Assembly (NCBI GenBank): GCA_900095095.1
Contig: FMBT01000311.1
Coordinates: forward strand, 186,001 to 250,000
Reading direction: 5' to 3'
From: Fragilariopsis cylindrus CCMP1102
Lineage: Eukaryota; Bacillariophyta; Bacillariophyceae; Bacillariales; Bacillariaceae
DNA: 64,000 nucleotides
Under the pieces are notes generated by a model, which had not been told where the DNA came from, searched no databases, and was given only the letters and a program-made list of their open reading frames with translations. The position numbers were made by a program, and so were the translations under genes. Every line of letters begins with the position of its first letter. The first letter of the stretch is position 1. This document shows positions 1 through 64,000 of this stretch, in pieces.

Positions 1-586
1 AGATATTCGAAGGTATTGTCTATTGTACAACTTGTGTGGTGAGGAAGATTATTTTGCAGAAAAGAGGTTTAGGTTCTTGGTCGAATGGGATCCTTCCGCA
101 TTAATACAAACTACTGGATATGGATATGTACCACTTAATCTCACCGTAGCCACCAGTAAATCTTCAATCCGAGGATTCCAATCTGTTTTCGAATATGGAA
201 TTCATTATTTTCCAAATAAGAAAGGAATTAATCTCCTATTCCGCAAAACCCATTACGGTGGTACACCCTTCAAATTTGCTTGTGATAATTATGGTCATGA
301 ACATGTGACGGAAGTAGTAGAAGACACTCTTATTCGTTATTCTACTTCCTTGGACAATCATGCACCACCATTCAATATTGTGGAGGCATTAATGATGGCA
401 GCTACTGATGAAAATGTTCATTTAGATTGTGTTTATTTTTTGATCCGGAGAGAACCTGATATTTTACAAAAACTGCTATCTTCATTGACATCGTCATCGT
501 CATCAATTGAAAGTGCAACACATATCAATCACAATAAACGTAAAAGGAACGATAAGAAGAAGGACGACGACGATGATGGCAATTAG
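1..586 (+). CDS. Ankyrin-like diatom family protein, 5' truncated by window edge
   Basis: The reading frame is open to the first base of the window and no in-frame ATG precedes the conserved part, so the start lies outside. About 194 residues are visible. They contain blocks such as FRFLVEWDPSAL, VFEYGIHYFPNKKGINLLF, GGTPFKFACDNYGHE and HLDCVYFLIRREPDIL, spaced like degenerate ankyrin-type helical repeats. From memory, a large multicopy family in pennate diatoms shares these blocks; that is recall, not a search. The C-terminus is a Ser run, then a basic KRKR cluster and an Asp tail, possibly a nuclear localisation signal. No catalytic residues are apparent, and a protein-binding scaffold is the usual role of such folds. 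Function unknown; family membership fairly likely. Confidence 0.65.
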   Translation, partial: DIRRYCLLYNLCGEEDYFAEKRFRFLVEWDPSALIQTTGYGYVPLNLTVATSKSSIRGFQSVFEYGIHYFPNKKGINLLFRKTHYGGTPFKFACDNYGHEHVTEVVEDTLIRYSTSLDNHAPPFNIVEALMMAATDENVHLDCVYFLIRREPDILQKLLSSLTSSSSSIESATHINHNKRKRNDKKKDDDDDGN

Positions 587-598
587 AAGAAGAAAAAG

Positions 599-769
599 AT
601 GAAAGAAGGTAAGTATAGATTCTGTCTAGAACGAATGTTGTATGGGAATATTCTGTACAAGTACTTGCCGTTTGAAGTTGATGCAGCCATAAGATATGAT
701 GAAGAAAATGGACAATATTTTGATATGGCGGAATCACGTATAAGGTACCAGTGCCGGAATATCAACTAA
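599..769 (+). CDS. Small coding-like ORF (56 aa), unknown
   Basis: An ATG just after the preceding stop opens a 56-residue frame ending in TAA. It has a balanced, protein-like composition (for example YKYLPFEVDAAIRYDEENGQ) rather than the Ser/Leu/Ile runs of the shadow ORFs nearby. It starts 12 nt after the stop of the upstream ankyrin-like gene. It could be the tail of a decayed second family member or an alternative 3' exon of the upstream gene, since a GTAAGT lies at about 609. No family recognised. Confidence 0.3.
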   Translation: MKEGKYRFCLERMLYGNILYKYLPFEVDAAIRYDEENGQYFDMAESRIRYQCRNIN

Positions 770-1084
770 AAATAAATGCAGATGTGTTATGGGTCCTACT
801 TGCATTGAAACACTATTAGCTGGTATATGTGGTGAATGGCAAGTAGTAGGAACCACAGAGATTAAATATCAATGATTATACCATACCTCCATTATCTTCT
901 AGCTAATAAAGTACTATTATTTCATCGTTAAACTGTCTGAGCTTAATTGCATCGTTATCATTCGTGGGTGTTACACGATATATATGATTGGGAGATTAAA
1001 TAATATACAAGATAGTGGGATTGACGATGGAAATACTCATCAAGAGTATTTTATAAAAAAAAGTACGTACTGCAGTATGCGTAC
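770..1084. other. Intergenic spacer
   Basis: AT-rich convergent spacer between the small ORF and the membrane-protein gene. No gene, repeat or structured element seen. Confidence 0.5.
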
Positions 1085-2425
1085 TTAGTTTTCATCGTCG
1101 TTATCGTCGTCGTAACCATCATCAGGACCTTCGTAACCAACATCAGGACCTTCACGTTCTATATCAGCAGCTTCAGCATCTTCCTGTTGTTGTTGTTGTT
1201 GAGCTTGAGCAAAATTTAATGCTTTTGCTGTTTTCCATTTCAATGCAATACCAAGAGCTGATAACATACAACACCAACATGCAAAGTATAAATTACTACC
1301 TGGCAGTAATCGTTGTAGTGGACATGGTTCAGCAACACCATTCTTAATGATCGTGCAATTAATAACATTTTTCAAATCGTTTGATAAAAGATCAAGATTG
1401 TTACTCATCATATAATTTGAATTTATAAATTCTGGTATAGCACAATTATAACCACTTGTCGTTGCTGCTATACCATCAACTGCAGTTAATACACTTAACG
1501 TAATAGTCCATATCAAAATTTGGAATAAACTAAGCCATAACTCCATCCAACCACCTTCTTCTATGATTGTAATAAAATCATAATGTATCAATATGAAGAA
1601 TGATGATACGATTAATGAAACTAATCCCATACATATACCAAATATTGTATCACGTTCGTTATCACGTGAATCTGATGAAAAAACTGATTTATCATCTTTA
1701 CTCAATTTGACCTCTAAACTAATACAAGAAACAAATGCAACCAATGCACCAATAAAGTGTATCCACCAATATTTTAATGTTAATGAAACTGATACAATTT
1801 CTTCTAGTGATAATATATCCTTCGAATCGGACCATGAATTTAATGTATATATGCATGCAAATAATGTAAACCATGAGGAATAATAGATATTATTTGTCAG
1901 ATATGCTATACCAGCCGGACGTGTTATATATCCCACACCAATAAGCCACCACACTACCATAAATAATAATGTACAACCTTCTACAATACCATTATTCTTT
2001 TTCATATAATGAAATTGTTCAATTAATAATAATTTTGATTGTGTTCGATCTTGAATTAGAATTAGTATCGATACTATGAATGTTACTGTACCAAATAGCA
2101 TACTGAATACAAAGATAGATCTACGTAACGTTTCTGGTACATTCCCAATGGATATAAAATTTATAAATGAAAACATCATTATAAATAAATATCCTCTCCA
2201 TCTTGGATTATATTCAATTGGTTCTTTTGGTATATTACTATTATTTTTATCATTAGCTATAGCAGTAGCATCATCTTGTTGTTCTCCTACTTCTACTACA
2301 TCTTTTTGTTGTTGTGGTGGTTGTTCCGAAGAAGAAGAAGAAGAAGGCGCATTCGCTGTCTCTTTTGTCTCATTCTTTATTGTTTTGGTGGTCGTAGTTG
2401 TAGTCGGCGCCATATCACTTAACAT
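1085..2425 (-). CDS. Eight-span integral membrane protein, unknown family
   Basis: Intact 446-residue intronless frame starting at ATG (a second ATG, residue 5, gives MAPTTTT). After a low-complexity Thr/Ser/Gln N-terminus of about 75 residues there are eight strongly hydrophobic segments, for example IFVFSMLFGTVTFIVSILIL, CTLLFMVVWWLIGVGYI, IFGICMGLVSLIVSSFFILI and LYFACWCCMLSALGIAL. The C-terminus carries a Gln run and two near-repeated EGPDVGYEGPDDGY-like units in an acidic tail. The loop between spans 7 and 8 holds several Cys and may be lumenal. The even span number would put both low-complexity ends on the cytosolic side. I do not recognise the family; it resembles lineage-specific four-plus-four-span proteins. 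The 3' end faces the preceding gene. Confidence 0.75.
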   Translation of the reverse strand: MLSDMAPTTTTTTKTIKNETKETANAPSSSSSSEQPPQQQKDVVEVGEQQDDATAIANDKNNSNIPKEPIEYNPRWRGYLFIMMFSFINFISIGNVPETLRRSIFVFSMLFGTVTFIVSILILIQDRTQSKLLLIEQFHYMKKNNGIVEGCTLLFMVVWWLIGVGYITRPAGIAYLTNNIYYSSWFTLFACIYTLNSWSDSKDILSLEEIVSVSLTLKYWWIHFIGALVAFVSCISLEVKLSKDDKSVFSSDSRDNERDTIFGICMGLVSLIVSSFFILIHYDFITIIEEGGWMELWLSLFQILIWTITLSVLTAVDGIAATTSGYNCAIPEFINSNYMMSNNLDLLSNDLKNVINCTIIKNGVAEPCPLQRLLPGSNLYFACWCCMLSALGIALKWKTAKALNFAQAQQQQQQEDAEAADIEREGPDVGYEGPDDGYDDDNDDEN

Positions 2426-3112
2426 CTTGGAAAAATGTATGATGTTATCTATCTTTATATCGTTGAGAGAAGACGAGGTAGACGGATCGGAACGGAAATA
2501 TACAAGTGACAGGTCGATTGTTACTTAATTCCTTGATGGTAGAATAGAGTGTGGTAGGAAATGTATGGGCCCAATTTTTTAATTAGAATTTAGGTATGGA
2601 AATAAAATCAAGACTCAACAGCCCACCCGTGAACTGAGAGCGATAACAGTTATTGAAATATCAGCGACGATGATCTGTACCTCTGTTATTATTGCATTCT
2701 TATCGTGTGAGAAGCAACAGCTAGGTAGATTCCAATTGTGGTTGTTGTTGTTGATGTTTTGAAATAAAAAGGCAAGATACACATACCGTATAAAATGATG
2801 TACAATAAATTGTGCTTTCAAAGAATCAAAAGCCCAATTGGCGCGCTGCGTAATTTCCGAAATTAATGAATGAATCTATCAATCGTGACTAAAAATGATT
2901 GTTTCTTTTTCTGAGGGTCTACTGAGGCGGCAGCACGTGATGTGATGATGCACCTTTGTTCGAATGATGTTCTTGTACACAAACTGAACCAAAAATAAAT
3001 GAAAGCATAGCATCGTCATCACATCATCCTCACATCATCACATATCACATACCGTATCGATCCTCTCATTCTCTCAAAACAAAACAAAAACAATTGAAGA
3101 ATACGAACAAAG
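2426..3112. promoter_or_regulatory. Divergent intergenic region
   Basis: About 690 nt between a minus-strand gene (5' end at 2425) and a plus-strand gene (start 3113), so it should hold both promoters. Short ORFs inside are not credible. I see no clear TATA box or repeat; a stretch of overlapping TCACATCA words occurs near 3017-3050. Confidence 0.4.
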
Positions 3113-4072
3113 ATGACGGCAGCCAACAATGTTACCAAAGAGAAAGATTTGGGATCGGACGCGTCAAAAACGACAGCCTTTTCGACAAAGGCCAAGAAAC
3201 TTATGGTTCCGTTGTTTATAACCATCCTCCTTATTGCACAATGGGGATCACCGCTTCACATTGCGATAATTCCCTATCTTATAATCAAAACCAGTATGGT
3301 TCATCCTGAAAAAGGTGAAACGTCCGTACAGTATTGGACTAAATTTGTGATTCATGAAATCGTCTATTGTGGTTTTCTATTAGTATCTGCTTTTTTGGTA
3401 CTATTACCACTAGTCGGACCAACATTCCCTACCGGTTACTACGTACTCGCATTATATATTCCCATGTTAACAATCTCATTACACGATCGGCGGTATCAGT
3501 ATGGTCCTGTTGGGACATTCATCGTACAAACCTACTTCGATATACCATTGGTCATTGGAGGATATATCTGTCGTGAATTTTTTGGTTTACGAATGCTAGC
3601 ACCCTTTGCCAATATCCTTGATGACTCAATCGTGCAGGGATCATTACCATTTCCAAGTGATATTGCTACACTTGCTGCAGAACCATACAATGTTGGTTTA
3701 ATTGTTAACATGTGTCGGGAATACAATGGTGCTGTTGATAAAATGAAACATTTTGGTATTGTCCAATGTCATCTGCCACACCAAGATACGACGCCACCGA
3801 CATACGAATCTTTAGTAAAGGGATGCGCACATATACAACAATTCAAAAAACATAATCCTACGAAACGCGTGTATATACATTGTAAGGGTGGTATTGCACG
3901 AGCATCTACAATGACACTGGCACATTACGTATGTAATGAAGATCAAGATCCTTCGGTAGCGATAATAACTATGCAATCCAAACGTCATGTAGTCTTTACT
4001 GGTGTACAGAACTTTGCAGGTATTATTAGACTGAATGAAGAACGATTATTAAGACAGGTCGTACAGGATTAA
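3113..4072 (+). CDS. Membrane-anchored dual-specificity (PTP-like) phosphatase
   Basis: A 319-residue intact frame. The N-terminal third holds about three hydrophobic segments (KKLMVPLFITILLIAQWG, FLLVSAFLVLLPLVG, YYVLALYIPMLTISL). The C-terminal domain has the Cys-based phosphatase signature HCKGGIARA (HCxxGxxR), with catalytic Cys and Arg, at about residues 257-265. The upstream segment NVGLIVNMCREYNG resembles the entry of PTPMT1/plant DSP-type phosphatases. In the family the Cys forms a phospho-enzyme and an Asp acts as general acid; the Asp in HLPHQDTTPP is a candidate. Substrate could be a phosphoprotein or a phospholipid such as phosphatidylglycerophosphate; the sequence does not decide. 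The membrane anchor suggests an organelle or ER surface. Confidence 0.8.
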   Translation: MTAANNVTKEKDLGSDASKTTAFSTKAKKLMVPLFITILLIAQWGSPLHIAIIPYLIIKTSMVHPEKGETSVQYWTKFVIHEIVYCGFLLVSAFLVLLPLVGPTFPTGYYVLALYIPMLTISLHDRRYQYGPVGTFIVQTYFDIPLVIGGYICREFFGLRMLAPFANILDDSIVQGSLPFPSDIATLAAEPYNVGLIVNMCREYNGAVDKMKHFGIVQCHLPHQDTTPPTYESLVKGCAHIQQFKKHNPTKRVYIHCKGGIARASTMTLAHYVCNEDQDPSVAIITMQSKRHVVFTGVQNFAGIIRLNEERLLRQVVQD

Positions 4073-4905
4073 AATAACTTAAAATCAAAAGAAGATAAAT
4101 AATTGATTTCTTTCCATTTTTTGAGGAATACGGTATGACAATCTACCAGTAACAATGGTTCGTATCAATCAGCTTGAAGGAAAGATAAACTCTTTCTTCT
4201 TCTGGTTTCAAAATGCCAGATCCTGTTTGGTGCAAACCGTGTAGAAGTAATCTGCCGTGCATTGAGAGGAGGCTGACTATTACTTGTATGTGTCAGTATA
4301 GATTACAATATGACATATGACATATAATATACAGTACCGAAAAATGCCATAATCAAAATAGGGCCATCGATTCCTTCGAACAAATAAATGGAAGAAGTTA
4401 TCCGTTTCCCAGCTTCTACTAGATTCCTCGCTAAGGATATTATATATTCCGGGTAACCGTACTACGTAGTAAAGCTAAAGGATAAAGTTAAAAAAAATAG
4501 CTATATGGACTATATTTGAATATATTTATGCATACTTGTGTGTTTGAAATTTACTATTCTGTCTGTCGATCGAGAAATTTGTTCTATCTCCTGCTAGTAC
4601 AGTAATTCAAACTAACAAAAGCAAAGTGAAAGTTATCGTCCGTCCGTCGCTCTAACAAAAAAGAAGATTTTGTTTCGAATTGCTTTTATTACATTTACAA
4701 CAAACGCACTAAACATTAAAACGACGACGAGGAAAGGCATTCAAGCGTTACTTCAAGTACTGTAATTAGATAAAGTTACAAACTGGAGCAAGAACACAAC
4801 TCCCAGAGCTCATCGTCATCGAATCCTCCAATCATCATCATCATCACGCACCACCACAATCAACAATCACAATAACAATATTAGTAGCAATAGATTTAAT
4901 CAATC
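4073..4905. other. Intergenic spacer
   Basis: About 830 nt between two co-directional genes. It contains an ATCATC-rich tract close to the downstream start, probably 5' UTR. No gene, tRNA or repeat longer than simple runs seen. Confidence 0.4.
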
Positions 4906-7134
4906 ATGGTAAAACGACAAAAGGAAAAACAATATTTATCAGCAACGGAACAGAAAGCACAGGGACGATCACGTTCTAATACTGGCAATAATAATAATAC
5001 TGCTGCTGTTGGTATTGTTCAAAAATCTTTACCATTTAAATGTTGTGCATTAACTTTAACACCATTTATAAATCCAGTTTGTACAATCGTTGAACAAGGA
5101 CAGGAACAACAAGGCAATACTAATAATAATAAATATGGAATAATTTTTGATTATTCAGCATTAATGGACTATGTCATAAAGAATAAAAAGGATCCAGTGA
5201 CTGGTAAAAAATTAACGACTGCAAGTAGTAAGCCGCCTGGACGAATTATTACCTTAAATATTGATAAAGATACTGAGACAGGTGAATGGCAATGTCCAGT
5301 AATGACCAAAGTCTTCTCGGATTATAATACAAAAATTGTCGCTATCGTAACACCATCCAAAAAGGAAGCCAATGTCTATTCGTATGAGGCCTATAATGAA
5401 TTAAATGTAAAACCAAAAAATTATTTGGATTTAATCACCGGAGATAAATTTTCACCCAAGAATGATGTGATTATATTAAATGATCCAACCAATCAACATT
5501 TTCAACGTTGTGTACGAGATGTCTCTACATTTTGGCATATAAAAAATGCTAGAACTAAAAATAAATTACAAACTGGTAGTGGTGGTGGTGCTGATAATAG
5601 TAATGTACGTAAATCAGTGACAGCAACACGTGTGATGGAACAACTTTATAAAGATAAAAAGCAACGTGAAGAAAATGAAAGAATTAAAGTAAAGGAGGAT
5701 GCCAAGGCAGCTGAACAAAAAAGATTAGATGATCTAAAAAATAATGATCCAGATAATCATTATACCTTTGATATAGTACCTAATAATGAACGTATCACAT
5801 TTCAAGTACCTGTTGTAGATGTAACAGGTGTTAAATTTACAACCGGATTCGCTTCTGGTGGGTTTACTAGTACAGCAGATAATACAGTCATTGCTGGTGG
5901 TAGTAAAGATGGTCGACATGCATATGCATCAAAAGAAGCTATACTACAATCTCAATTTAATTTAATGACATCCAAATCATGGAAGGGACGGAAAGGATAT
6001 GTACGTCTTTTTATTGAAATAAGGAATACCAATAATAATAATGACAATATGTCAATGTCGATGTCGAAATCGTCCAGAAAACAAAATAATAATAATGTTG
6101 TTATTACTGTACCATTACTATTAGAATTACATTGTGATATCGCACCAAGAACATGTACAAACTTTTTAGGTTTATGTCGACGGAAACGATATGATGGTAC
6201 AATATTTCATCGATTAATACCAAACTTTATGATTCAAGGGGGTGGTGAAAAAATGAAACAAACGGAGAACAATCAATCGTCGGATGATATTAAGAATAAT
6301 TCTATGAATAATAATAATAATAATAATAATAGTAGTGCTAGTAGTGCTAGTAGAAAATATAATGCTGATGCACCATTATGGGGTCCTGAACCATTTGAAG
6401 ATGAATTTGATCAAAGATTAAAACATGATAATGAAGGTATAGTAGCAATGGCAAATTCTGGACCCAATACAAATAAGCAACAATTTTACATAACATTTAA
6501 TTCATGTGCACACTTAGATCGTAAGCATACTGTATTTGGTAACATTGTTGAGGGGATGAAGGAATTTAATTCTGCATTGTCCAAAGTAAAAACTGATTCA
6601 AAGGATCGTCCGTACATGACAAATATCAATAGTGATGGTGATGATGAGAGAACAAAAACAACAATAAATAATAATGCTGTTGTTGTTATTGTTGCAACAG
6701 AGGTATTAGATGATCCGGCTATGGATGCACAAAAAAAGGAAGAACAGCGATTAATAGAATTACATGAATCAAGAGAAGCAATCAAAAATCGTAAAAGAAA
6801 GTTAGTATCAGTAGACAAGAACAATAACAATAACAATTCTGCAACGACAAAAACGACGAAGAAGACAACAAAAATTGGAAAATACTTGTCTGGTAATGCC
6901 ATCCAAAAAAATAATACCATGGAAGAAGACGAAGGTAATGTAGTGATTAGTAATAGTAAAAGTACTACAGCTGCCACTACTACTGCCACTGCCGGCGTTG
7001 GCACCAGTAATTCTACTATCCCAGGATCAACATCTCTCGGTTTACCTGCTTTCGGAGCGACGACAGGATCGGCTGCTACTGCTACTGCCAAAACTAAAGC
7101 CAAGACAGAATTCGGAAACTTTAGTTCATGGTAG
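4906..7134 (+). CDS. PPIL2: U-box/cyclophilin peptidyl-prolyl isomerase, PPIL2 (CYP60) homologue
   Basis: 742 residues, intronless, ATG start. The N-terminus (KRQKEKQYLSATEQK; SLPFKCCALTLTPFINPVCT) and a modified U-box region (QCPVMTKVF, SYEAYNELNVKPKNYLDLITG) match the PPIL2 layout. A cyclophilin domain follows, with FHRLIPNFMIQGG (catalytic Arg), NSGPNTNKQQFYITF and LDRKHTVFG. The cyclosporin-contact Trp of cyclophilin A is replaced (AHLDRKH), as non-canonical residues are known at this site in PPIL2. An Asn/Ser-rich insertion splits the domain between MIQGGG and PLWGPEPF, and the tail is low-complexity. In the family this nuclear, spliceosome-associated protein couples ubiquitin ligase and proline isomerase folds. 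Good match over the full length; larger than animal homologues because of homopolymer inserts. Confidence 0.92.
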   Translation: MVKRQKEKQYLSATEQKAQGRSRSNTGNNNNTAAVGIVQKSLPFKCCALTLTPFINPVCTIVEQGQEQQGNTNNNKYGIIFDYSALMDYVIKNKKDPVTGKKLTTASSKPPGRIITLNIDKDTETGEWQCPVMTKVFSDYNTKIVAIVTPSKKEANVYSYEAYNELNVKPKNYLDLITGDKFSPKNDVIILNDPTNQHFQRCVRDVSTFWHIKNARTKNKLQTGSGGGADNSNVRKSVTATRVMEQLYKDKKQREENERIKVKEDAKAAEQKRLDDLKNNDPDNHYTFDIVPNNERITFQVPVVDVTGVKFTTGFASGGFTSTADNTVIAGGSKDGRHAYASKEAILQSQFNLMTSKSWKGRKGYVRLFIEIRNTNNNNDNMSMSMSKSSRKQNNNNVVITVPLLLELHCDIAPRTCTNFLGLCRRKRYDGTIFHRLIPNFMIQGGGEKMKQTENNQSSDDIKNNSMNNNNNNNNSSASSASRKYNADAPLWGPEPFEDEFDQRLKHDNEGIVAMANSGPNTNKQQFYITFNSCAHLDRKHTVFGNIVEGMKEFNSALSKVKTDSKDRPYMTNINSDGDDERTKTTINNNAVVVIVATEVLDDPAMDAQKKEEQRLIELHESREAIKNRKRKLVSVDKNNNNNNSATTKTTKKTTKIGKYLSGNAIQKNNTMEEDEGNVVISNSKSTTAATTTATAGVGTSNSTIPGSTSLGLPAFGATTGSAATATAKTKAKTEFGNFSSW

Positions 7135-7270
7135 GTAGCTACTACAACGTACCACAACGTACCACTAATCTGGTAACAATTATGTCTACTTTCTTCTACT
7201 TGACAGAAATCTTCTAGGAAACATTTCTAATATATTCCTATGTTCTAAATGCTCATGCTACAAAATGTGT

Positions 7271-7620
7271 CTAAGATTGGTCGATGGTACCCGATATTAT
7301 TCCAATTCGATCTTTTTGCTTGCAACTTTTGCTTTGACTGTTGTGATTATTTAACACCTTAACATCCCATCGACGACCTATAAACGTAGTATTTATGGAT
7401 GGTCTGATAACGATAACTTCAATAATCGTACCATTCAAGCCTTGAATTTGCATTAGATCCCCCGGTTCGAGATTACCGCCACCTTCCAGAACTTTTACAC
7501 ATAATTGCTTTTCTCATTCGTTTAGTATTTTGATATCTTTTAACTCGTTTGGGAATTCGTAGATACACAATACGTCCATACCATTGATCTGTAAGAGAGT
7601 CGATCTCCCATTAGGATGGG
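7271..7620 (-). pseudogene. Decayed gene fragment, unknown family
   Basis: One minus-strand frame reads as convincing protein for about 115 codons (LLQINGMDVLCIYEFPNEL, GGGNLEPGDLMQIQGLNG, RPSINTTFIGRRWDVKVLNN), but an in-frame TGA interrupts it at 7514-7516 and no initiating ATG is seen upstream. The stop sits where CGA (Arg) would fit the flanking Glu-rich context. The fragment lies tail-to-tail behind the PPIL2 homologue. I cannot assign the family. It could also be an internal exon of a gene whose other exons I failed to see, but the TGA argues for decay. Confidence 0.45.
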
Positions 7621-8195
7621 AACACCCAGTCGCTTAAATATACCAACAACTTTTTTCGAACATAGACTAGACGACCACGACTACTACCATCATCACGATC
7701 CTCTCTAACTTTAATAATCCAGATATGCAGGCAACAGCAGACAGACGATGTAACGTCTAAGATCCAAAAGGAATGAACAGAAAAGAAAACCAACCAATTC
7801 AATTTCAGGACTAGCTAGGAGAATGATTTACAATTAGTATATCAGTACAAAATAAAGCACTAATGTGTTATAATAATATACATTTTACTTTTGATAGTAA
7901 TTCTTAGAATGTTCAGTTGAATTCTGTGTAAAATAGGATGATAATTCTTCAAATGTTAATGTGAATTTAGAGTAAATAGGATTTTAATGACAACTACAGA
8001 GCGACAATTGTACTCTCGTCATCCTGATTCACGTCAATAAAAGTCCACATGATGCACCATGATTGTGCTCTCGTATCCATATCCGTATCATATCATATCA
8101 TATCATATCATATCATCTTGTTACTGTGTTATCTGGATGTATGTGCGTGTACCAATGCATAAATAAATAGATACAACATACAGTTCTATTCTCCC
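7621..8195. repeat. Convergent spacer with (TATCA)n microsatellite
   Basis: Intergenic DNA before the minus-strand RING gene. A pentanucleotide TATCA array of about six units lies near 8087-8116. The upstream part near 7620-7800 has weakly coding-like minus-strand frames that may belong to the adjacent decayed gene. Confidence 0.45.
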
Positions 8196-9818
8196 TCAAT
8201 GTGCTGTGTTCTCATGGATAAGATAGCGCACTATAGTTTTTGCCGCTTCATTGATATCCTCCGATTTTAATAAAGCTCCAAGAACTTCTACCACACCCGA
8301 TCTTTCAATAATCTTCTTGTCTGTAACCAAAGAACACGCACCATCAAGCATATACATTGCATCATGTTGAACCCCAGAATTCGATGGATATTCTTTTAGA
8401 ACCATGACCAGCAAAGGCAAAAGCATTTCGCTATCGGAACTCTTATCCAATAGAGTTTTAGAGCAGCACAATCTGAAGAAACCTGTTGCACTCCCTAATA
8501 ATTGTTCATCTTGGCAAGTCCATACATCATCTTTTTTGAAAACCTCCAAACATTTTGAAAGAATATTGTTATCTTGAAAGTATTTCTTTGTCGCATAATC
8601 ATTCACAATATTGCGACAAGTAGCAAATATATGTTCGACTGTGGATGAAGCTTGAGGATAATCAACGGATTTTAGTTGGGATATAGTATCGATACCCGTA
8701 TCGAATAAGGCGATTGCTTGATCTTTTTTGATTAGATCTTCCATCGCATGCATTGTGCAGGAGATGTTCCGTAATGCACACCAAACAAAATACAAGGCGT
8801 TTAGCTCTTGAACGTCATCCCCGCCACTATATTCTTCGCTCGCAGCAATGAGGGTATTCATCCCATCGTATTCCATAAAAGATGTTCCAATCTTCTTCGT
8901 AATATCCTCGTTTACGTTGTTTTCTCCTTGATGGGTAGTATTACCAATGATCAATGCTGCATATTTAATACATTCCATACGGACTGTACCAACGCAATTT
9001 TCATCATTCATAGTCTTAATGAGGAAGTTCGATACACTCAAAATCCCACCACATGCATGGAATAACTTTAAGAAATTACCATCCTGTGTACATGTCCATT
9101 TCTTCAGTTTATCCAAAGTACGCAACTTCTCATCACGGGAATATTGATCAGAGATGATACTGGATAACACTTCCACTAGTTTGAAAGCTGTTGACGGTTG
9201 TTCGTCGTCGTCGGTGGCGGCGGTGAAGAAAGTGGTAGCAACTGCAACAACAGCAGAATATCGATCAGAGATGATACTGGATAACACTTCCGCTAGTTTA
9301 AAAGCTGTTGACGGTTGTTCGTCGTCGTCGTCGTCGGTGGTGGCGGTGAAGAAAGTGGTAGCAACTGCAACAACAGCAGAATATCGATCAGAGATGATAC
9401 TGCATAACACATCCGCTAGTTTGAAAGCTGTTGACGGTTGTTCGTCGTCGTCGGCGGCGGTGGAGACAGTGGTAGCAGCAACATCAGCAACACCGGCAAC
9501 ACCAGCAACAGTACGAGTAGCAGTACTAGCATCACGAATATCAGCACGAGTAACAGTAACCCTGTTATATCTGTATTCGATTCTCGTTTCATGTGGATCG
9601 TCTCCATACGGTGTACGGCATGCTGGACATAATCCTGGTTCAGATTCAGGATTAAGCTTATGCCAACACCCCATACATACTTGATAGCCAAATCGACAAG
9701 GAGAACATTGTCGATCGTAGATATCTAACTCTTCACAACATAACGGGCATTCAACTTCCTGTGAAACACGACCAAAAAAAAACACAAAAAAAATCACAAT
9801 CACGACAGGACCAACCAT
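8196..9818 (-). CDS. CNOT4-type RING protein with internal repeats and ARM-like C-terminus
   Basis: 540-residue frame. Residues about 24-70 form a C4C4-like RING of the Not4/CNOT4 type (CPLCCEELDIYDRQCSPCRFG, CMGCWHKLN, GLCPACRTPYG), a ubiquitin-ligase E2-binding fold. A DNA-level tandem repeat of about 39-41 residues (STAFKLAEVLSSIISDRYSA, with an Asp-rich spacer) follows three times. The C-terminal 300 residues are helical and leucine-rich, compatible with armadillo-type repeats (for example ECIKYAALIIGNTTHQGENN). The called start MVGPVVIVIFFVFFFG is odd: this hydrophobic stretch may be a translated polypyrimidine tract ending in TTTCACAG before GAAGTTGAATG, so the true first exon may lie upstream. 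RING identity is sound; start is doubtful. Confidence 0.75.
   Translation of the reverse strand: MVGPVVIVIFFVFFFGRVSQEVECPLCCEELDIYDRQCSPCRFGYQVCMGCWHKLNPESEPGLCPACRTPYGDDPHETRIEYRYNRVTVTRADIRDASTATRTVAGVAGVADVAATTVSTAADDDEQPSTAFKLADVLCSIISDRYSAVVAVATTFFTATTDDDDDEQPSTAFKLAEVLSSIISDRYSAVVAVATTFFTAATDDDEQPSTAFKLVEVLSSIISDQYSRDEKLRTLDKLKKWTCTQDGNFLKLFHACGGILSVSNFLIKTMNDENCVGTVRMECIKYAALIIGNTTHQGENNVNEDITKKIGTSFMEYDGMNTLIAASEEYSGGDDVQELNALYFVWCALRNISCTMHAMEDLIKKDQAIALFDTGIDTISQLKSVDYPQASSTVEHIFATCRNIVNDYATKKYFQDNNILSKCLEVFKKDDVWTCQDEQLLGSATGFFRLCCSKTLLDKSSDSEMLLPLLVMVLKEYPSNSGVQHDAMYMLDGACSLVTDKKIIERSGVVEVLGALLKSEDINEAAKTIVRYLIHENTAH
9146..9480. repeat. Intragenic tandem repeat, about 117-123 bp x 3
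   Basis: Three head-to-tail copies begin at about 9146, 9263 and 9386 (steps of 117 and 123 bp; the 6-bp difference is two extra TCG codons). The first two are nearly identical. The repeat keeps the reading frame of the RING gene, and the third copy grades into a longer low-complexity stretch. Confidence 0.85.
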
Positions 9819-10065
9819 TCAAATACACAATTACACGGATAACAAAATTTAATTGATGGTAGGAATCATAACAGAATTAAAGGATGATAAATATATCAAA
9901 GCAAGCAAGCGAGGAAAATAGTGAGATTAACAATGCAGCGAGTAGAAAATTTGATAAAAATGATTTGATAAAAATGCTCCCCATTTTTTCTTCTTTTTCG
10001 TTTGATTCCGGCCTTCGAATTTAAAATGAATCAAAACAATAAACTTGTTGTCTCGGCCTTCATGG
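9819..10065. other. Intergenic spacer upstream of RING gene
   Basis: AT-rich spacer, likely promoter or 5' UTR of the minus-strand RING gene. Nothing else recognised. Confidence 0.35.
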
Positions 10066-10345
10066 TTAACTTACTTCTTCATCATCCGTTACAGTATTTA
10101 ATCCATCAATGTTAGTATCGGCACCAACGAAGCCAGCAGTAAAAACAGCGACATCAACAGCCGCATCAACGAAGCCAGCAATAGCAACAGCAACAGCCGC
10201 ACCAACAGCCGCATCGACAGCGGCATCAACAGCAATAGCCGCATCAACGAAGCCAGTAATAGCAACAGCAACAGCCGCACCAACAGCCGCATCGACAGCG
10301 GCATCAACAGCAGGATCAACAGCAGGAGCAATGAGCATCGACACC

Positions 10346-10379
<34 letters not shown>

Positions 10380-10668
10380 AGAGCAGCAACAACGAAAACG
10401 GCAGCAACAACGGAACGTCACCGACAATGATACCGACACCGGCAACGAGCAGCAGGAAATCGACACTGACACCGACACCGGCAACGAGCAGCAGCAAATC
10501 AACAGTTGTATAAGCGGCACCGGCAACGACACCGGCAACGACACTGGCAACGAGCAGCAGCACATCAACAGTACTATAAGCGGCAAGGGCAGCGGCACCG
10601 GCAACGACAGCGACAACAGCAACAGAAACAACAACAGCTTGCTGCTGATGATCATCGGCGTTCATCAT
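10066..10668 (-). repeat. Ala/Val/Thr-rich low-complexity tract, possible CDS on either strand
   Basis: A CAACAGC-type degenerate repeat keeps several frames open on both strands. The minus frame (200 residues, ATG at 10668, hydrophobic Val/Ala/Leu) has non-repetitive ends, MMNADDHQQQ and DGLNTVTDDEEVS. The plus frame 10109-10513 would be a Thr/Ala/Ser-rich 134-residue protein with an Arg-Ser run. A 78-bp unit is duplicated head to tail at 10162 and 10240. I cannot decide which strand, if any, is translated; all long frames may be by-products of the repeat. Confidence 0.35.
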
Positions 10669-11047
10669 GACTTTTTTGTTATCTATCTATCTATCTCTTC
10701 GACTTTGTCTGCTTTTTGTTTGAGTTTGAGTTTTATTTTATTCGAATTTCTGATTTATGAGCCCAATGCGCAGTTAGCGCTCTTCTGGAGGAAGTCCGTT
10801 ACAAATTTCAAAATTACGCACAGTAGGATTTGTACTAATAAACACGATTGGATTTAAGTTGTCCGTGATTTAATCGAATTTATGGTCTGCGGGACTCTCG
10901 TCAAAACAAAACAGTATAATTTAATTTAATTTAATTTAGGCTAATTTAATTTAATTTACTGAATAATTAATCAATTAAACAAACATCTCTCGGCCTTGGA
11001 TTGAAGAGGAAATGGCTATTTTGAATGACTATAGTGTGGACTAGAAA
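10669..11047. repeat. Intergenic spacer with (TTTAA)n tract
   Basis: Includes TCTA-type repeats near 10682-10695 and an AATTT/TTTAA pentanucleotide array near 10918-10958, directly upstream of the AlkB-like gene. Probably promoter and 5' UTR. Confidence 0.45.
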
Positions 11048-12679
11048 ATGATATCGTCTTTCTTCTTACCTCGACGATCATCATCGTTGTCATCATCGTC
11101 GTCGAAGGTCAACAATGATAATAAAGACGACGACGTAAACAACAACAACAATGATGATGAAGATCGCCAACAACAGCAACAACAGCAGCAATTGATAATC
11201 CCGACTCTGCCACTGGTTTCGATAGAAGTAATAACACAGCCATCGTCGCAGCAGCAGCAGCAGCAGCAGCAGCATGATGATAATAATAATTGTTATAAAA
11301 TCATTCCACTGACATCAAATTATTCTTCATGGGTGATTCATATACCGAATTATATGAATATGAATATGAATATGAATACGACGAATCGATCATCATCATC
11401 ATCATCATCATCATCATCGTCGTCGTTACCATCATCGTCGTCACGATCATTATTATTTCATGAATTATGGAAGAATCATCCAACTACTTTTCATCCATTA
11501 ACAATATTTGGTAGACAAGTAAATGAAAATAGATACAGTCAAATGTATTATCATTCATTAGATATAGATGACAATGACAATGATGAAACAGTGACGATCA
11601 AGAAGAAGAAGAAGAAGAATGACGATGGAGGAGGAGGAGGAGAAGAAGAAGGAAGAACTGCCATCATCGACGACGACAACTCGAATTCAAAATCAAAATC
11701 AAAATCAGATGCAGACTTAAATAATAGTACTAATGATAATAACTGTTACTATAAATATTCTGGTACATCACGATTATGTTTACCCTGCAATCGTTCAAGG
11801 ATAGATGAAAATTTTATTATTAATTTATGTTCTGCAGCGGATCAAATTATAACACAATTGCAAATGGCTGCAATTGTTGCGTTAAAAGAAGAAGAACAGC
11901 AGCAGCAGCAGCAGCAACATCAACAGCAACAAAAGAATAACAATGACAACAAAAAGTTCCTTGAAAATATTAGACTTCGTATTATTCATCAAAAAGGTGA
12001 AAACCACAACGACAACAACAACGACAACGACTGCGACACAATAATAATAGAAAATAAAAAAGAAGATCATGTAGGACAAAAAAGAAAGACTAAAAAAGGT
12101 AGTAGAAAAAGAATATATAATAGTTGTTTGGTGAATTGGTATAAACCTGACCATACAATAGGATTGCATTCCGATGATGAACCAGAAATGGATACAGTAA
12201 CGTATCCAATTGTTAGTTTATCATTAGGTGGACCACGTAGATTCGTATTAAAGTCGAAACAATCACAATCACTATCTAAACAACATCAGCAACAGCAACA
12301 ATCACAATCTAATAATAGAACAATTCAAAAAAATCATGAATTTATATTAAAGGATGGTGATTTATTTATTATGGGTGGTAATTGTCAAAAGGAATATAAA
12401 CATGAGATTCCAAAAGTACGTAAGACGAAAGATCATCAATTTGGGGGTATTACTAGTAATCGTATCTCATGGACATTGCGTAGAATGAAAATAAAAACGT
12501 CGAAAATGAAAGCAACAACTAACAACAGCACCAACAGCAACAGCAAAAGCAATAGCAATAGCAACAATAACAATAACAATAACAATAACGATCCAAAGCA
12601 ACAAGCAGCGAGATCATTGATTAGGAATCCTTATGCATCACAACAGCAGCAACAGCAGCACAAACGACAACGACGGTGA
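11048..12679 (+). CDS. AlkB-family 2-oxoglutarate/Fe(II) dioxygenase with low-complexity inserts
   Basis: 543 residues, intronless, ATG start. The core holds the double-stranded beta-helix signatures: NWYKPDHTIGLHSDDEPEM supplies the HxD iron ligands (His-Ser-Asp), KHEIPKV supplies the distal His, and NRISWTLRR holds the 2-oxoglutarate-binding Arg cluster. SLSLGGPRRFVLK and LKDGDLFIMGGNCQKEY also fit ALKBH2/3-type enzymes. Known family members oxidatively remove alkyl groups from DNA or RNA bases. Gln, Ser, Asn and Lys/Glu runs interrupt the domain at several points (residues about 60-80, 115-130, 270-300), and a Gln/Asn tail follows. Position relative to the C-rich ASR-like region suggests substrate repair, but DNA versus RNA cannot be told. 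Confidence 0.85.
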   Translation: MISSFFLPRRSSSLSSSSSKVNNDNKDDDVNNNNNDDEDRQQQQQQQQLIIPTLPLVSIEVITQPSSQQQQQQQQHDDNNNCYKIIPLTSNYSSWVIHIPNYMNMNMNMNTTNRSSSSSSSSSSSSLPSSSSRSLLFHELWKNHPTTFHPLTIFGRQVNENRYSQMYYHSLDIDDNDNDETVTIKKKKKKNDDGGGGGEEEGRTAIIDDDNSNSKSKSKSDADLNNSTNDNNCYYKYSGTSRLCLPCNRSRIDENFIINLCSAADQIITQLQMAAIVALKEEEQQQQQQQHQQQQKNNNDNKKFLENIRLRIIHQKGENHNDNNNDNDCDTIIIENKKEDHVGQKRKTKKGSRKRIYNSCLVNWYKPDHTIGLHSDDEPEMDTVTYPIVSLSLGGPRRFVLKSKQSQSLSKQHQQQQQSQSNNRTIQKNHEFILKDGDLFIMGGNCQKEYKHEIPKVRKTKDHQFGGITSNRISWTLRRMKIKTSKMKATTNNSTNSNSKSNSNSNNNNNNNNNDPKQQAARSLIRNPYASQQQQQQHKRQRR

Positions 12680-13598
12680 TGATGACGATGATGATAGGGG
12701 GAGGGGGGGGGGGGGGGTATTATTACTTTTACTACTATTTGAGCATGAAGGGTTCTTTTGTTTGGTTTTCAATTGTGTATCACGTTAAACAAACTCTAAA
12801 ACTGCACTAGTATGAGCAACATTTTCTGTAAGGCGGGATCCACTACAAATAACGCAGAATTTGAACTAAAAAAGGTCATGACTTTTCTGTCATGCTTTTA
12901 AAGTCTGCACTACGCTACGCTACGCTACGCTACGCTACTACAATAAAGTACCTCCGTAAACTTTTGAAGTATAAAAGCTAAGGTATTTTTATGCATGACT
13001 CATAATAATGTACTATATTTATGTATGACTGGTTAGAGCCATATTTGTTTTGTTTTGACTCTTTGTTTATATATGGATACGGATCAGTGTATGTATATAG
13101 ATAGAGGTGTTAGAGATTATCTTTACATAGACTTATTGCATATCTTCCTGCATCGCATCTAGCAGGACGTTTGACTGGTTTGTTTTTGATCTAAAAGATT
13201 TGGTGAACAAATCAGATTCAGTTGTCCCATGTCTTCCACTGCTCTATACAGTAAAATGGATATTCTAAGACTGTATATAACATTGAACTAAATAAGCGGT
13301 GCCGTTTCGAGGGTGCTTCATCTTCGTGCGTTCCTTCGTGGCCTTATCAATCCGGTTTTTAAGATACCCAAGTTGCTTGTTGTCATTGCCTGTTGTAGAG
13401 GCATATACTTGAATAATTGTTGGTGGGAGACTTGGCAGCGACCTAGGAACACCACTTAGGGTTGGGTCCACACTCGGATTAAGACTAGGACTGTTTTTAA
13501 TAGGATCCTAGGTTCGCCACGTCCAATTTTTAAGACCGTACCCATGGTAGAAAAACTTAAACCTAATGGGGTCAACTTTACCAATGAAGAGAAGAAAC
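12680..13598. repeat. Convergent spacer: poly-G, (CTACG)n and a coding-like fragment
   Basis: A G-rich run (near 12699-12717) follows the AlkB stop. A CTACG pentanucleotide array lies near 12909-12938. From 13265 to 13471 on the minus strand a 68-codon frame (PRSLPSLPPTIIQVYASTTG, GYLKNRIDKATKERTKMKHP) has plausible protein composition but no upstream continuation past a stop; it may be a fragment of a mobile element. The rest is featureless. Confidence 0.4.
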
Positions 13599-15155
13599 TT
13601 AGCCAGTAAGTTGTTTGATTGAGTCCTCGTTTTTGTTGTTTTCGATTTGTTTTGAATCTTCACTTTCCCAATATGAGGCAATAAAAAAACGATGGTGGTC
13701 TTTAAAAAAAGTGTATGAAGTGTCCTTGACTAAAATACGTTGACCACTACCAGTAGGAGAAAAATTGACTAGATGAATATTATTTCCATTGCTATTGTTA
13801 TTGTATGTGATATTCATTCTATCCGTAATTTCCCTTCCTGTTGTTATATCCCAAAATGCCGGTAATCCATTTTGGTTGTTGTATGATATGTATTTATCAT
13901 TCGGTGTAAACTGAATTGATGTACAACGGGCTGGAAACGATTGCTTTAATGTTGTAGATTTGTTGTTGTTGTCAATCGAATAAAGCATTACCTTGCAAAT
14001 CTTTTGCTCTCCGTCGTAAACCTGTTGCTCTCCGTCGTATATTGCTAACATTGAATTATCACGAGACAGTGCAAACTCGTAATATTCCTCATAAAAGGAT
14101 CTCTTTCTAGATTGATCCAATATGGTGATCAGAGAAAACGTGGTATCCGGATCATCCTCGTCAACACCATTGTCATAAGGATGCCAAATCTTGATGGTTT
14201 CTCTATTCCTATATATATTATTGGTTCGAATAAAAATAGAACGATGCCCATCAGTAGTAGTGGAAAATATAATTTGCATTCCCACCTCATTTTCAGGTAG
14301 CAACAATGATTTTATAGTTTTTCCATTATTCTGAACATCTTTTAAGAGAACATACTTTTCTGCTAAAACCACAACGTATCTACTACAAGGGGAAATGTCA
14401 ATTCTAATCAATTGAAATTCTACATTATCGCCAAGTTCTTCAATTATATTCCATTCTTGTAATTTTATATAATCGTATCCTCCATCATCATTCTCACCAG
14501 TTCTTGCATTATAATTCCAAATTATAACAAACGCGTTATGACTACACGTAACACCAGCCGAAACTAAAAAGCTTCCATCTGGTGAAAATTTCAAATCAGG
14601 TATATTATAGCATGTTTGATATTGAACAATCCAATTTAATTCATTATTGTTTTTCTTGCTGTTATTCTTGCTGTTGTCGTTGTCGTCGTCGTTGCCGTTG
14701 CCGTTGCCGTCGTCATCATCACCATGACGACGAAAACGAAGTAGACCATACCGTTGATCAAAAATTACTATTCCATGTCGATGATTCTCATAATCAGCAG
14801 TATTACATGCAATTGGAGTTCCACATGGTGACCAAACACCAGGATTGCATAATTTATATTTATAAGAACCAGGAGGGAGACTGAAACGACAACCACGTAA
14901 TTGTAATTTGAAATTTCTTGGCCATGGTGGTGGGAACGTTTTTTTATTTTCTTTTGATATTGTATAATACTTTTTATTAGATGATATGATTGATTTCCAA
15001 ACAATCCTATCTGCAATGTATGGTAAAATGAGTTGAAGAAATTCTGGAAATATTTCTAAAATATTTCCGAATGCAAGAGACGGAGGAGACGACGACGGCA
15101 GAGTAGGCTCTGCTATCTCATCTTCATTATGCATAAGATCATCGTTGGTTGACAT
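13599..15155 (-). CDS. WD40-like beta-propeller protein with F-box-like N-terminus
   Basis: 518 residues, intronless, ATG start. The N-terminal 90 residues (LEIFPEFLQLILPYIADRIV, SIISSNKKYYTISKENKK) resemble an F-box-like helical hook. The remainder has WD40-type blades: WSPCGTPIACNT, LKFSPDGSFLVSAGV, IDISPCSRYVVVLAEKYVLL, ALSRDNSMLAIYDGEQ, IQFTPNDKYISYNNQNGLPA and FSPTGSGQRILV. The phrase FKLQLRGC before the first blade recurs, from memory, in a multicopy diatom F-box/WD family. Such proteins are substrate receptors of SCF ubiquitin ligases; here that is inference. Asn/Asp runs interrupt the second blade. Confidence 0.7.
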   Translation of the reverse strand: MSTNDDLMHNEDEIAEPTLPSSSPPSLAFGNILEIFPEFLQLILPYIADRIVWKSIISSNKKYYTISKENKKTFPPPWPRNFKLQLRGCRFSLPPGSYKYKLCNPGVWSPCGTPIACNTADYENHRHGIVIFDQRYGLLRFRRHGDDDDGNGNGNDDDNDNSKNNSKKNNNELNWIVQYQTCYNIPDLKFSPDGSFLVSAGVTCSHNAFVIIWNYNARTGENDDGGYDYIKLQEWNIIEELGDNVEFQLIRIDISPCSRYVVVLAEKYVLLKDVQNNGKTIKSLLLPENEVGMQIIFSTTTDGHRSIFIRTNNIYRNRETIKIWHPYDNGVDEDDPDTTFSLITILDQSRKRSFYEEYYEFALSRDNSMLAIYDGEQQVYDGEQKICKVMLYSIDNNNKSTTLKQSFPARCTSIQFTPNDKYISYNNQNGLPAFWDITTGREITDRMNITYNNNSNGNNIHLVNFSPTGSGQRILVKDTSYTFFKDHHRFFIASYWESEDSKQIENNKNEDSIKQLTG

Positions 15156-15721
15156 TATATTGTTGACTGCTTACTATTATTGTGCATTTCTATTGTCCTC
15201 ATCGTATTGGTTTGCTTTGTTTAAGATTGAAGGTAATATTATTGAAGATTGAAATCATCAAGATTGACGATTTTTTAGATGATACACATATTCTTATATT
15301 CGGGTTGCAGTGTAACACAGTTGAAGTTGATCGACGCGCAGTGTGAAGTGTGAAGTCCAAGTCGTGGGTGCTGCGCGAGAATGATATAAAATGTACGGTG
15401 TTTTCGCGCGACTTGAAAAAACTTGGATAGAAAACCCTCCATGAAAATACACGTAACTTAACTTAGTGCGAATAAAAGATCCAAAAAAGAACAAGGGATG
15501 CTACGGTATAGTATGGGCCATTTGTTCAAATTTAAAATTTCGAAATTAAATAGAAACACTAAATCACGTTTCTAGTACTGTACTCATAACTCGGTAGCGA
15601 CAGCATTTCGATAATCGACATCCACCATCCACCAATAGGCAGTAGCACTTTTGGGCAAATCGACAAACGACGAAACTCTCAACATCGGAAATGAAACCGA
15701 TGTCCTCCAGACAACACGAGA
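15156..15721. promoter_or_regulatory. Divergent intergenic region
   Basis: 566 nt between a minus-strand gene start (15155) and a plus-strand start (15722). Likely holds both promoters. No clear core element or gene recognised. Confidence 0.4.
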
Positions 15722-17613
15722 ATGATTTTCGAACTATTAGAACGTACAATATTTGCCAATAAACTTATTGATGATAATCGTAGTATTGAGAATGGTGATT
15801 CATTTTTCACTTTTGATATAAATGTACCCACCATATGTATGCTACCGTCGACATCGACTTCGACTTCGACTTCTTCTATGATTGGCGTTCTCTTTGAGAC
15901 ATTGTCATCGGTAGTATTAGGGTTAGTAGAAGATGAAAATGAAGAAGAAGGAACTGGTACTGGTTCAAGTAGTCCTACATTATTATCAGCAGCATTTACA
16001 TGTGATATACTTTCTCCTAATTTTGTATTCTATTATCAACTTATTTTTATTATCATTATTCAAACTATATTCAATGCTATAGTCGGATCATTTGTTTATA
16101 AAATTATAATTCAGCCACAACAACAGCAACAGCAACCAAAAATAGAAGAACTATCGAACAAAAACGACGGTGACGACGCCGGTGGCGATGATGATGATGA
16201 TGATGATGGTACCAGTACCAGTACCAGTAGTATTTCAGCATCATCAAAGTCAACAGCTTCAGTCACAGCCTTGTTGTTTGGATTTGGAGTTGCTGTACCA
16301 TGTGTACTATTCGAACCAATATATGCAATTCAATTATTTCAAATTAAAAATCTTGGTCTAATAATGGTATTCCTTGCAACAACTATCGTTATTCCATTAC
16401 GTATTATTGAAGCTGTTTATGGTTATACACCATTCCATAATCATAACAATATTCATACTCATAATACACCATCTAATAACATCTCAGCAAAGCCCACTAC
16501 AGGTAATAGTTCAAATAATATAAGTTACTGGGATTATATAATATATTTCTCTTGTGCATTTGGTATTGAATTCAACAATAAAAATAGAAATAGCAGCAGC
16601 AACAAAGTAACCGGAACTGACGGTGATAGTAGCAGTAGTGTACAACAACAATCAAAATCGAAACAATTAAAGCCAATATCAAAAGGATATTACAAGAAAC
16701 GACTAGTATTAATTGGTAGAGATTTTATAATTGCATCAATATTAATCTCTATATTGAAGGAATATAATTATGAATTATTTACTACACCAACTACAACATC
16801 GATATGGGATGATCAGGACTATTCAATACAAGGTGTATGGTTTTCATGGCAACATATATTAAACAATTTACTTGTTGTATGTAAGTTAACCTTAATAGTT
16901 CTAGTACTTGAACTATACTACATCACTATTTCTCCTCCCTATCTTTTCTCAACTCACCCCCGCCTAATACTTTATCTTGGGTTTTTTTTTCTCCACCACC
17001 CATCTCATTTACATGCTGACAAACAGTATTATTAAGTACATCGTTATCACAAAGTTCATTAGGTATTAGTTTATTATATAATATTTGTTATGGGTATGAA
17101 ACATATGAAATAGTACTAAATCCAATGTTTAAATCACAATCAGTATCAGATTTTTGGGGTAAAAGATGGAATATACTTGTCCATACTGGATTAAAGAATG
17201 GTATATATAAACCAACAAGACAAATAACATCATCGAAAATTATAGCAACGATAACAACATTTCTTGTATCTGGTATTATTCATGAATATGTGAATTATGT
17301 TATGTTTTATGAGGTATCATCATCGTTGTCGTCATCATCATCGTCGTGCCGTTTTAAATGGAAACAAATAATGTTTTTTGGTTATAATGGATTATTGATT
17401 GTATTCGAATATTGTATCTTTAGTCGTTATAATATTTTTATATGGCTTTCTCATCGGTTACCAAAAATTATTATAACGGTATTAATTTTGTATTCTGCCT
17501 TACCATTAGCACATTTATTCACTGGAGATTGGATCCGATATGGGTATTTCGATTCTATTTGCCTCGCTGAACCTATCATCGTTTGTAGTAGAAAGGATGT
17601 ACTACTTGAATAA
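15722..17613 (+). CDS. Wax-synthase-type membrane-bound O-acyltransferase (MBOAT), one intron
   Basis: Two exons, 15722-16880 and 17027-17613, join through a 146-nt GT-AG intron (GTAAGT donor, ACAG acceptor, phase 1) to give 581 residues. The junction restores a continuous hydrophobic frame leading into LNPMFKSQSVSDFWGKRWN, the NPMF...DFWGRRWN motif of plant/algal wax synthases, followed by FLVSGIIHEYVNYVMFYE, whose His is the predicted catalytic residue of MBOAT enzymes. About eight to nine hydrophobic spans are visible. Low-complexity Ser/Asp/Gln stretches lie in the first loops. Family enzymes transfer fatty acyl groups from acyl-CoA to alcohols in the ER; a sterol or diacylglycerol acceptor is equally possible. 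Splice junction checked by frame; family call good, substrate unknown. Confidence 0.82.
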
Positions 17614-17771
17614 TTGAAAAGCTAGACGACATTTAGTTGAGTGCAGTATTTACAGTAAGAAATTATAGAAAAATACAATTTCATTACTCATCTACAATAC
17701 AATAAAGTACAAAATACATTGTTCCTAGCTATAGATCCGTAGTAATCGTTGAATATCGATCTGAACAATTA

Positions 17772-19459
17772 TCACGAAATTAAGCAGTATGAAGAGTTTT
17801 GCTTTTCCTGTTCTGCTTTCCAATGTTCGTCACATTTTTTAAGCAACGCTTCTTGCTTTTTATGCCATTTACCAGAAGTGTAAGTATCAACCAACCAATC
17901 ATCAAAGACCTGACAAAAATTGGTACAGCCATCTTCTGCCAACAGTTTTGTACCGGTCTCCTTGGCACAATTTATTATACCTTCGTCTTTGATGCATTTA
18001 GTAATAGCATCTCCAAGGACTGTACCAGTAACAGAACTCATTTGTTTCAACCCAATCCCACAACCGATTTCATTTATCCCATCAGCAAAATCAAATTGAT
18101 CTCCCATAACAGGTGTTATCGCCGTTGGACGACCGGACCTAACAGAAGCGGCGGTCGTGCCTGAAATTGGAATACAGTCATTAACAACAACATTAGTAAA
18201 AATAATCATGATAATTCAAAGAAGAAAAAAGGAAAAGAAGGACCGAATATGATGTTTAGAATCAACAAAAAGGAGATATCAATTTCTGTCATTCTCGAAT
18301 AGAATCAAATCAGATCTGATCTGATCGGTGATCGGATCGGATCGAACATACTGTAGTTCTTACCTGATCCACCGTGATGGACGATGCAGGAGCATTGGGG
18401 GAACAACCACTCATGCGGTGCGGACGAAACAAATAACACATTTTCTTTACAGAATTCTTTCAAATGATCAGGAACATGATCCTGACCTAGACTTGCCCAG
18501 CCACCAAGTAGAATCCCTCGTTCTCCTGCATGATATAATGCTTCAATGGCTAGTGCTACCATCCATTCGGGACTTTTACACATCATGGACCCCCATCCTA
18601 AATATACAGGCGGACGTGTCCCCGGAGCAGACAAGAATTCTATCAAAGCAGCATTAGTATTTGAACCAAATTCTTTCCCCTTCGATTTATCTTTCATTAA
18701 AGATTCTTGTTTTTGTTTATCGATTGTTAGAAAACCACATATGTAAAAGTTTTCGGTTGGCCATTCATGATGGTGAGGAATAACAATCGTGCTGAACCCG
18801 TAACAGTACGGACCTGGAAAAGATGGAATATCAGTTAACATTGCATTCATAAGTGGTAGCTCGATCTTACCGTCCATATTAATATCGAGACTCTTCTTGA
18901 CAATCTTTTTAATCTCGCCCATAGACGATCCAGCACCGTACAGTAGTAATTTGAACCATAATTTGTTCATATTAAATGGAAGATTTGGTAACCCGGCGGG
19001 GGCTTTATCGGAACAAGGTAGAAAGGCCTGCAAATTCAAACATACCAATGGAATTACCTTCTCAAATGAATATACTAACGACTTCATATTCGACAGAGTA
19101 CCGCTAATTAATATCGTTGGCTGAAACGATACAAGTTCAGGCCAAAGATTTTTTAAATCATTTTGCATATTCGAAGATTGAATCTCCCTTAAACATTTAG
19201 ATATCTTGAATGCACTACCACCTGCGAGTGCCTCACGAATATCTACTTTTTCCAATGCATGAGAAAAATTATAAAATACACCTTCAGTTGGAACATCGAA
19301 GCAATCACAAAATTGTTTATGATCAATGTTAGTAAAAATCTTTACTATATTTCCCCGTTCTTGCATCCTTAACGCAAGAGCTAAATATGGTTGCATGTCT
19401 CCTCTTGTTCCCTCAACGACGAACGCAACACGGATCGTGTTTGGAACTTTAGGATCCAT
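17772..19459 (-). CDS. Sterol-glucosyltransferase-like GT1 protein 1, one intron, CaaX end
   Basis: Exons 19459-18364 and 18160-17772 join through a 203-nt intron (GTAAGA donor, TTTCAG acceptor, phase 1) to 494 residues. The N-terminal Rossmann motif VEGTRGDMQPYLALALRM and the C-terminal HHGGSG|TTAASVRSGRP (the Gly codon is split by the intron) are the paired signatures of UDP-glucose:sterol-type glycosyltransferases; MGDQFDFADGINEIGCGIGL follows as the sugar-nucleotide loop. No signal peptide. The protein ends SSYCLIS: CLIS fits a CaaX farnesylation box, suggesting lipid anchoring to a membrane (inference). A related gene lies 31 kb away (50442-52253) with a different C-terminal anchor. Substrate may be a sterol or other lipid. 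Confidence 0.85.
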
Positions 19460-19817
19460 GATAATCTAGAGAAATTGTATCTAGATTCTAGATAATACAA
19501 TCGGTTGCAATCTTGATGTGGTGATTTGTGAGTTCTTTGTGTTGTCTTAATCTCGTCGTGAGTGCAAGTTAGCGAAGAAAGATCTGTCTTTTGGGCCTAT
19601 TCAAAATTCTTCAGCGCGGAAATTAATGCGCGCCCATCAAAAGATCCACTTTTCCCTCTTTCCTTCCTTTCTTTGACGCATTTGACTCATCATCGATCGT
19701 CGTCGTATGCATAACCGACACAAAACACAAATCTCATTTTGAATTTATCAAAATGAACAGAACAGAAGAATACCGTTGACAAACGAGACAATAACTGCAA
19801 CAACAGCAACAACAACA
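19460..19817. promoter_or_regulatory. Divergent intergenic region
   Basis: Between the glucosyltransferase start and the F-box/Cys-rich gene start. It contains an upstream ATG at 19753 that opens an 8-codon uORF ending in TGA at 19777-19779, ahead of the main ATG at 19818. Probably two short promoters and leaders. Confidence 0.45.
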
Positions 19818-20939
19818 ATGGATAATCGTTGTCTACCGGTATCATCAGCGAATAGCAAGGCGATTCATAAAGGAATTACCACTGCTGAAAAAAAGATCAC
19901 AACCAAACAAGTCAACGATGACGACGACGACGACGACGATGATGATGATGATGATGATGATAAAAAGTTGAAACCACTAACGGATAACGATTTTCCTTTA
20001 GATGCTATAATCAAAATTGTTGAGTGCTTATCAACAGAAGATACACTTCATTTATCAAATACATGTAAAATACTGCATAATAAAATATCTATTGAATGGG
20101 GTGGATGGGAATGTTCTTACTTCAATAGTTCCACTCCTCCTTCTCCAATTGTAGGACAAGGAACATGTAACAATAATAGTAATCGCGATAACAATAATCG
20201 CGATACTAATGTACCGGTACGGATATTTCATGCATTGTTGGGAGAGTCAGGTCAACGGCAACGTAATTTATTCATTTCACATCCAAGGAGGCAACAACAA
20301 CAACAACAACAACATGATAATAATACCATCAGTGGTAAGCAACTAGTGGCTTCAGCAACATCAATACCAACAACAACTACGACGTGTGCAAGTACAGAAT
20401 TACTTGGAGGATGCCATCGTTGTCAAAAACGGACATGTCCAGATTGTACAATTCATTGTCATTATTGTACAGAAACTCTTTGCAGTAAGGGCTGTTGTGA
20501 AAAAGCAACTCAAATTGTTAAATGTTGTAAACGAGTTTCACACCATATCATCAGTACAAGTAATGATAATGGCATGATGGACATACATAAATTTTGTAAT
20601 GAATGTGAAATCTATTGTGTTGATTGTAAAACATACTATTGTATATCATGTACCGACCGGATTAATCCAAAGGGTACATCCCAATGTGGAATGTGTTCTA
20701 TAAAGAAACCACATGGCGGACCTTCGGCACAATGTGGTATCCATACATCCGAATGGCAACAATGTAGGAATTGTGAAACAGTAATGTGTTATTCGTGTGT
20801 ATATTTTTGTCCAGAATGTAATGTTATATATTGTAATAATTGTCGTGAAGATCTATTCGATTGTCAACATTGTAATTTTCGATTATTTGGACCCGATGAG
20901 GGAAATGATGAATATAGTTTATATAATGATATTACTTAA
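19818..20939 (+). CDS. F-box-like protein with Cys-rich zinc-binding C-terminus
   Basis: The longer frame upstream starts at a TTG; the first credible ATG is 19818 (MDNRCLPV), giving 373 residues. After a long Asp run comes an F-box-like helix set (FPLDAIIKIVECLSTEDTLHLSNTCKIL). The C-terminal half is packed with Cys/His pairs: CHRCQKRTCPDCTIHCHYC, CNECEIYCVDCKTYYCISC, CRNCETVMCYSCVYFCPEC and CNNCREDLFDCQHC, spaced like cross-braced B-box/ZZ or RING-like zinc sites repeated three to four times. An F-box would link it to SCF ubiquitin ligases; the zinc region would bind substrate. Related proteins occur in diatom genomes from memory. No catalytic motif. Confidence 0.7.
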   Translation: MDNRCLPVSSANSKAIHKGITTAEKKITTKQVNDDDDDDDDDDDDDDDKKLKPLTDNDFPLDAIIKIVECLSTEDTLHLSNTCKILHNKISIEWGGWECSYFNSSTPPSPIVGQGTCNNNSNRDNNNRDTNVPVRIFHALLGESGQRQRNLFISHPRRQQQQQQQHDNNTISGKQLVASATSIPTTTTTCASTELLGGCHRCQKRTCPDCTIHCHYCTETLCSKGCCEKATQIVKCCKRVSHHIISTSNDNGMMDIHKFCNECEIYCVDCKTYYCISCTDRINPKGTSQCGMCSIKKPHGGPSAQCGIHTSEWQQCRNCETVMCYSCVYFCPECNVIYCNNCREDLFDCQHCNFRLFGPDEGNDEYSLYNDIT

Positions 20940-21793
20940 TCTTAATATATAAATATATATATAGTTTAAAAAGCGAGCTGGAAGAGAACACATCATTAAT
21001 AGAACTACTAGTAGTAGCTAGATGCAAATTGTATGGCATACGTCGAATACGGTATAATGGCTTTTCCATTTAGTACTACATTTCTCCACGGGATTGATCT
21101 CTACTGTATTAACAATGAAACAAATAGTCGAATCCATACAATTGTACTATTAAGATTACAACACTCCTCGTTAATCGATGCTCTGTTACTCATGCTTTTG
21201 CTGTCGTCTCGTGTTACAGTCTGTAAAAAAATCAATGCGCTAATTAAACTAGCTCGCAGGGTTATTAAATCTTTTTTTCACCTTTATCCGGCGTAAAACT
21301 ATCTCTCCTTTTTTTGGCGGGCTAGCTAGTATTAAAAAGATAGCATTTTCGTACTTTGTAGAACAGAATGAATTCTTTTTCTAGGTCACAGGTAGAGAGT
21401 GGTGGGTTAAGCTACTGAGGTTACATGCAGCACAAATTCTACGTGATATTTATTTTAGGACAGACAGACAGACAAGGAAAGCGCGCGTTGTTCGAGGAGC
21501 GGCGAATATATTCATATCCGTTTCGCTGTCACGGTGTGTCAGTTGGTGTTACAATGGAGATTAGCATCATAAAACCACAGAAGAGAAAAATAGAGAATTG
21601 ATGGTTTATCTGTTTGGTTTTATCTGTTTCTGAAGCAATAATGTCGTCTAGTAACGCTAGTGTATTCTATGTGTTGAAAAGGACAAAAGGTCTTACAATC
21701 GTCATAAAAAATTGTTTAGCAACTTGAAAACGACAACTTCGATCGAACGTTTATAATTCAGTCATATCAAAATAAGTTAAGAAATCACTAACG
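20940..21793. other. Intergenic spacer
   Basis: About 850 nt between co-directional genes. An 87-codon plus frame near 21033-21296 looks non-coding in composition. Nothing else seen apart from a short (GACA)n tract near 21461. Confidence 0.4.
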
Positions 21794-22207
21794 ATGAGCA
21801 ACAACATATCGACGTATTGTGGAGCAGAACAGCTGGCATTAGGTGTCTTGATTTCGGCACAACCACTAACAATGAAAGAGACAATTCGGACTGGAAAGAC
21901 GAACAAGGGTTTACCATGTACCGGATGTGGAAAACGTGGATGGAATGTTTGTCATTTCAAGCATAAGCAGTATTCGGATCATGTGTTAAAAACGACGACG
22001 GTGACCCTTGCCAACGATAAACGTGTCGTCACAACCCTCGTCAAACTCGAATGTAAGGGCAATGGACCTTTAGTTGATGGATGGAACACGATGCAGGGCT
22101 ATCTTCCCTTCATCCCACCACGATCATCACGACCGTCACAGCCACAGCCACAGCCACACGCACACGTACAGCCAGATACTACCTTCTCGTCGTTTCAAAC
22201 ATTCTGA
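21794..22207 (+). CDS. Small protein with Cys cluster, unknown
   Basis: 137-residue ATG-initiated frame with good codon-like composition. It has a single CTGCGKRGWNVCHFKHKQYSDH segment in the middle, whose two Cys pairs/His could bind zinc, then a basic region and a Pro/Gln/His-rich tail (RPSQPQPQPHAHVQPD). No transit peptide or membrane span. The region around MEKETIRTGKTNKG is hydrophilic. I do not recognise a family. A frame on the same strand at 22081-22389 is a shadow. Confidence 0.55.
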   Translation: MSNNISTYCGAEQLALGVLISAQPLTMKETIRTGKTNKGLPCTGCGKRGWNVCHFKHKQYSDHVLKTTTVTLANDKRVVTTLVKLECKGNGPLVDGWNTMQGYLPFIPPRSSRPSQPQPQPHAHVQPDTTFSSFQTF

Positions 22208-22933
22208 GTTGTTGGTGTGGCAGAGATGATGCGATTCATCGTTTCCGTGCGTCGTCTCGAAGAAGGTGTGGTTGTTGGTATATTATACATGATCTACCAC
22301 AGTGCTTCCATGTTTCATCTCGAAAAATAAATAACAACGGATTCAATTTATGTTCAGTGAAAATAGTAGTGTATGTAAAAAATAAATAGATAGATAACGA
22401 AATTAGGACAAAAAGTAAACTGTGTATATATTCTTCTATTTGTTTATTACCGTACGGTAGCTAGTTAGCAGTTTATGATAAGGTTTCGTTATTATATATA
22501 ATACTGAACACGACACGACACGACACGACACGACACACGTTTGTCTCTGCCTAGGATGCGACCATGGCTATAACATAAAAAGGAGTATCATTAACATCAC
22601 AACTTTTTAAACAGCATACACTGTATAATAATAATAGTCATAGCTTTGACCTCCCCAATATAGGGCCCCTTTTGGTGACCCTCCATCGATCTATCAGTAA
22701 GAATCTGATCTGATAGCTCAGTTCTTTATCACGTACATAATCCGGTGTGGGGATTGATTTGATTGAACGAATGGATGATAATTCAATAATCCAGATACCG
22801 TCACCGGCACCCACACCGAACAAGATAAAATAAAATGAGGGCACCTGCCTTCCCATACATACATCATCACCGATAGATAGATACATCCACATCCACACAC
22901 ACACACACACACACACACACCAACACAAGGTAG
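22208..22933. repeat. Spacer with (CACGA)n and (CA)n microsatellites
   Basis: Contains a CACGA pentanucleotide array near 22508-22537 and a (CA)n tract near 22894-22920 that ends in CAACACAAGGTAG just before the orphan exon. Long minus-strand frames here come from the (CA)n tract. Confidence 0.55.
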
Positions 22934-23154
22934 GAAAATGTAACAAACCTGTTCGGTCCGGTAATAAATACCACACCGAACCAAACGGGATTGCTGAATA
23001 TTCCTTCCCCTATCACACCGTGGTTAAGCGATGACAATGAGGCTCAGAACAAAATCAACGCCGTTATCGGTACAAAGTTAGAGTTTAGTGGTGATGACGT
23101 TCACGCCATGAATGATTCTATGGTATATGCCATGTCTACGGCTTGCGGTTTTTA
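22934..23154 (+). CDS. Orphan coding-like exon (C-terminal part of an unknown protein)
   Basis: A 73-codon frame beginning just after an AG (TAG|GAAAATG) runs to TAA with a convincing protein composition: LLNIPSPITPWLSDDNEAQN, INAVIGTKLEFSGDDVHAMN and MVYAMSTACGF at the C-terminus. It lacks an ATG near its start, so it is probably a terminal exon whose upstream exon I cannot locate, or a gene relic. The AG at 22932-22933 fits a 3' splice site. The N-terminal part has NxT/NxS sites (NVTN, NTTPNQT), which would suit a secreted protein. Family not recognised. Confidence 0.4.
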
Positions 23155-23394
23155 AGATATATCCATCATTAATTCATTATACAGCATAACAGTTTTTTTT
23201 TCGCAAATCAGTATATGCTTAGCTATATTAAGGCATCTAGGAATATCAAGATATAAATACGATTCGATTACTTTTATTATCATCATTATTTTTCATTATG
23301 AGATGACGTTTAGTTTAAAAGTAGAGTGAGGATTATTACTCTAGCTAGTAGTTGATTATGACATATCGACGTTGAATCATTTTTTTCTTGTGAT
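23155..23394. other. Intergenic spacer
   Basis: Short AT-rich convergent spacer between the orphan exon and the GH28 gene; no feature seen. Confidence 0.4.
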
Positions 23395-25702
23395 TCAGCC
23401 TGACCGAGTCGCTGTTGAAGTACCATCGACCAACGATACTGTCGTGTTACTAGAACTAGTACTTGTACTAGAGTTACAAGTGGTACATTCACCCGAACAG
23501 GATACTGGTGGATAAACATTGGATATTGTTAAAGTACTTAAATCGATATGATTGCATCTCCAGTTCGCTTCACCATCCAATACACTTATATTCCTTAATG
23601 TTAGTCCCTGTAAACAATCTTCAGGTACACCTTGAATTTTTCCAGCAACACCAGCCGACATAACAGTAATATCTTCAAACGTTACATTCTTAAATATTGG
23701 TTTTCCTGACCTACCTTTTGATGGTGGTCCATTACCATAGGATAATCCTAACAACAATACTGATCCAGGCTGATGTGGATACATCCATGGCGTGGGACCA
23801 ATTTTACCCATAACGATACGTCGGATTGTTATATTTTCCATTGGTCCAGGATAATATCGATGACTCTTAAATTTAATTGCCCATGGACTTGTTACTGTAT
23901 AGGGATCACCAATTGTACTATCTTCAAAAAGTATATCATATATCCCACCAAATGTCGCTGAACCGATACACCAATTACGACTAACAATACGTAAATTCCT
24001 CATAGTGATATTCCGTGTCGGACTCATCATCGACGTTTCTTCGTTATGTCGTGGGTCTGCTGCTGTTAATGTTGCTGTTGACGACTTGTTGGAACTCTGT
24101 GTAATGGAACAACCATAACAATCAAAGAACGAGGAAAACAACACAGTATCACTCTTGTTGTGAGTATGATTGTCCATCTACGCAGTAAAGTGTACGAATG
24201 TAACTGGTAGGTACTAGAAGAGGATTGAATGCATTGAATAATGAGTACGCTGAATTACTTCAACAAAATTGATTCCACGTACCTTTATCGAAATCCCATC
24301 ATCACCCGTATCGATATAACATGAATCAATTAAAACGTTTTCACAACTATCTGGATCTAATCCATCAGTATTACCAACAGATCTTGGTGCTAATACAGTT
24401 AGATTTGTCATACTTATATTCTTTGATTGGAATGGATGGATGAACCAATTTGGTGAATTCCTTGCAGTAAATTTATCTAATTTTATATTTGTTGAATAGT
24501 AAAATTCAATAAGTTTTGGTCTCATCATATCTTTTGGTATTGTTTCATTATTTGGATTCATTTGTTTGCAGTACGATTGTGGTACTGGCATAGATCTAAA
24601 AAATAGAAGATAGAGTCAAGATTGAAGGAACAAAAATACGTGTATTAGTTAGTGTGGCATCGCAACAACATATTCATTTCATTTTTTTACGAAGGTATCA
24701 ATCCCAATCATTCACAAACAACGACGTAAAAATGCATTGAACATAGATAATACAATACAACGTTACGTACTTTGCTAGACACCACCATTTCCATCCTACT
24801 CCATCAATGATTGATAAGGATGAATCGTCACTGCTAAAGTCGTCGCTGTTATTGATATCATCGTCGTCATGACGAATAGCATGATTAAAATTAGCAAATA
24901 TACCTGGTGTATATCCTTTATTATCACCAGTAATTAATACATTATCAATATCATATCCAGATATTAATGCTCTCCACATTGCTCTTTTGTGTGTCAAATA
25001 TCCATTTGGTAACATGGGCACAATAGGATAATCCATTGGATTATTTGAACCATATATTGCGCTACCCCTACCTAGATGTAGTCTCATATTCGATCTCAAT
25101 AATATAGATCCTGTTAAGTAGTTCCCTGGTGGTACATATATAATAACAAAATTGTTAATATTGTTATTATTATTATTATTATTATTATTGTTGGTTGTAG
25201 TAGTAGTATATCTACTACTACTAGTGCATCTTTCATGACATGAATCGATCGTTGATTGGATTGCAATTGTATTTAATGTTGAATTATTGCCCACAGCACC
25301 ATAATCTCTAATAGAACAGCAGCAACCGCATTTTACATCATTATTGTTACTATTACTGTTACTGTTACTGTTATGGTTATTGTTAAAGAACGTTTCGGAC
25401 GATGGACAATTTGAGGACCAATAAGAACCGTAATTGTTATTGTGCTTATAATCATCAAAATCAAGACTATCATTAGCATTGTGGTCATCATTAGTAGGAG
25501 GACGAATTTGACGACTAAGATTATTATTGATCTCCAACCCTACTGTCGTCGCGTCAACAATTATTGGATCCCGATTATCCGATTTTGCCTCCTCCGCCAC
25601 TGCCACAACCGGCGGTGCCGCCGTTATCAACGCAACGATGAGAAGATTCAGGACAAGAACGACTCCATGCAGCCATAACCACGATGATGATGATGTTGTC
25701 AT
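23395..25702 (-). CDS. Secreted GH28 (polygalacturonase-like) glycosidase, two introns
   Basis: Exons 25702-24771, 24595-24283 and 24153-23395, joined by introns of 175 nt (GTACGT...TTTTAG, phase 2) and 129 nt (GTACGT...ACAAG, phase 0), give 667 residues. An in-frame ATG at 25747 exists, but 25702 is preferred because it starts a clean signal peptide (MTTSSSSWLWLHGVVLVLNL). GH28 parallel beta-helix landmarks: RDYGAVGNNSTLNTIAIQ, VPPGNYLTGSILL, SPNWFIHPFQSKN, NTDGLDPDSC and DTGDDGISIK (the NTD and DD catalytic motifs). The usual GHG motif is absent at its expected place (SRNWCIGSATFGG) and the RIK motif reads AIK (SPWAIKFKS). Low-complexity Asn/Ser inserts lie before the helix. Likely acts outside the cell on a uronic-acid or related polysaccharide; specificity unknown. 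Confidence 0.88.
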
Positions 25703-26228
25703 CTTAAAATAAATATGTATCATATGCACGCACAAACACACAGTCATGCGTACAATGTACAGTATGTGATGTTAGAAAACGAAGCAAAGAGTCGAGTCAA
25801 TCATGTAATCATGCAATCATGTGAAGAATCAATCAATCGACAAAAAGAACGAATATAAAACCAAAGATCGCAAAAATCTCGAACATCGCCTGGATTCGGA
25901 AAAAATCGAGCAGAAATAAAGAAATAACTCGTTTCCCCCCATTTTCCTCGGGAGTGGCGATAAACTACAGTACAGTACATCAAAAATACGTGTTCGCTTG
26001 ACGCGTCGATTCTTAGCCAATTATCTGACGGTAATAATTTTTGATAGAATCAAAACGGCTTATGGTGGCGAAGATCTCCTCATCAAAGCAACTTCTTCAT
26101 ATCTTACTAAGTTACGGTATCTCACTTTAGCACAAATAATATAACACAAAACGCACCTCTGTTGTTTGTTGAAAGATCCGAACCTCTTACATTTTTGTTC
26201 GTCGCAAGAAGAATAGAAGAATAGAAAG
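25703..26228. promoter_or_regulatory. Divergent intergenic region
   Basis: Between the GH28 and reductase starts, over 500 nt. Repeated ATCA words near 25798-25835; no firm promoter element identified. Confidence 0.4.
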
Positions 26229-27728
26229 ATGAGCGGAAAGAAAGTTGCTGGTATGTAATAGAGCTATGATCATGTTATGTTACGCTACGATGTCGATCCG
26301 TGTTGATGATATATTGATTGAGATGGAGAGTACTTGCCGGTATTTTCGAACAAATAATATTGTTTGAATTCTAGTAGTAGCTCACTCACTCACCCCCCCC
26401 CCCCCCTTCTACCGTACCCTTGCTTGCTTACATTTTCCAATATATTCAATATAAATATAATATAGTTACGGGTGCAAATGGATTCGTCGGTTCACATATT
26501 GTGATTGCATTATTAGAAGGTGGATATGATGTTGTTGGGGTTGTTCGTGATCCATCCAATATCGATAAAACCAAATTCTTACAAGATGAAGCAGATAAGT
26601 TAAAAGGAAATGATACTAGTAGTGGTAATTTATCATTCAAATCAGGTGATTTATTCATATCAGGTTCGTACGATGATGCATTTAATGATTGTTTTGGTGT
26701 TGTCCATACTGCAGCTATTGTGCAACTTGGTCATGTCGATAATGCTGAAGAGAAAGTTGTTAAACCAGCTGTACAGGGAACAATGAATGTACTGTCATCT
26801 ATTAAGAAAAATTCCAATACAATCAAAAGATTTTTGAATATTTCATCCGTCGCAGCGATTATTTCGGTTGACAAACCCATCGGTCATGTATTTGTAAGTT
26901 TATCGATGTAGGAATTATTGATATTTGATATTGATATGTGATTTCTAGTTATTGATTGGTTTTCCTTCATCCCACATCACTAACATTTTTATCTTATATT
27001 TATGCTCGATGCCACATCATGGTATTCAATAATGTATATGTATATATATACATATATATACATATATATACATATATATGCAGACTGAAGATGATTGGAA
27101 TACATGGAGTACAATTGAACGTGGTGATGCGTATGGGTATGCAAAAACAAAAGCAGAAAAAACGGTTTGGGACGATGAAGAATTACGTTCAAAAATTGAT
27201 GTTATTGCTTCATTTAATCCATCGGTTGTACTAGGGCCAGTATATACAAAAGATCATGCAACAAAAAGTTCTGCTGCATCGATATATTCTGTTATGACTG
27301 GTCGTACTTTGTTCGAAACAAACATTACATTTGTTGATGTTCGTGATATATGTAAGGGTGTACTTTGTGCATTTACAAAAGATAAGGTTACGGTGGATGG
27401 TAAACGATTCATTTTGAATGCAACAGATCCTATGCCATGTAGGACAGCATTAAATGATTATGTCAAAAAATCACATCCAGAAATACCTGGAGCAAAACTT
27501 TATATGAATGCAACGATTGCCAGTGTTGCGATTTGGTTAGGTCGTAACGTTTCCTTTTTAAGCAAGCCATTACAATATAATGAATTTTATGATAAATTCC
27601 TTCAACAACGAGGTAGTTATGATAATACTCGATCCAAAGATGTATTAGGTATCGGTTCCTATCGATCAATGGATGATACCTGTCGGGATACTGCTGAATC
27701 TATGAAACCGTTTATTGATAGTAAGTAG
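26229..27728 (+). CDS. Extended SDR, dihydroflavonol/cinnamoyl-CoA reductase-like, two introns
   Basis: Three coding exons: 26229-26250 (22 nt, MSGKKVA plus one base), 26466-26893 and 27084-27728. Introns of 215 nt (GTATGT, phase 1) and 190 nt (GTAAGT...TGCAG, phase 0, with a (TA)n stretch) join in frame to 364 residues. The tiny first exon supplies the start of the dinucleotide-binding strand, so the join reads MSGKKVAVTGANGFVGSHI, the classic TGxxGxxG NADP(H) motif. The catalytic Tyr-x-x-x-Lys is in GDAYGYAKTKAEK. VVHTAAIVQLG and SFNPSVVLGP also fit the DFR/CCR/anthocyanidin-reductase class. Diatom homologues reduce unknown ketone or aldehyde substrates; the family name should not imply flavonoids. 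Confidence 0.88.
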
Positions 27729-28436
27729 TACCTAGCGATGGCGACAAGGAAGGAAAATTGACGAACAAAATTGAACGAATTGAAGGATAGTGGGAACCGA
27801 AAAAATGATGGTGGAATATTCTTTATTCTCCCACTATGTATTCGTCTATGAATATGAATATAACATATATAACATATATAACATAATACATAAATGCATG
27901 TGCTGTTGATTATTATTATTATTTTATCGAACTGCAGTACTGCACTCCACGTCATTCAATTCCATTACATTCATCAAAATTTTATCAATAGTCATCCTCA
28001 TAAGCTTTTACTACCAACTATACATTGGGAATTGATGTTTCTTCTACATCGTCTCGAGGAGGAGACTATACCTAACTTGACTTTTGCGTAGAAAGTGCAT
28101 TCCGATGAAAGCTCTTCGAAGAAGCTACCGTCATTTTTCATTTAGTTTCAACAAAGCCATGATGATGATGATGATGATGATTGAATCCATTTGTGTTTGA
28201 TTGTGGTGTAACGTTAGTGTGGGAAAATGTCTAGCTAGTGTCGTATGTATTGAAGTTGACTTAAAAATGGATGCACAGTGTTGCAATGAGTTGATTCACT
28301 GTCGGCAGTCAGCATCATCAGTATCTTCTAGTATAGCCTACCGATTAATATACATGTCGTTTCGTTATTGTCGTATTCGTTGTCGTCATCGTCGTCGTCG
28401 TCGTTGGCAACTTTTTCCTCTTTATTTTTTTTTAAA
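27729..28436. other. Convergent spacer
   Basis: About 700 nt between convergent genes. Repeated ATAACATAT words near 27860-27885 and a GATGATGAT run near 28159. No convincing gene. Confidence 0.4.
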
Positions 28437-29150
28437 TCAAGCACCAGGAATAATTCCAAGTTCTGTAAGAAGAGATATACAACCACTAATCATCGATATG
28501 TGAAATTCTATTTCTGTTATTATAAAATTTTGTGCTTTTCCAGTTTCGTGCAGTACTATCAGTTCATTTATATCCAATAGATCTAAGTTTATATAGTTAT
28601 CATATAACATCGGTCCGATTCTACCTTCAATACATGCTACTGGACCATCACCATAATTAGTTCTGGGTTCAAAACCAATTCCACACATTTGTGGTTCTAA
28701 TTTATTTATGTCAATATCAGTATCAAATACATTACACATACCATGCAATGTGTTTGTATCGAATCGTTGGACAACCGTACCACCCAATCGCACTTCTAAT
28801 TTTGTGATCAAATTTAAAGGGAAAAAATTAGCAGTGTTCTTGTTCTTCGTCTTGTGAATGATCATTTTAACTTTCCAATATTGTTTATTCTCGCCTGAAT
28901 AATAACCATCTTTTAATGATGCATAGTAATAATGAGAATAATGGTCAGGTTGTTCACTGTTACTACCATCGTCCCTAATACCGCCACCACCATCGTCATC
29001 ATCACCAGTCATTGATATTTGTACAAGTAACCGTTCATCGTTACATGACTTTAATTTAGAGTTTAATTTATCAATTTCTTCTTTCATATTCGCTACAATT
29101 CCGTCTTTAAGCACAGCTGCCACGAACGGTGCGAGATCGGAAGCAGACAT
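28437..29150 (-). CDS. Diatom family protein starting MSASDLAPFVAAVL, unknown
   Basis: 237 residues, intronless, ATG start, no targeting signal. The N-terminus MSASDLAPFVAAVLKDGIVA is, from memory, shared by many diatom hypothetical proteins, followed by a short coiled-coil (MKEEIDKLNSKLKSCNDERL). The C-terminal part (LEVRLGGTVVQRFD, CIEGRIGPMLYDNYINLDLL, IITEIEFHISMISG) looks like a beta-rich domain. A conserved recognition helix plus coiled-coil is compatible with a protein-binding adaptor, but no function can be assigned. Confidence 0.6.
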   Translation of the reverse strand: MSASDLAPFVAAVLKDGIVANMKEEIDKLNSKLKSCNDERLLVQISMTGDDDDGGGGIRDDGSNSEQPDHYSHYYYASLKDGYYSGENKQYWKVKMIIHKTKNKNTANFFPLNLITKLEVRLGGTVVQRFDTNTLHGMCNVFDTDIDINKLEPQMCGIGFEPRTNYGDGPVACIEGRIGPMLYDNYINLDLLDINELIVLHETGKAQNFIITEIEFHISMISGCISLLTELGIIPGA

Positions 29151-29578
29151 ATTAATTAATTAATTAATTAGTATTCACCAGGAGATAAACAAAGAAACAG
29201 CTATCATTAATATAGTAGCATAGAGTTTTTCTAAAATCCATGTCTTCTATCTGAAGCCAAGTAGTGTTGCTGTTATTGGTGCTGTGATGTGATGATGTCG
29301 GAGATCCAAAAAAAATCTTATTTTTTGACGCCACAAATCATGCCATAGGGCACCTCGCGGTAAAACATCGCAAAAGAATTGCAGAACTCTTCAGAACCGC
29401 GCACGAAAACAATCCGGATAATTTTGCGTCTTGAGGACAACCTCTGCCTACAGTACTACTAGGAAGGGATTATCCGCAATCCGCATAGTCCACAGCTCAT
29501 ACTTTACTCTTACCCATAGTGCTGGATCTCTTCGTGAAACAAGAATTATTGTATTGGAAAAACAGAAAAGAGGAAGAA
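29151..29578. promoter_or_regulatory. Divergent intergenic region
   Basis: Between two divergent starts. A TTAAT repeat (TTAATTAATTAATTAATTA) sits directly upstream of the minus-strand gene at 29152-29170. Confidence 0.4.
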
Positions 29579-30061
29579 ATGATGATGCCGGTGACGATGA
29601 TGAAATATGATATTTATATTATTGCTGGAATTCTTCTGATGTGGTCCTCTCATTCGATCTCTGCCTTTCAAGCATCCTCCTCCTATCGATTTCGAATATC
29701 ATGTTGTGTTCGTCTAGAATTTTCGTCTTTAGGCAACAATTTCGGGGATAACAATGCTGGTCCCATTTTTCCGCCGTTGTCGTCCTTCAACGACGGTGAT
29801 GATGATGATGAGGATGAGGGTGGTACTACGACAGCTGCTGCTCCTGCTGCTGCCGCTACCGTCGTTGGAAGAAGCACCGAAGAAGAAGAAAAAGGACAAG
29901 CCAATACTAGATTTTCTGCATTCGCACCTGATCCTAACCTAGATGCAAATGATTTTCGTTTGCAACTCCGAGAAAATATGAAGGCTAACCTTGAACGGCG
30001 ACGAAATGCGGATCCTAATCGAGGAAATCAAATCGCAAAACATTATCTTGACAGTCTGTGA
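29579..30061 (+). CDS. Predicted plastid-targeted small protein, unknown
   Basis: A longer frame from 29519 exists, but the ATG at 29579 (MMMPVTMMKYDIYIIAGILL) gives a proper signal peptide, 160 residues. The peptide ends in SISAF|QASSSYRFR, an ASAF-type motif with Phe at the cleavage site followed by a basic Ser-rich transit peptide, the hallmark of diatom plastid import. The mature part is an Asp/Glu and Ala-rich linker, then a well-conserved-looking C-terminal helix (LQLRENMKANLERRRNADPN). No catalytic motif. Possibly a small plastid ribosome- or photosystem-associated protein; unknown. Confidence 0.65.
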   Translation: MMMPVTMMKYDIYIIAGILLMWSSHSISAFQASSSYRFRISCCVRLEFSSLGNNFGDNNAGPIFPPLSSFNDGDDDDEDEGGTTTAAAPAAAATVVGRSTEEEEKGQANTRFSAFAPDPNLDANDFRLQLRENMKANLERRRNADPNRGNQIAKHYLDSL

Positions 30062-30166
30062 GACTTCGCAAGCAGCAAACATAGACAAAACAAAACAATA
30101 CAATCAAAAACAAAAATATGATATATTATTGTGTTAACTTCTAAAAGAGGTGTTTATTTTTATCTC
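30062..30166. other. Short convergent spacer
   Basis: Tail-to-tail spacer of about 105 nt; an AATACAATCAAAA-rich tract likely holds poly(A) signals for both genes. Confidence 0.3.
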
Positions 30167-31786
30167 CTATGATATTTTCGTCAACTTTTTTGACCTCTTT
30201 TTCGAAACTTTTGTTAGTTCTAGTGCATCTTTTTCTGCCTTCGCTCTATACCTTCTTTGATTTTCTAGTTGTTTCTCATTTTGTCTTTCTAATGTATCCC
30301 CATCCATTAGTGCTGTCTTTTTCATATCAGATGGACTCATTACACCCCCACGTTCAACGTATTCAGTATACTCTCTAAATCTATTGTTATCTGTTTCCAT
30401 TAATATTTCTTCTTCTTCATCTTCTGTAGTTTTACCAGTATTTCTTTCATCTACCATACGTATTCCATCATATGGATATATTGGTTGTTGTCCCATCAAT
30501 CGTATCATATCAATATGAAAATCCATTGCAGTTAGTAAACCAGCATCACCATAGTCAAAATCAGGTTCAGATCCATCTGCCATTTTTCTATTTTGAAATT
30601 TTCCAACCCGTCGATGATTCTTATTAGGTAAATGGAATACATTTAATGTACCGAATGCATCTATCGGTATTACCTGTTGAATATTACATGCCTTTGGACC
30701 TTTCCCTGTTGGATAACCATACATCATAAATGAAGACATCCATACACGTTGTGTCGGTATATTTGGATGCATTCTAACATTAGCAAATTCACATCCTGGT
30801 CGATCCTTCCATGCTTTCAGTAGATACGGTGTCACTAAAAACATACCCTGATGATGATTATGCATTGATATATGTGTATCTTTCAATTGCGGATCACGAA
30901 CAGGATGGGATGCACCACCTTTGATTTTTTTTGATTTTGGAAATATTGGTTTATCCATATGTTCCCAATAAACACGTGTTACGTTCTGCGTTGAGTGTCG
31001 TGTATTGTCATCAATAACAACATTGGATGGAAAATTGTATTCATATCGTACAATGCCCACATTAAAATCTTGTGATTTATTTAGTCCCACTATATCAATA
31101 ACACGATCTGTTTCATCTATATAACTAGCAATTAATTTAGGCCGTACTATCATATCATCTTCTGTATATATAAATAGATCATAGTCATCAATTTTATCAT
31201 AAAATAAATATCGATGACAGTCTACTAAAAATAATCTCATTGAATATGGTTTCACAATTATTGTCATCGAAAATATAGAGGAAGATTCAATATCAGAATC
31301 GACATCGATATCGACATCAGTAGCAGCAGCCGCAGCTGCATCATGTTGTTGTTTTCGTCGTTGTCGTCTTCGACCTCGTTTACAGGATGGATTAATACGA
31401 TTATTCCATAAATCAATTAATGTGACGGGATAGGCATGGGTTGTATATATAACAATATCGATTTTTGATACAGAAGTAACACATAAATCTTGATAGGAAT
31501 CAATCACTTCTTCTAAATGTGGTATTTGACTAAAATCAAATGCTGTTATTGCTACTAATATACGTATCCCATCCAATGGACTACTGTTACCGTTGTTGCT
31601 ATTGTTGCTGCTGCCGTTATCGTTATCATTATTATATGCATCCAATGAGGAACGTATCGGATTGTTTTTATTAGTAGTATTGTCGTCGATAGTTTCTATA
31701 TCAGTGATAAACTTAATATTTATTGCAACAATAAATCCTAATGCAAATGCCAAAACTAATCGAAGTATTTTCTCTGAAAGCATCAT
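30167..31786 (-). CDS. Type II membrane glycosyltransferase-like protein
   Basis: The upstream frame begins at GTG; the first ATG is 31786 (MMLSEKILRLVLAFALGFIV), giving 539 residues with an N-terminal signal anchor, as in Golgi enzymes. The lumenal domain has RILVAITAFDFSQIPHLEEV and IDIVIYTTHAYPVTLIDLWN, then YDLFIYTEDDMIVRPKLIAS, where EDDM would be a DxD-like nucleotide-sugar/metal site. PYLLKAWKDRPGCEF and QRVWMSSFMMYGYPTGKGP follow. I do not recognise a CAZy family. The C-terminus is a basic KSKRKSKKL-like tail. Golgi glycosylation is a reasonable inference only. Confidence 0.6.
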   Translation of the reverse strand: MMLSEKILRLVLAFALGFIVAINIKFITDIETIDDNTTNKNNPIRSSLDAYNNDNDNGSSNNSNNGNSSPLDGIRILVAITAFDFSQIPHLEEVIDSYQDLCVTSVSKIDIVIYTTHAYPVTLIDLWNNRINPSCKRGRRRQRRKQQHDAAAAAATDVDIDVDSDIESSSIFSMTIIVKPYSMRLFLVDCHRYLFYDKIDDYDLFIYTEDDMIVRPKLIASYIDETDRVIDIVGLNKSQDFNVGIVRYEYNFPSNVVIDDNTRHSTQNVTRVYWEHMDKPIFPKSKKIKGGASHPVRDPQLKDTHISMHNHHQGMFLVTPYLLKAWKDRPGCEFANVRMHPNIPTQRVWMSSFMMYGYPTGKGPKACNIQQVIPIDAFGTLNVFHLPNKNHRRVGKFQNRKMADGSEPDFDYGDAGLLTAMDFHIDMIRLMGQQPIYPYDGIRMVDERNTGKTTEDEEEEILMETDNNRFREYTEYVERGGVMSPSDMKKTALMDGDTLERQNEKQLENQRRYRAKAEKDALELTKVSKKRSKKLTKIS

Positions 31787-32496
31787 ACTACGATAGGCTA
31801 ATATAATAATCACTTCCTACTACCGTACAGTGCGTCGTACTGTACTCAACGCACGTAATCTGTCTACTATACTAGTAACTGAATTGAATAATTCAATATA
31901 AGGGAAGAAAAGACCTACAGTATTTATTGCATATGGATTGTGCGCATCGATCGATCGATCGATTGATCAGACGAAGCAATGAATACTATGATGGATGCCA
32001 CAGTATGTTCGTTGCGTGCTATCTTGTACGTTACTTTGTTGTCGACGAGTTGTGATGTTTTTTGTTTTGGGTTGTTGCTGAATTGGTTGTTGCTTTTACA
32101 AATTGGTTTTCATTTTGTAAATGATCAATCTCAACGGTCACAAATAAAAGCCTGGTTCAGTCCGAGTAACTTACTTACTTAACGATCTCAGCTTGGTCCA
32201 CAAAACCTACCTTCTACACTCACTATTACTGTACCAAACCAATAATCTAAGCCCATCCGCTTAAAAAGATATGCCGAAAGAACATACTGAAAGATGAAAG
32301 CTCGTAAAAGTTTAAGTTACTGTAGTTCAGTTCACCAGCTTAGTTCTCTTATTCTATTAGCACATATTGAATATCATTCACTATTCACTCTAGTAGTATA
32401 GCCTTGCTAATAAGAATAGTCCTACGCGAGTCAACGCTTCTGTCATTATATTAAAGTAGTAGATTTTGAAGCCGTGCTGAGCAAAAAATACACAAG
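31787..32496. promoter_or_regulatory. Divergent intergenic region
   Basis: About 710 nt between divergent genes. A TCGA repeat (ATCGATCGATCGATCGATTGA) near 31948. A 67-codon Leu-rich plus frame at 31979 has no support. Confidence 0.4.
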
Positions 32497-33405
32497 ATGA
32501 CGACTATCATTACGGCAGCAGCGATGATGATGATGATTAATATGACAAGAAAAATCACAATATCAGCAAAAGTATCAAAAGGAAAAACAGCATTGATATC
32601 ACTACTTCGACAGCCACAACAACAAAGTCGTCGTCTATGCAAGATATCTCCGTCATCTTCATCGTCTTCATCGTCTTCGTCCTCGTCCTCGTCATCGTCA
32701 TTGTTCATTAGAGATTTTTCTACTAGCACAACGGCAACAGGTACAACTACAGGTACAGGTACAACTACAGGTACAAGTGATGATAATGATATACTAAATA
32801 AGGGATCAATTGCACGTGATATACTTGCTGCTGAACGTACATTCTTAGCATGGGCACGAACAGGACTTGGTTTTGTTGGATCAGCTGTTGCATTATTTGC
32901 AACATATCATCAACATGATGAAACAATATCGAAGCAAAAACAAAATAATGGTCAAAAAATGAATAGCAATAATAATAATGATAACAAGAATGATACAGAT
33001 ACAGATGCTGATATGATGGTGGATAAGATATTTCCAGCATGTGCAATACTTGTTTTGAATGGTTCATTTATATTAGGATTTGCAACGAGACGATATGTGA
33101 AACTTGTATCAGCACTTAAAAATAATAGTAGTATATTACCAATCGGTTCAATAGAACCATTAATTGCTGTTGCGTTTACTGCAATAGGAACAATTACATC
33201 ATTATTTGTTGTTGCATCGGCAAGAATAAAGAATATGAATAATGATAAAAGTAACAACAGGAATAACATGAATAGAAATGAGATTGATCGTACCGCCAAA
33301 GACAGCAATGGCAATGACAATGACAATGACAATGACAGTAGGAGCAGCAACAATAACAAAAACGAAAAAGAAAAGAACGACGGTGACGATGGCAACAAAA
33401 AGTAG
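32497..33405 (+). CDS. DUF202-family membrane protein, probable organelle presequence
   Basis: 302 residues, ATG start. The N-terminus (MMMMINMTRKITISAKVS, LLRQPQQQSRRLCKIS) is basic and Ser-rich like a mitochondrial presequence. The core has RDILAAERTFLAWARTGLGF, the signature of DUF202 (RDxLAxERTxLAWxRT), followed by three hydrophobic spans (VGSAVALFATY, ACAILVLNGSFILGFAT, LIAVAFTAIGTITSLFVV). DUF202 occurs as a small bacterial membrane protein and in eukaryotic VTC polyphosphate complexes; here it stands alone, so a polyphosphate role is only a possibility. An Asn/Asp tail follows. Confidence 0.8.
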   Translation: MTTIITAAAMMMMINMTRKITISAKVSKGKTALISLLRQPQQQSRRLCKISPSSSSSSSSSSSSSSSSLFIRDFSTSTTATGTTTGTGTTTGTSDDNDILNKGSIARDILAAERTFLAWARTGLGFVGSAVALFATYHQHDETISKQKQNNGQKMNSNNNNDNKNDTDTDADMMVDKIFPACAILVLNGSFILGFATRRYVKLVSALKNNSSILPIGSIEPLIAVAFTAIGTITSLFVVASARIKNMNNDKSNNRNNMNRNEIDRTAKDSNGNDNDNDNDSRSSNNNKNEKEKNDGDDGNKK

Positions 33406-33694
33406 TACGTGTAGTAGCAAAGAGCTACGGATGACTTTGTTATTTACTCCATACATGATCCCCCACCAAAATTCACCTCTACCAGCATACGGTGAGTTGA
33501 TTGTATGAGATCTTGGTATGGGAATGAATGAATGGACGATCACCCCAAAATAGAAAGATAGGGGTAGAGGAGTAGAAGAGTAAAAGCTCGTTATATTATA
33601 TGCCCTCACTATTTAATTAATTTTTAGTGGCGTGCATCCAGTACGGTAAGTTAGCCAAATCTACGCCGTTGTACAAACAATACCATGGCCTTTT
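33406..33694. other. Convergent spacer
   Basis: Tail-to-tail spacer between the DUF202 and sulfatase genes; no feature seen. Confidence 0.3.
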
Positions 33695-35440
33695 CTACAT
33701 AGGATGTCCATTAATTGCCATTTGTTGTAATTCAGCCATCCGTTTTCTCCAAACTGGTAGTACAAATTGTTGTATTACTGTTTCATTAATAATATCCATT
33801 TCTTCTATTGGATCTTCTGTTAAATTGAAAAATTGTTCATAATTTTCATGTTCCGGCCATACTATATACTTACCATCCTTACGAACTAATGCATTATTTT
33901 CTGGTACACCAAACTTATCATTTTTTGGATCAGGCCATTCATAATAAAATTCATTTCTCCATTGTTTCTTCTTACTCCTATCCTTACCACTTGAAGAAGA
34001 ATTTGATTCTGATGACGCCACCGACGACGACGATGATGATGATAGGTATAATTCTGAAAAATCACGCCCTTGCATAACATTTGGGATAGGAATTTTCGCA
34101 GCACGTAACATGGTTGGTGCTAAGTCGATATTTAAAACAAAATCATCATTACGTATACCACGTTGAGATTGTGGTAATCTAGGATCCATTACAATTAATG
34201 GTACCCTAATTGATTCCTCGTATGCGTACCATTTTTCTGCCAGTCCATGCTGACCATGAAAGTTACCATTATCTGTTGTAAAGATTATTAATGTTTCATT
34301 TAATAAATCTTGTCTCTTAATTTCATTTATGATCCGTCCAACAGCAGCATCAACTTCTGTTGCCATCCGATACGTATTCTTCATCATTGTTTGATATCGA
34401 TCTTCTGGCGTGTATCGTGTATTATATCGTCCCCGACCATAATTACTCCCATTAAAGAAATATGGCATCCTCCTCCAATGCCCATTAGTATGTGTAGGAA
34501 AATGTGGTACGTATTCATTTTCATACCAACTCATGCTACTATTCATTGGCTGGTACCGTTCGGCATTACCATCTAATGCATGTGTCGCATAGAAGGAAAC
34601 AGATAGAGCGAATGGTGTATTACCATCAGTGGGTCGTTTTTCTTTTAGATATTCCATTGCATCATCTTCATTTATTTGTGTTACATGTTGAAGGATACCA
34701 TCGCGTTCAATCCAATGCCGATGTGCATAAATTTTGGAATCAGAATGTGTATTTTCAGGTGGTGTTGGATGATGCCATTTACCATAAAATCCTGTATGGT
34801 ACCCATTTTGTTTTAATAGTGGATATAAAGTTTGATTCCATTTTGTAGGTTCATACATTGTTACGTCTTTATTTGTAAATAATGTTTTATGATTTGAAGC
34901 ATATTGTCCAGTATATAAACTTGCACGACTTATCATACAGATCGACGTCGTTACACAACTATGTGTAAATAGTATTCCATCTTTAGCCATTTGATCTAGG
35001 TGTGGTGTTTTGACGAAATCGTTACCCATTGCACCCAATGTAGTATAACTCCAATCATCTGCATATAGGAAAACAATATTGAGAGGTTTATCGCTATTCT
35101 TCTTCTCGTCGTCACGCTTTGATTCTGATGCTTCTCGTGCATTGTCACCGTCATGCTCCCGCTCGTGAGCGTGCTTGGAGGAGGAGGAGGCTGTTGCTGC
35201 TCCTTCTGTTGCTGCAGATGATGTTCTATCTATCAGAATAGGAATATTGATTATCGAGGTATAATTATCATAGTGGTAGGTGTAATCAGAAATTAATGCA
35301 CTTCTTGAATGCGATGATGATGAGATTATCCCATAATTATTAGCAAACAATGTGACGAGAAGAATCACGCCTACAGTTCCTACCAATAACGCGGCTGAGA
35401 AGAATTTCAATACAGTATTAATAGTACTATGATTCGGCAT
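33695..35440 (-). CDS. Membrane-anchored sulfatase
   Basis: 581 residues, intronless, ATG start. A signal anchor (FFSAALLVGTVGVILLVTLF) is followed by a Ser/Ala/Glu-rich stalk. Sulfatase landmarks: NIVFLYADDWSYTTLGAMGN (metal Asp-Asp), the formylglycine segment TSICMISRASLYTGQY, YHTGFYGKWHHPTPP, and TTDNGNFHGQHGLAEKWYAY (metal-binding Asp-Asn, then His/Lys). The modified Cys motif reads C-M-I-S-R, whereas the standard is C-x-[PA]-x-R; the Ile replaces Pro/Ala. Sulfatases hydrolyse sulfate esters; the secreted orientation fits a marine alga processing sulfated polysaccharides. The atypical motif leaves open whether formylglycine forms. Confidence 0.88.
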   Translation of the reverse strand: MPNHSTINTVLKFFSAALLVGTVGVILLVTLFANNYGIISSSSHSRSALISDYTYHYDNYTSIINIPILIDRTSSAATEGAATASSSSKHAHEREHDGDNAREASESKRDDEKKNSDKPLNIVFLYADDWSYTTLGAMGNDFVKTPHLDQMAKDGILFTHSCVTTSICMISRASLYTGQYASNHKTLFTNKDVTMYEPTKWNQTLYPLLKQNGYHTGFYGKWHHPTPPENTHSDSKIYAHRHWIERDGILQHVTQINEDDAMEYLKEKRPTDGNTPFALSVSFYATHALDGNAERYQPMNSSMSWYENEYVPHFPTHTNGHWRRMPYFFNGSNYGRGRYNTRYTPEDRYQTMMKNTYRMATEVDAAVGRIINEIKRQDLLNETLIIFTTDNGNFHGQHGLAEKWYAYEESIRVPLIVMDPRLPQSQRGIRNDDFVLNIDLAPTMLRAAKIPIPNVMQGRDFSELYLSSSSSSSVASSESNSSSSGKDRSKKKQWRNEFYYEWPDPKNDKFGVPENNALVRKDGKYIVWPEHENYEQFFNLTEDPIEEMDIINETVIQQFVLPVWRKRMAELQQMAINGHPM

Positions 35441-35805
35441 GACTTTTTTTGCCTCCGCTTCTATACCTACCTTTTATCAAGAATCAGGGGAATTTCAAGT
35501 GGTATGTTCATTGTGAATTGTGAGTGGTGCATGTAAAGTGCCGCTTTGACATGATTGTAGATTTTTGTATTCTTCAAAAAGTTCAAAATTTGAATGAGAG
35601 CCAGCCAGTCCGTTCTTCCTTTTCTTCCCCTCTTCACCGACAAATGCGCGACAAAAAAAAGGCGACATACTTTAGCTTCTTTCTTTCCACATCTCGAGCT
35701 GTCGCTATTAGCGTTATCGTCAGGCTATTGAAATTCGAGCTACTAGTATGACGATGATTTACAGTACGATTGATCAATACTGTAGAATTTGATCCGGAAA
35801 ACAAA
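35441..35805. promoter_or_regulatory. Divergent intergenic region
   Basis: About 365 nt between divergent starts (sulfatase and RanBP2-type protein). No core element recognised. Confidence 0.4.
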
Positions 35806-37146
35806 ATGTCGTTCCTTTTTTCGGGTTTTGATAGGACTGCAATTCATCAAAACAGCGATGAGTTCATTTCAAACTCCTCATATTTATCTTCATCCACAAC
35901 TCTTAAACAGCAGTCCTATACAATCCAACGACAACCAACAAAGACAAAGACAATGACAAAAAGAAACAAGAAATCTACAGCGATTTCGTCGAAACCTAGT
36001 TCCGATTCTGATTCGAACGGCGAGAATAGAAAGAACAAAAAGAATGATGATGATGGTGGTGGTACGATCACTACTAGGATGATAAAGAATCCTCGAAAAG
36101 TGAAGGCTAATATTACATACAAAGGTGATCGTCGAATCATAAAAGCCGTGAGGCCTCTTCCGATTAGTTCGAAGAAGTTGGATGCTCAATTAGAGACTAC
36201 CATCCAGCGGAACGAAAGGGTAGCACGAAGAAGTGGGAGGATGAAAGTAGAGAGAAAAAAGAAGAGGAAGAAAAAACGGGATATTTTCCGGAAAACTTCT
36301 TCTGCTGATTACAGTAGTGATTTGGATATCATCAATGAGGATGACGTAAGCAAAGATGATGCTGACGATGATGATGATGAACAGGAACGGGAAGAAGATT
36401 TCCTGCCCATGCCAAGCAACAACGAAATTGTGGACTATAATGCCAACGAATCTTGGAGTAACGCAGCAGTACCAGCATTACTTGACGATGAAAGTAGTGG
36501 AGACAAACCTATTCGTCCTCCAGCTTGCTTTATTTTACGACCACCTTCACAACCGACCGCGAAGGATATTGAAAATTTCAGAATGAATCAGTTGAGCGCT
36601 CTCCCTCAATTCGAACAAGTTCCGCTCTCGAAGAAAAATAAACGTTCAAGGGAGGTCCTCGACGACGACAATCAAGGCGATCCTAAGCGACGACGCAAGG
36701 CAGCGAGTAAGTGGAAGTGTTTGGAATGTCAACACCCCAACGACGATGACGAATCGCGCTGTATGGGGGTAAAAATATGTGGTGTACAGTGTAACGTACA
36801 TAGGGAAGCTGAAGTAGAAGCGTCTGGTACCTTGTCATGGGCAGGTATCTTCAGGAATCAAAATGAGGGTAAATGGAAGTGCCAAGTCTGTAATGCTTTC
36901 AACAAGAACTCTGATGCGCTTTGTGTCGGATGTACAAATCCTATGGGTACCGGTCCTACTTTTCTTCATGGTGGCGGCAATGGTACGCTTCGTGCTGCTG
37001 CTACTGCTGTTGTTCCCGGTGCTCTTCTTATTGCTCCTCCTGCTGTTGCTCCTGCTGTTGCTCCTGCGGTTAGTATTGGCACGGGAGGGTTCTTGTTTGG
37101 CAACCCTGCTGCGATGAGTGGTGCGAAATTTTCGTTCGGATTCTAG
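35806..37146 (+). CDS. RanBP2-zinc-finger protein with FG-like ends
   Basis: The first ATG in the frame is 35806 (MSFLFSGFDRTA), giving 446 residues. A basic, disordered N-terminal half with KKRKKKRD-type nuclear localisation clusters leads to two RanBP2-type zinc fingers: WKCLECQHPNDDDESRCMG and WKCQVCNAFNKNSDALCVGC (W-x-C-x2-C-x10-C-x2-C). The C-terminus is Ala/Pro-rich and ends GGFLFGNPAAM...KFSFGF, with FG dipeptides, and the N-terminus has FLFSGF, both typical of FG nucleoporins. RanBP2 fingers bind Ran-GDP, RNA or ubiquitin. A peripheral nucleoporin (Nup153-like) is a plausible inference. Confidence 0.75.
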   Translation: MSFLFSGFDRTAIHQNSDEFISNSSYLSSSTTLKQQSYTIQRQPTKTKTMTKRNKKSTAISSKPSSDSDSNGENRKNKKNDDDGGGTITTRMIKNPRKVKANITYKGDRRIIKAVRPLPISSKKLDAQLETTIQRNERVARRSGRMKVERKKKRKKKRDIFRKTSSADYSSDLDIINEDDVSKDDADDDDDEQEREEDFLPMPSNNEIVDYNANESWSNAAVPALLDDESSGDKPIRPPACFILRPPSQPTAKDIENFRMNQLSALPQFEQVPLSKKNKRSREVLDDDNQGDPKRRRKAASKWKCLECQHPNDDDESRCMGVKICGVQCNVHREAEVEASGTLSWAGIFRNQNEGKWKCQVCNAFNKNSDALCVGCTNPMGTGPTFLHGGGNGTLRAAATAVVPGALLIAPPAVAPAVAPAVSIGTGGFLFGNPAAMSGAKFSFGF

Positions 37147-37936
37147 AAGATTCTTTTGGTAGTAGACAATTCACATTTGTAGGGTGATGTGATGCTCTCA
37201 GTGTTTGGTAACAGTTTCGGTAATCTTTCGATAAGGAATGCAACCGCTGATTCTCTTTTGGCAGTAACTTTACCATCCTCTCTCGTCGTACGTGCTCCGT
37301 TATTCTGATCCTTGGATTTATCTCATTATCAAAGAAACGAGGTGCGTGTGTATTACTCACATGTATATTCTAGAATTCCCATTGATTCAAAACAAGAAAA
37401 TAAGACTAAAATTGTAGTAAATAAACTAACTAATAATGATGCAGTTACTAAAAATATAGGAATAATATGTGAATACAGTATACCTATTTCAAGCTCAATC
37501 TCATTCTTAGAATTTTACACGAAATAAGACATCGAATAATCGGCAATGCCGTTGTCTAATTATTCAACAAAAACAAACATAATATTGATATAGTATAATC
37601 AGTTCAAATCAATTCAATTCAATTCAATTCAATGCTATCTTCCATTTAATTCCAATTCTAAATTTATTTCTTTATTCTTATATTTTCCTTTTTAATCTTT
37701 TCTGTTATTCTTCTTTCGGTCCATCCATCGAAACATAGACACGATTGATGGTTCATTCATCGGGGGTATTCTCTCTTTCGTTTGATGTATCGTCGGTGTC
37801 GCACAAATAGTAGGTCGTCTCTCTTTTTTTCCTTCTGTGTGTGTGGGTGTGTGTGTGTGTATAAACTATAGACCGCCCGAGAATAATAAATACATAAATA
37901 ATATTACTTTTACTGCTGTATTATTTATATATATAT
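37147..37936. repeat. Convergent spacer with (TTCAA)n microsatellite
   Basis: Tail-to-tail spacer. A TTCAA/AATTC pentanucleotide array lies near 37609-37632 and a (GT)n tract near 37837-37860. No gene seen. Confidence 0.5.
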
Positions 37937-39188
37937 TTATGACGAATTCATCTTCTTGAGTTGAGTGACAGTACGTTGTAAACGATGTTGCATCATATTG
38001 CATAAATCATAATTAGTTTTACCAACAGTGGTAATTCCCATCATTAATACAGTCTTCACATCTTGCAATGCAAATCGGTATCGTTCCACACCCTCAAATG
38101 CTTGTGCACGACGGATTAATGCTTTCACATTTTCAGGTTCCACCTCTAGTACTGCTGTACAATCAGAAATGACACCATCAAAGTTTGAAATTTGTTTGTA
38201 ACAGGCTGTGTATAGATGGAGGTAAGTAATTTGTTTATGTGTGTGTGTGTAACGAAAGAGAGTTGGGTGAAGCGGCGGGTGGTGGACAAAAGCAAAAGAT
38301 CAATAGTTGTGAGAATGTGCGAGAATAAATAAATGACGTCCGAAATATGTATTTTCAAGTACCTTCCGACGACCCCGCCGGCGGTACAAAATTCAACAGT
38401 CACAACAAGCAGCAGCAACAACAACAGCAGAAGCTTTATTAAGTAATTAATGAATCAGATAAAGAAAAGAAAAACTTACCAGCACGATTTGCATATGCCT
38501 TTAAGGCTAATTCCGATCCAGATTTACTTTCATTTTGTAATTGAGTTAAACATTTGGTATAATGTTCAATGGCTTGTTCAAAGTTCGCATTCTTATATTT
38601 GGCATCACCTTGTTCTTTATATTTTTCCACAGGTGATAAGGATGCTTTGCGTTTTCGTTCAATCGCATCATACTTGGGTTGTACTTTCGACATCATCCGT
38701 ACAATATCACTATTCCCCGCATCTAGTCGTGAGGCGAAATCTAATTGTTTCATGGCACCATTAATATCACCATTTTGCATCATTTCTTCGGCCTTGCCAC
38801 AATACACTGCCACCTGCTCACCACGTTGCAGTTCGGTGACTTCCTTTTTCATCCGTTTTAAATCCGCATTCGACGATTGGATAGCTAAACCATTTTCTAA
38901 TGTTTTAATACATTGTTGCAAATCATCTAAGGCCTTATACGCCACCGCTAACCGAAAATACCCTTTGACGAAATTCTTATCCGCCTTAATACACGACCGT
39001 CCCGCCACAGCCATTTCTTCATATTGCTGTAATTTTTCATGACAGGCGGCCATGTTCGACCAATACGAGGGCACATTCGGATCGATGGCAGTGGCCTCAT
39101 TGTATTTCGCAATGGCTTCCGCATATTGTCCCCCTTTAAAGAACACATTCCCTTCGCCTTTAATCTTTTCTGCTTGTGCGTGTGGCAT
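37937..39188 (-). CDS. TPR co-chaperone of the STI1/HOP type, one intron
   Basis: Exons 39188-38480 and 38205-37937 join through a 274-nt intron (GTAAGT...CACAG, phase 1) into 325 residues (AYANRA|ACYKQISN across the join). Two TPR clusters: residues about 5-115 (EKIKGEGNVFFKGGQYAEAI, SYWSNMAACHEKLQQYEEMA, KGYFRLAVAYKALDDLQQCI) and residues about 195-300 (KYKEQGDAKYKNANFEQAIE, VKALIRRAQAFEGVERY). Lys/Asn/Asn/Lys/Arg positions of the two-carboxylate clamp that holds the EEVD tail of Hsp70/Hsp90 are present in both. No DP domains, so it is shorter than full STI1. Cytosolic chaperone adaptor is a good inference. Confidence 0.85.
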
Positions 39189-41176
39189 CTTGAATTAATG
39201 ACACTGTCTTTTCTAATCTTGTTGAATAGTTGGGTGGAAGTGTATAATATGTGTTTTAAGAAACAGAAAGGTTTAGAAATGACAATGGCAAAGATTGGCA
39301 ACGTGAATGACTTTTGGTTTGATTTATTTTGTGGCCTGAGAGATGTTGTTGCTGTGGTGTGCTGTCGTCTTTTGTTGCGGGGGATGTGTGTGAGGTCATC
39401 AATAGAGCCGTGCTGGCAATGAAATTACTACGCGATGCTTATTAAAAATCGAGCGAACTCCATCGAAATCTTGAGAACTTGTTTAAAAAGCACTGTAAAA
39501 ACGTCGCGATGAAAATAAACACACACGATAACAAGGACAGACGGCATCACTGCCACTCATTAAAAAAAAAGATGCTCCAGTATATTCTGATTTTTCTGTT
39601 TCATTACCAGTAAGTTAGAGATATAAGAATATATATATAAATATACAATGTATATTATAATATATATACCATGTTAACAAGATCTAAACTAGCTAGCTAT
39701 AGTCTAGATGTAATGGTGAAAAGGTGATAGGAAATTCACATCTATGTGTCAAGAAAACTTATCTTGTACCACCTCAACATCATCATGTTTGCATTCATTT
39801 TTTGTTTCCAAGTAGTTGTTATGTGAGGTGACCAGCTGGTGGGAGGGGGTTAATCATTATTGTGATGTGATGTGCAGAATACTTAAGAAAACAATTTTTA
39901 AGATTTACCTTGAGATTTGTCCATCTATTATAATATACTACACTCTGTGTTAGTAACAGCTTTGTACTTGATACTGATACCAGCAATCAAGAATGATCCC
40001 TTCAAGGCAATTTTTGTCTGTCTCTTAGTGCTGAAGGGCTATTAAATCTACCCATTTTCTGGCTGGTATGTTCAAAAACAGTAACAACAAAACTATATGA
40101 CATGCACAGCAACAACTATTACTACAACTACTCACACACAAAATTACCATGCATGTGCTTTTTCAATTGAAAAGAAAAACATTTCAAACCTACCCATTGG
40201 CAGTGGGTCCATTATAATATAAAGTGATAACAGTAGAAAAAATACAAAACTCATAACATGCACTGAAGAAATGTAGAAAGTTGCTTTGTACCTACTACCA
40301 GCTACTGCTGTTAATAGCATTCATGTTGTATCACCTAATTTTTGTGTATTTTATGCATCAGTAGTAGCACCCTACAACAACCCTCCCATCTCCAACACAG
40401 GAAAATCTATACTTGTTTGTTGCTGGATTTTTGTTACCCAAATAGTGTTACTGTTAGCTCCACTACACTACACTACACTACACCTATCCTATGGATTCCA
40501 TTTTCCTATCAGCAAGTACATAAGACAATGTCCTTTGGTTAATATCAAAACCCACCAAATAGACACACATTCTCTATTCTTGTGATGATACCTCATTATT
40601 ACCTGAGCAAAAATATGGGTGCACACAAGATGTACTATTTTCTAGAGAGAAAGAGAGGAGAGAGGATATCCGGTAAAAAAAGAGAGGAAAGGTTACCTGT
40701 ACTACCATTGTGTTGTTCCACAAAGAATATGACATGTGTTGTAGAAAACATAGTGCTATTTTTCTATTCTTCTCAAATTGGATGTGTACTATAGGGACAT
40801 GGACTCGTTGTTCTAGAGAGACAGAAAAAATATATCATGAATGCACGTGAATGTCATAATGCTCTTCACTAACCTGCAAAAGTGAATGAGATAAATAAAC
40901 TTCCTCTAAATAAAATACCATCATTAGGAATGACAATATAATTTCCCATCTCCTCCTTGCAACAATGATGTTTTTGCAGGCAAACTGGTGTGTTCATGCG
41001 TCTACCAAGAATTAACTTATGGTGAACGATCCGGTTAAAAAAAATCGTTCTGGGATGCGTGATGCGGTAAAATAGAAGTTACGCTACAACTCTATTTTTG
41101 TGTTAGGATCAGTAGTACATATTCGAAAAATAGGTATATACTATAATAAGGCTCTAGTCAATACCGTATTATGTAT
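39189..41176. other. Large intergenic region, no gene found
   Basis: Nearly 2 kb. Open frames here are short and of poor composition. Contains a (TA)n-rich stretch near 39630-39670, a CTACA pentanucleotide array near 40460-40482, and otherwise unremarkable AT-rich DNA. Could hold UTRs, a regulatory region or an ncRNA I cannot recognise. Confidence 0.4.
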
Positions 41177-42313
41177 TTATTTATTATTTTCGTCTTTTTT
41201 TGGGCGATTCCACAGCAGTTTCCACATCTTTTTTCCAAGTGTTCGAATACTACGTTGTTCTTCTTCAAGCTCATCAAGTGATGATGATGTTGATTTCAAT
41301 TCTCTTTTGGTATTTATAAGTTCAGCATTTACTGAAATTAACTCACCACGAGAATTCTTTAATTGTTTTTCCGTCGTCGTTAACGAATCTTTCGTTGTAC
41401 CCAATTCTTTCATTATAGAAGTTTTTGCATTCTGTTCTAACTCATATTGATCTTCTAATATACGATTCGATTCTGCTGCTTCAGACAAATTCGATTCAAT
41501 ATCTTGTCGTTGTTGTGTTTCAATCTGTAATTGTGTTTCGACAGAATTTAATTTTTCCGTTATTTCAGCAAGATTCTTTTGGACTTCTTCATAGTTTCCT
41601 GTTATTTCAAGATTAGCTTCCGTAGACAATGACAATTTCGACTCAATATCAATCCGAATTGTCTTTTCTTCTTCCAGTAGTACTTGATTGGTTTCCAACT
41701 CATCTGTTTTGAATTGTAGTTTAGATCGCAGTTTGGCCAAGAGACTCTTCTGTTGTTCATCGCCATCATTATTATTTTCCTCAACAATTGTTCGAACCTC
41801 CTCCACTTCTTCTTCTTCCTGTTTTGATACCGCTTCTTCTTCCTCCTGTCTCGATACCGTTTCTTCCGGAGTATTTGGATTAATACTGGTGACAGTTGGT
41901 GTCACTTCTCGTTCTACCGGTGAATCAGACCATGATGATTTCGTGTCCTCATTCTCCTCTTCTGGGCCCTTCGTCGATGTTAAAACTGCAAGTCCTATCA
42001 TGGATAAACTTGCCACTACTCCGCCACCAATCAACAAATTCGAATTAGAAGCCGCTGGTTCTACTACTGATGTAGTTGAAAAAGTTGGATTACCAAGGAG
42101 TGAATCTAAACCATGTATAAAATCCATGACTCCCGGATCTCCCGATGAAAGTACCAGGAGGGATTCTTTTTTCGTTTTCAATTTCCTTTGTCCGATCGGC
42201 GGCGGTCGCGTCAACGATGACGACGACGATAGAACCCATGCATCACAGACTTGGACTTGTGATGCAAGAAATAGAGACAACAAGACAGTTATTGGTGGTT
42301 GCAAAGACATCAT
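41177..42313 (-). CDS. Predicted plastid membrane coiled-coil protein
   Basis: 378 residues, ATG start (a second ATG follows immediately). Signal peptide PPITVLLSLFLASQVQVCDA is followed by W at the +1 position (CDAW|VLSSSSS), an aromatic-start transit peptide of the diatom plastid type. A hydrophobic span lies at residues about 90-112 (LLIGGGVVASLSMIGLAVLT). The remainder is an acidic linker and then a long Glu/Lys/Gln-rich coiled coil (KLRSKLQFKTDELETNQVLL through ELEEEQRSIRTLGKK). No enzymatic motif. A structural or tethering role at a plastid membrane is inferred. Confidence 0.7.
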   Translation of the reverse strand: MMSLQPPITVLLSLFLASQVQVCDAWVLSSSSSLTRPPPIGQRKLKTKKESLLVLSSGDPGVMDFIHGLDSLLGNPTFSTTSVVEPAASNSNLLIGGGVVASLSMIGLAVLTSTKGPEEENEDTKSSWSDSPVEREVTPTVTSINPNTPEETVSRQEEEEAVSKQEEEEVEEVRTIVEENNNDGDEQQKSLLAKLRSKLQFKTDELETNQVLLEEEKTIRIDIESKLSLSTEANLEITGNYEEVQKNLAEITEKLNSVETQLQIETQQRQDIESNLSEAAESNRILEDQYELEQNAKTSIMKELGTTKDSLTTTEKQLKNSRGELISVNAELINTKRELKSTSSSLDELEEEQRSIRTLGKKMWKLLWNRPKKDENNK

Positions 42314-42580
42314 GATGTGATTCTGTTTTTAAATTTTGATATCGGGTACCAGGTACACTCTATATAGCTCTACTCTTCATCGACATGTTATTGAACCGAT
42401 AAATTTATCCTACGGTGGTTGATAGTTCGATGTGTAATGCGTTCCAGTCATTCGCACTGAAGATACCATCGGTTTTGAAAAATCTTTTCTTTATACACAG
42501 TAAGTTAGCCGTAATAAACTCCACACGGTGATACGCTGACGCATGCCTACCGCATACTGATTACAGTATTGGAAGAGAAG

Positions 42581-42846
42581 AGATCGAATCACGCGGGACC
42601 CTTTTTATGCATAAGCAAAATAATGAATTTACCCCTGACTGGACATCCATAAAGAACAAGCATGTGAGGGCAAGCAGAAGTAAGCACAGGAATACTGATA
42701 GTTAAAATAGTTAGAATTATAAGCTATTACCAGTGTATCATTCTGAGATTCTGTAGATAGATTTGACCATTGGATTTCATTCAGCAGTAGTTTAAAATAT
42801 CACGTATGATGGGACTTTTTTAATCAACTTGGTATAGAGTCTATGT
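42581..42846. repeat. Dispersed 266-bp repeat, copy 1
   Basis: Begins AGATCGAATCACGCGGGACC and ends GGTATAGAGTCTATGT. A second copy of the same length lies in the same orientation at 46494-46759, sharing long identical blocks (for example GTGTATCATTCTGAGATTCT). No terminal inverted repeats or coding capacity seen. The copies are 3.9 kb apart and enclose the pseudogene and GH16 gene. Confidence 0.8.
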
Positions 42847-42892
42847 CATGTGTCATTATTATTGGTTGCATTTACTAGTTATTGTTGTTGTT

Positions 42893-43574
42893 CTATAATG
42901 TTGGTGCTGTTTTTGCTAATTCTAGATAAGGGATGAATAGTGAAATCCCTTTCATATCACTTGATGTGATGGTAGTTCTGTGTGCAAAGAAATTAATTTC
43001 ATCCAATTGTCCAGCTAATGCAAGATTCAACAGTACAGTTTCTAATTGCTTAGGTGGTGCAGATTTGTTTGATCAATTTACTTAATCACTCAGTGCTTGT
43101 TATACTTCTATAACACATCCAGAAGTGTTATTGTTATCAATATTATTATTGGTAGCAGAAGTAGAAGTAGAAGCAGGTGTAGATCTACACATAGTACTAG
43201 ACTCCATTGTCATTACTGATGTAGACGATGAATCACTTGTGCATAAATTACATTCAGTAGATTTTTTGGGTCAATGTAAGAATCTCTAGCATTACCCAAT
43301 GAATGACCTGTCAATACACATGCTTGCATAGTAGAAACATTTCCGTTATCATAAGTTTCTGTCATTCCACCTTGTTTTGTAGACTTATCACTGATTAATT
43401 TAGTAATCAATTTGGTGTTCCTATTTGGCATCCCCCAATAATAGCATTTGCAATTTTGTTTGGTGCACTACGTTGTTGTACTCTATAAAGTTTGGGGAAT
43501 AAAAAAAAATTTGCTCTTATATTGATTTCGTCAACATCACTATGCAGTTCCATTTGTAACCACCTAATATGCAC
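42893..43574 (-). pseudogene. Frameshifted element-like pseudogene
   Basis: Three minus-strand blocks in different frames read as good protein: 43574-43407 (WLQMELHSDVDEINIRANFF, RVQQRSAPNKIANAIIGG), 43431-43213 (STMQACVLTGHSLGNARDSY) and 43069-42893 (LETVLLNLALAGQLDEINFF, ISLFIPYLELAKTAPTL). They are co-linear, with frame changes near 43425 and 43270 and a stop-containing gap at about 43070-43090. The first block starts after a TTTAG that could be a splice acceptor. The TGHSxxNARDSY segment is faintly like the C-terminal His/Tyr region of tyrosine recombinases such as Cryptons; that is a guess. Degenerate mobile-element ORF is the likeliest reading. Confidence 0.5.
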
Positions 43575-44733
43575 CTAAAGAATGAAATACACAAAATAAA
43601 TATCGATCCAGATTATGCAGAAAAATTATGGCATATTGTTTTTTCGATTTTTCAAATTATACCACACAACTTTTATTAATTGTAAGCTACTTTTATGGAA
43701 ACTGGAGTCTATCTACCCTTTAGTGATTTATTTCACAAGACTAGAAGGAACATGGAGACCTATTTTAGAAATTCACTGTCTGTACACATTTTCAAAAAAA
43801 ATGGTTGGATAACAGAACTGGCAAAACATGGTTTTTCTTTCACTAGTAAAAAAGTCACATAAATAGAAAAAAATACAGTTTGCATCCCCTCAGGATGGGG
43901 GTACAAGTACCAGTAGAAAGTAGCATGCTACATCCCCTCAGCATCCCCTCAGGATGGGAGTAGAAAGAAATCGCTTAAGTGGACCCTGCTCCAAAATATG
44001 AAAAATAATGAATGTTTTCCAATCGTGCACCAAAAACTCATTCCGGAATGAAATGTAGTGACTGGCTTTACAGTAATGCATGCATAGCATACTGATTGGA
44101 ATTTGTTAGATGATGTTCATCAGATTCAGATGATCGAGATGCGACTTCCCTCTCTCTACTGCTTCTTCACACACACACACACACACACACACATAACATA
44201 ACATACGGTACGCATTTCACTACAAACTAAGATGTACAACAAATCAGGAATTTAAAAGCTATAACTGATCCCGTCGAATCGAATAGAATCGAATCGAATC
44301 GAGTTGTATTGTTTGCTGTGATATATCCCTACTGAAAGACATACTATGAAACAAGAAAAAGATAAAGGGAAATTCGATTACATGTAACGTGCTTATTTTA
44401 TTATACCTCATTTATGTTTATAATCATTTATTTATGTCCGAGACTCACGACAGGCGAGACCTCAACGAGCTCGAAAAGACGCTCTTCACGGGCCTGATTG
44501 ATTAATAAGTGTACGTCCGGCTTTGGATTAATTTCTCCGAAATACTTGGCCTCCAACCACTCCTATCTTATTTTTGTCGTCAACAATCTTCCATTCTTTA
44601 TTTATATCATCCATCATATTTCGTTCTTTTTTTCCTCCGCATTAATGCGAAGAAAAGTAAGGACGATATGTGTTAGGTCTTTCCATTCCATCGGTATCAC
44701 AGATAGACTGTACGCACGAGACGTATCTTTTGT
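43575..44733. repeat. Intergenic region with microsatellites
   Basis: Holds a near-duplicated word GCATCCCCTCAGGATGGG near 43883-43958 (three partial copies), a (CA)n tract near 44166-44193 and a TCGAA pentanucleotide array near 44271-44303. No gene seen. Confidence 0.5.
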
Positions 44734-45948
44734 TTATAATTCAGAACGTGCGGAGTGGCAGTATGAGCAACCACCACACAAATTATCCATGTCACCACCA
44801 CAATGACGACCCTCGTTCCTATTTTTTGTGTCTTCCGCACACCAACTGTCGCATACGCCACTTGGCGAAGGGCTAGGGGCAATTGGATGGCAGTATGAGC
44901 AACCACCACACAAATTATCCATGTCACCACCACAATGACGACCCTCGTTCCTATTTTTTGTGTCACCCGCACACCAACTGTCGCATACGCCACTTGGCGA
45001 AGGGCTAGGGGCAATTGGATGGCAGTATGAGCAACCACCACACAAATTATCCATGTCACCACCACAATGACGACCCTCGTTCCTATTTTTTGTGTCACCC
45101 GCACACCAACTGTCGCATACGCCACTTGGTGAAGGGCTAGGGGCAGGACCAGGGGTATCAACTTGAAGCTTGATGTTTGTAATCGTGTATTTACAATTGG
45201 TATCCTTGTTTAGTATACCACAATTAGCCCATCCACCATCACCACTACCACCATTCCAGAGATCACTCATAAAGTGAAATGGCGCACCCTCCTGTGTTCC
45301 ACGATTGAGAGCTAAGTAATTTGGGTAGCGGCTAATGAGATGACAGTTGGTTCTATCTAAATCACACTTGTCCATTGTCCATGTTCCAGCAGCATCAATT
45401 TTTCCGTGGAAATAACCGCTTCCTCCAATAGCATCTCCCCAATCTGGTTCCAAACATTGAGGACTGGGATGATCGGCACACATAATTGCAGTTGTCAATT
45501 TTTCACCTTCACCATGACATAAACCTCCCTCAATGAGATCAATTTCACCCGTCGACCACTGTGGAAAACGCCAATTATTGGGCGTGAACCAAAGTGGGGA
45601 TGGCCATACTTTTTGACAACCCGACCATTCAGCCTCAAACGTGATATCTGTTCCTTTCTGCATGTCCCAAGTCCATGTATCTTGGGTTGAATAGCCCCAG
45701 CAGCCTTGCTTGTCCTGAATTTTACCCATATCCAACGAAATTGATGTAGGATCGCCCTTGCACTGACTAATGCCTTCACTTTTATATCCATAACCTCTAG
45801 AATCGGCACAAGAATAACTGCTTTCTAACTTTTTCCAAACTGAAGTTTCCTCCCCAAATGGAACGTATTCGTTACATATGGAGGCAGTAGAGGAACCAAC
45901 GGCCAAAGAAGCGAGAAAGAAAGATTTAAGTTGAATATTGAGATTCAT
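44734..45948 (-). CDS. Secreted GH16-like glucanase with three Cys-rich modules
   Basis: 404 residues, intronless, ATG start, with signal peptide (NLNIQLKSFFLASLAVGSST). The N-terminal 270 residues carry a GH16-type catalytic motif in WSTGEIDLIEGG (ExDxxE: nucleophile Glu, Asp, acid/base Glu) inside LWFTPNNWRFPQWSTGEIDL, together with many Trp/Gly residues and paired Cys. The C-terminal region has three copies of a 44-residue module, SGVCDSWCAGDTKNRNEGRH...CGGDMDNLCGGCSYCHP, each with eight Cys and joined by APSPSPS linkers, reminiscent of small carbohydrate-binding or defensin-like knots. The terminal tetrapeptide is RSEL, not a strict ER-retention signal. Likely acts on beta-1,3/1,4-glucans such as chrysolaminarin or cell-wall callose; specificity unknown. 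Confidence 0.78.
   Translation of the reverse strand: MNLNIQLKSFFLASLAVGSSTASICNEYVPFGEETSVWKKLESSYSCADSRGYGYKSEGISQCKGDPTSISLDMGKIQDKQGCWGYSTQDTWTWDMQKGTDITFEAEWSGCQKVWPSPLWFTPNNWRFPQWSTGEIDLIEGGLCHGEGEKLTTAIMCADHPSPQCLEPDWGDAIGGSGYFHGKIDAAGTWTMDKCDLDRTNCHLISRYPNYLALNRGTQEGAPFHFMSDLWNGGSGDGGWANCGILNKDTNCKYTITNIKLQVDTPGPAPSPSPSGVCDSWCAGDTKNRNEGRHCGGDMDNLCGGCSYCHPIAPSPSPSGVCDSWCAGDTKNRNEGRHCGGDMDNLCGGCSYCHPIAPSPSPSGVCDSWCAEDTKNRNEGRHCGGDMDNLCGGCSYCHSARSEL
44757..45151. repeat. Intragenic 132-bp tandem repeat, 3 copies
   Basis: GGCAGTATGAGCAACCACCA starts copies at 44757, 44889 and 45021 (exact 132-bp steps). Copies are almost identical; copy 1 has TCTTCC where the others have TCACCC. In frame, each encodes the 44-residue Cys-rich module of the GH16-like gene. 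Near-identity at silent sites implies recent duplication or gene conversion. Confidence 0.92.
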
Positions 45949-46493
45949 GATGTATCGTTGTTTTTGATTTTGTTTAGATCTTGTTTTTGTGAGAAGATAA
46001 GTTTAAGTTTTGTGATCATTACAAAGTGAGTTTTAAAACGGCACAAAAATTGTTCCATTTCGATTTACCTCTCTGTTGTTTCAAGCGATACCTCTAACAA
46101 TTCGAGTAGGTGTCACTCGTTATCGTTAGTAAATTAATAAATTCTGACAAAGAAAGATACAATACGCACGATGATATCAACACGTATGGTAATTTCCGAT
46201 CCAACGGAAAGTCGTGCCAAAAGAAAAATCCTGAATTCACATAAAAACAAAACGAATATGATGCCATTCTCGCCATTCTGAATACTTTCAAGTGTCGTCA
46301 ATCATTATTTATTAACTCCTGCCAAAAGAAAAATCCTGAATTCACATAAAAACAAAAAACAAAAATCAAATTTTTTCAAATCTTCTCTTTCAGATCTGAA
46401 ATTTTCAAATCGTGTTTCAAATCTTCTCTTTCAGATCTGAAATTTTCAAATCGTGCATTCAAATCTTCTCATTCAAATCTTCTCTTACCTATT
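45949..46493. repeat. Spacer with nested local duplications
   Basis: A segment GCCAAAAGAAAAATCCTGAA (extending about 35 bp) occurs at 46216 and 46321. A 41-bp unit containing TCAGATCTGAAATTTTCAAA is tandemly duplicated from about 46377 to 46455, with a partial third copy. The palindrome CAGATCTG is included in each. This lies directly before dispersed repeat copy 2. Confidence 0.75.
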
Positions 46494-46759
46494 AGATCGA
46501 ATCACGCGGGACCCTTTATAAGCAAATAATGAATTTACCCCTGACTGAACATCCATCAACAACAAGCACGAAGGCAAGCAGAAGTAAGCAAAGGAATGCT
46601 GATAGTTAGAATAGTTAGAATTAAAAGCTATCGCCAGTGTATCATTCTGAGATTCTGTAGATAGATTTGACCAGTGGTTTTCATTCAGTAGTAACTTAAA
46701 ATATTATCATGTATGATGGGTCTTTTTTTTAATTAATTAACTTGGTATAGAGTCTATGT
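46494..46759. repeat. Dispersed 266-bp repeat, copy 2
   Basis: Same orientation and length as the copy at 42581-42846, differing by scattered substitutions and small indels (for example a longer T run near 46722). No coding capacity, no inverted termini. Confidence 0.8.
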
Positions 46760-47336
46760 TTGTCCGTGTGTCCAGCACATTTCTGTGGGTTGTAATGGTA
46801 TAATAGTGTAGGATACTCATATGCTAGGTAGGACATCTTGTCCGTCAATAACAAATCATGCCCTATTCATGAGTGTTGCCAAGTAGATTCATTTCTATTT
46901 TGAAGTAAACTGTGGGGCTGTGCTGATACTTGTACACTGAGAAACATTTCTCTTATGATGAAGTTAAATGTTATCATAGCAATGATTAAATAAGCAAACA
47001 ACTGTATCTCCATTAACAGGGCTCTAATGAACACAATATATGATCATGTTCATACCTTTTTTTCTTGATGAAGAGCAGATTATTCGCTCAATTTTTAGTT
47101 TTGTTTGTCTCGATGATCATTGATTCGTTGTGTCTATTGGCTTGATTATAGAATTGAGAGACGGTAAACGGCGGTAATCAAATCGTAGAAGTGGTTGCCG
47201 ACCGACCAGTGACTGCACTAATTCTCTAGCTAGTCGATATTATGCAAGGAAATCGTCCTGCTCTTGCTTAGCATCCCATACTGACTACTATTTTCCAATT
47301 ATTCATTATTTTGTTGCAGGAAAATAATATTGAGAT
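46760..47336. promoter_or_regulatory. Upstream region of twin-MYND gene
   Basis: About 580 nt upstream of a plus-strand ATG; ends TTGCAGGAAAATAATATTGA, so a 5'-UTR intron with its acceptor at 47319 is possible. No other feature seen. Confidence 0.35.
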
Positions 47337-48437
47337 ATGAGTGAAAATCTAGTCAAAAGGATTGACATGTTCAGTGGTGTAGCGGTAGATATAGTGGAAT
47401 GGGATTTCTTATCTATGACAGTAGGTAGTTTCAAGAAAAGATTCAAAGAATCCATCGAAAAACCGCTGCGGCTTCTTCTGAACGATTTCAATAGGAATCC
47501 AAGGGTTGCAATTCATTCATTGCCGAAAGCTTCAATTCTCGGGCTGGTTAGTGGATTGGCCAATTACTACAAAGTTATGTTGTCCAATTTAGCTCAACAA
47601 ACAAGAATGAATGTTCGCGAGAACTATGGATCATTCAATTCACGTCAAGTTTGTTTCGTTTACCTCCAGAGTGTCAGTAAAATTCGTAAAACTTGTTTGG
47701 CTATAATCGATGAAGATCGAACGGCCCCGATTATTCTAAGTAGAAGAAGCATAGATGAAATGGAAGGAACGTTCACAGGACCAGCATTTGCTCCACAGCT
47801 TTCTACGCTTCGGCGAGCTCAACCTGGAATAACTTTCCCGCTACTTGTGTGTTGGAAGATTGCAGAGCTAGTACCAACTAACTGCCCTGGTACCTTTCTT
47901 GAGCCGAAGATCATCAACTATATTTCAGAAGCTGGTCTGAGCGATATCCCTCCATCTATTTCGAACGAACCTAAAACAGATGATGTGCAATCGAAAAATA
48001 ATGCATACATCAACGCAGGTTTGGGTGGTACAAAATTTCTATTTGAGAGCGCTCTTATGGCTAAACCTGATTTACACCGTTACATACATGAAACGTGTGC
48101 TATATGCGAAAGCTCTGGCATAGAGAAACTCCTGAAGTGTTCTCGATGTCGCGTTGCACGCTACTGCGGAAGAGAGCATCAAGTCGAGCACTGGAGTATT
48201 CACAAAAAACATTGTAAACGTCTTCGATTTTTTGCAATCCTTAAATCCGATGCCGAGTTATGTCCTTATCTAGGTAAAGTGTGTGCTTTGTGTAAAGATC
48301 CTGATGGTGGCGACGACAAGAATCTTGAACAGTGCACGAGATGCAACGTAGCATATTACTGTGGTAAAGATCATCAGGTCGAACACTGGTCTGTACATAA
48401 AAAGCATTGCAAACGTCTATGTGACCTTAAAAAATAA
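47337..48437 (+). CDS. Twin MYND zinc-finger protein
   Basis: 366 residues, ATG start, no introns. The N-terminal 240 residues have no recognised domain (VKRIDMFSGVAVDIVEWDFL, FKKRFKESIEKPLRLLLNDF). Two MYND fingers follow at about 253-295 and 317-362: CAICESSGIEKLLKCSRCRV...CGREHQVEHWSIHKKHC and CALCKDPDGG...CTRCNVAYYCGKDHQVEHW. Their tails (HQVEHWS[IV]HKKHCKRL) are almost the same, suggesting internal duplication. MYND fingers bind Pro-rich peptides and recruit partners; no SET domain here, so not a methyltransferase by itself. The neighbouring minus-strand gene encodes a SET protein without MYND. Confidence 0.82.
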   Translation: MSENLVKRIDMFSGVAVDIVEWDFLSMTVGSFKKRFKESIEKPLRLLLNDFNRNPRVAIHSLPKASILGLVSGLANYYKVMLSNLAQQTRMNVRENYGSFNSRQVCFVYLQSVSKIRKTCLAIIDEDRTAPIILSRRSIDEMEGTFTGPAFAPQLSTLRRAQPGITFPLLVCWKIAELVPTNCPGTFLEPKIINYISEAGLSDIPPSISNEPKTDDVQSKNNAYINAGLGGTKFLFESALMAKPDLHRYIHETCAICESSGIEKLLKCSRCRVARYCGREHQVEHWSIHKKHCKRLRFFAILKSDAELCPYLGKVCALCKDPDGGDDKNLEQCTRCNVAYYCGKDHQVEHWSVHKKHCKRLCDLKK

Positions 48438-48618
48438 ACGTTGGATGGACCCTTAAAAATTTTATTAATTATTTGTATAGCTAGGTTTTCATTTCAATTC
48501 ATTTCATTCGATTCGATTCGATTCGCTTTCGATGCCATTTTTGATTTAGTTAATCGAAATTTCCTGTGGATGACATCCCACCGTGCGTGTGTGTGTGTGT
48601 GGTATATTATGGGCTGAA
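48438..48618. repeat. Convergent spacer with (ATTCG)n array
   Basis: Short tail-to-tail spacer. An ATTCG pentanucleotide array lies near 48505-48525 and a (GT)n tract near 48586-48600. Confidence 0.6.
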
Positions 48619-49375
48619 TTAATATTTTGTATCCCCTCCATGGTACCATTTGAGTGTCCTTTCAATATCAATCCCTCTATAGGAACCGATACCTTCACTA
48701 TTCTGAACAGCTATCAATTCTCTTTCAAGATACGTTCGTGCTAAATTTTGATTTTTAATTTCATTTTCATTTTCATTTGAGGTTGTGCCTGTTGTTGATG
48801 TTGTTTTTTTTGTTCTTGCATTTAAAGAAATTTGATACCCACTTCTTAGAAATGATCTAACAAATGCACCACTACCTAATCCTTGTTTTTGGAGTAATAA
48901 AAGTCCACGATCAACTGATTTGATAGCCTTATCACTTTCACTTTCATTACCATCCTTGTCATCGTCATTACCATTACCATTACTATTATTACTTTCTTCG
49001 ACATTAAAAAGTGACAATTCATCAAATATTGTATTTAATTCAATCATACGATCATCACCACCATACTCATTCCCCTCCTGACACATAGTACAATCACATA
49101 CAAATGAATATTTGTTTTCTAAATAGGTACGTCGATCGAATGTTGATAAACATTCGGATGGACCATAACTTGTAAATATTTCTTCCCCGGCATGTATAGT
49201 ACGTGTTGCCTGTATTAATGTTTTTTGTAGATCTGGACGCCAGATATGAGTCACATTTGGACGACAACTATGATTAATTCTTGATATTGTTAAAAATAAT
49301 CCACTATTAATTTCATCACCTAATTGGAATGAATTTGTTTCATATATACCAGTTATTGTATCATTATTATTATTA

Positions 49376-49406
<31 letters not shown>

Positions 49407-49926
49407 CATCGTTCTCACTTGTATGACAAGATGATAAGTTCATGTATGCGTTGGCTGTTCTTTCCGATAATTTGTGAAATTCAACATGGATATTATTTGC
49501 AAATATCATATCAGCTTCTTCTTGTGTTGATGCAGTAAATATTTTACCCGGAACACGTATTGCAGCACCTTCTCTCATTATTTCATCACCTTCTTGATAG
49601 GATCGTAATACACGTACACCTTTTCCTTTCATATTGATATTGTCATCATTATTATCATTCTCATTTATATTGTCATTATTATTTGGATTTGAATCGAATA
49701 CCTCAAAATCATTTTTTTGTACTAATGGTGTATGTTCATGTTCGTAATTCTTTTTACGATAGTCATGTTCATTTAATAAACGTTGACCACGTTCCGCTTC
49801 TGCTTCTACTGTTGCTGCCACTGAATCATCGAACAAAAAGTTATTATTGTTGGAGAATGAATCATCAGTTGACGAATCATCCTCGCTTTCACCAAAACAA
49901 TCAAAGGGATCTTCATCATTATTCAT
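48619..49926 (-). CDS. SET-domain protein
   Basis: The frame extends upstream from a TTG, but the first ATG is at 49926 (MNNDEDPFDCFGE), giving 435 residues. SET landmarks: GKGVRVLRSYQEGDEIMREG (SET-N), INHSCRPNVTHIW (NHSCxPN, cofactor-binding), RTIHAGEEIFTSYGP (GEEIxxxYG, catalytic Tyr) and a post-SET-like CDCTMCQEG. An Asn/Asp insertion interrupts the SET-I region. Similar stand-alone SET proteins methylate histone or non-histone Lys; I cannot assign a substrate. Head-to-head with glucosyltransferase 2. Confidence 0.82.
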
Positions 49927-50441
49927 CTTTTCTTTTTTTGTTTCTTTTTTTTGTAGACAGACAATCTTACTAAAAAAAAGACGTTCGCGAAGTGATGGTC
50001 GAATGGAATCAATCTCTATAAAATGGTTACTACTGTATGATGCAACTATCAAAGTACAAACAATTCCAAGAAGATGGCAGTTGATTGATCATGCAATGAT
50101 CATTACGGTAGCTGTTTTCAATTTTCAATTTTGGAAAATTATTTTAACAGATCACTCTTCTGGCCGTCAACTTACTTGTTATACGTTCATTCGACAGTGG
50201 TAATGTGACATTCGACCTAAATAAGTTGGTGGCGTACGGACCAACTTGAACCAAGTTAGGAACACCTATGCCCAGTGAAGCACGACTAAGCACACGCCCC
50301 TAGGTAGCGCGAAACTATCATAAGAACATCTTCTTCACATCATAGAACTTCTCACACTCGGCTCTTAAATTGGACTGCGTCAAGAGATTGTCTCACAACA
50401 AAACTAATCATCAAAAAGGAAAAGAAGAAGAAGAAGACACC
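49927..50441. promoter_or_regulatory. Divergent intergenic region
   Basis: Between the SET protein and glucosyltransferase 2, 515 nt. An A/G-rich (GAAAAGAAGAAGAAGAAG) tract leads into the plus-strand ATG, with CACC before it (Kozak-like). Confidence 0.4.
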
Positions 50442-52253
50442 ATGAACAGCATCGCTACTACAAATGAAAAGAAAACACTCCGCAAGGTTACAATCATGAC
50501 CACGGGAAGCCGTGGTGATATTCAACCATTTGTTGCCATCGGGATTGCATTGAAAAAGGCAGGTTATGATGTCCGCGTCTTGACACAACCGTCCAAGACC
50601 CACGCGATGCTCCTCGATGACTTCGGTTTGGAACACGTTCCATTCGGCATCGACGTCGACCGGTATATGTGGGAAAATGAAGAGGCCAGAAAATCGATGG
50701 AAACGGGCAATACCCTACAATTCTTTAAGTGTATTGGCAGTATTGTTGAAAAGGAGGCCGCGTCCAGCTGCAATCCCTTTTACGACGAGTTCATTGCACG
50801 AGAAGGAGAACACCGTCCCGATCTACTCTTGGTCAGTTATCTCAACAGATACTTCGGGCTGTATGCAAGGCATGTCTTGAAAATCCCCACAATCGAAATA
50901 GATTTGCAGCATTGGGTATTCGACGATCCGGCACGTGCACCAATTGGAATGCCAACTCTGCCCCTAGGTATGCACAAACTCATCCAGACAAAGCTGATGG
51001 TTCCAGCAGATCACAAAATCTTTAAACTATTCCACAAATGCCTTACGGATATTATTATCTCGAAGGAGGAGGATAACTCGAAGACTAAACCCACATCTTC
51101 TTCCTCCAACAATGAGTCGTTAGCAACAGTACGCCTGGATGAATTTATCCTTTATGATCAGCTATTCGAAGCGCTGGTGAACCATTCGCCGCTTTTACCA
51201 ATGCTGATTTGCCAGTCTCCCCTTTTCAAAGATGTCTTGCATCCTACGCTTCCATCGTCATATAATAGACGTTTCATCGGTCCAGTTATAATCGAAGATA
51301 CCGATCAGATAGGAGGAGACGCAGCTCAAAGCTTTGGACCTGATTCCGAAAGGAAGAGAATAAAGGAGTTTATCGCATCGGATATCAAAAGGAAACCAGT
51401 CTACATGGGCTGGGGAAGCATGATTCGCAAATCGACCCAAGAAATGGCACTTTTCGCCGTAGAAGCATTGGTGATGAGCAACCAAAGGGGTATAATTTTG
51501 GGGGGTTCGGCCGGACTAAGCCTGGAGATGCTAGAACGTGCCGGCAATTCGACAAACGATGATGATTTCAAACAAATCATGGATTATGCGAAAGAAAACG
51601 TGATTTTTGTCGACAAAGCTCCTCATGAATGGCTCTTCTCACAGGTTTCTTTGACAATACACCATGGTGGAGCAGGTACAACGAATGGTAAGAATAATAC
51701 AATCATCAGTTTCTTCCTAAATTTTGTGTGAATCATCGATCTTATTCTAACTAATCAATCGAATGGCTCTGATTTCTAATAAAATTTCTTTATCGTACGT
51801 ATTATATTGATTGTATAATATCTATGTTGTGCAGCGGCATTACGAGCTGGTGTTCCCACAATCGTCACGCCCGTTTTTGGGGACCAATATGATAATTCAT
51901 TTGCGGTCCAAAATCTCGGAGTCGGAGTCGGTTTCGAGCAGCAGCTGCAGAAAATCAGCGCAAAAGACCTCTCGCAGGCCATCCACACCGTTATGAACGA
52001 CCCGGCCATGGCGATGAGAGCAAAGGAAGTCGGAAAACAAGTGCGGAAAGAATGCGGGTGCAAAGCAATTGTGGAAGAAGTCGAAAGATACTGGAGAGAG
52101 GATGTAACCACCGGAAAGCTTTTAACAGGCATCCAAGACTGGAAGTCAGCTACCAAAGAGATGAAATCAAGGAACGAGAGGAAGACCCTACGAAATCGTG
52201 TCGTGCTAGGGTCTGCTTTGGTCGTAGCAATTATCGCCTTCCTCATAAAGTAG
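50442..52253 (+). CDS. Sterol-glucosyltransferase-like GT1 protein 2, one intron, tail anchor
   Basis: The ATG at 50442 (MNSIATTNEKKTLRK) has the best context; 24 codons of in-frame extension are possible. Exons 50442-51687 and 51835-52253 join through a 147-nt intron (GTAAGA...GTGCAG, phase 1) to 554 residues. Signatures: TTGSRGDIQPFVAIGIALKK at the N-terminus and HHGGAGTTN|AALRAGVPTI across the junction, then FGDQYDNSFAVQNLGVGVGF. The family transfers glucose from UDP-glucose to sterols or related lipids. Unlike paralogue 1, the C-terminus ends in a hydrophobic segment (VVLGSALVVAIIAFLIK), a likely tail anchor. The intron lies 12 nt further 3' in the alignment than that of paralogue 1. Confidence 0.88.
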
Positions 52254-52279
52254 TGTAAATACTAGTAAAAGAAGAACCA

Positions 52280-53281
52280 ATGCTCGACTCTTACGAAGTA
52301 CATCGGAACCGCGTCGATAGATTGTCATCATCATCGGCGTTATTGGAAATAGAAATGCGACGATTAAACAGCAACAATAAATATCTCAAAAGTCGTCCCT
52401 CTCTATCAATGATTGGGGATGACGATGGTATTGCGAGTAGAACACGTTCTCGTAAAAAGACAGCGTCGTTGGTAGCGACGAAATGAGATATACCGACTAC
52501 TATTACTATTCAGTTTATTAGTTGGTTAGATCAAGACGATCTTACTAATTTGAGTCTGGTATCAAAGTAATTACATGATACTATTGCTAATGAACCTGGA
52601 AATGAAGATACAATTCATCCTGTTTTTGAAATCAGTGGAAGTTCGATAACAGTATTATGTCAAAATTTACAGAACCATTTCTTGAACAAGAAGACAGCAA
52701 AAAAGTTATAACGTTATCAGATTACGAGATTCAAGGATTTAAGCAAATTTGATACTGACGAATATGACTCCGAGAATGAAGAATATAAGTCTACTTCTAG
52801 ATTAGAAGAGATCGCAAAAAATGTTCAAATGAATGGAATTACATCATTGTTAGACCTATCTTCTAATCCTATCCAGCCGTTCTCTAGTTATATCATAGAC
52901 ATCCTTCTGATTATTTTGCCAAAATTACGTTATGTCAATTTCTCAAATAGATGTGTTACTACTTATCCAATCCTTGGACAATTTTTAGATAATTGTCCTC
53001 CTTTGGAAATAGTAACTTCAAATAATAGTGGGAGTCACACCTACTTAAGTGGTCTCGCGATGAAAACTTCCAATAATCTAAAGGAAATCCATATGGACAA
53101 TTCAAATTTCATCATTTTGTGGAACAAAGATAGATTTGCCAACTTAAAGAAACACCAAGATGTCTTCATATTCCACGAATGTTGCAAGGCTCTTGAACAT
53201 GTTTCGATTCGAAACATAAAACATGACATATTCAGCATCACTACTTCTTATAGATCTATATCATCACTAAGTAGTTGTTAA
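52280..53281 (+). pseudogene. F-box/LRR-like diatom family pseudogene
   Basis: One plus-strand frame reads as a single protein from the ATG at 52280 but is interrupted by TGA at 52484, TAA at 52568 and TAA at 52709, then runs on to 53281. Blocks include ITIQFISWLDQDDLTNLSLV (F-box-like), PVFEISGSSITVLCQNLQN, KNVQMNGITSLLDLSSNPIQ and ILPKLRYVNFSNRC (LRR-like). From memory the same order occurs in a large pennate-diatom family. All three stops would be sense codons (CGA or CAA) after one T-to-C change each. The frame is not shifted. The 3' end looks truncated relative to the expected LRR repeats. Confidence 0.7.
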
Positions 53282-54331
53282 ATACTTGCAGTGCATAGTA
53301 GTAGTAGTAGCAGTAGACTGCTGCCATATTCCATCAAAACTATATCTCGCCTTTTGGCCCAAGCTACAGACCTGTGGACTCGCATCAATCAGAGGCTATC
53401 TCTTGACATGCATGTGGCGTTGTTTAGTTTTAGGTAGCAGTTGAGCTATTCTGGTGAGACTGAAGGCTTGTAAGTTAATTGTCCATCATCTCAGAGAGAA
53501 TCAACATTGACAATCAATACTTGCTACTGCTCCTGCTACTACTTTGAAGTAGAGGGTAAAACTGAGAGGAGAAATCAACAAAGATGATGTTGAAAGCAAC
53601 AGGATAACCATATATTAATCAATTGAATTTAGTTGGAGGATCAATCACTCCTTGCCCACCTAGGGATCATGATTTGTAGTGTAGCAACCCTTAATAAAAA
53701 CAACATTATTCAATCTGATTTTGGTTTGATTTAATTGATTATTGATTATTGGTTAATATTAGTTTGTTGCATATTGTGAAATAGCCAATTCCATAAAATA
53801 ATACCAGCTAGAAGAAACCCTTCCACAACCCAACCAAAATTACTTATTTATATAAGAGTATTATAATATCATATTATTTTATTTTCCTGGAGTATTTTTA
53901 TTGGAGTTAGTTGTACTTATGCAATAGAGAAAATGGCAGAGGCCAGGATCTCTATCACGGAGGTGAGTGTTTTTGTATTTTAAATACCTGATGATGGCAT
54001 TAAGACATTCATACTTTATACACCTATTGTTTAATACTGTAAGGGTTACACCTCCTCCGATCATTAATTGGGCTAGCCTACACTAGAACTAGAACAGTAA
54101 CAAAAGCACAAGGGGTCGGGGGAAACCTCGCAAACTTTGAATATTTTTTTGATATTTTTTGTGATTGTTTGATCTCTAGCGACGCACACCTACTTCAAAA
54201 AATGTGCAGTAAAGTATCATCGTCAAGATCATAACACATAATAACGATAGCAGCCATCGGTAGCTATTCGAGTGCCGTCTTTGTTGTCATCGATCCCGCA
54301 GCAGTTGCCAATAAGATCTATAATAGATAAC
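53282..54331. other. Intergenic region, no confident gene
   Basis: About 1 kb. A 61-codon minus frame at 53879-54064 (TLTVLNNRCIKYECLNAII) is faintly protein-like but isolated. A (GTA)n stretch near 53298. Otherwise nothing recognised. Confidence 0.35.
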
Positions 54332-55246
54332 ATGGGTCAAGTGTGTTCAGGAGCAAAAGAAGAATCGACGAAGGGTGGTCCATTGGATCTACCATCCGAT
54401 CATAATTCGTCGGATCAATATTCCGGTGGGGACAATAACAAAGATGTCACAGATCTGCTAGGAGGTGATAGTAATATCGGCGATCCAATGATGAGAGGAG
54501 GTGCTGGTGGGATTGGTAGTGACGGAGAAACAAACAATACTCAAATTAATCAACAGCAACAACAAGGAGTAACGCCAGTAACTTCAGCAGAGGCAGCAAA
54601 AGTTGCAGCCGTGAAAGCAGAGGAAGAACGACGTAAACGTAAAGAATTATGGATTGTTAATGGTGCAGCTAGAGGGATGGTGGCTGTACGATCAACTCGG
54701 GGTAGTACTGGATATTACGATCAAGGATTTGCTGGTTTACTAGCACAGCATTTAGAACAAACAACATCATTTCCAAATCGATTACCATTAGTATTACCTC
54801 CACCACCGTCATCATCACAAAAACAAGAAAATAGTGGTGGTAGTAGTGGTACTAGCAGCAACGACGTTACGTCAGCAGGTGGAGATAGTAATACGACTAC
54901 AGGATCAACAACAACAACATCAACAATGAAAACGGGAACATCAGTATTTGATCGACTAGCACAACCGCCGTGGGACGGACTTGATTTATTAGTACTGCAA
55001 CAACAATTAGAAAATGACAATATTAATATTGATAACCACACATCATCGTCGACTCAACAAAATACAGCAGCAACTGGTAGTGGTGCAGGAGGAGCTACTA
55101 CTACATCAGCAGGTGGTGTTGCTGTTGATCCAAATAAATTAATGGATACAATTGCTGAATCACTATTAGATGGTCCATATACTGTATTACCAGCAAAGCA
55201 ACAATTATTTGCGGGTGTTAAACCTATGGTAGAAAACTTACTGTAA
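54332..55246 (+). CDS. Predicted N-myristoylated protein, unknown
   Basis: Of two candidate starts, the ATG at 54332 gives MGQVCSGAKEESTKG, a textbook N-myristoylation sequence (Gly2, Ser6-like context) with a Cys at 5 for palmitoylation; 304 residues. The first 90 residues are Gly/Asp/Asn/Gln-rich. A helical segment (TSAEAAKVAAVKAEEERRKRK) precedes a conserved-looking block (LWIVNGAARGMVAVRSTRGS). Thr/Ser/Gly runs form a linker, and the C-terminus (LMDTIAESLLDGPYTVLPAK) looks folded. Membrane-surface location is inferred from lipidation. Family unknown. Confidence 0.65.
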   Translation: MGQVCSGAKEESTKGGPLDLPSDHNSSDQYSGGDNNKDVTDLLGGDSNIGDPMMRGGAGGIGSDGETNNTQINQQQQQGVTPVTSAEAAKVAAVKAEEERRKRKELWIVNGAARGMVAVRSTRGSTGYYDQGFAGLLAQHLEQTTSFPNRLPLVLPPPPSSSQKQENSGGSSGTSSNDVTSAGGDSNTTTGSTTTTSTMKTGTSVFDRLAQPPWDGLDLLVLQQQLENDNINIDNHTSSSTQQNTAATGSGAGGATTTSAGGVAVDPNKLMDTIAESLLDGPYTVLPAKQQLFAGVKPMVENLL

Positions 55247-55609
55247 AGTATATAAATTGATAGTAACGATAAAAAAATTAGAAATGAAAATAAACCGAAT
55301 ATGTATTGAATGCATGTTCTGCAAAATAGGATATAACTTCAATAGATCGCATCCAATTCGATTCACGCCCCCTCTAGAGAGATAACTTCTAAAAATGAGA
55401 AAAATGAACCCCCTGCCTTTCTGTATCAACGGGAATGTAATATCCTCGGGGATTTGATATGATTGATTGATTCCACTTTTTTCCTATCTTTTCATCCAAG
55501 AATTGATCTGTGTCGTCTAATCTTGGTGTCAATCGCTCATTATAATATTATACTCATGTTAAGACTCGATCTTCGTCATCTTGAGAGATTTAAAAAATAA
55601 TCATCGATG
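55247..55609. other. Convergent spacer
   Basis: 363-nt tail-to-tail spacer; no gene or repeat seen. Confidence 0.4.
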
Positions 55610-57115
55610 TTACTGTCCATTGTCATCATCGTCATCATTGCATAATACTTCTATCGTACAACGATCGTCTATCTCTACCTTACCCTGTAGTCCAAATGAT
55701 ATCCTAAAATCTTTATTGATATTCTTGATCTTATTCTTGCGCGCACTGTCACTGGTGTCACTGTTTTTCTCCTCTTCCTCGTTTTCTTCTCTTCGAAGAT
55801 CGACTACTTGAATCAAGGAAGGACGACCCATCGCTGTTCCTTGATATATATCATAAGAAGCAATACTGTTGGTACAAGCATTATTAGTATCATTGCCATT
55901 GTCATTGTCATTGTCAAAATGCAAACTAGCTGCAAGTGCTGCTGCAGCAATTCCTGTCGCTGGATCTTCTTGATAACCAGAAGAACGTGGGAATTGACGA
56001 CATTCAAAATAAATATTACTACGATTGTTTTCTGAAGTACTATTTGTATTTGATTGTTGCTTTTGTTGCTGCGGATATCGCCGTGGTGCATACACATAAA
56101 TCCCAGTAGAATCATCCATGATGTTACAAGCTTCGGCGAAGTTTGTTGTTGTTGTTGTTGATGCATTAGAATTTTGTTGCTGTTGTGGTGTTTGTGATAA
56201 GGATGATGACGATGGAGAAGTAGTAGTATCATAAGTAGGTAAAGGAGGAGGTATAGCACGATGTACGGCTTCAATGGAATCTAATTGAATTAAAGTTTTA
56301 GGTCGTGCAATAGAAGTGTTCCGCCACGACACATTTACGTTTTCTTTATCATTCGACGACGACGACGACGACGACGACGATAAAAAAGTAGACCAATTTA
56401 ATTTATCACTCCATTCTTTCAAAGTTTTTTGTCCATCTAAACTTAATGTTTGTTCTTGAAATTGACTCGTCATATATAAACGACACATACTTGGGTTAGT
56501 TGATTCTGATCGAGTGGTGGCGTCGACAGTGGCGATAACATCGTCGTCAGTCTGATTGTCCTTGTCGTTGTCGTTGTCATCGTCGTCGATTATTCCAACA
56601 TCGATCTTGAAAGATTCTCCCGTCATTGATGCTTGGAAAACCAATGATGATGATGAATGTTCATTAATATTTATAATTTCTTGTTTTTGTTTCCTTCTTG
56701 GTATTATTTGTTGGTAACCCATTGCTAAACCAATCGCTGCATGGGCACAAAAACTAACTTCTTCACCTGATGGCATATAAAAAGTCATTGATGGTAATGC
56801 CGATGATGATGATGATGCTGCTGCAGTATTATTAGATGATACATCATCATTAGTAGTTAAGATAACACTTTCCCATTGACAAGTTTTTGCAAGACTTCTT
56901 TGAACAGATCCAGGAAGAGTGTGTTGAGAAGCAAAGATCGTTACAGGATTACCACCTTCTCCTCCAAGACAAAATACACGAGCTGTAATTTTTTCGACTG
57001 ATACTACTGCAGTTGACTTGACCACGGTTGCAGTCGCAGTCGTAGTTGATTTTCTCGTTCTTGCTGCTGATACCATCGCTCTTCTTACGAAGTTTGTGGT
57101 CGTTACTGTCGTCAT
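55610..57115 (-). CDS. PhzF-fold isomerase/epimerase-like protein
   Basis: The frame begins at TTG (57142); the first ATG is 57115, giving 501 residues. The N-terminus (TTNFVRRAMVSAARTRKSTT) is basic and hydroxylated, possibly an organelle presequence. PhzF landmarks: GGEGGNPVTIFASQHTLPGS, PSGEEVSFCAHAAIGLAMGY (catalytic Glu; family consensus ExxxCGHAT) and SGYQEDPATGIAAAALAASL. The two halves form the diaminopimelate-epimerase-like fold. It is longer than the usual 270-300 residues because of Asn/Asp/Ser/Gln inserts. In the family a Glu abstracts a proton; substrates are known only for PhzF itself, so the reaction here is unknown. Confidence 0.88.
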   Translation of the reverse strand: MTTVTTTNFVRRAMVSAARTRKSTTTATATVVKSTAVVSVEKITARVFCLGGEGGNPVTIFASQHTLPGSVQRSLAKTCQWESVILTTNDDVSSNNTAAASSSSSALPSMTFYMPSGEEVSFCAHAAIGLAMGYQQIIPRRKQKQEIININEHSSSSLVFQASMTGESFKIDVGIIDDDDNDNDKDNQTDDDVIATVDATTRSESTNPSMCRLYMTSQFQEQTLSLDGQKTLKEWSDKLNWSTFLSSSSSSSSSNDKENVNVSWRNTSIARPKTLIQLDSIEAVHRAIPPPLPTYDTTTSPSSSSLSQTPQQQQNSNASTTTTTNFAEACNIMDDSTGIYVYAPRRYPQQQKQQSNTNSTSENNRSNIYFECRQFPRSSGYQEDPATGIAAAALAASLHFDNDNDNGNDTNNACTNSIASYDIYQGTAMGRPSLIQVVDLRREENEEEEKNSDTSDSARKNKIKNINKDFRISFGLQGKVEIDDRCTIEVLCNDDDDDNGQ

Positions 57116-57787
57116 GATGATAACAATTCTTTCTTCTTTCAAATGTTGTGATTTGAGAAAAATCTTTTTTCAAAGATCAAGTTATAGGAACAAATCATGA
57201 CTTAATTGTCGTGGGACTCAAAAACTAAATTCACTGTAAAAAAACAACTCCATAATTCATGCAATTTTCAATCAAAAATGATTATATATTACACTTGTAT
57301 TAAACAGAAACAGTTAGTATATTCCTATTCCTGGTTTAAAATGGGTATAGGAAATACATTTAAATTTTAATTTAAAATGAACAGTTTGTAAGTTGTATGC
57401 TGTTGAAAGTACTATAGTTTTACTAATAATGTCTAGTGAATTGTGATTGAAAAAAAATCAGCTGAAGGACAATTTTTATTTTTTTGGCCAAACATGCGCC
57501 GCGAGAATTTGTCTGTCCGCCGCTTCCTATGATTCACAGCACCACACGCTGTTTTTCGCGCGACAACAGAACTTCAAATTCTGTAGAAACCAATCAAAGA
57601 GTTTCATCCAATCATCGTTTTGAACGACCCATCAATGCCATCTTGAACAAATCTGCGCCTTTGTCGTTTGTTTTAATTGTTGTCTCTATTCTCTCCTCTA
57701 TTAGCTGTTAGCTGCTCTTAAACTTCGAAATCGCCCATCAGCCAATCCATAAACTCTCTTTCCCCGAAAGATTGTTGGGAAAAGAAA
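57116..57787. promoter_or_regulatory. Divergent intergenic region
   Basis: About 670 nt between PhzF-like and DHAD starts; the DHAD 5' leader has a pyrimidine-rich stretch. No clear core promoter element seen. Confidence 0.4.
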
Positions 57788-58010
57788 ATGAAGATCTCCA
57801 CTGCAACATTGGTGGCAGTATGCTGCGCCATTCCAATGGCATGGTCCTTTTCGACTCCTAATGCTATAAGTAGTAGAAGGGCAGAGACATCGTTGTTCGT
57901 GGCTGAAGAGAGCGCACACTTGGAAATTAATGGTAGCAGCGACGACAAGGAAGAAGGTCCCATCTTGAATAGATTTAGTCGGTAAGTTTCGATAATCTAC
58001 AAAATATATA

Positions 58011-58049
<39 letters not shown>

Positions 58050-60136
58050 CAACCGTATGGAATGTTATTTAGTATTACCTTGTCAATCATCATCTAATCT
58101 ATTGATTCTTACCATCAACATGTAAAGTACCTTGACACAACCTCGCATTCAGGGTAATTCACAAGCTATGTTGTACGCAACGGGTTTGACTGAAGATGAT
58201 ATGGATAAACCACAAGTTGGAGTATGCTCTGTTTGGTATGAAGGTAATCCATGTAATATGCATCTATTAGAATTATCAGAATACGTCAAGGAGGGTGTTG
58301 TTGGATCGGATTGTGTTGGATTTCGTTTTAATACTGTTGGAGTTTCAGATGGTATATCGATGGGAACATCCGGGATGAGATTTTCACTGCAATCACGTGA
58401 TTTGATTGCAGATTCTATTGAAACAACTATGTCAGCACAATGGTATGATGGATTAATTGCATTACCAGGATGTGATAAGAATATGCCCGGATGTGTTATG
58501 GCCATGGGCCGATTGAATCGACCGTCAATTATGGTCTATGGTGGAACGATCCGTGCAGGTGAACAACCCTCGACCGGCGAGCCACTTGATATTGTTAGTG
58601 CCTTCCAATCCTACGGACAACATTTATATGATAAAATTTCGGATGAAGAACGTGTTGAAATTGTAAAACATTCCTGTCCTGGACCTGGTGCGTGCGGGGG
58701 TATGTACACAGCAAATACTATGGCAGTTGCCATTGAGGCACTTGGTATGTCACTGCCATATTCAAGTTCAAATCCAGCTGATTCAAAAGAAAAAATTGAT
58801 GAATGTCGTGAGGCCGGTGAAGCAATGAAAAAATTATTAGCAATGGATTTAAAACCTCGCGATATTATGACAAAAGCTGCATTTGAAAATGCGATCCGAA
58901 TTGTGATGGTCACAGGTGGATCCACAAATGCAGTATTGCATTTAATTGCAATGAGTCGGTCCGTTCGTAATCCGGATGTTTATATCTCACTGGAAGACTT
59001 TCAACGGCTTAGTGATGTAACACCATTTTTAGCCGATTTGAAACCAAGTGGACGGTTCGTTATGGAAGATGTACAGAATATTGGTGGCACACCTGGTGTT
59101 ATCAAATTTATGATCGATAATGATATGTTTGATGGTGATCAGATGACCGTTACAGGAAAATCATGGAGTCAAAACTTGATTGATATGAACCATCCAGGAT
59201 TAACACCCGGACAAGAAATCATCCGCCCATTAGACAATCCAATTAAAAAGACAGGTCATTTACTAATGATGTATGGTAATTTATGTCCCGGTGGTGGTGT
59301 CGCGAAGATCACCGGTAAGGAGGGAGAAACCTTTACGGTAAGTATTTAATTTATTTATATCTTATATCTTTCGAATGAAGATTATGTTAATTGTGCTGAA
59401 CAAAAAATTAAAAGGACAACGCTGTATATTATATGTAGCTCAGCTCACATATCATGTATCTCCCCTTCTCTTTTTTAAACACCGTCATTTATTCTCCCTT
59501 CTTCGTGTTACTCTGCAAATTAAATCAAATTAAATTAAATAGGGAACGGCTCGCGTTTACGACGGTGAACCCGCTATGATGCTCGGCCTACAAAACAAAG
59601 AAATCAAAGCTGGTGATGTCGTTATCATCCGGTACGAGGGACCAACGGGTGGACCAGGTTTGCCAGAGATGTTAACACCTACCAGTGCCATCATGGGAGC
59701 TGGTCTAGGAGATGACGTAGCACTCATGACGGACGGACGTTTCAGTGGAGGTACTCACGGTTTCTGTATCGGTCATATTACACCCGAAGCACAAGTAGGT
59801 GGACCTATCGCTTTGGTTAAGAATGGTGATCCGATCCGTATCGATGCCCAAAACGATAAGAGAACTATCGATATGTTAATTTCGGATGAAGAATGGGAAA
59901 AACGTCGACAGGAATGGAAACCACCCCCATACCGCGCAAATGCTGGAACTCTATTTAAATACATCCAATGTGTAGCAACGGCAACTGAAGGATGCGTCAC
60001 AGATGAAATCGGGACAGCCACCCCTGCAGAAATCGCGAAGGCGGCTCCTAAGACACCAGCTCTTCTTGAACTAGAAAATAGAATCAAAGAATTAGAAGCG
60101 CAACTTGCGGTCGCTACTACCGTTACTGCCGCTTAA
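57788..60136 (+). CDS. ilvD: Plastid dihydroxyacid dehydratase, two introns
   Basis: Exons 57788-57981, 58128-59337 and 59543-60136 join through introns of 146 nt (GTAAGT, phase 2, with a (TA)n tract) and 205 nt (GTAAGT, phase 0) to 665 residues. The first exon encodes a signal peptide ([17 protein letters not shown]) followed by [12 protein letters not shown], an ASAF-type plastid motif. The rest is Ilv[27 protein letters not shown] and [15 protein letters not shown] (cluster cysteines), and [18 protein letters not shown]. The enzyme dehydrates 2,3-dihydroxy-isovalerate and -methylvalerate to the 2-keto acids of valine, leucine and isoleucine synthesis, using a [2Fe-2S] or [4Fe-4S] cluster. 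The C-terminus has an extra coiled-coil-like [16 protein letters not shown] extension. Confidence 0.96.
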
Positions 60137-60335
60137 TAACTAGTAGGACCTACAAAGAAAGTATAGTGCAATTGACATAAGTATACATAATATATAAAAT
60201 AGTTAATCAATATCACATAATATAGCATAATATAAATGTAATGCTTTAATCACTACAAGAAATGGTATCCATCAGTATCCGATAAACGGCAGTTTCCTAG
60301 CTTGTAGCGAATCGCCTAGAACAATTCTGATTCAA
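60137..60335. other. Convergent spacer
   Basis: Tail-to-tail AT-rich spacer (repeated ATAATATA words) between DHAD and the HSF-BTB gene. Confidence 0.3.
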
Positions 60336-63300
60336 TTAAAATGTAATGCTATCCGAATCACCTTCTTTGCCATCGCAAGCTTCAGAGTTCCCGTTCTTCT
60401 TCTCGCAAGCTTTAGAGCTCCCATTCGTCTTCATCAACAGATCAAATAGCACGAGCGAAGATATCGATCTCATCGTATTTGCTAATTCAATGCTTTCTTC
60501 TAAAAGTTTTTTAACGATTTCCCAACTTTCGTGGATGGAAAAAGAGCACCGCTCGTGTAGAGATGGATCACCCGTCGGTATGGAACCTTGATTATGTCCA
60601 CTCAAAAGTGTGTTTTCGGTTGCTAAGAGTGTTATAGCAGCAATCGGTTCTATTGACGGCAATGTTGACTTGTCCGTAAGCAACCGGAATGTTACTTCAC
60701 TCAGGGTAGATCGCGTAGCGTTGGAGACGCACATAGCAACGAGTTGACTTAGTCGATTCGAATCGTACATTGAACTGCGTGGGGTTAGCTGCAAGAGTGC
60801 TACCGCTTGACTAAGGCTTCCAGGATCGATTTTAGCACCCATTTTGATGTCTATGGACCAAATATCTTCCGCAAACTTTTGTATAGCAGCATCTAGGAGG
60901 GTCGTGTCTCGAAAGCTTCTTCCAAGTTTGATAAATTCATAAATATTTTCCTTATTCATGACCCACTTGCAGTAAAATTCGGTCACTTTCTGTACGATTG
61001 CTGTGTTTTCTAGCTTTTCCGCGAGACTGTGTAACTATAAAAAACAAAGAAAGGATGAAAACAATGATGACGGTTTAGCTTTTCCTTCTCATTGGCTTTC
61101 GATTCAAACTACAATTCCAAACTACACATACACAAAGTACTTACGGTGTACGCTTTTTCTGTATCCAAATCGAACTCGACATCAGCGTAAATGAAGTCAA
61201 GAATCATTGGAAAAACCGCAGCTTGTCTCTTGTTCAACCTCAGCTGGTTTCGGTTAGCGGAGCTATTATATTTGAAGATATTTGCAAAGTAATTAGACTT
61301 CTTCGGTCCAACAGCAAGAACTCGGCGATGGACGTGATATACGGCGCTTTGAGTGATATCGTCACATATCGCTTCGACGGTCCAGTCACTAAAACTTTCT
61401 GATGGATGTTGTCTCCAACTGAGTCCTGAATTATTTTGTACATCTGCGTCCTTCATAGTAACATCTATGGTAGATGGTATCGTACTATTGCTACTGTTGC
61501 TGTTACTACTACTACCTCCAGCATCGACTGTGACGACATGACCATTACTTGCAGTACTAGTAGGAGCCCCTATCATATTAATGTCTGTCCTTTCCCTGGC
61601 CATAATGGCCTCAAGGATCACGTCGATTCCAGAGTCCTTTCGCTGGTCAGCAGACACAGCGTCGGAAACGCCAGCGTGATGAGAGGCTACACCGGACCAT
61701 GATTTAGTGTCAGCAGTATCTTGGTCGTTGCCCTTTGGCTCAATCGTTGTTGCCTTGACATTATAGTCACCGCCGTTATTCACGTAAAGCTTGGCCCTTC
61801 TCGGTGTTCCGGTGCCTTTAATTTTAATCCGTGTGATCGATGCCAACAGGTCTTTCCTCCCTTTAACGAAATAAGGATGACGGTATGCACCCCTATTTGG
61901 TCCTGTATCAACTCGCTGTCATCGAGCGTCGAGTATGATGAGAAAAGTACAATACGGAGTGGAGGAGGGGAGAGAGAGAGAGGCGTGAGAAATACCACAT
62001 TGAAAAGTATACCTCCAAAACATTGAATAGCAACAGCAACAGCAACGGCAACGGCAACAACAGTAACGCAATACTTACGATAAAGCCGTACAAGTTAAGC
62101 TGACGTTGAAAACTACAATAGTCATTGGGAAGAAAGATGGAAGCGAAAGAACAAACGCGTTCGTGAGTAAGGAGAATTTATGATCAGCGATCAACAAATT
62201 AGACACGCCATCCGCAGTATTTCACATTTGATACGTTGATTTTCATTTGTTGTTGTTTTCAAGTTATTTCGAACCACCTACCTCTTGTATTTCGTTTGTT
62301 TAAAAAACATTGACATAACCTCTCTTACAAAATTATCAGTATCATGGACCCTGAAGCACGTTTCACCAGGCATCCAGCTAACCATGTTAGAAAATCCATC
62401 AACTTCACACCGTTCCAACATTTCGAATAGTTTCCAAGGGAATTGGAATTCCTTGTGTAAGATTACATTATTCTTATCGAGCTCGGGACTTCTTGGTGTA
62501 GAGTTTGGAGTAAAATGTGAAGTACCACACGTATTAGAAGAACTTTCACCACTAGTGGAATGGTTTTTGATATCTTCTCCTGCACTGATTGTAACCTGCC
62601 TAGCAATGCCACCACCACTACCAACAGAAGAAGAGTGATTCATCCCAGCTACTGTTGCCACCATCCCTAACGTATGACCAGCCTCTACCGACAGAGTGGC
62701 TAAAACAGCCTCACGCTTTTGTTGATTTCGAAGTTGCTGAAGGGAAAACTGTTGTGCTCGTAATTGTTGTAATTGTTGATGTTCCTGTCTATATTTTTCT
62801 ATTTGTAGACGCTGCGAGGTACTATCGGCCATCATTTGGAAATTGGAGATATTCGTAATAGCCGCATCAATATTATGTTGACGTTCGGCGATCATAGCGG
62901 CGGTTGCTTGGTGATGACCAGCTAGCAGCCTTGAACTTGCTGCTGTAGATGTAGGTACCATCGGTAAAACAACGTTAGATAACTCATTCGATGAAATTGA
63001 TACATTCGTTGGTACATTCAAAGTATCATAGGACATATTATCAGAGTTGATGTTGTTATTGCTCTTAACATTATTTCCAACATCATCAACGATAGACTTG
63101 TTGTTTCTACCAGTTTCACCTTTAGTAATTAAACCTGATCGGGCCAGTTTTTCAATATAATCGGTACTATCCTCTTGATCCTTATCACGAGCAGCACATC
63201 TTGCAATGAGCTGACACATAGTTCGTTGCCCTCGTCGGAAAAACTTGTGCTTGTAACCGCCTTTACAGTTTCCATGTTGAATGCGGTTAAAGCCGTACAA

Positions 63301-64000
63301 ATTGAGTTGACGTTGAAACTGTTCACAGAAAAACAAAGACGAAAGAGAAGAAAGGAATGTATGAGTAAATTATCTGAATCATAAATATGATGCCATATTC
63401 TTCTATTCATATGAAATTGTATTATACAATTACTATTACAATTACAGTTACAATTACAATTACAATTACACATAACGCAACGTACACTCTTATACTTTGT
63501 TTGTTTAAAGAATCTTCGCATGATATGATCCACGAAAACTTCCGCGTTATGTACACGGAATGCTTGTCCATCATCGACCCATGAAACAACATCACCATAC
63601 CCTTCCGAAAATGATCGATCTAACATATCATGTAACTTCCATGGAAATTGAAATGCATTCGGATTCAATTGTCTTGCATTTTGTTCATGTTGTCCTTGTC
63701 CTTGTTCATGTTGTGCTTCGTTATGTTGTTTTTGAGGGGTAGGTAATGGAAGATTATGTTGATTCCTCAATGCGGCAACAACATCACCCTCGTCAATACC
63801 AGCACCGATACCACCACTATTCCCTGCTCCTCTTACTATCGCCGACGCTAATTGTTGTTGATGATGTTGAAGTTGCACCTGTAACTGTTGTTGTTGTTGT
63901 TGTTGTGCCTGTAATACACGATTTGCTGTAGCTGTAGCTGCAGCAACGGCTGTGGAAGAAGAATTGTAATGATTGTTATGATTGTGATTATTCGTTGTTG
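60336..64000 (-). CDS. Double-HSF-domain plus BTB/POZ protein, four introns, 5' partial
   Basis: Exons (5' to 3'): >64000-63486, 63318-62282, 62112-62079, 61915-61145, 61034-60336; about 1,017 residues in the window, with the frame open at the edge. Introns are 167, 169, 163 and 110 nt, all GT-AG (donors GTACGT, GTAGGT, GTAAGT, GTAAGT), phases 0, 2, 0, 0. Exon 1 has a Gln-rich N-terminus, then HSF domain 1 (FQFPWKLHDMLD, VDHIMRRFFKQTKYKS); exon 2 continues FQRQLNLYGFNRIQHGNCKG, YKHKFFRRGQ. A Gln-rich linker leads to HSF domain 2 (FPWKLFEMLE, FFKQTKYK at 62448-62282), finished by a 34-nt microexon (SFQRQLNLYGFI) and exon 4 (RVDTGPNRGAYRHPYFVKGR). After a Ser/Asn linker a BTB domain starts near 61387 (DWTVEAICDD, VHRRVLAVGPKKSNYFANIF) and a BACK-like helical tail (EFYCKWVMNKENIYEFIKLG) ends the protein. 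Exon 4 lacks an ATG at its apparent start (TTG), so a separate BTB gene is unlikely. Acts presumably in the nucleus as a transcription factor/adaptor. Frame of every join checked by hand. Confidence 0.85.

Follow-up and report, generated by a model that had tools for sequence, protein, structure and literature searches.

The window – the whole 64,000-nucleotide stretch of Fragilariopsis cylindrus contig C78 that was analysed – ends within a minus-strand gene whose exons join into a single frame of 1,124 residues with two HSF DNA-binding domains (HSF 1 and HSF 2) and a BTB domain. The first ATG after the upstream stop lies at window position 64319 (C78:250319; locus L009), 319 bases beyond the window edge, and the stop codon is at 60338-60336. 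A preliminary description had placed the gene at 60336..64000, where the upper limit is the edge of the window and not the end of the gene. A convergent plus-strand gene at about 57.7-60.1 kb of the window resembles, by eye, a dihydroxy-acid dehydratase, and its last frame ends approximately 200 bases from the HSF-BTB stop codon. Two to three telomere-like CCCTAA units are visible by eye in locus L009, some 0.95 kb upstream of the start codon at 64319. The features of the gene, in the order of transcription, are as follows.

63486..64000, minus strand: exon 1, in-window part; low-complexity N-terminus and first part of HSF domain 1 (63650-63486); extends to the ATG at 64319
63319..63485, minus strand: intron 1, 167 bp, GTACGT..ACAG; interrupts HSF domain 1 between KYKS and FQRQ (phase 0)
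62282..63318, minus strand: exon 2; remainder of HSF domain 1 (63318-63190), 248-aa linker and first part of HSF domain 2 (62445-62282); stop-free
62113..62281, minus strand: intron 2, 169 bp, GTAGGT..TGTAG; interrupts HSF domain 2 at the residue matching intron 1, one nucleotide earlier (between AG and T)
62079..62112, minus strand: exon 3, a 34-nt microexon; encodes FQRQLNLYGFI, the recognition-helix region of HSF domain 2
61916..62078, minus strand: intron 3, 163 bp, GTAAGT..ACAG; within HSF domain 2
61145..61915, minus strand: exon 4; last third of HSF domain 2 (61915-61820), linker (61819-61424) and about three quarters of BTB (Pfam match from 61360); stop-free
61035..61144, minus strand: intron 4, 110 bp, GTAAGT..ATAG; within the BTB domain
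60336..61034, minus strand: exon 5; BTB end (Pfam match to 60966), BACK-like helical region (to about 60423) and stop codon 60338-60336

All four junctions proposed earlier (63486/63318, 62282/62112, 62079/61915 and 61145/61034) are present with GT..AG introns. The frame is open across the exons so bordered and the domains lie within it, and we infer that these exons are spliced together. The microexon is 34 nt, not a multiple of three, so that skipping it would shift the frame; such skipping (62079-62112, minus strand) could toggle between full-length and truncated forms.

Domains and coding signal along the joined frame

The Pfam scan of the joined protein that the preliminary description had proposed places two HSF DNA-binding domains and one BTB domain above cut-off. 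HSF_DNA-bind (PF00447) matches in two stretches (E 1.6e-43, 147.7 bits against a cut-off of 22), and BTB (PF00651) matches over profile positions 19-108 of 110 (E 1.7e-9, 38.3 bits against a cut-off of 20.5); four further matches fall below cut-off, including RNA_bind (E 0.00069) over part of HSF 1. Together with the 1,124-aa joined frame, these matches bear out the earlier claim that two HSF domains and BTB share one minus-strand frame. Exon 4, as likewise described, opens with the end of HSF 2 and reaches BTB with no in-frame stop between them. Because HSF 2 spans exons 2, 3 and 4 and exon 4 continues stop-free into BTB, a complete HSF 2 is predicted to lead into BTB, barring transcription or splicing cut short.

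Coding signal was scored with a hexamer model whose training set comprised 56 uncurated stop-to-stop frames, each 250 aa or longer, taken from other loci (73,836 nt, HSF and BTB genes included). The joined frame beats the other five in every one of the seven segments; for the HSF2-BTB linker, one of them, it scores 0.141 as against -0.259 to -0.889 in the others. This linker was compared with 3,000 random 396-nt stretches drawn from the first 60 kb of the window: 6.3% lack a stop, 2.7% reach its score and 2.5% do both; since the window has 32 stop-to-stop frames of at least 230 aa, this null contains real genes. When 40-codon windows are slid along the protein, another forward frame scores higher in 4 of 55; these begin at residues 261, 281, 641 and 661, and the one from 661 runs from the end of HSF 2 into the linker. 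Exon structure and coding signal give good support to a single predicted gene that carries two HSF domains and a BTB/BACK-like tail.

The two HSF domains and their genomic setting

Both domains carry the recognition-helix motif SF.RQLN.YGF as SFQRQLNLYGF, aligned to solved HSFs, with best PDB matches over this region of 1.2e-10 and 1.7e-13 for the two domains. From this retained motif we infer that both bind TTC/GAA units, the units that HSFs of the oomycete Phytophthora infestans, also a stramenopile, are described as binding in gapped or ungapped form in the available part of PMC11267843. No three-unit HSE, sought in two 2-nt-gapped forms with at most one mismatch, occurs within 1.5 kb upstream of the gene, where there is one widely spaced pair of units in the same direction.

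HSF 1 and HSF 2 are 49% identical to each other and up to 53% (HSF 1) and 50% (HSF 2) identical to other HSFs. They share the intron site KYKS|FQRQ, offset by one nucleotide; in two other intron-split HSF genes, compared by eye, introns seem to be placed elsewhere. In a tree of 33 domains – those in the retrieved loci that match over more than 80 profile positions, with identical rows dropped, and thus a part of the HSF matches in the genome – the two are not sisters, and HSF 1 groups with L050 with weak support (87/11); 10 of the 30 inner branches are open. A recent internal duplication of the HSF domain was considered and appears doubtful given the 49% identity, the several other HSFs that are equally close or closer, and the separate placement in the tree, the shared intron site notwithstanding.

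Genome-wide, there are 128 HSF and 38 BTB matches, counts that were taken exon by exon and are lower bounds, with many near-identical contig pairs; silicon transporter matches, the mark of a diatom genome, number 27 (best 1.1e-226). Comparing the match lists by eye, which could miss weak or split domains, we find C78 to be the sole place where HSF and BTB lie within 10 kb of each other on one strand. Next comes C563, whose same-strand pair is approximately 27 kb apart; a pair on C26 is 5.4 kb apart on opposite strands. Tandem HSF domains alone are not unusual in this genome: all three places chosen for several HSF matches in one frame, whose fetched stretches were scanned for HSF only, have them in single open frames, with three domains on C701 (L060) and two each on C55 (L061) and C265 (L059). 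These resemble the HSF-BTB gene in having several HSF domains per open frame and differ from it in that C701 and C55 have no BTB match and that on C265 lies about 370 kb away.

Pattern searches of viral and prokaryotic collections gave eight stretches for the BTB region among viral contigs and 111 for HSF 2 among genome contigs, none of them confirmed as relatives; collections of this make-up say little about relatives outside this genome.

The BTB/BACK-like module

The BTB region matches seven other places in the genome, on six other contigs: two in one frame on C613, a near-identical pair on C90 and C530, and one each on C91, C66 and C265. The six distinct relatives are 24-35% identical to the BTB of the HSF-BTB gene, and their consensus includes LSWR.P..S.SDW, VYHVHR, LAVGP and LDF.Y, with eight invariant columns. 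No HSF match is listed near these relatives (L022-L028) or near other BTB matches (L012-L019), at loci reaching about 1.5 kb beyond the match, so BTB usually occurs without HSF in this genome. On C613 (L022/L023), a 1,541-aa open frame contains two BTB/BACK-like modules of this family and then a tail resembling, by eye, a coiled coil.

A PDB search with the single BTB-region sequence finds just one chain, at E 0.7, indicating a diverged BTB. A seven-row profile of the six relatives and the HSF-BTB sequence instead finds BTB-BACK chains, with matches that span both regions, the best at 9e-11 over profile positions 31-222. These are poxvirus A55 (9e-11), KBTBD2 (5.4e-7), KBTBD4, KLHL3, SPOP and KLHL11; among BTB-zinc-finger proteins, ZBTB8A matches at 2.4e-4, and BCL6 (0.11) and Kaiso (0.15) are not significant. 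Of the BTB/POZ-BACK tail in the preliminary description, the BTB part is confirmed by Pfam, whereas no BACK model is among the Pfam matches of the joined protein and the BACK-like region is recognised through the local-relative profile only. A structure model of exon 5 alone (mean pLDDT 42) was of no use.

A predicted multidomain regulator and its alternatives

We consider it probable, with room for doubt, that this single gene encodes a multidomain transcription regulator. Its chain would run from a low-complexity N-terminus through HSF 1, a long linker, HSF 2 and a second linker to BTB and a BACK-like helical tail. The BTB module would make the protein self-associate, hold a partner, or both; with two HSF domains per chain, one complex built on a BTB dimer could hold four HSF domains, and may present two or more HSF-domain pairs to clustered sites. 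As to origin, a BTB/BACK-like gene from the genome's own family probably came into frame with an HSF gene.

BTB modules of animal proteins commonly dimerise, and, judged from the family, BTB-mediated dimerisation is plausible here. Self-association could also come from elsewhere than BTB, the crude heptad count being high in an N-terminal segment (residues 70-97, exon 1, L009; reached by 2 of 200 shuffles). These residues, a possible amphipathic helix, precede HSF domain 1, whereas in canonical HSFs such a region follows the DNA-binding domain. The count is not above shuffles in linker 1 (123/200), linker 2 (48/200) or the C-terminal segment (37/200), and a coiled coil after HSF 1, where the linker is glutamine- and leucine-rich by eye, finds no backing in this crude count. 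Canonical HSFs (HSF1, HSF2 and HSF4; PDB 5d8k, 6j6v) have the DNA-binding domain and recognition-helix motif in common with this protein, which differs in its two HSF domains, its BTB/BACK-like tail and the want of a trimerisation region after the HSF domains in the crude heptad count. Kelp HSFs are reported, in the available part of PMC12899012, without a specific HR-A/B region. A broader proposal, which we regard as tentative and rather doubtful, is that there is a conserved diatom class in which two HSF domains per chain and BTB self-association replace the coiled-coil trimer, giving even-numbered HSF arrays with their own site grammar and not the classical three.

A special case of partner holding would be that the fusion is a DNA-targeted ubiquitin-ligase adaptor, with BTB-BACK binding Cul3 and the HSF domains bringing the ligase to chromatin or to HSF-bound partners. 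KBTBD2, KLHL3, KLHL11 and SPOP, all matched by the BTB profile, are Cul3 adaptors, and the genome has 12 matches to cullins as a class. Cul3 is contacted through the phi-x-E motif of BTB, and where KBTBD2 has L-S-E the HSF-BTB protein has S-S-A, an alanine replacing the acidic residue; this alignment was made by eye and is uncertain because the motif sits in a variable loop. The Pfam BTB match also begins only at model position 19, leaving the first 18 uncovered. Cullins are encoded and the contact motif appears not to be kept, and Cul3 recruitment, while possible, is less supported than self-association or partner holding via BTB; we judge the adaptor unlikely. The interpretation in the preliminary description accordingly divides: the single gene uniting two HSF domains with a BTB/BACK-like tail stands on exon structure and coding signal, and its suggestion of Cul3 recruitment is weakened by the alanine.

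Two overlapping transcription units might instead share exon 4, with a tandem-HSF mRNA cut short, through early polyadenylation or through alternative splicing, and a separate BTB mRNA starting from an exon-4 ATG. The earlier statement that no usable ATG separates HSF 2 from BTB does not hold, since in-frame ATGs at 61603, 61576 and 61456 precede BTB and would allow a BTB-only product, and BTB usually occurs without HSF in this genome, no HSF match being listed at L022-L028 or L012-L019. Yet no in-frame stop intervenes between HSF 2 and BTB, and the score over the entire linker indicates coding in the joined frame; we think this arrangement distinctly unlikely. Equally improbable is a chimera of recent origin, perhaps without function, that is confined to this strain or assembly: one copy was found, while many HSF matches occur in near-identical contig pairs, and the viral and prokaryotic collections searched yielded no ortholog, but there is no damage to the splice borders, to either HSF motif or to any part of the 1,124-aa frame, and HSF 1 and HSF 2 both keep the domain at 49% identity, which fits constraint on the HSF part and is silent on the age of the BTB join.

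A single gene for a multidomain regulator, the reading we prefer, has partial counterparts among known proteins. ZBTB proteins join BTB to a DNA-binding part; here that part is HSF, it is N-terminal of BTB, and a BACK-like tail lies behind. BTB-BACK proteins (KBTBD2, KBTBD4, KLHL3, KLHL11 and poxvirus A55) share BTB and a BACK-like helical region, whereas the present protein has HSF domains at its N-terminus and no kelch model among its Pfam matches. HSF is joined to PAS in haptophytes (PMC4827209) and to bZIP in kelp (PMC12899012), and these fusions, in the available parts of both papers, are like HSF-BTB in combining HSF with a second dimerising or sensing domain; there PAS or bZIP takes the place of BTB, and tandem HSF is not mentioned. 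No HSF-BTB protein appeared by title or abstract opening among the papers listed in the literature searches, a scope that takes in few subscription papers, and none is named in the available parts of PMC4827209, PMC7596299, PMC7335047, PMC12062965, PMC6261938, PMC11267843, PMC4222949 and PMC12899012. HSF-BTB appears to be an unusual combination of known parts; the comparison covered literature and structures, and protein domain databases may already list the architecture.

To our knowledge, the role of most diatom HSFs is unclear. The family is strongly expanded in diatoms, according to the available part of PMC4827209, and HSF-BTB would add BTB to PAS and bZIP as HSF partner domains reported in the accessible portions of PMC4827209 and PMC12899012. 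An HSF with a nameable self-association module would make it possible to test directly if some diatom HSFs act as non-trimers.
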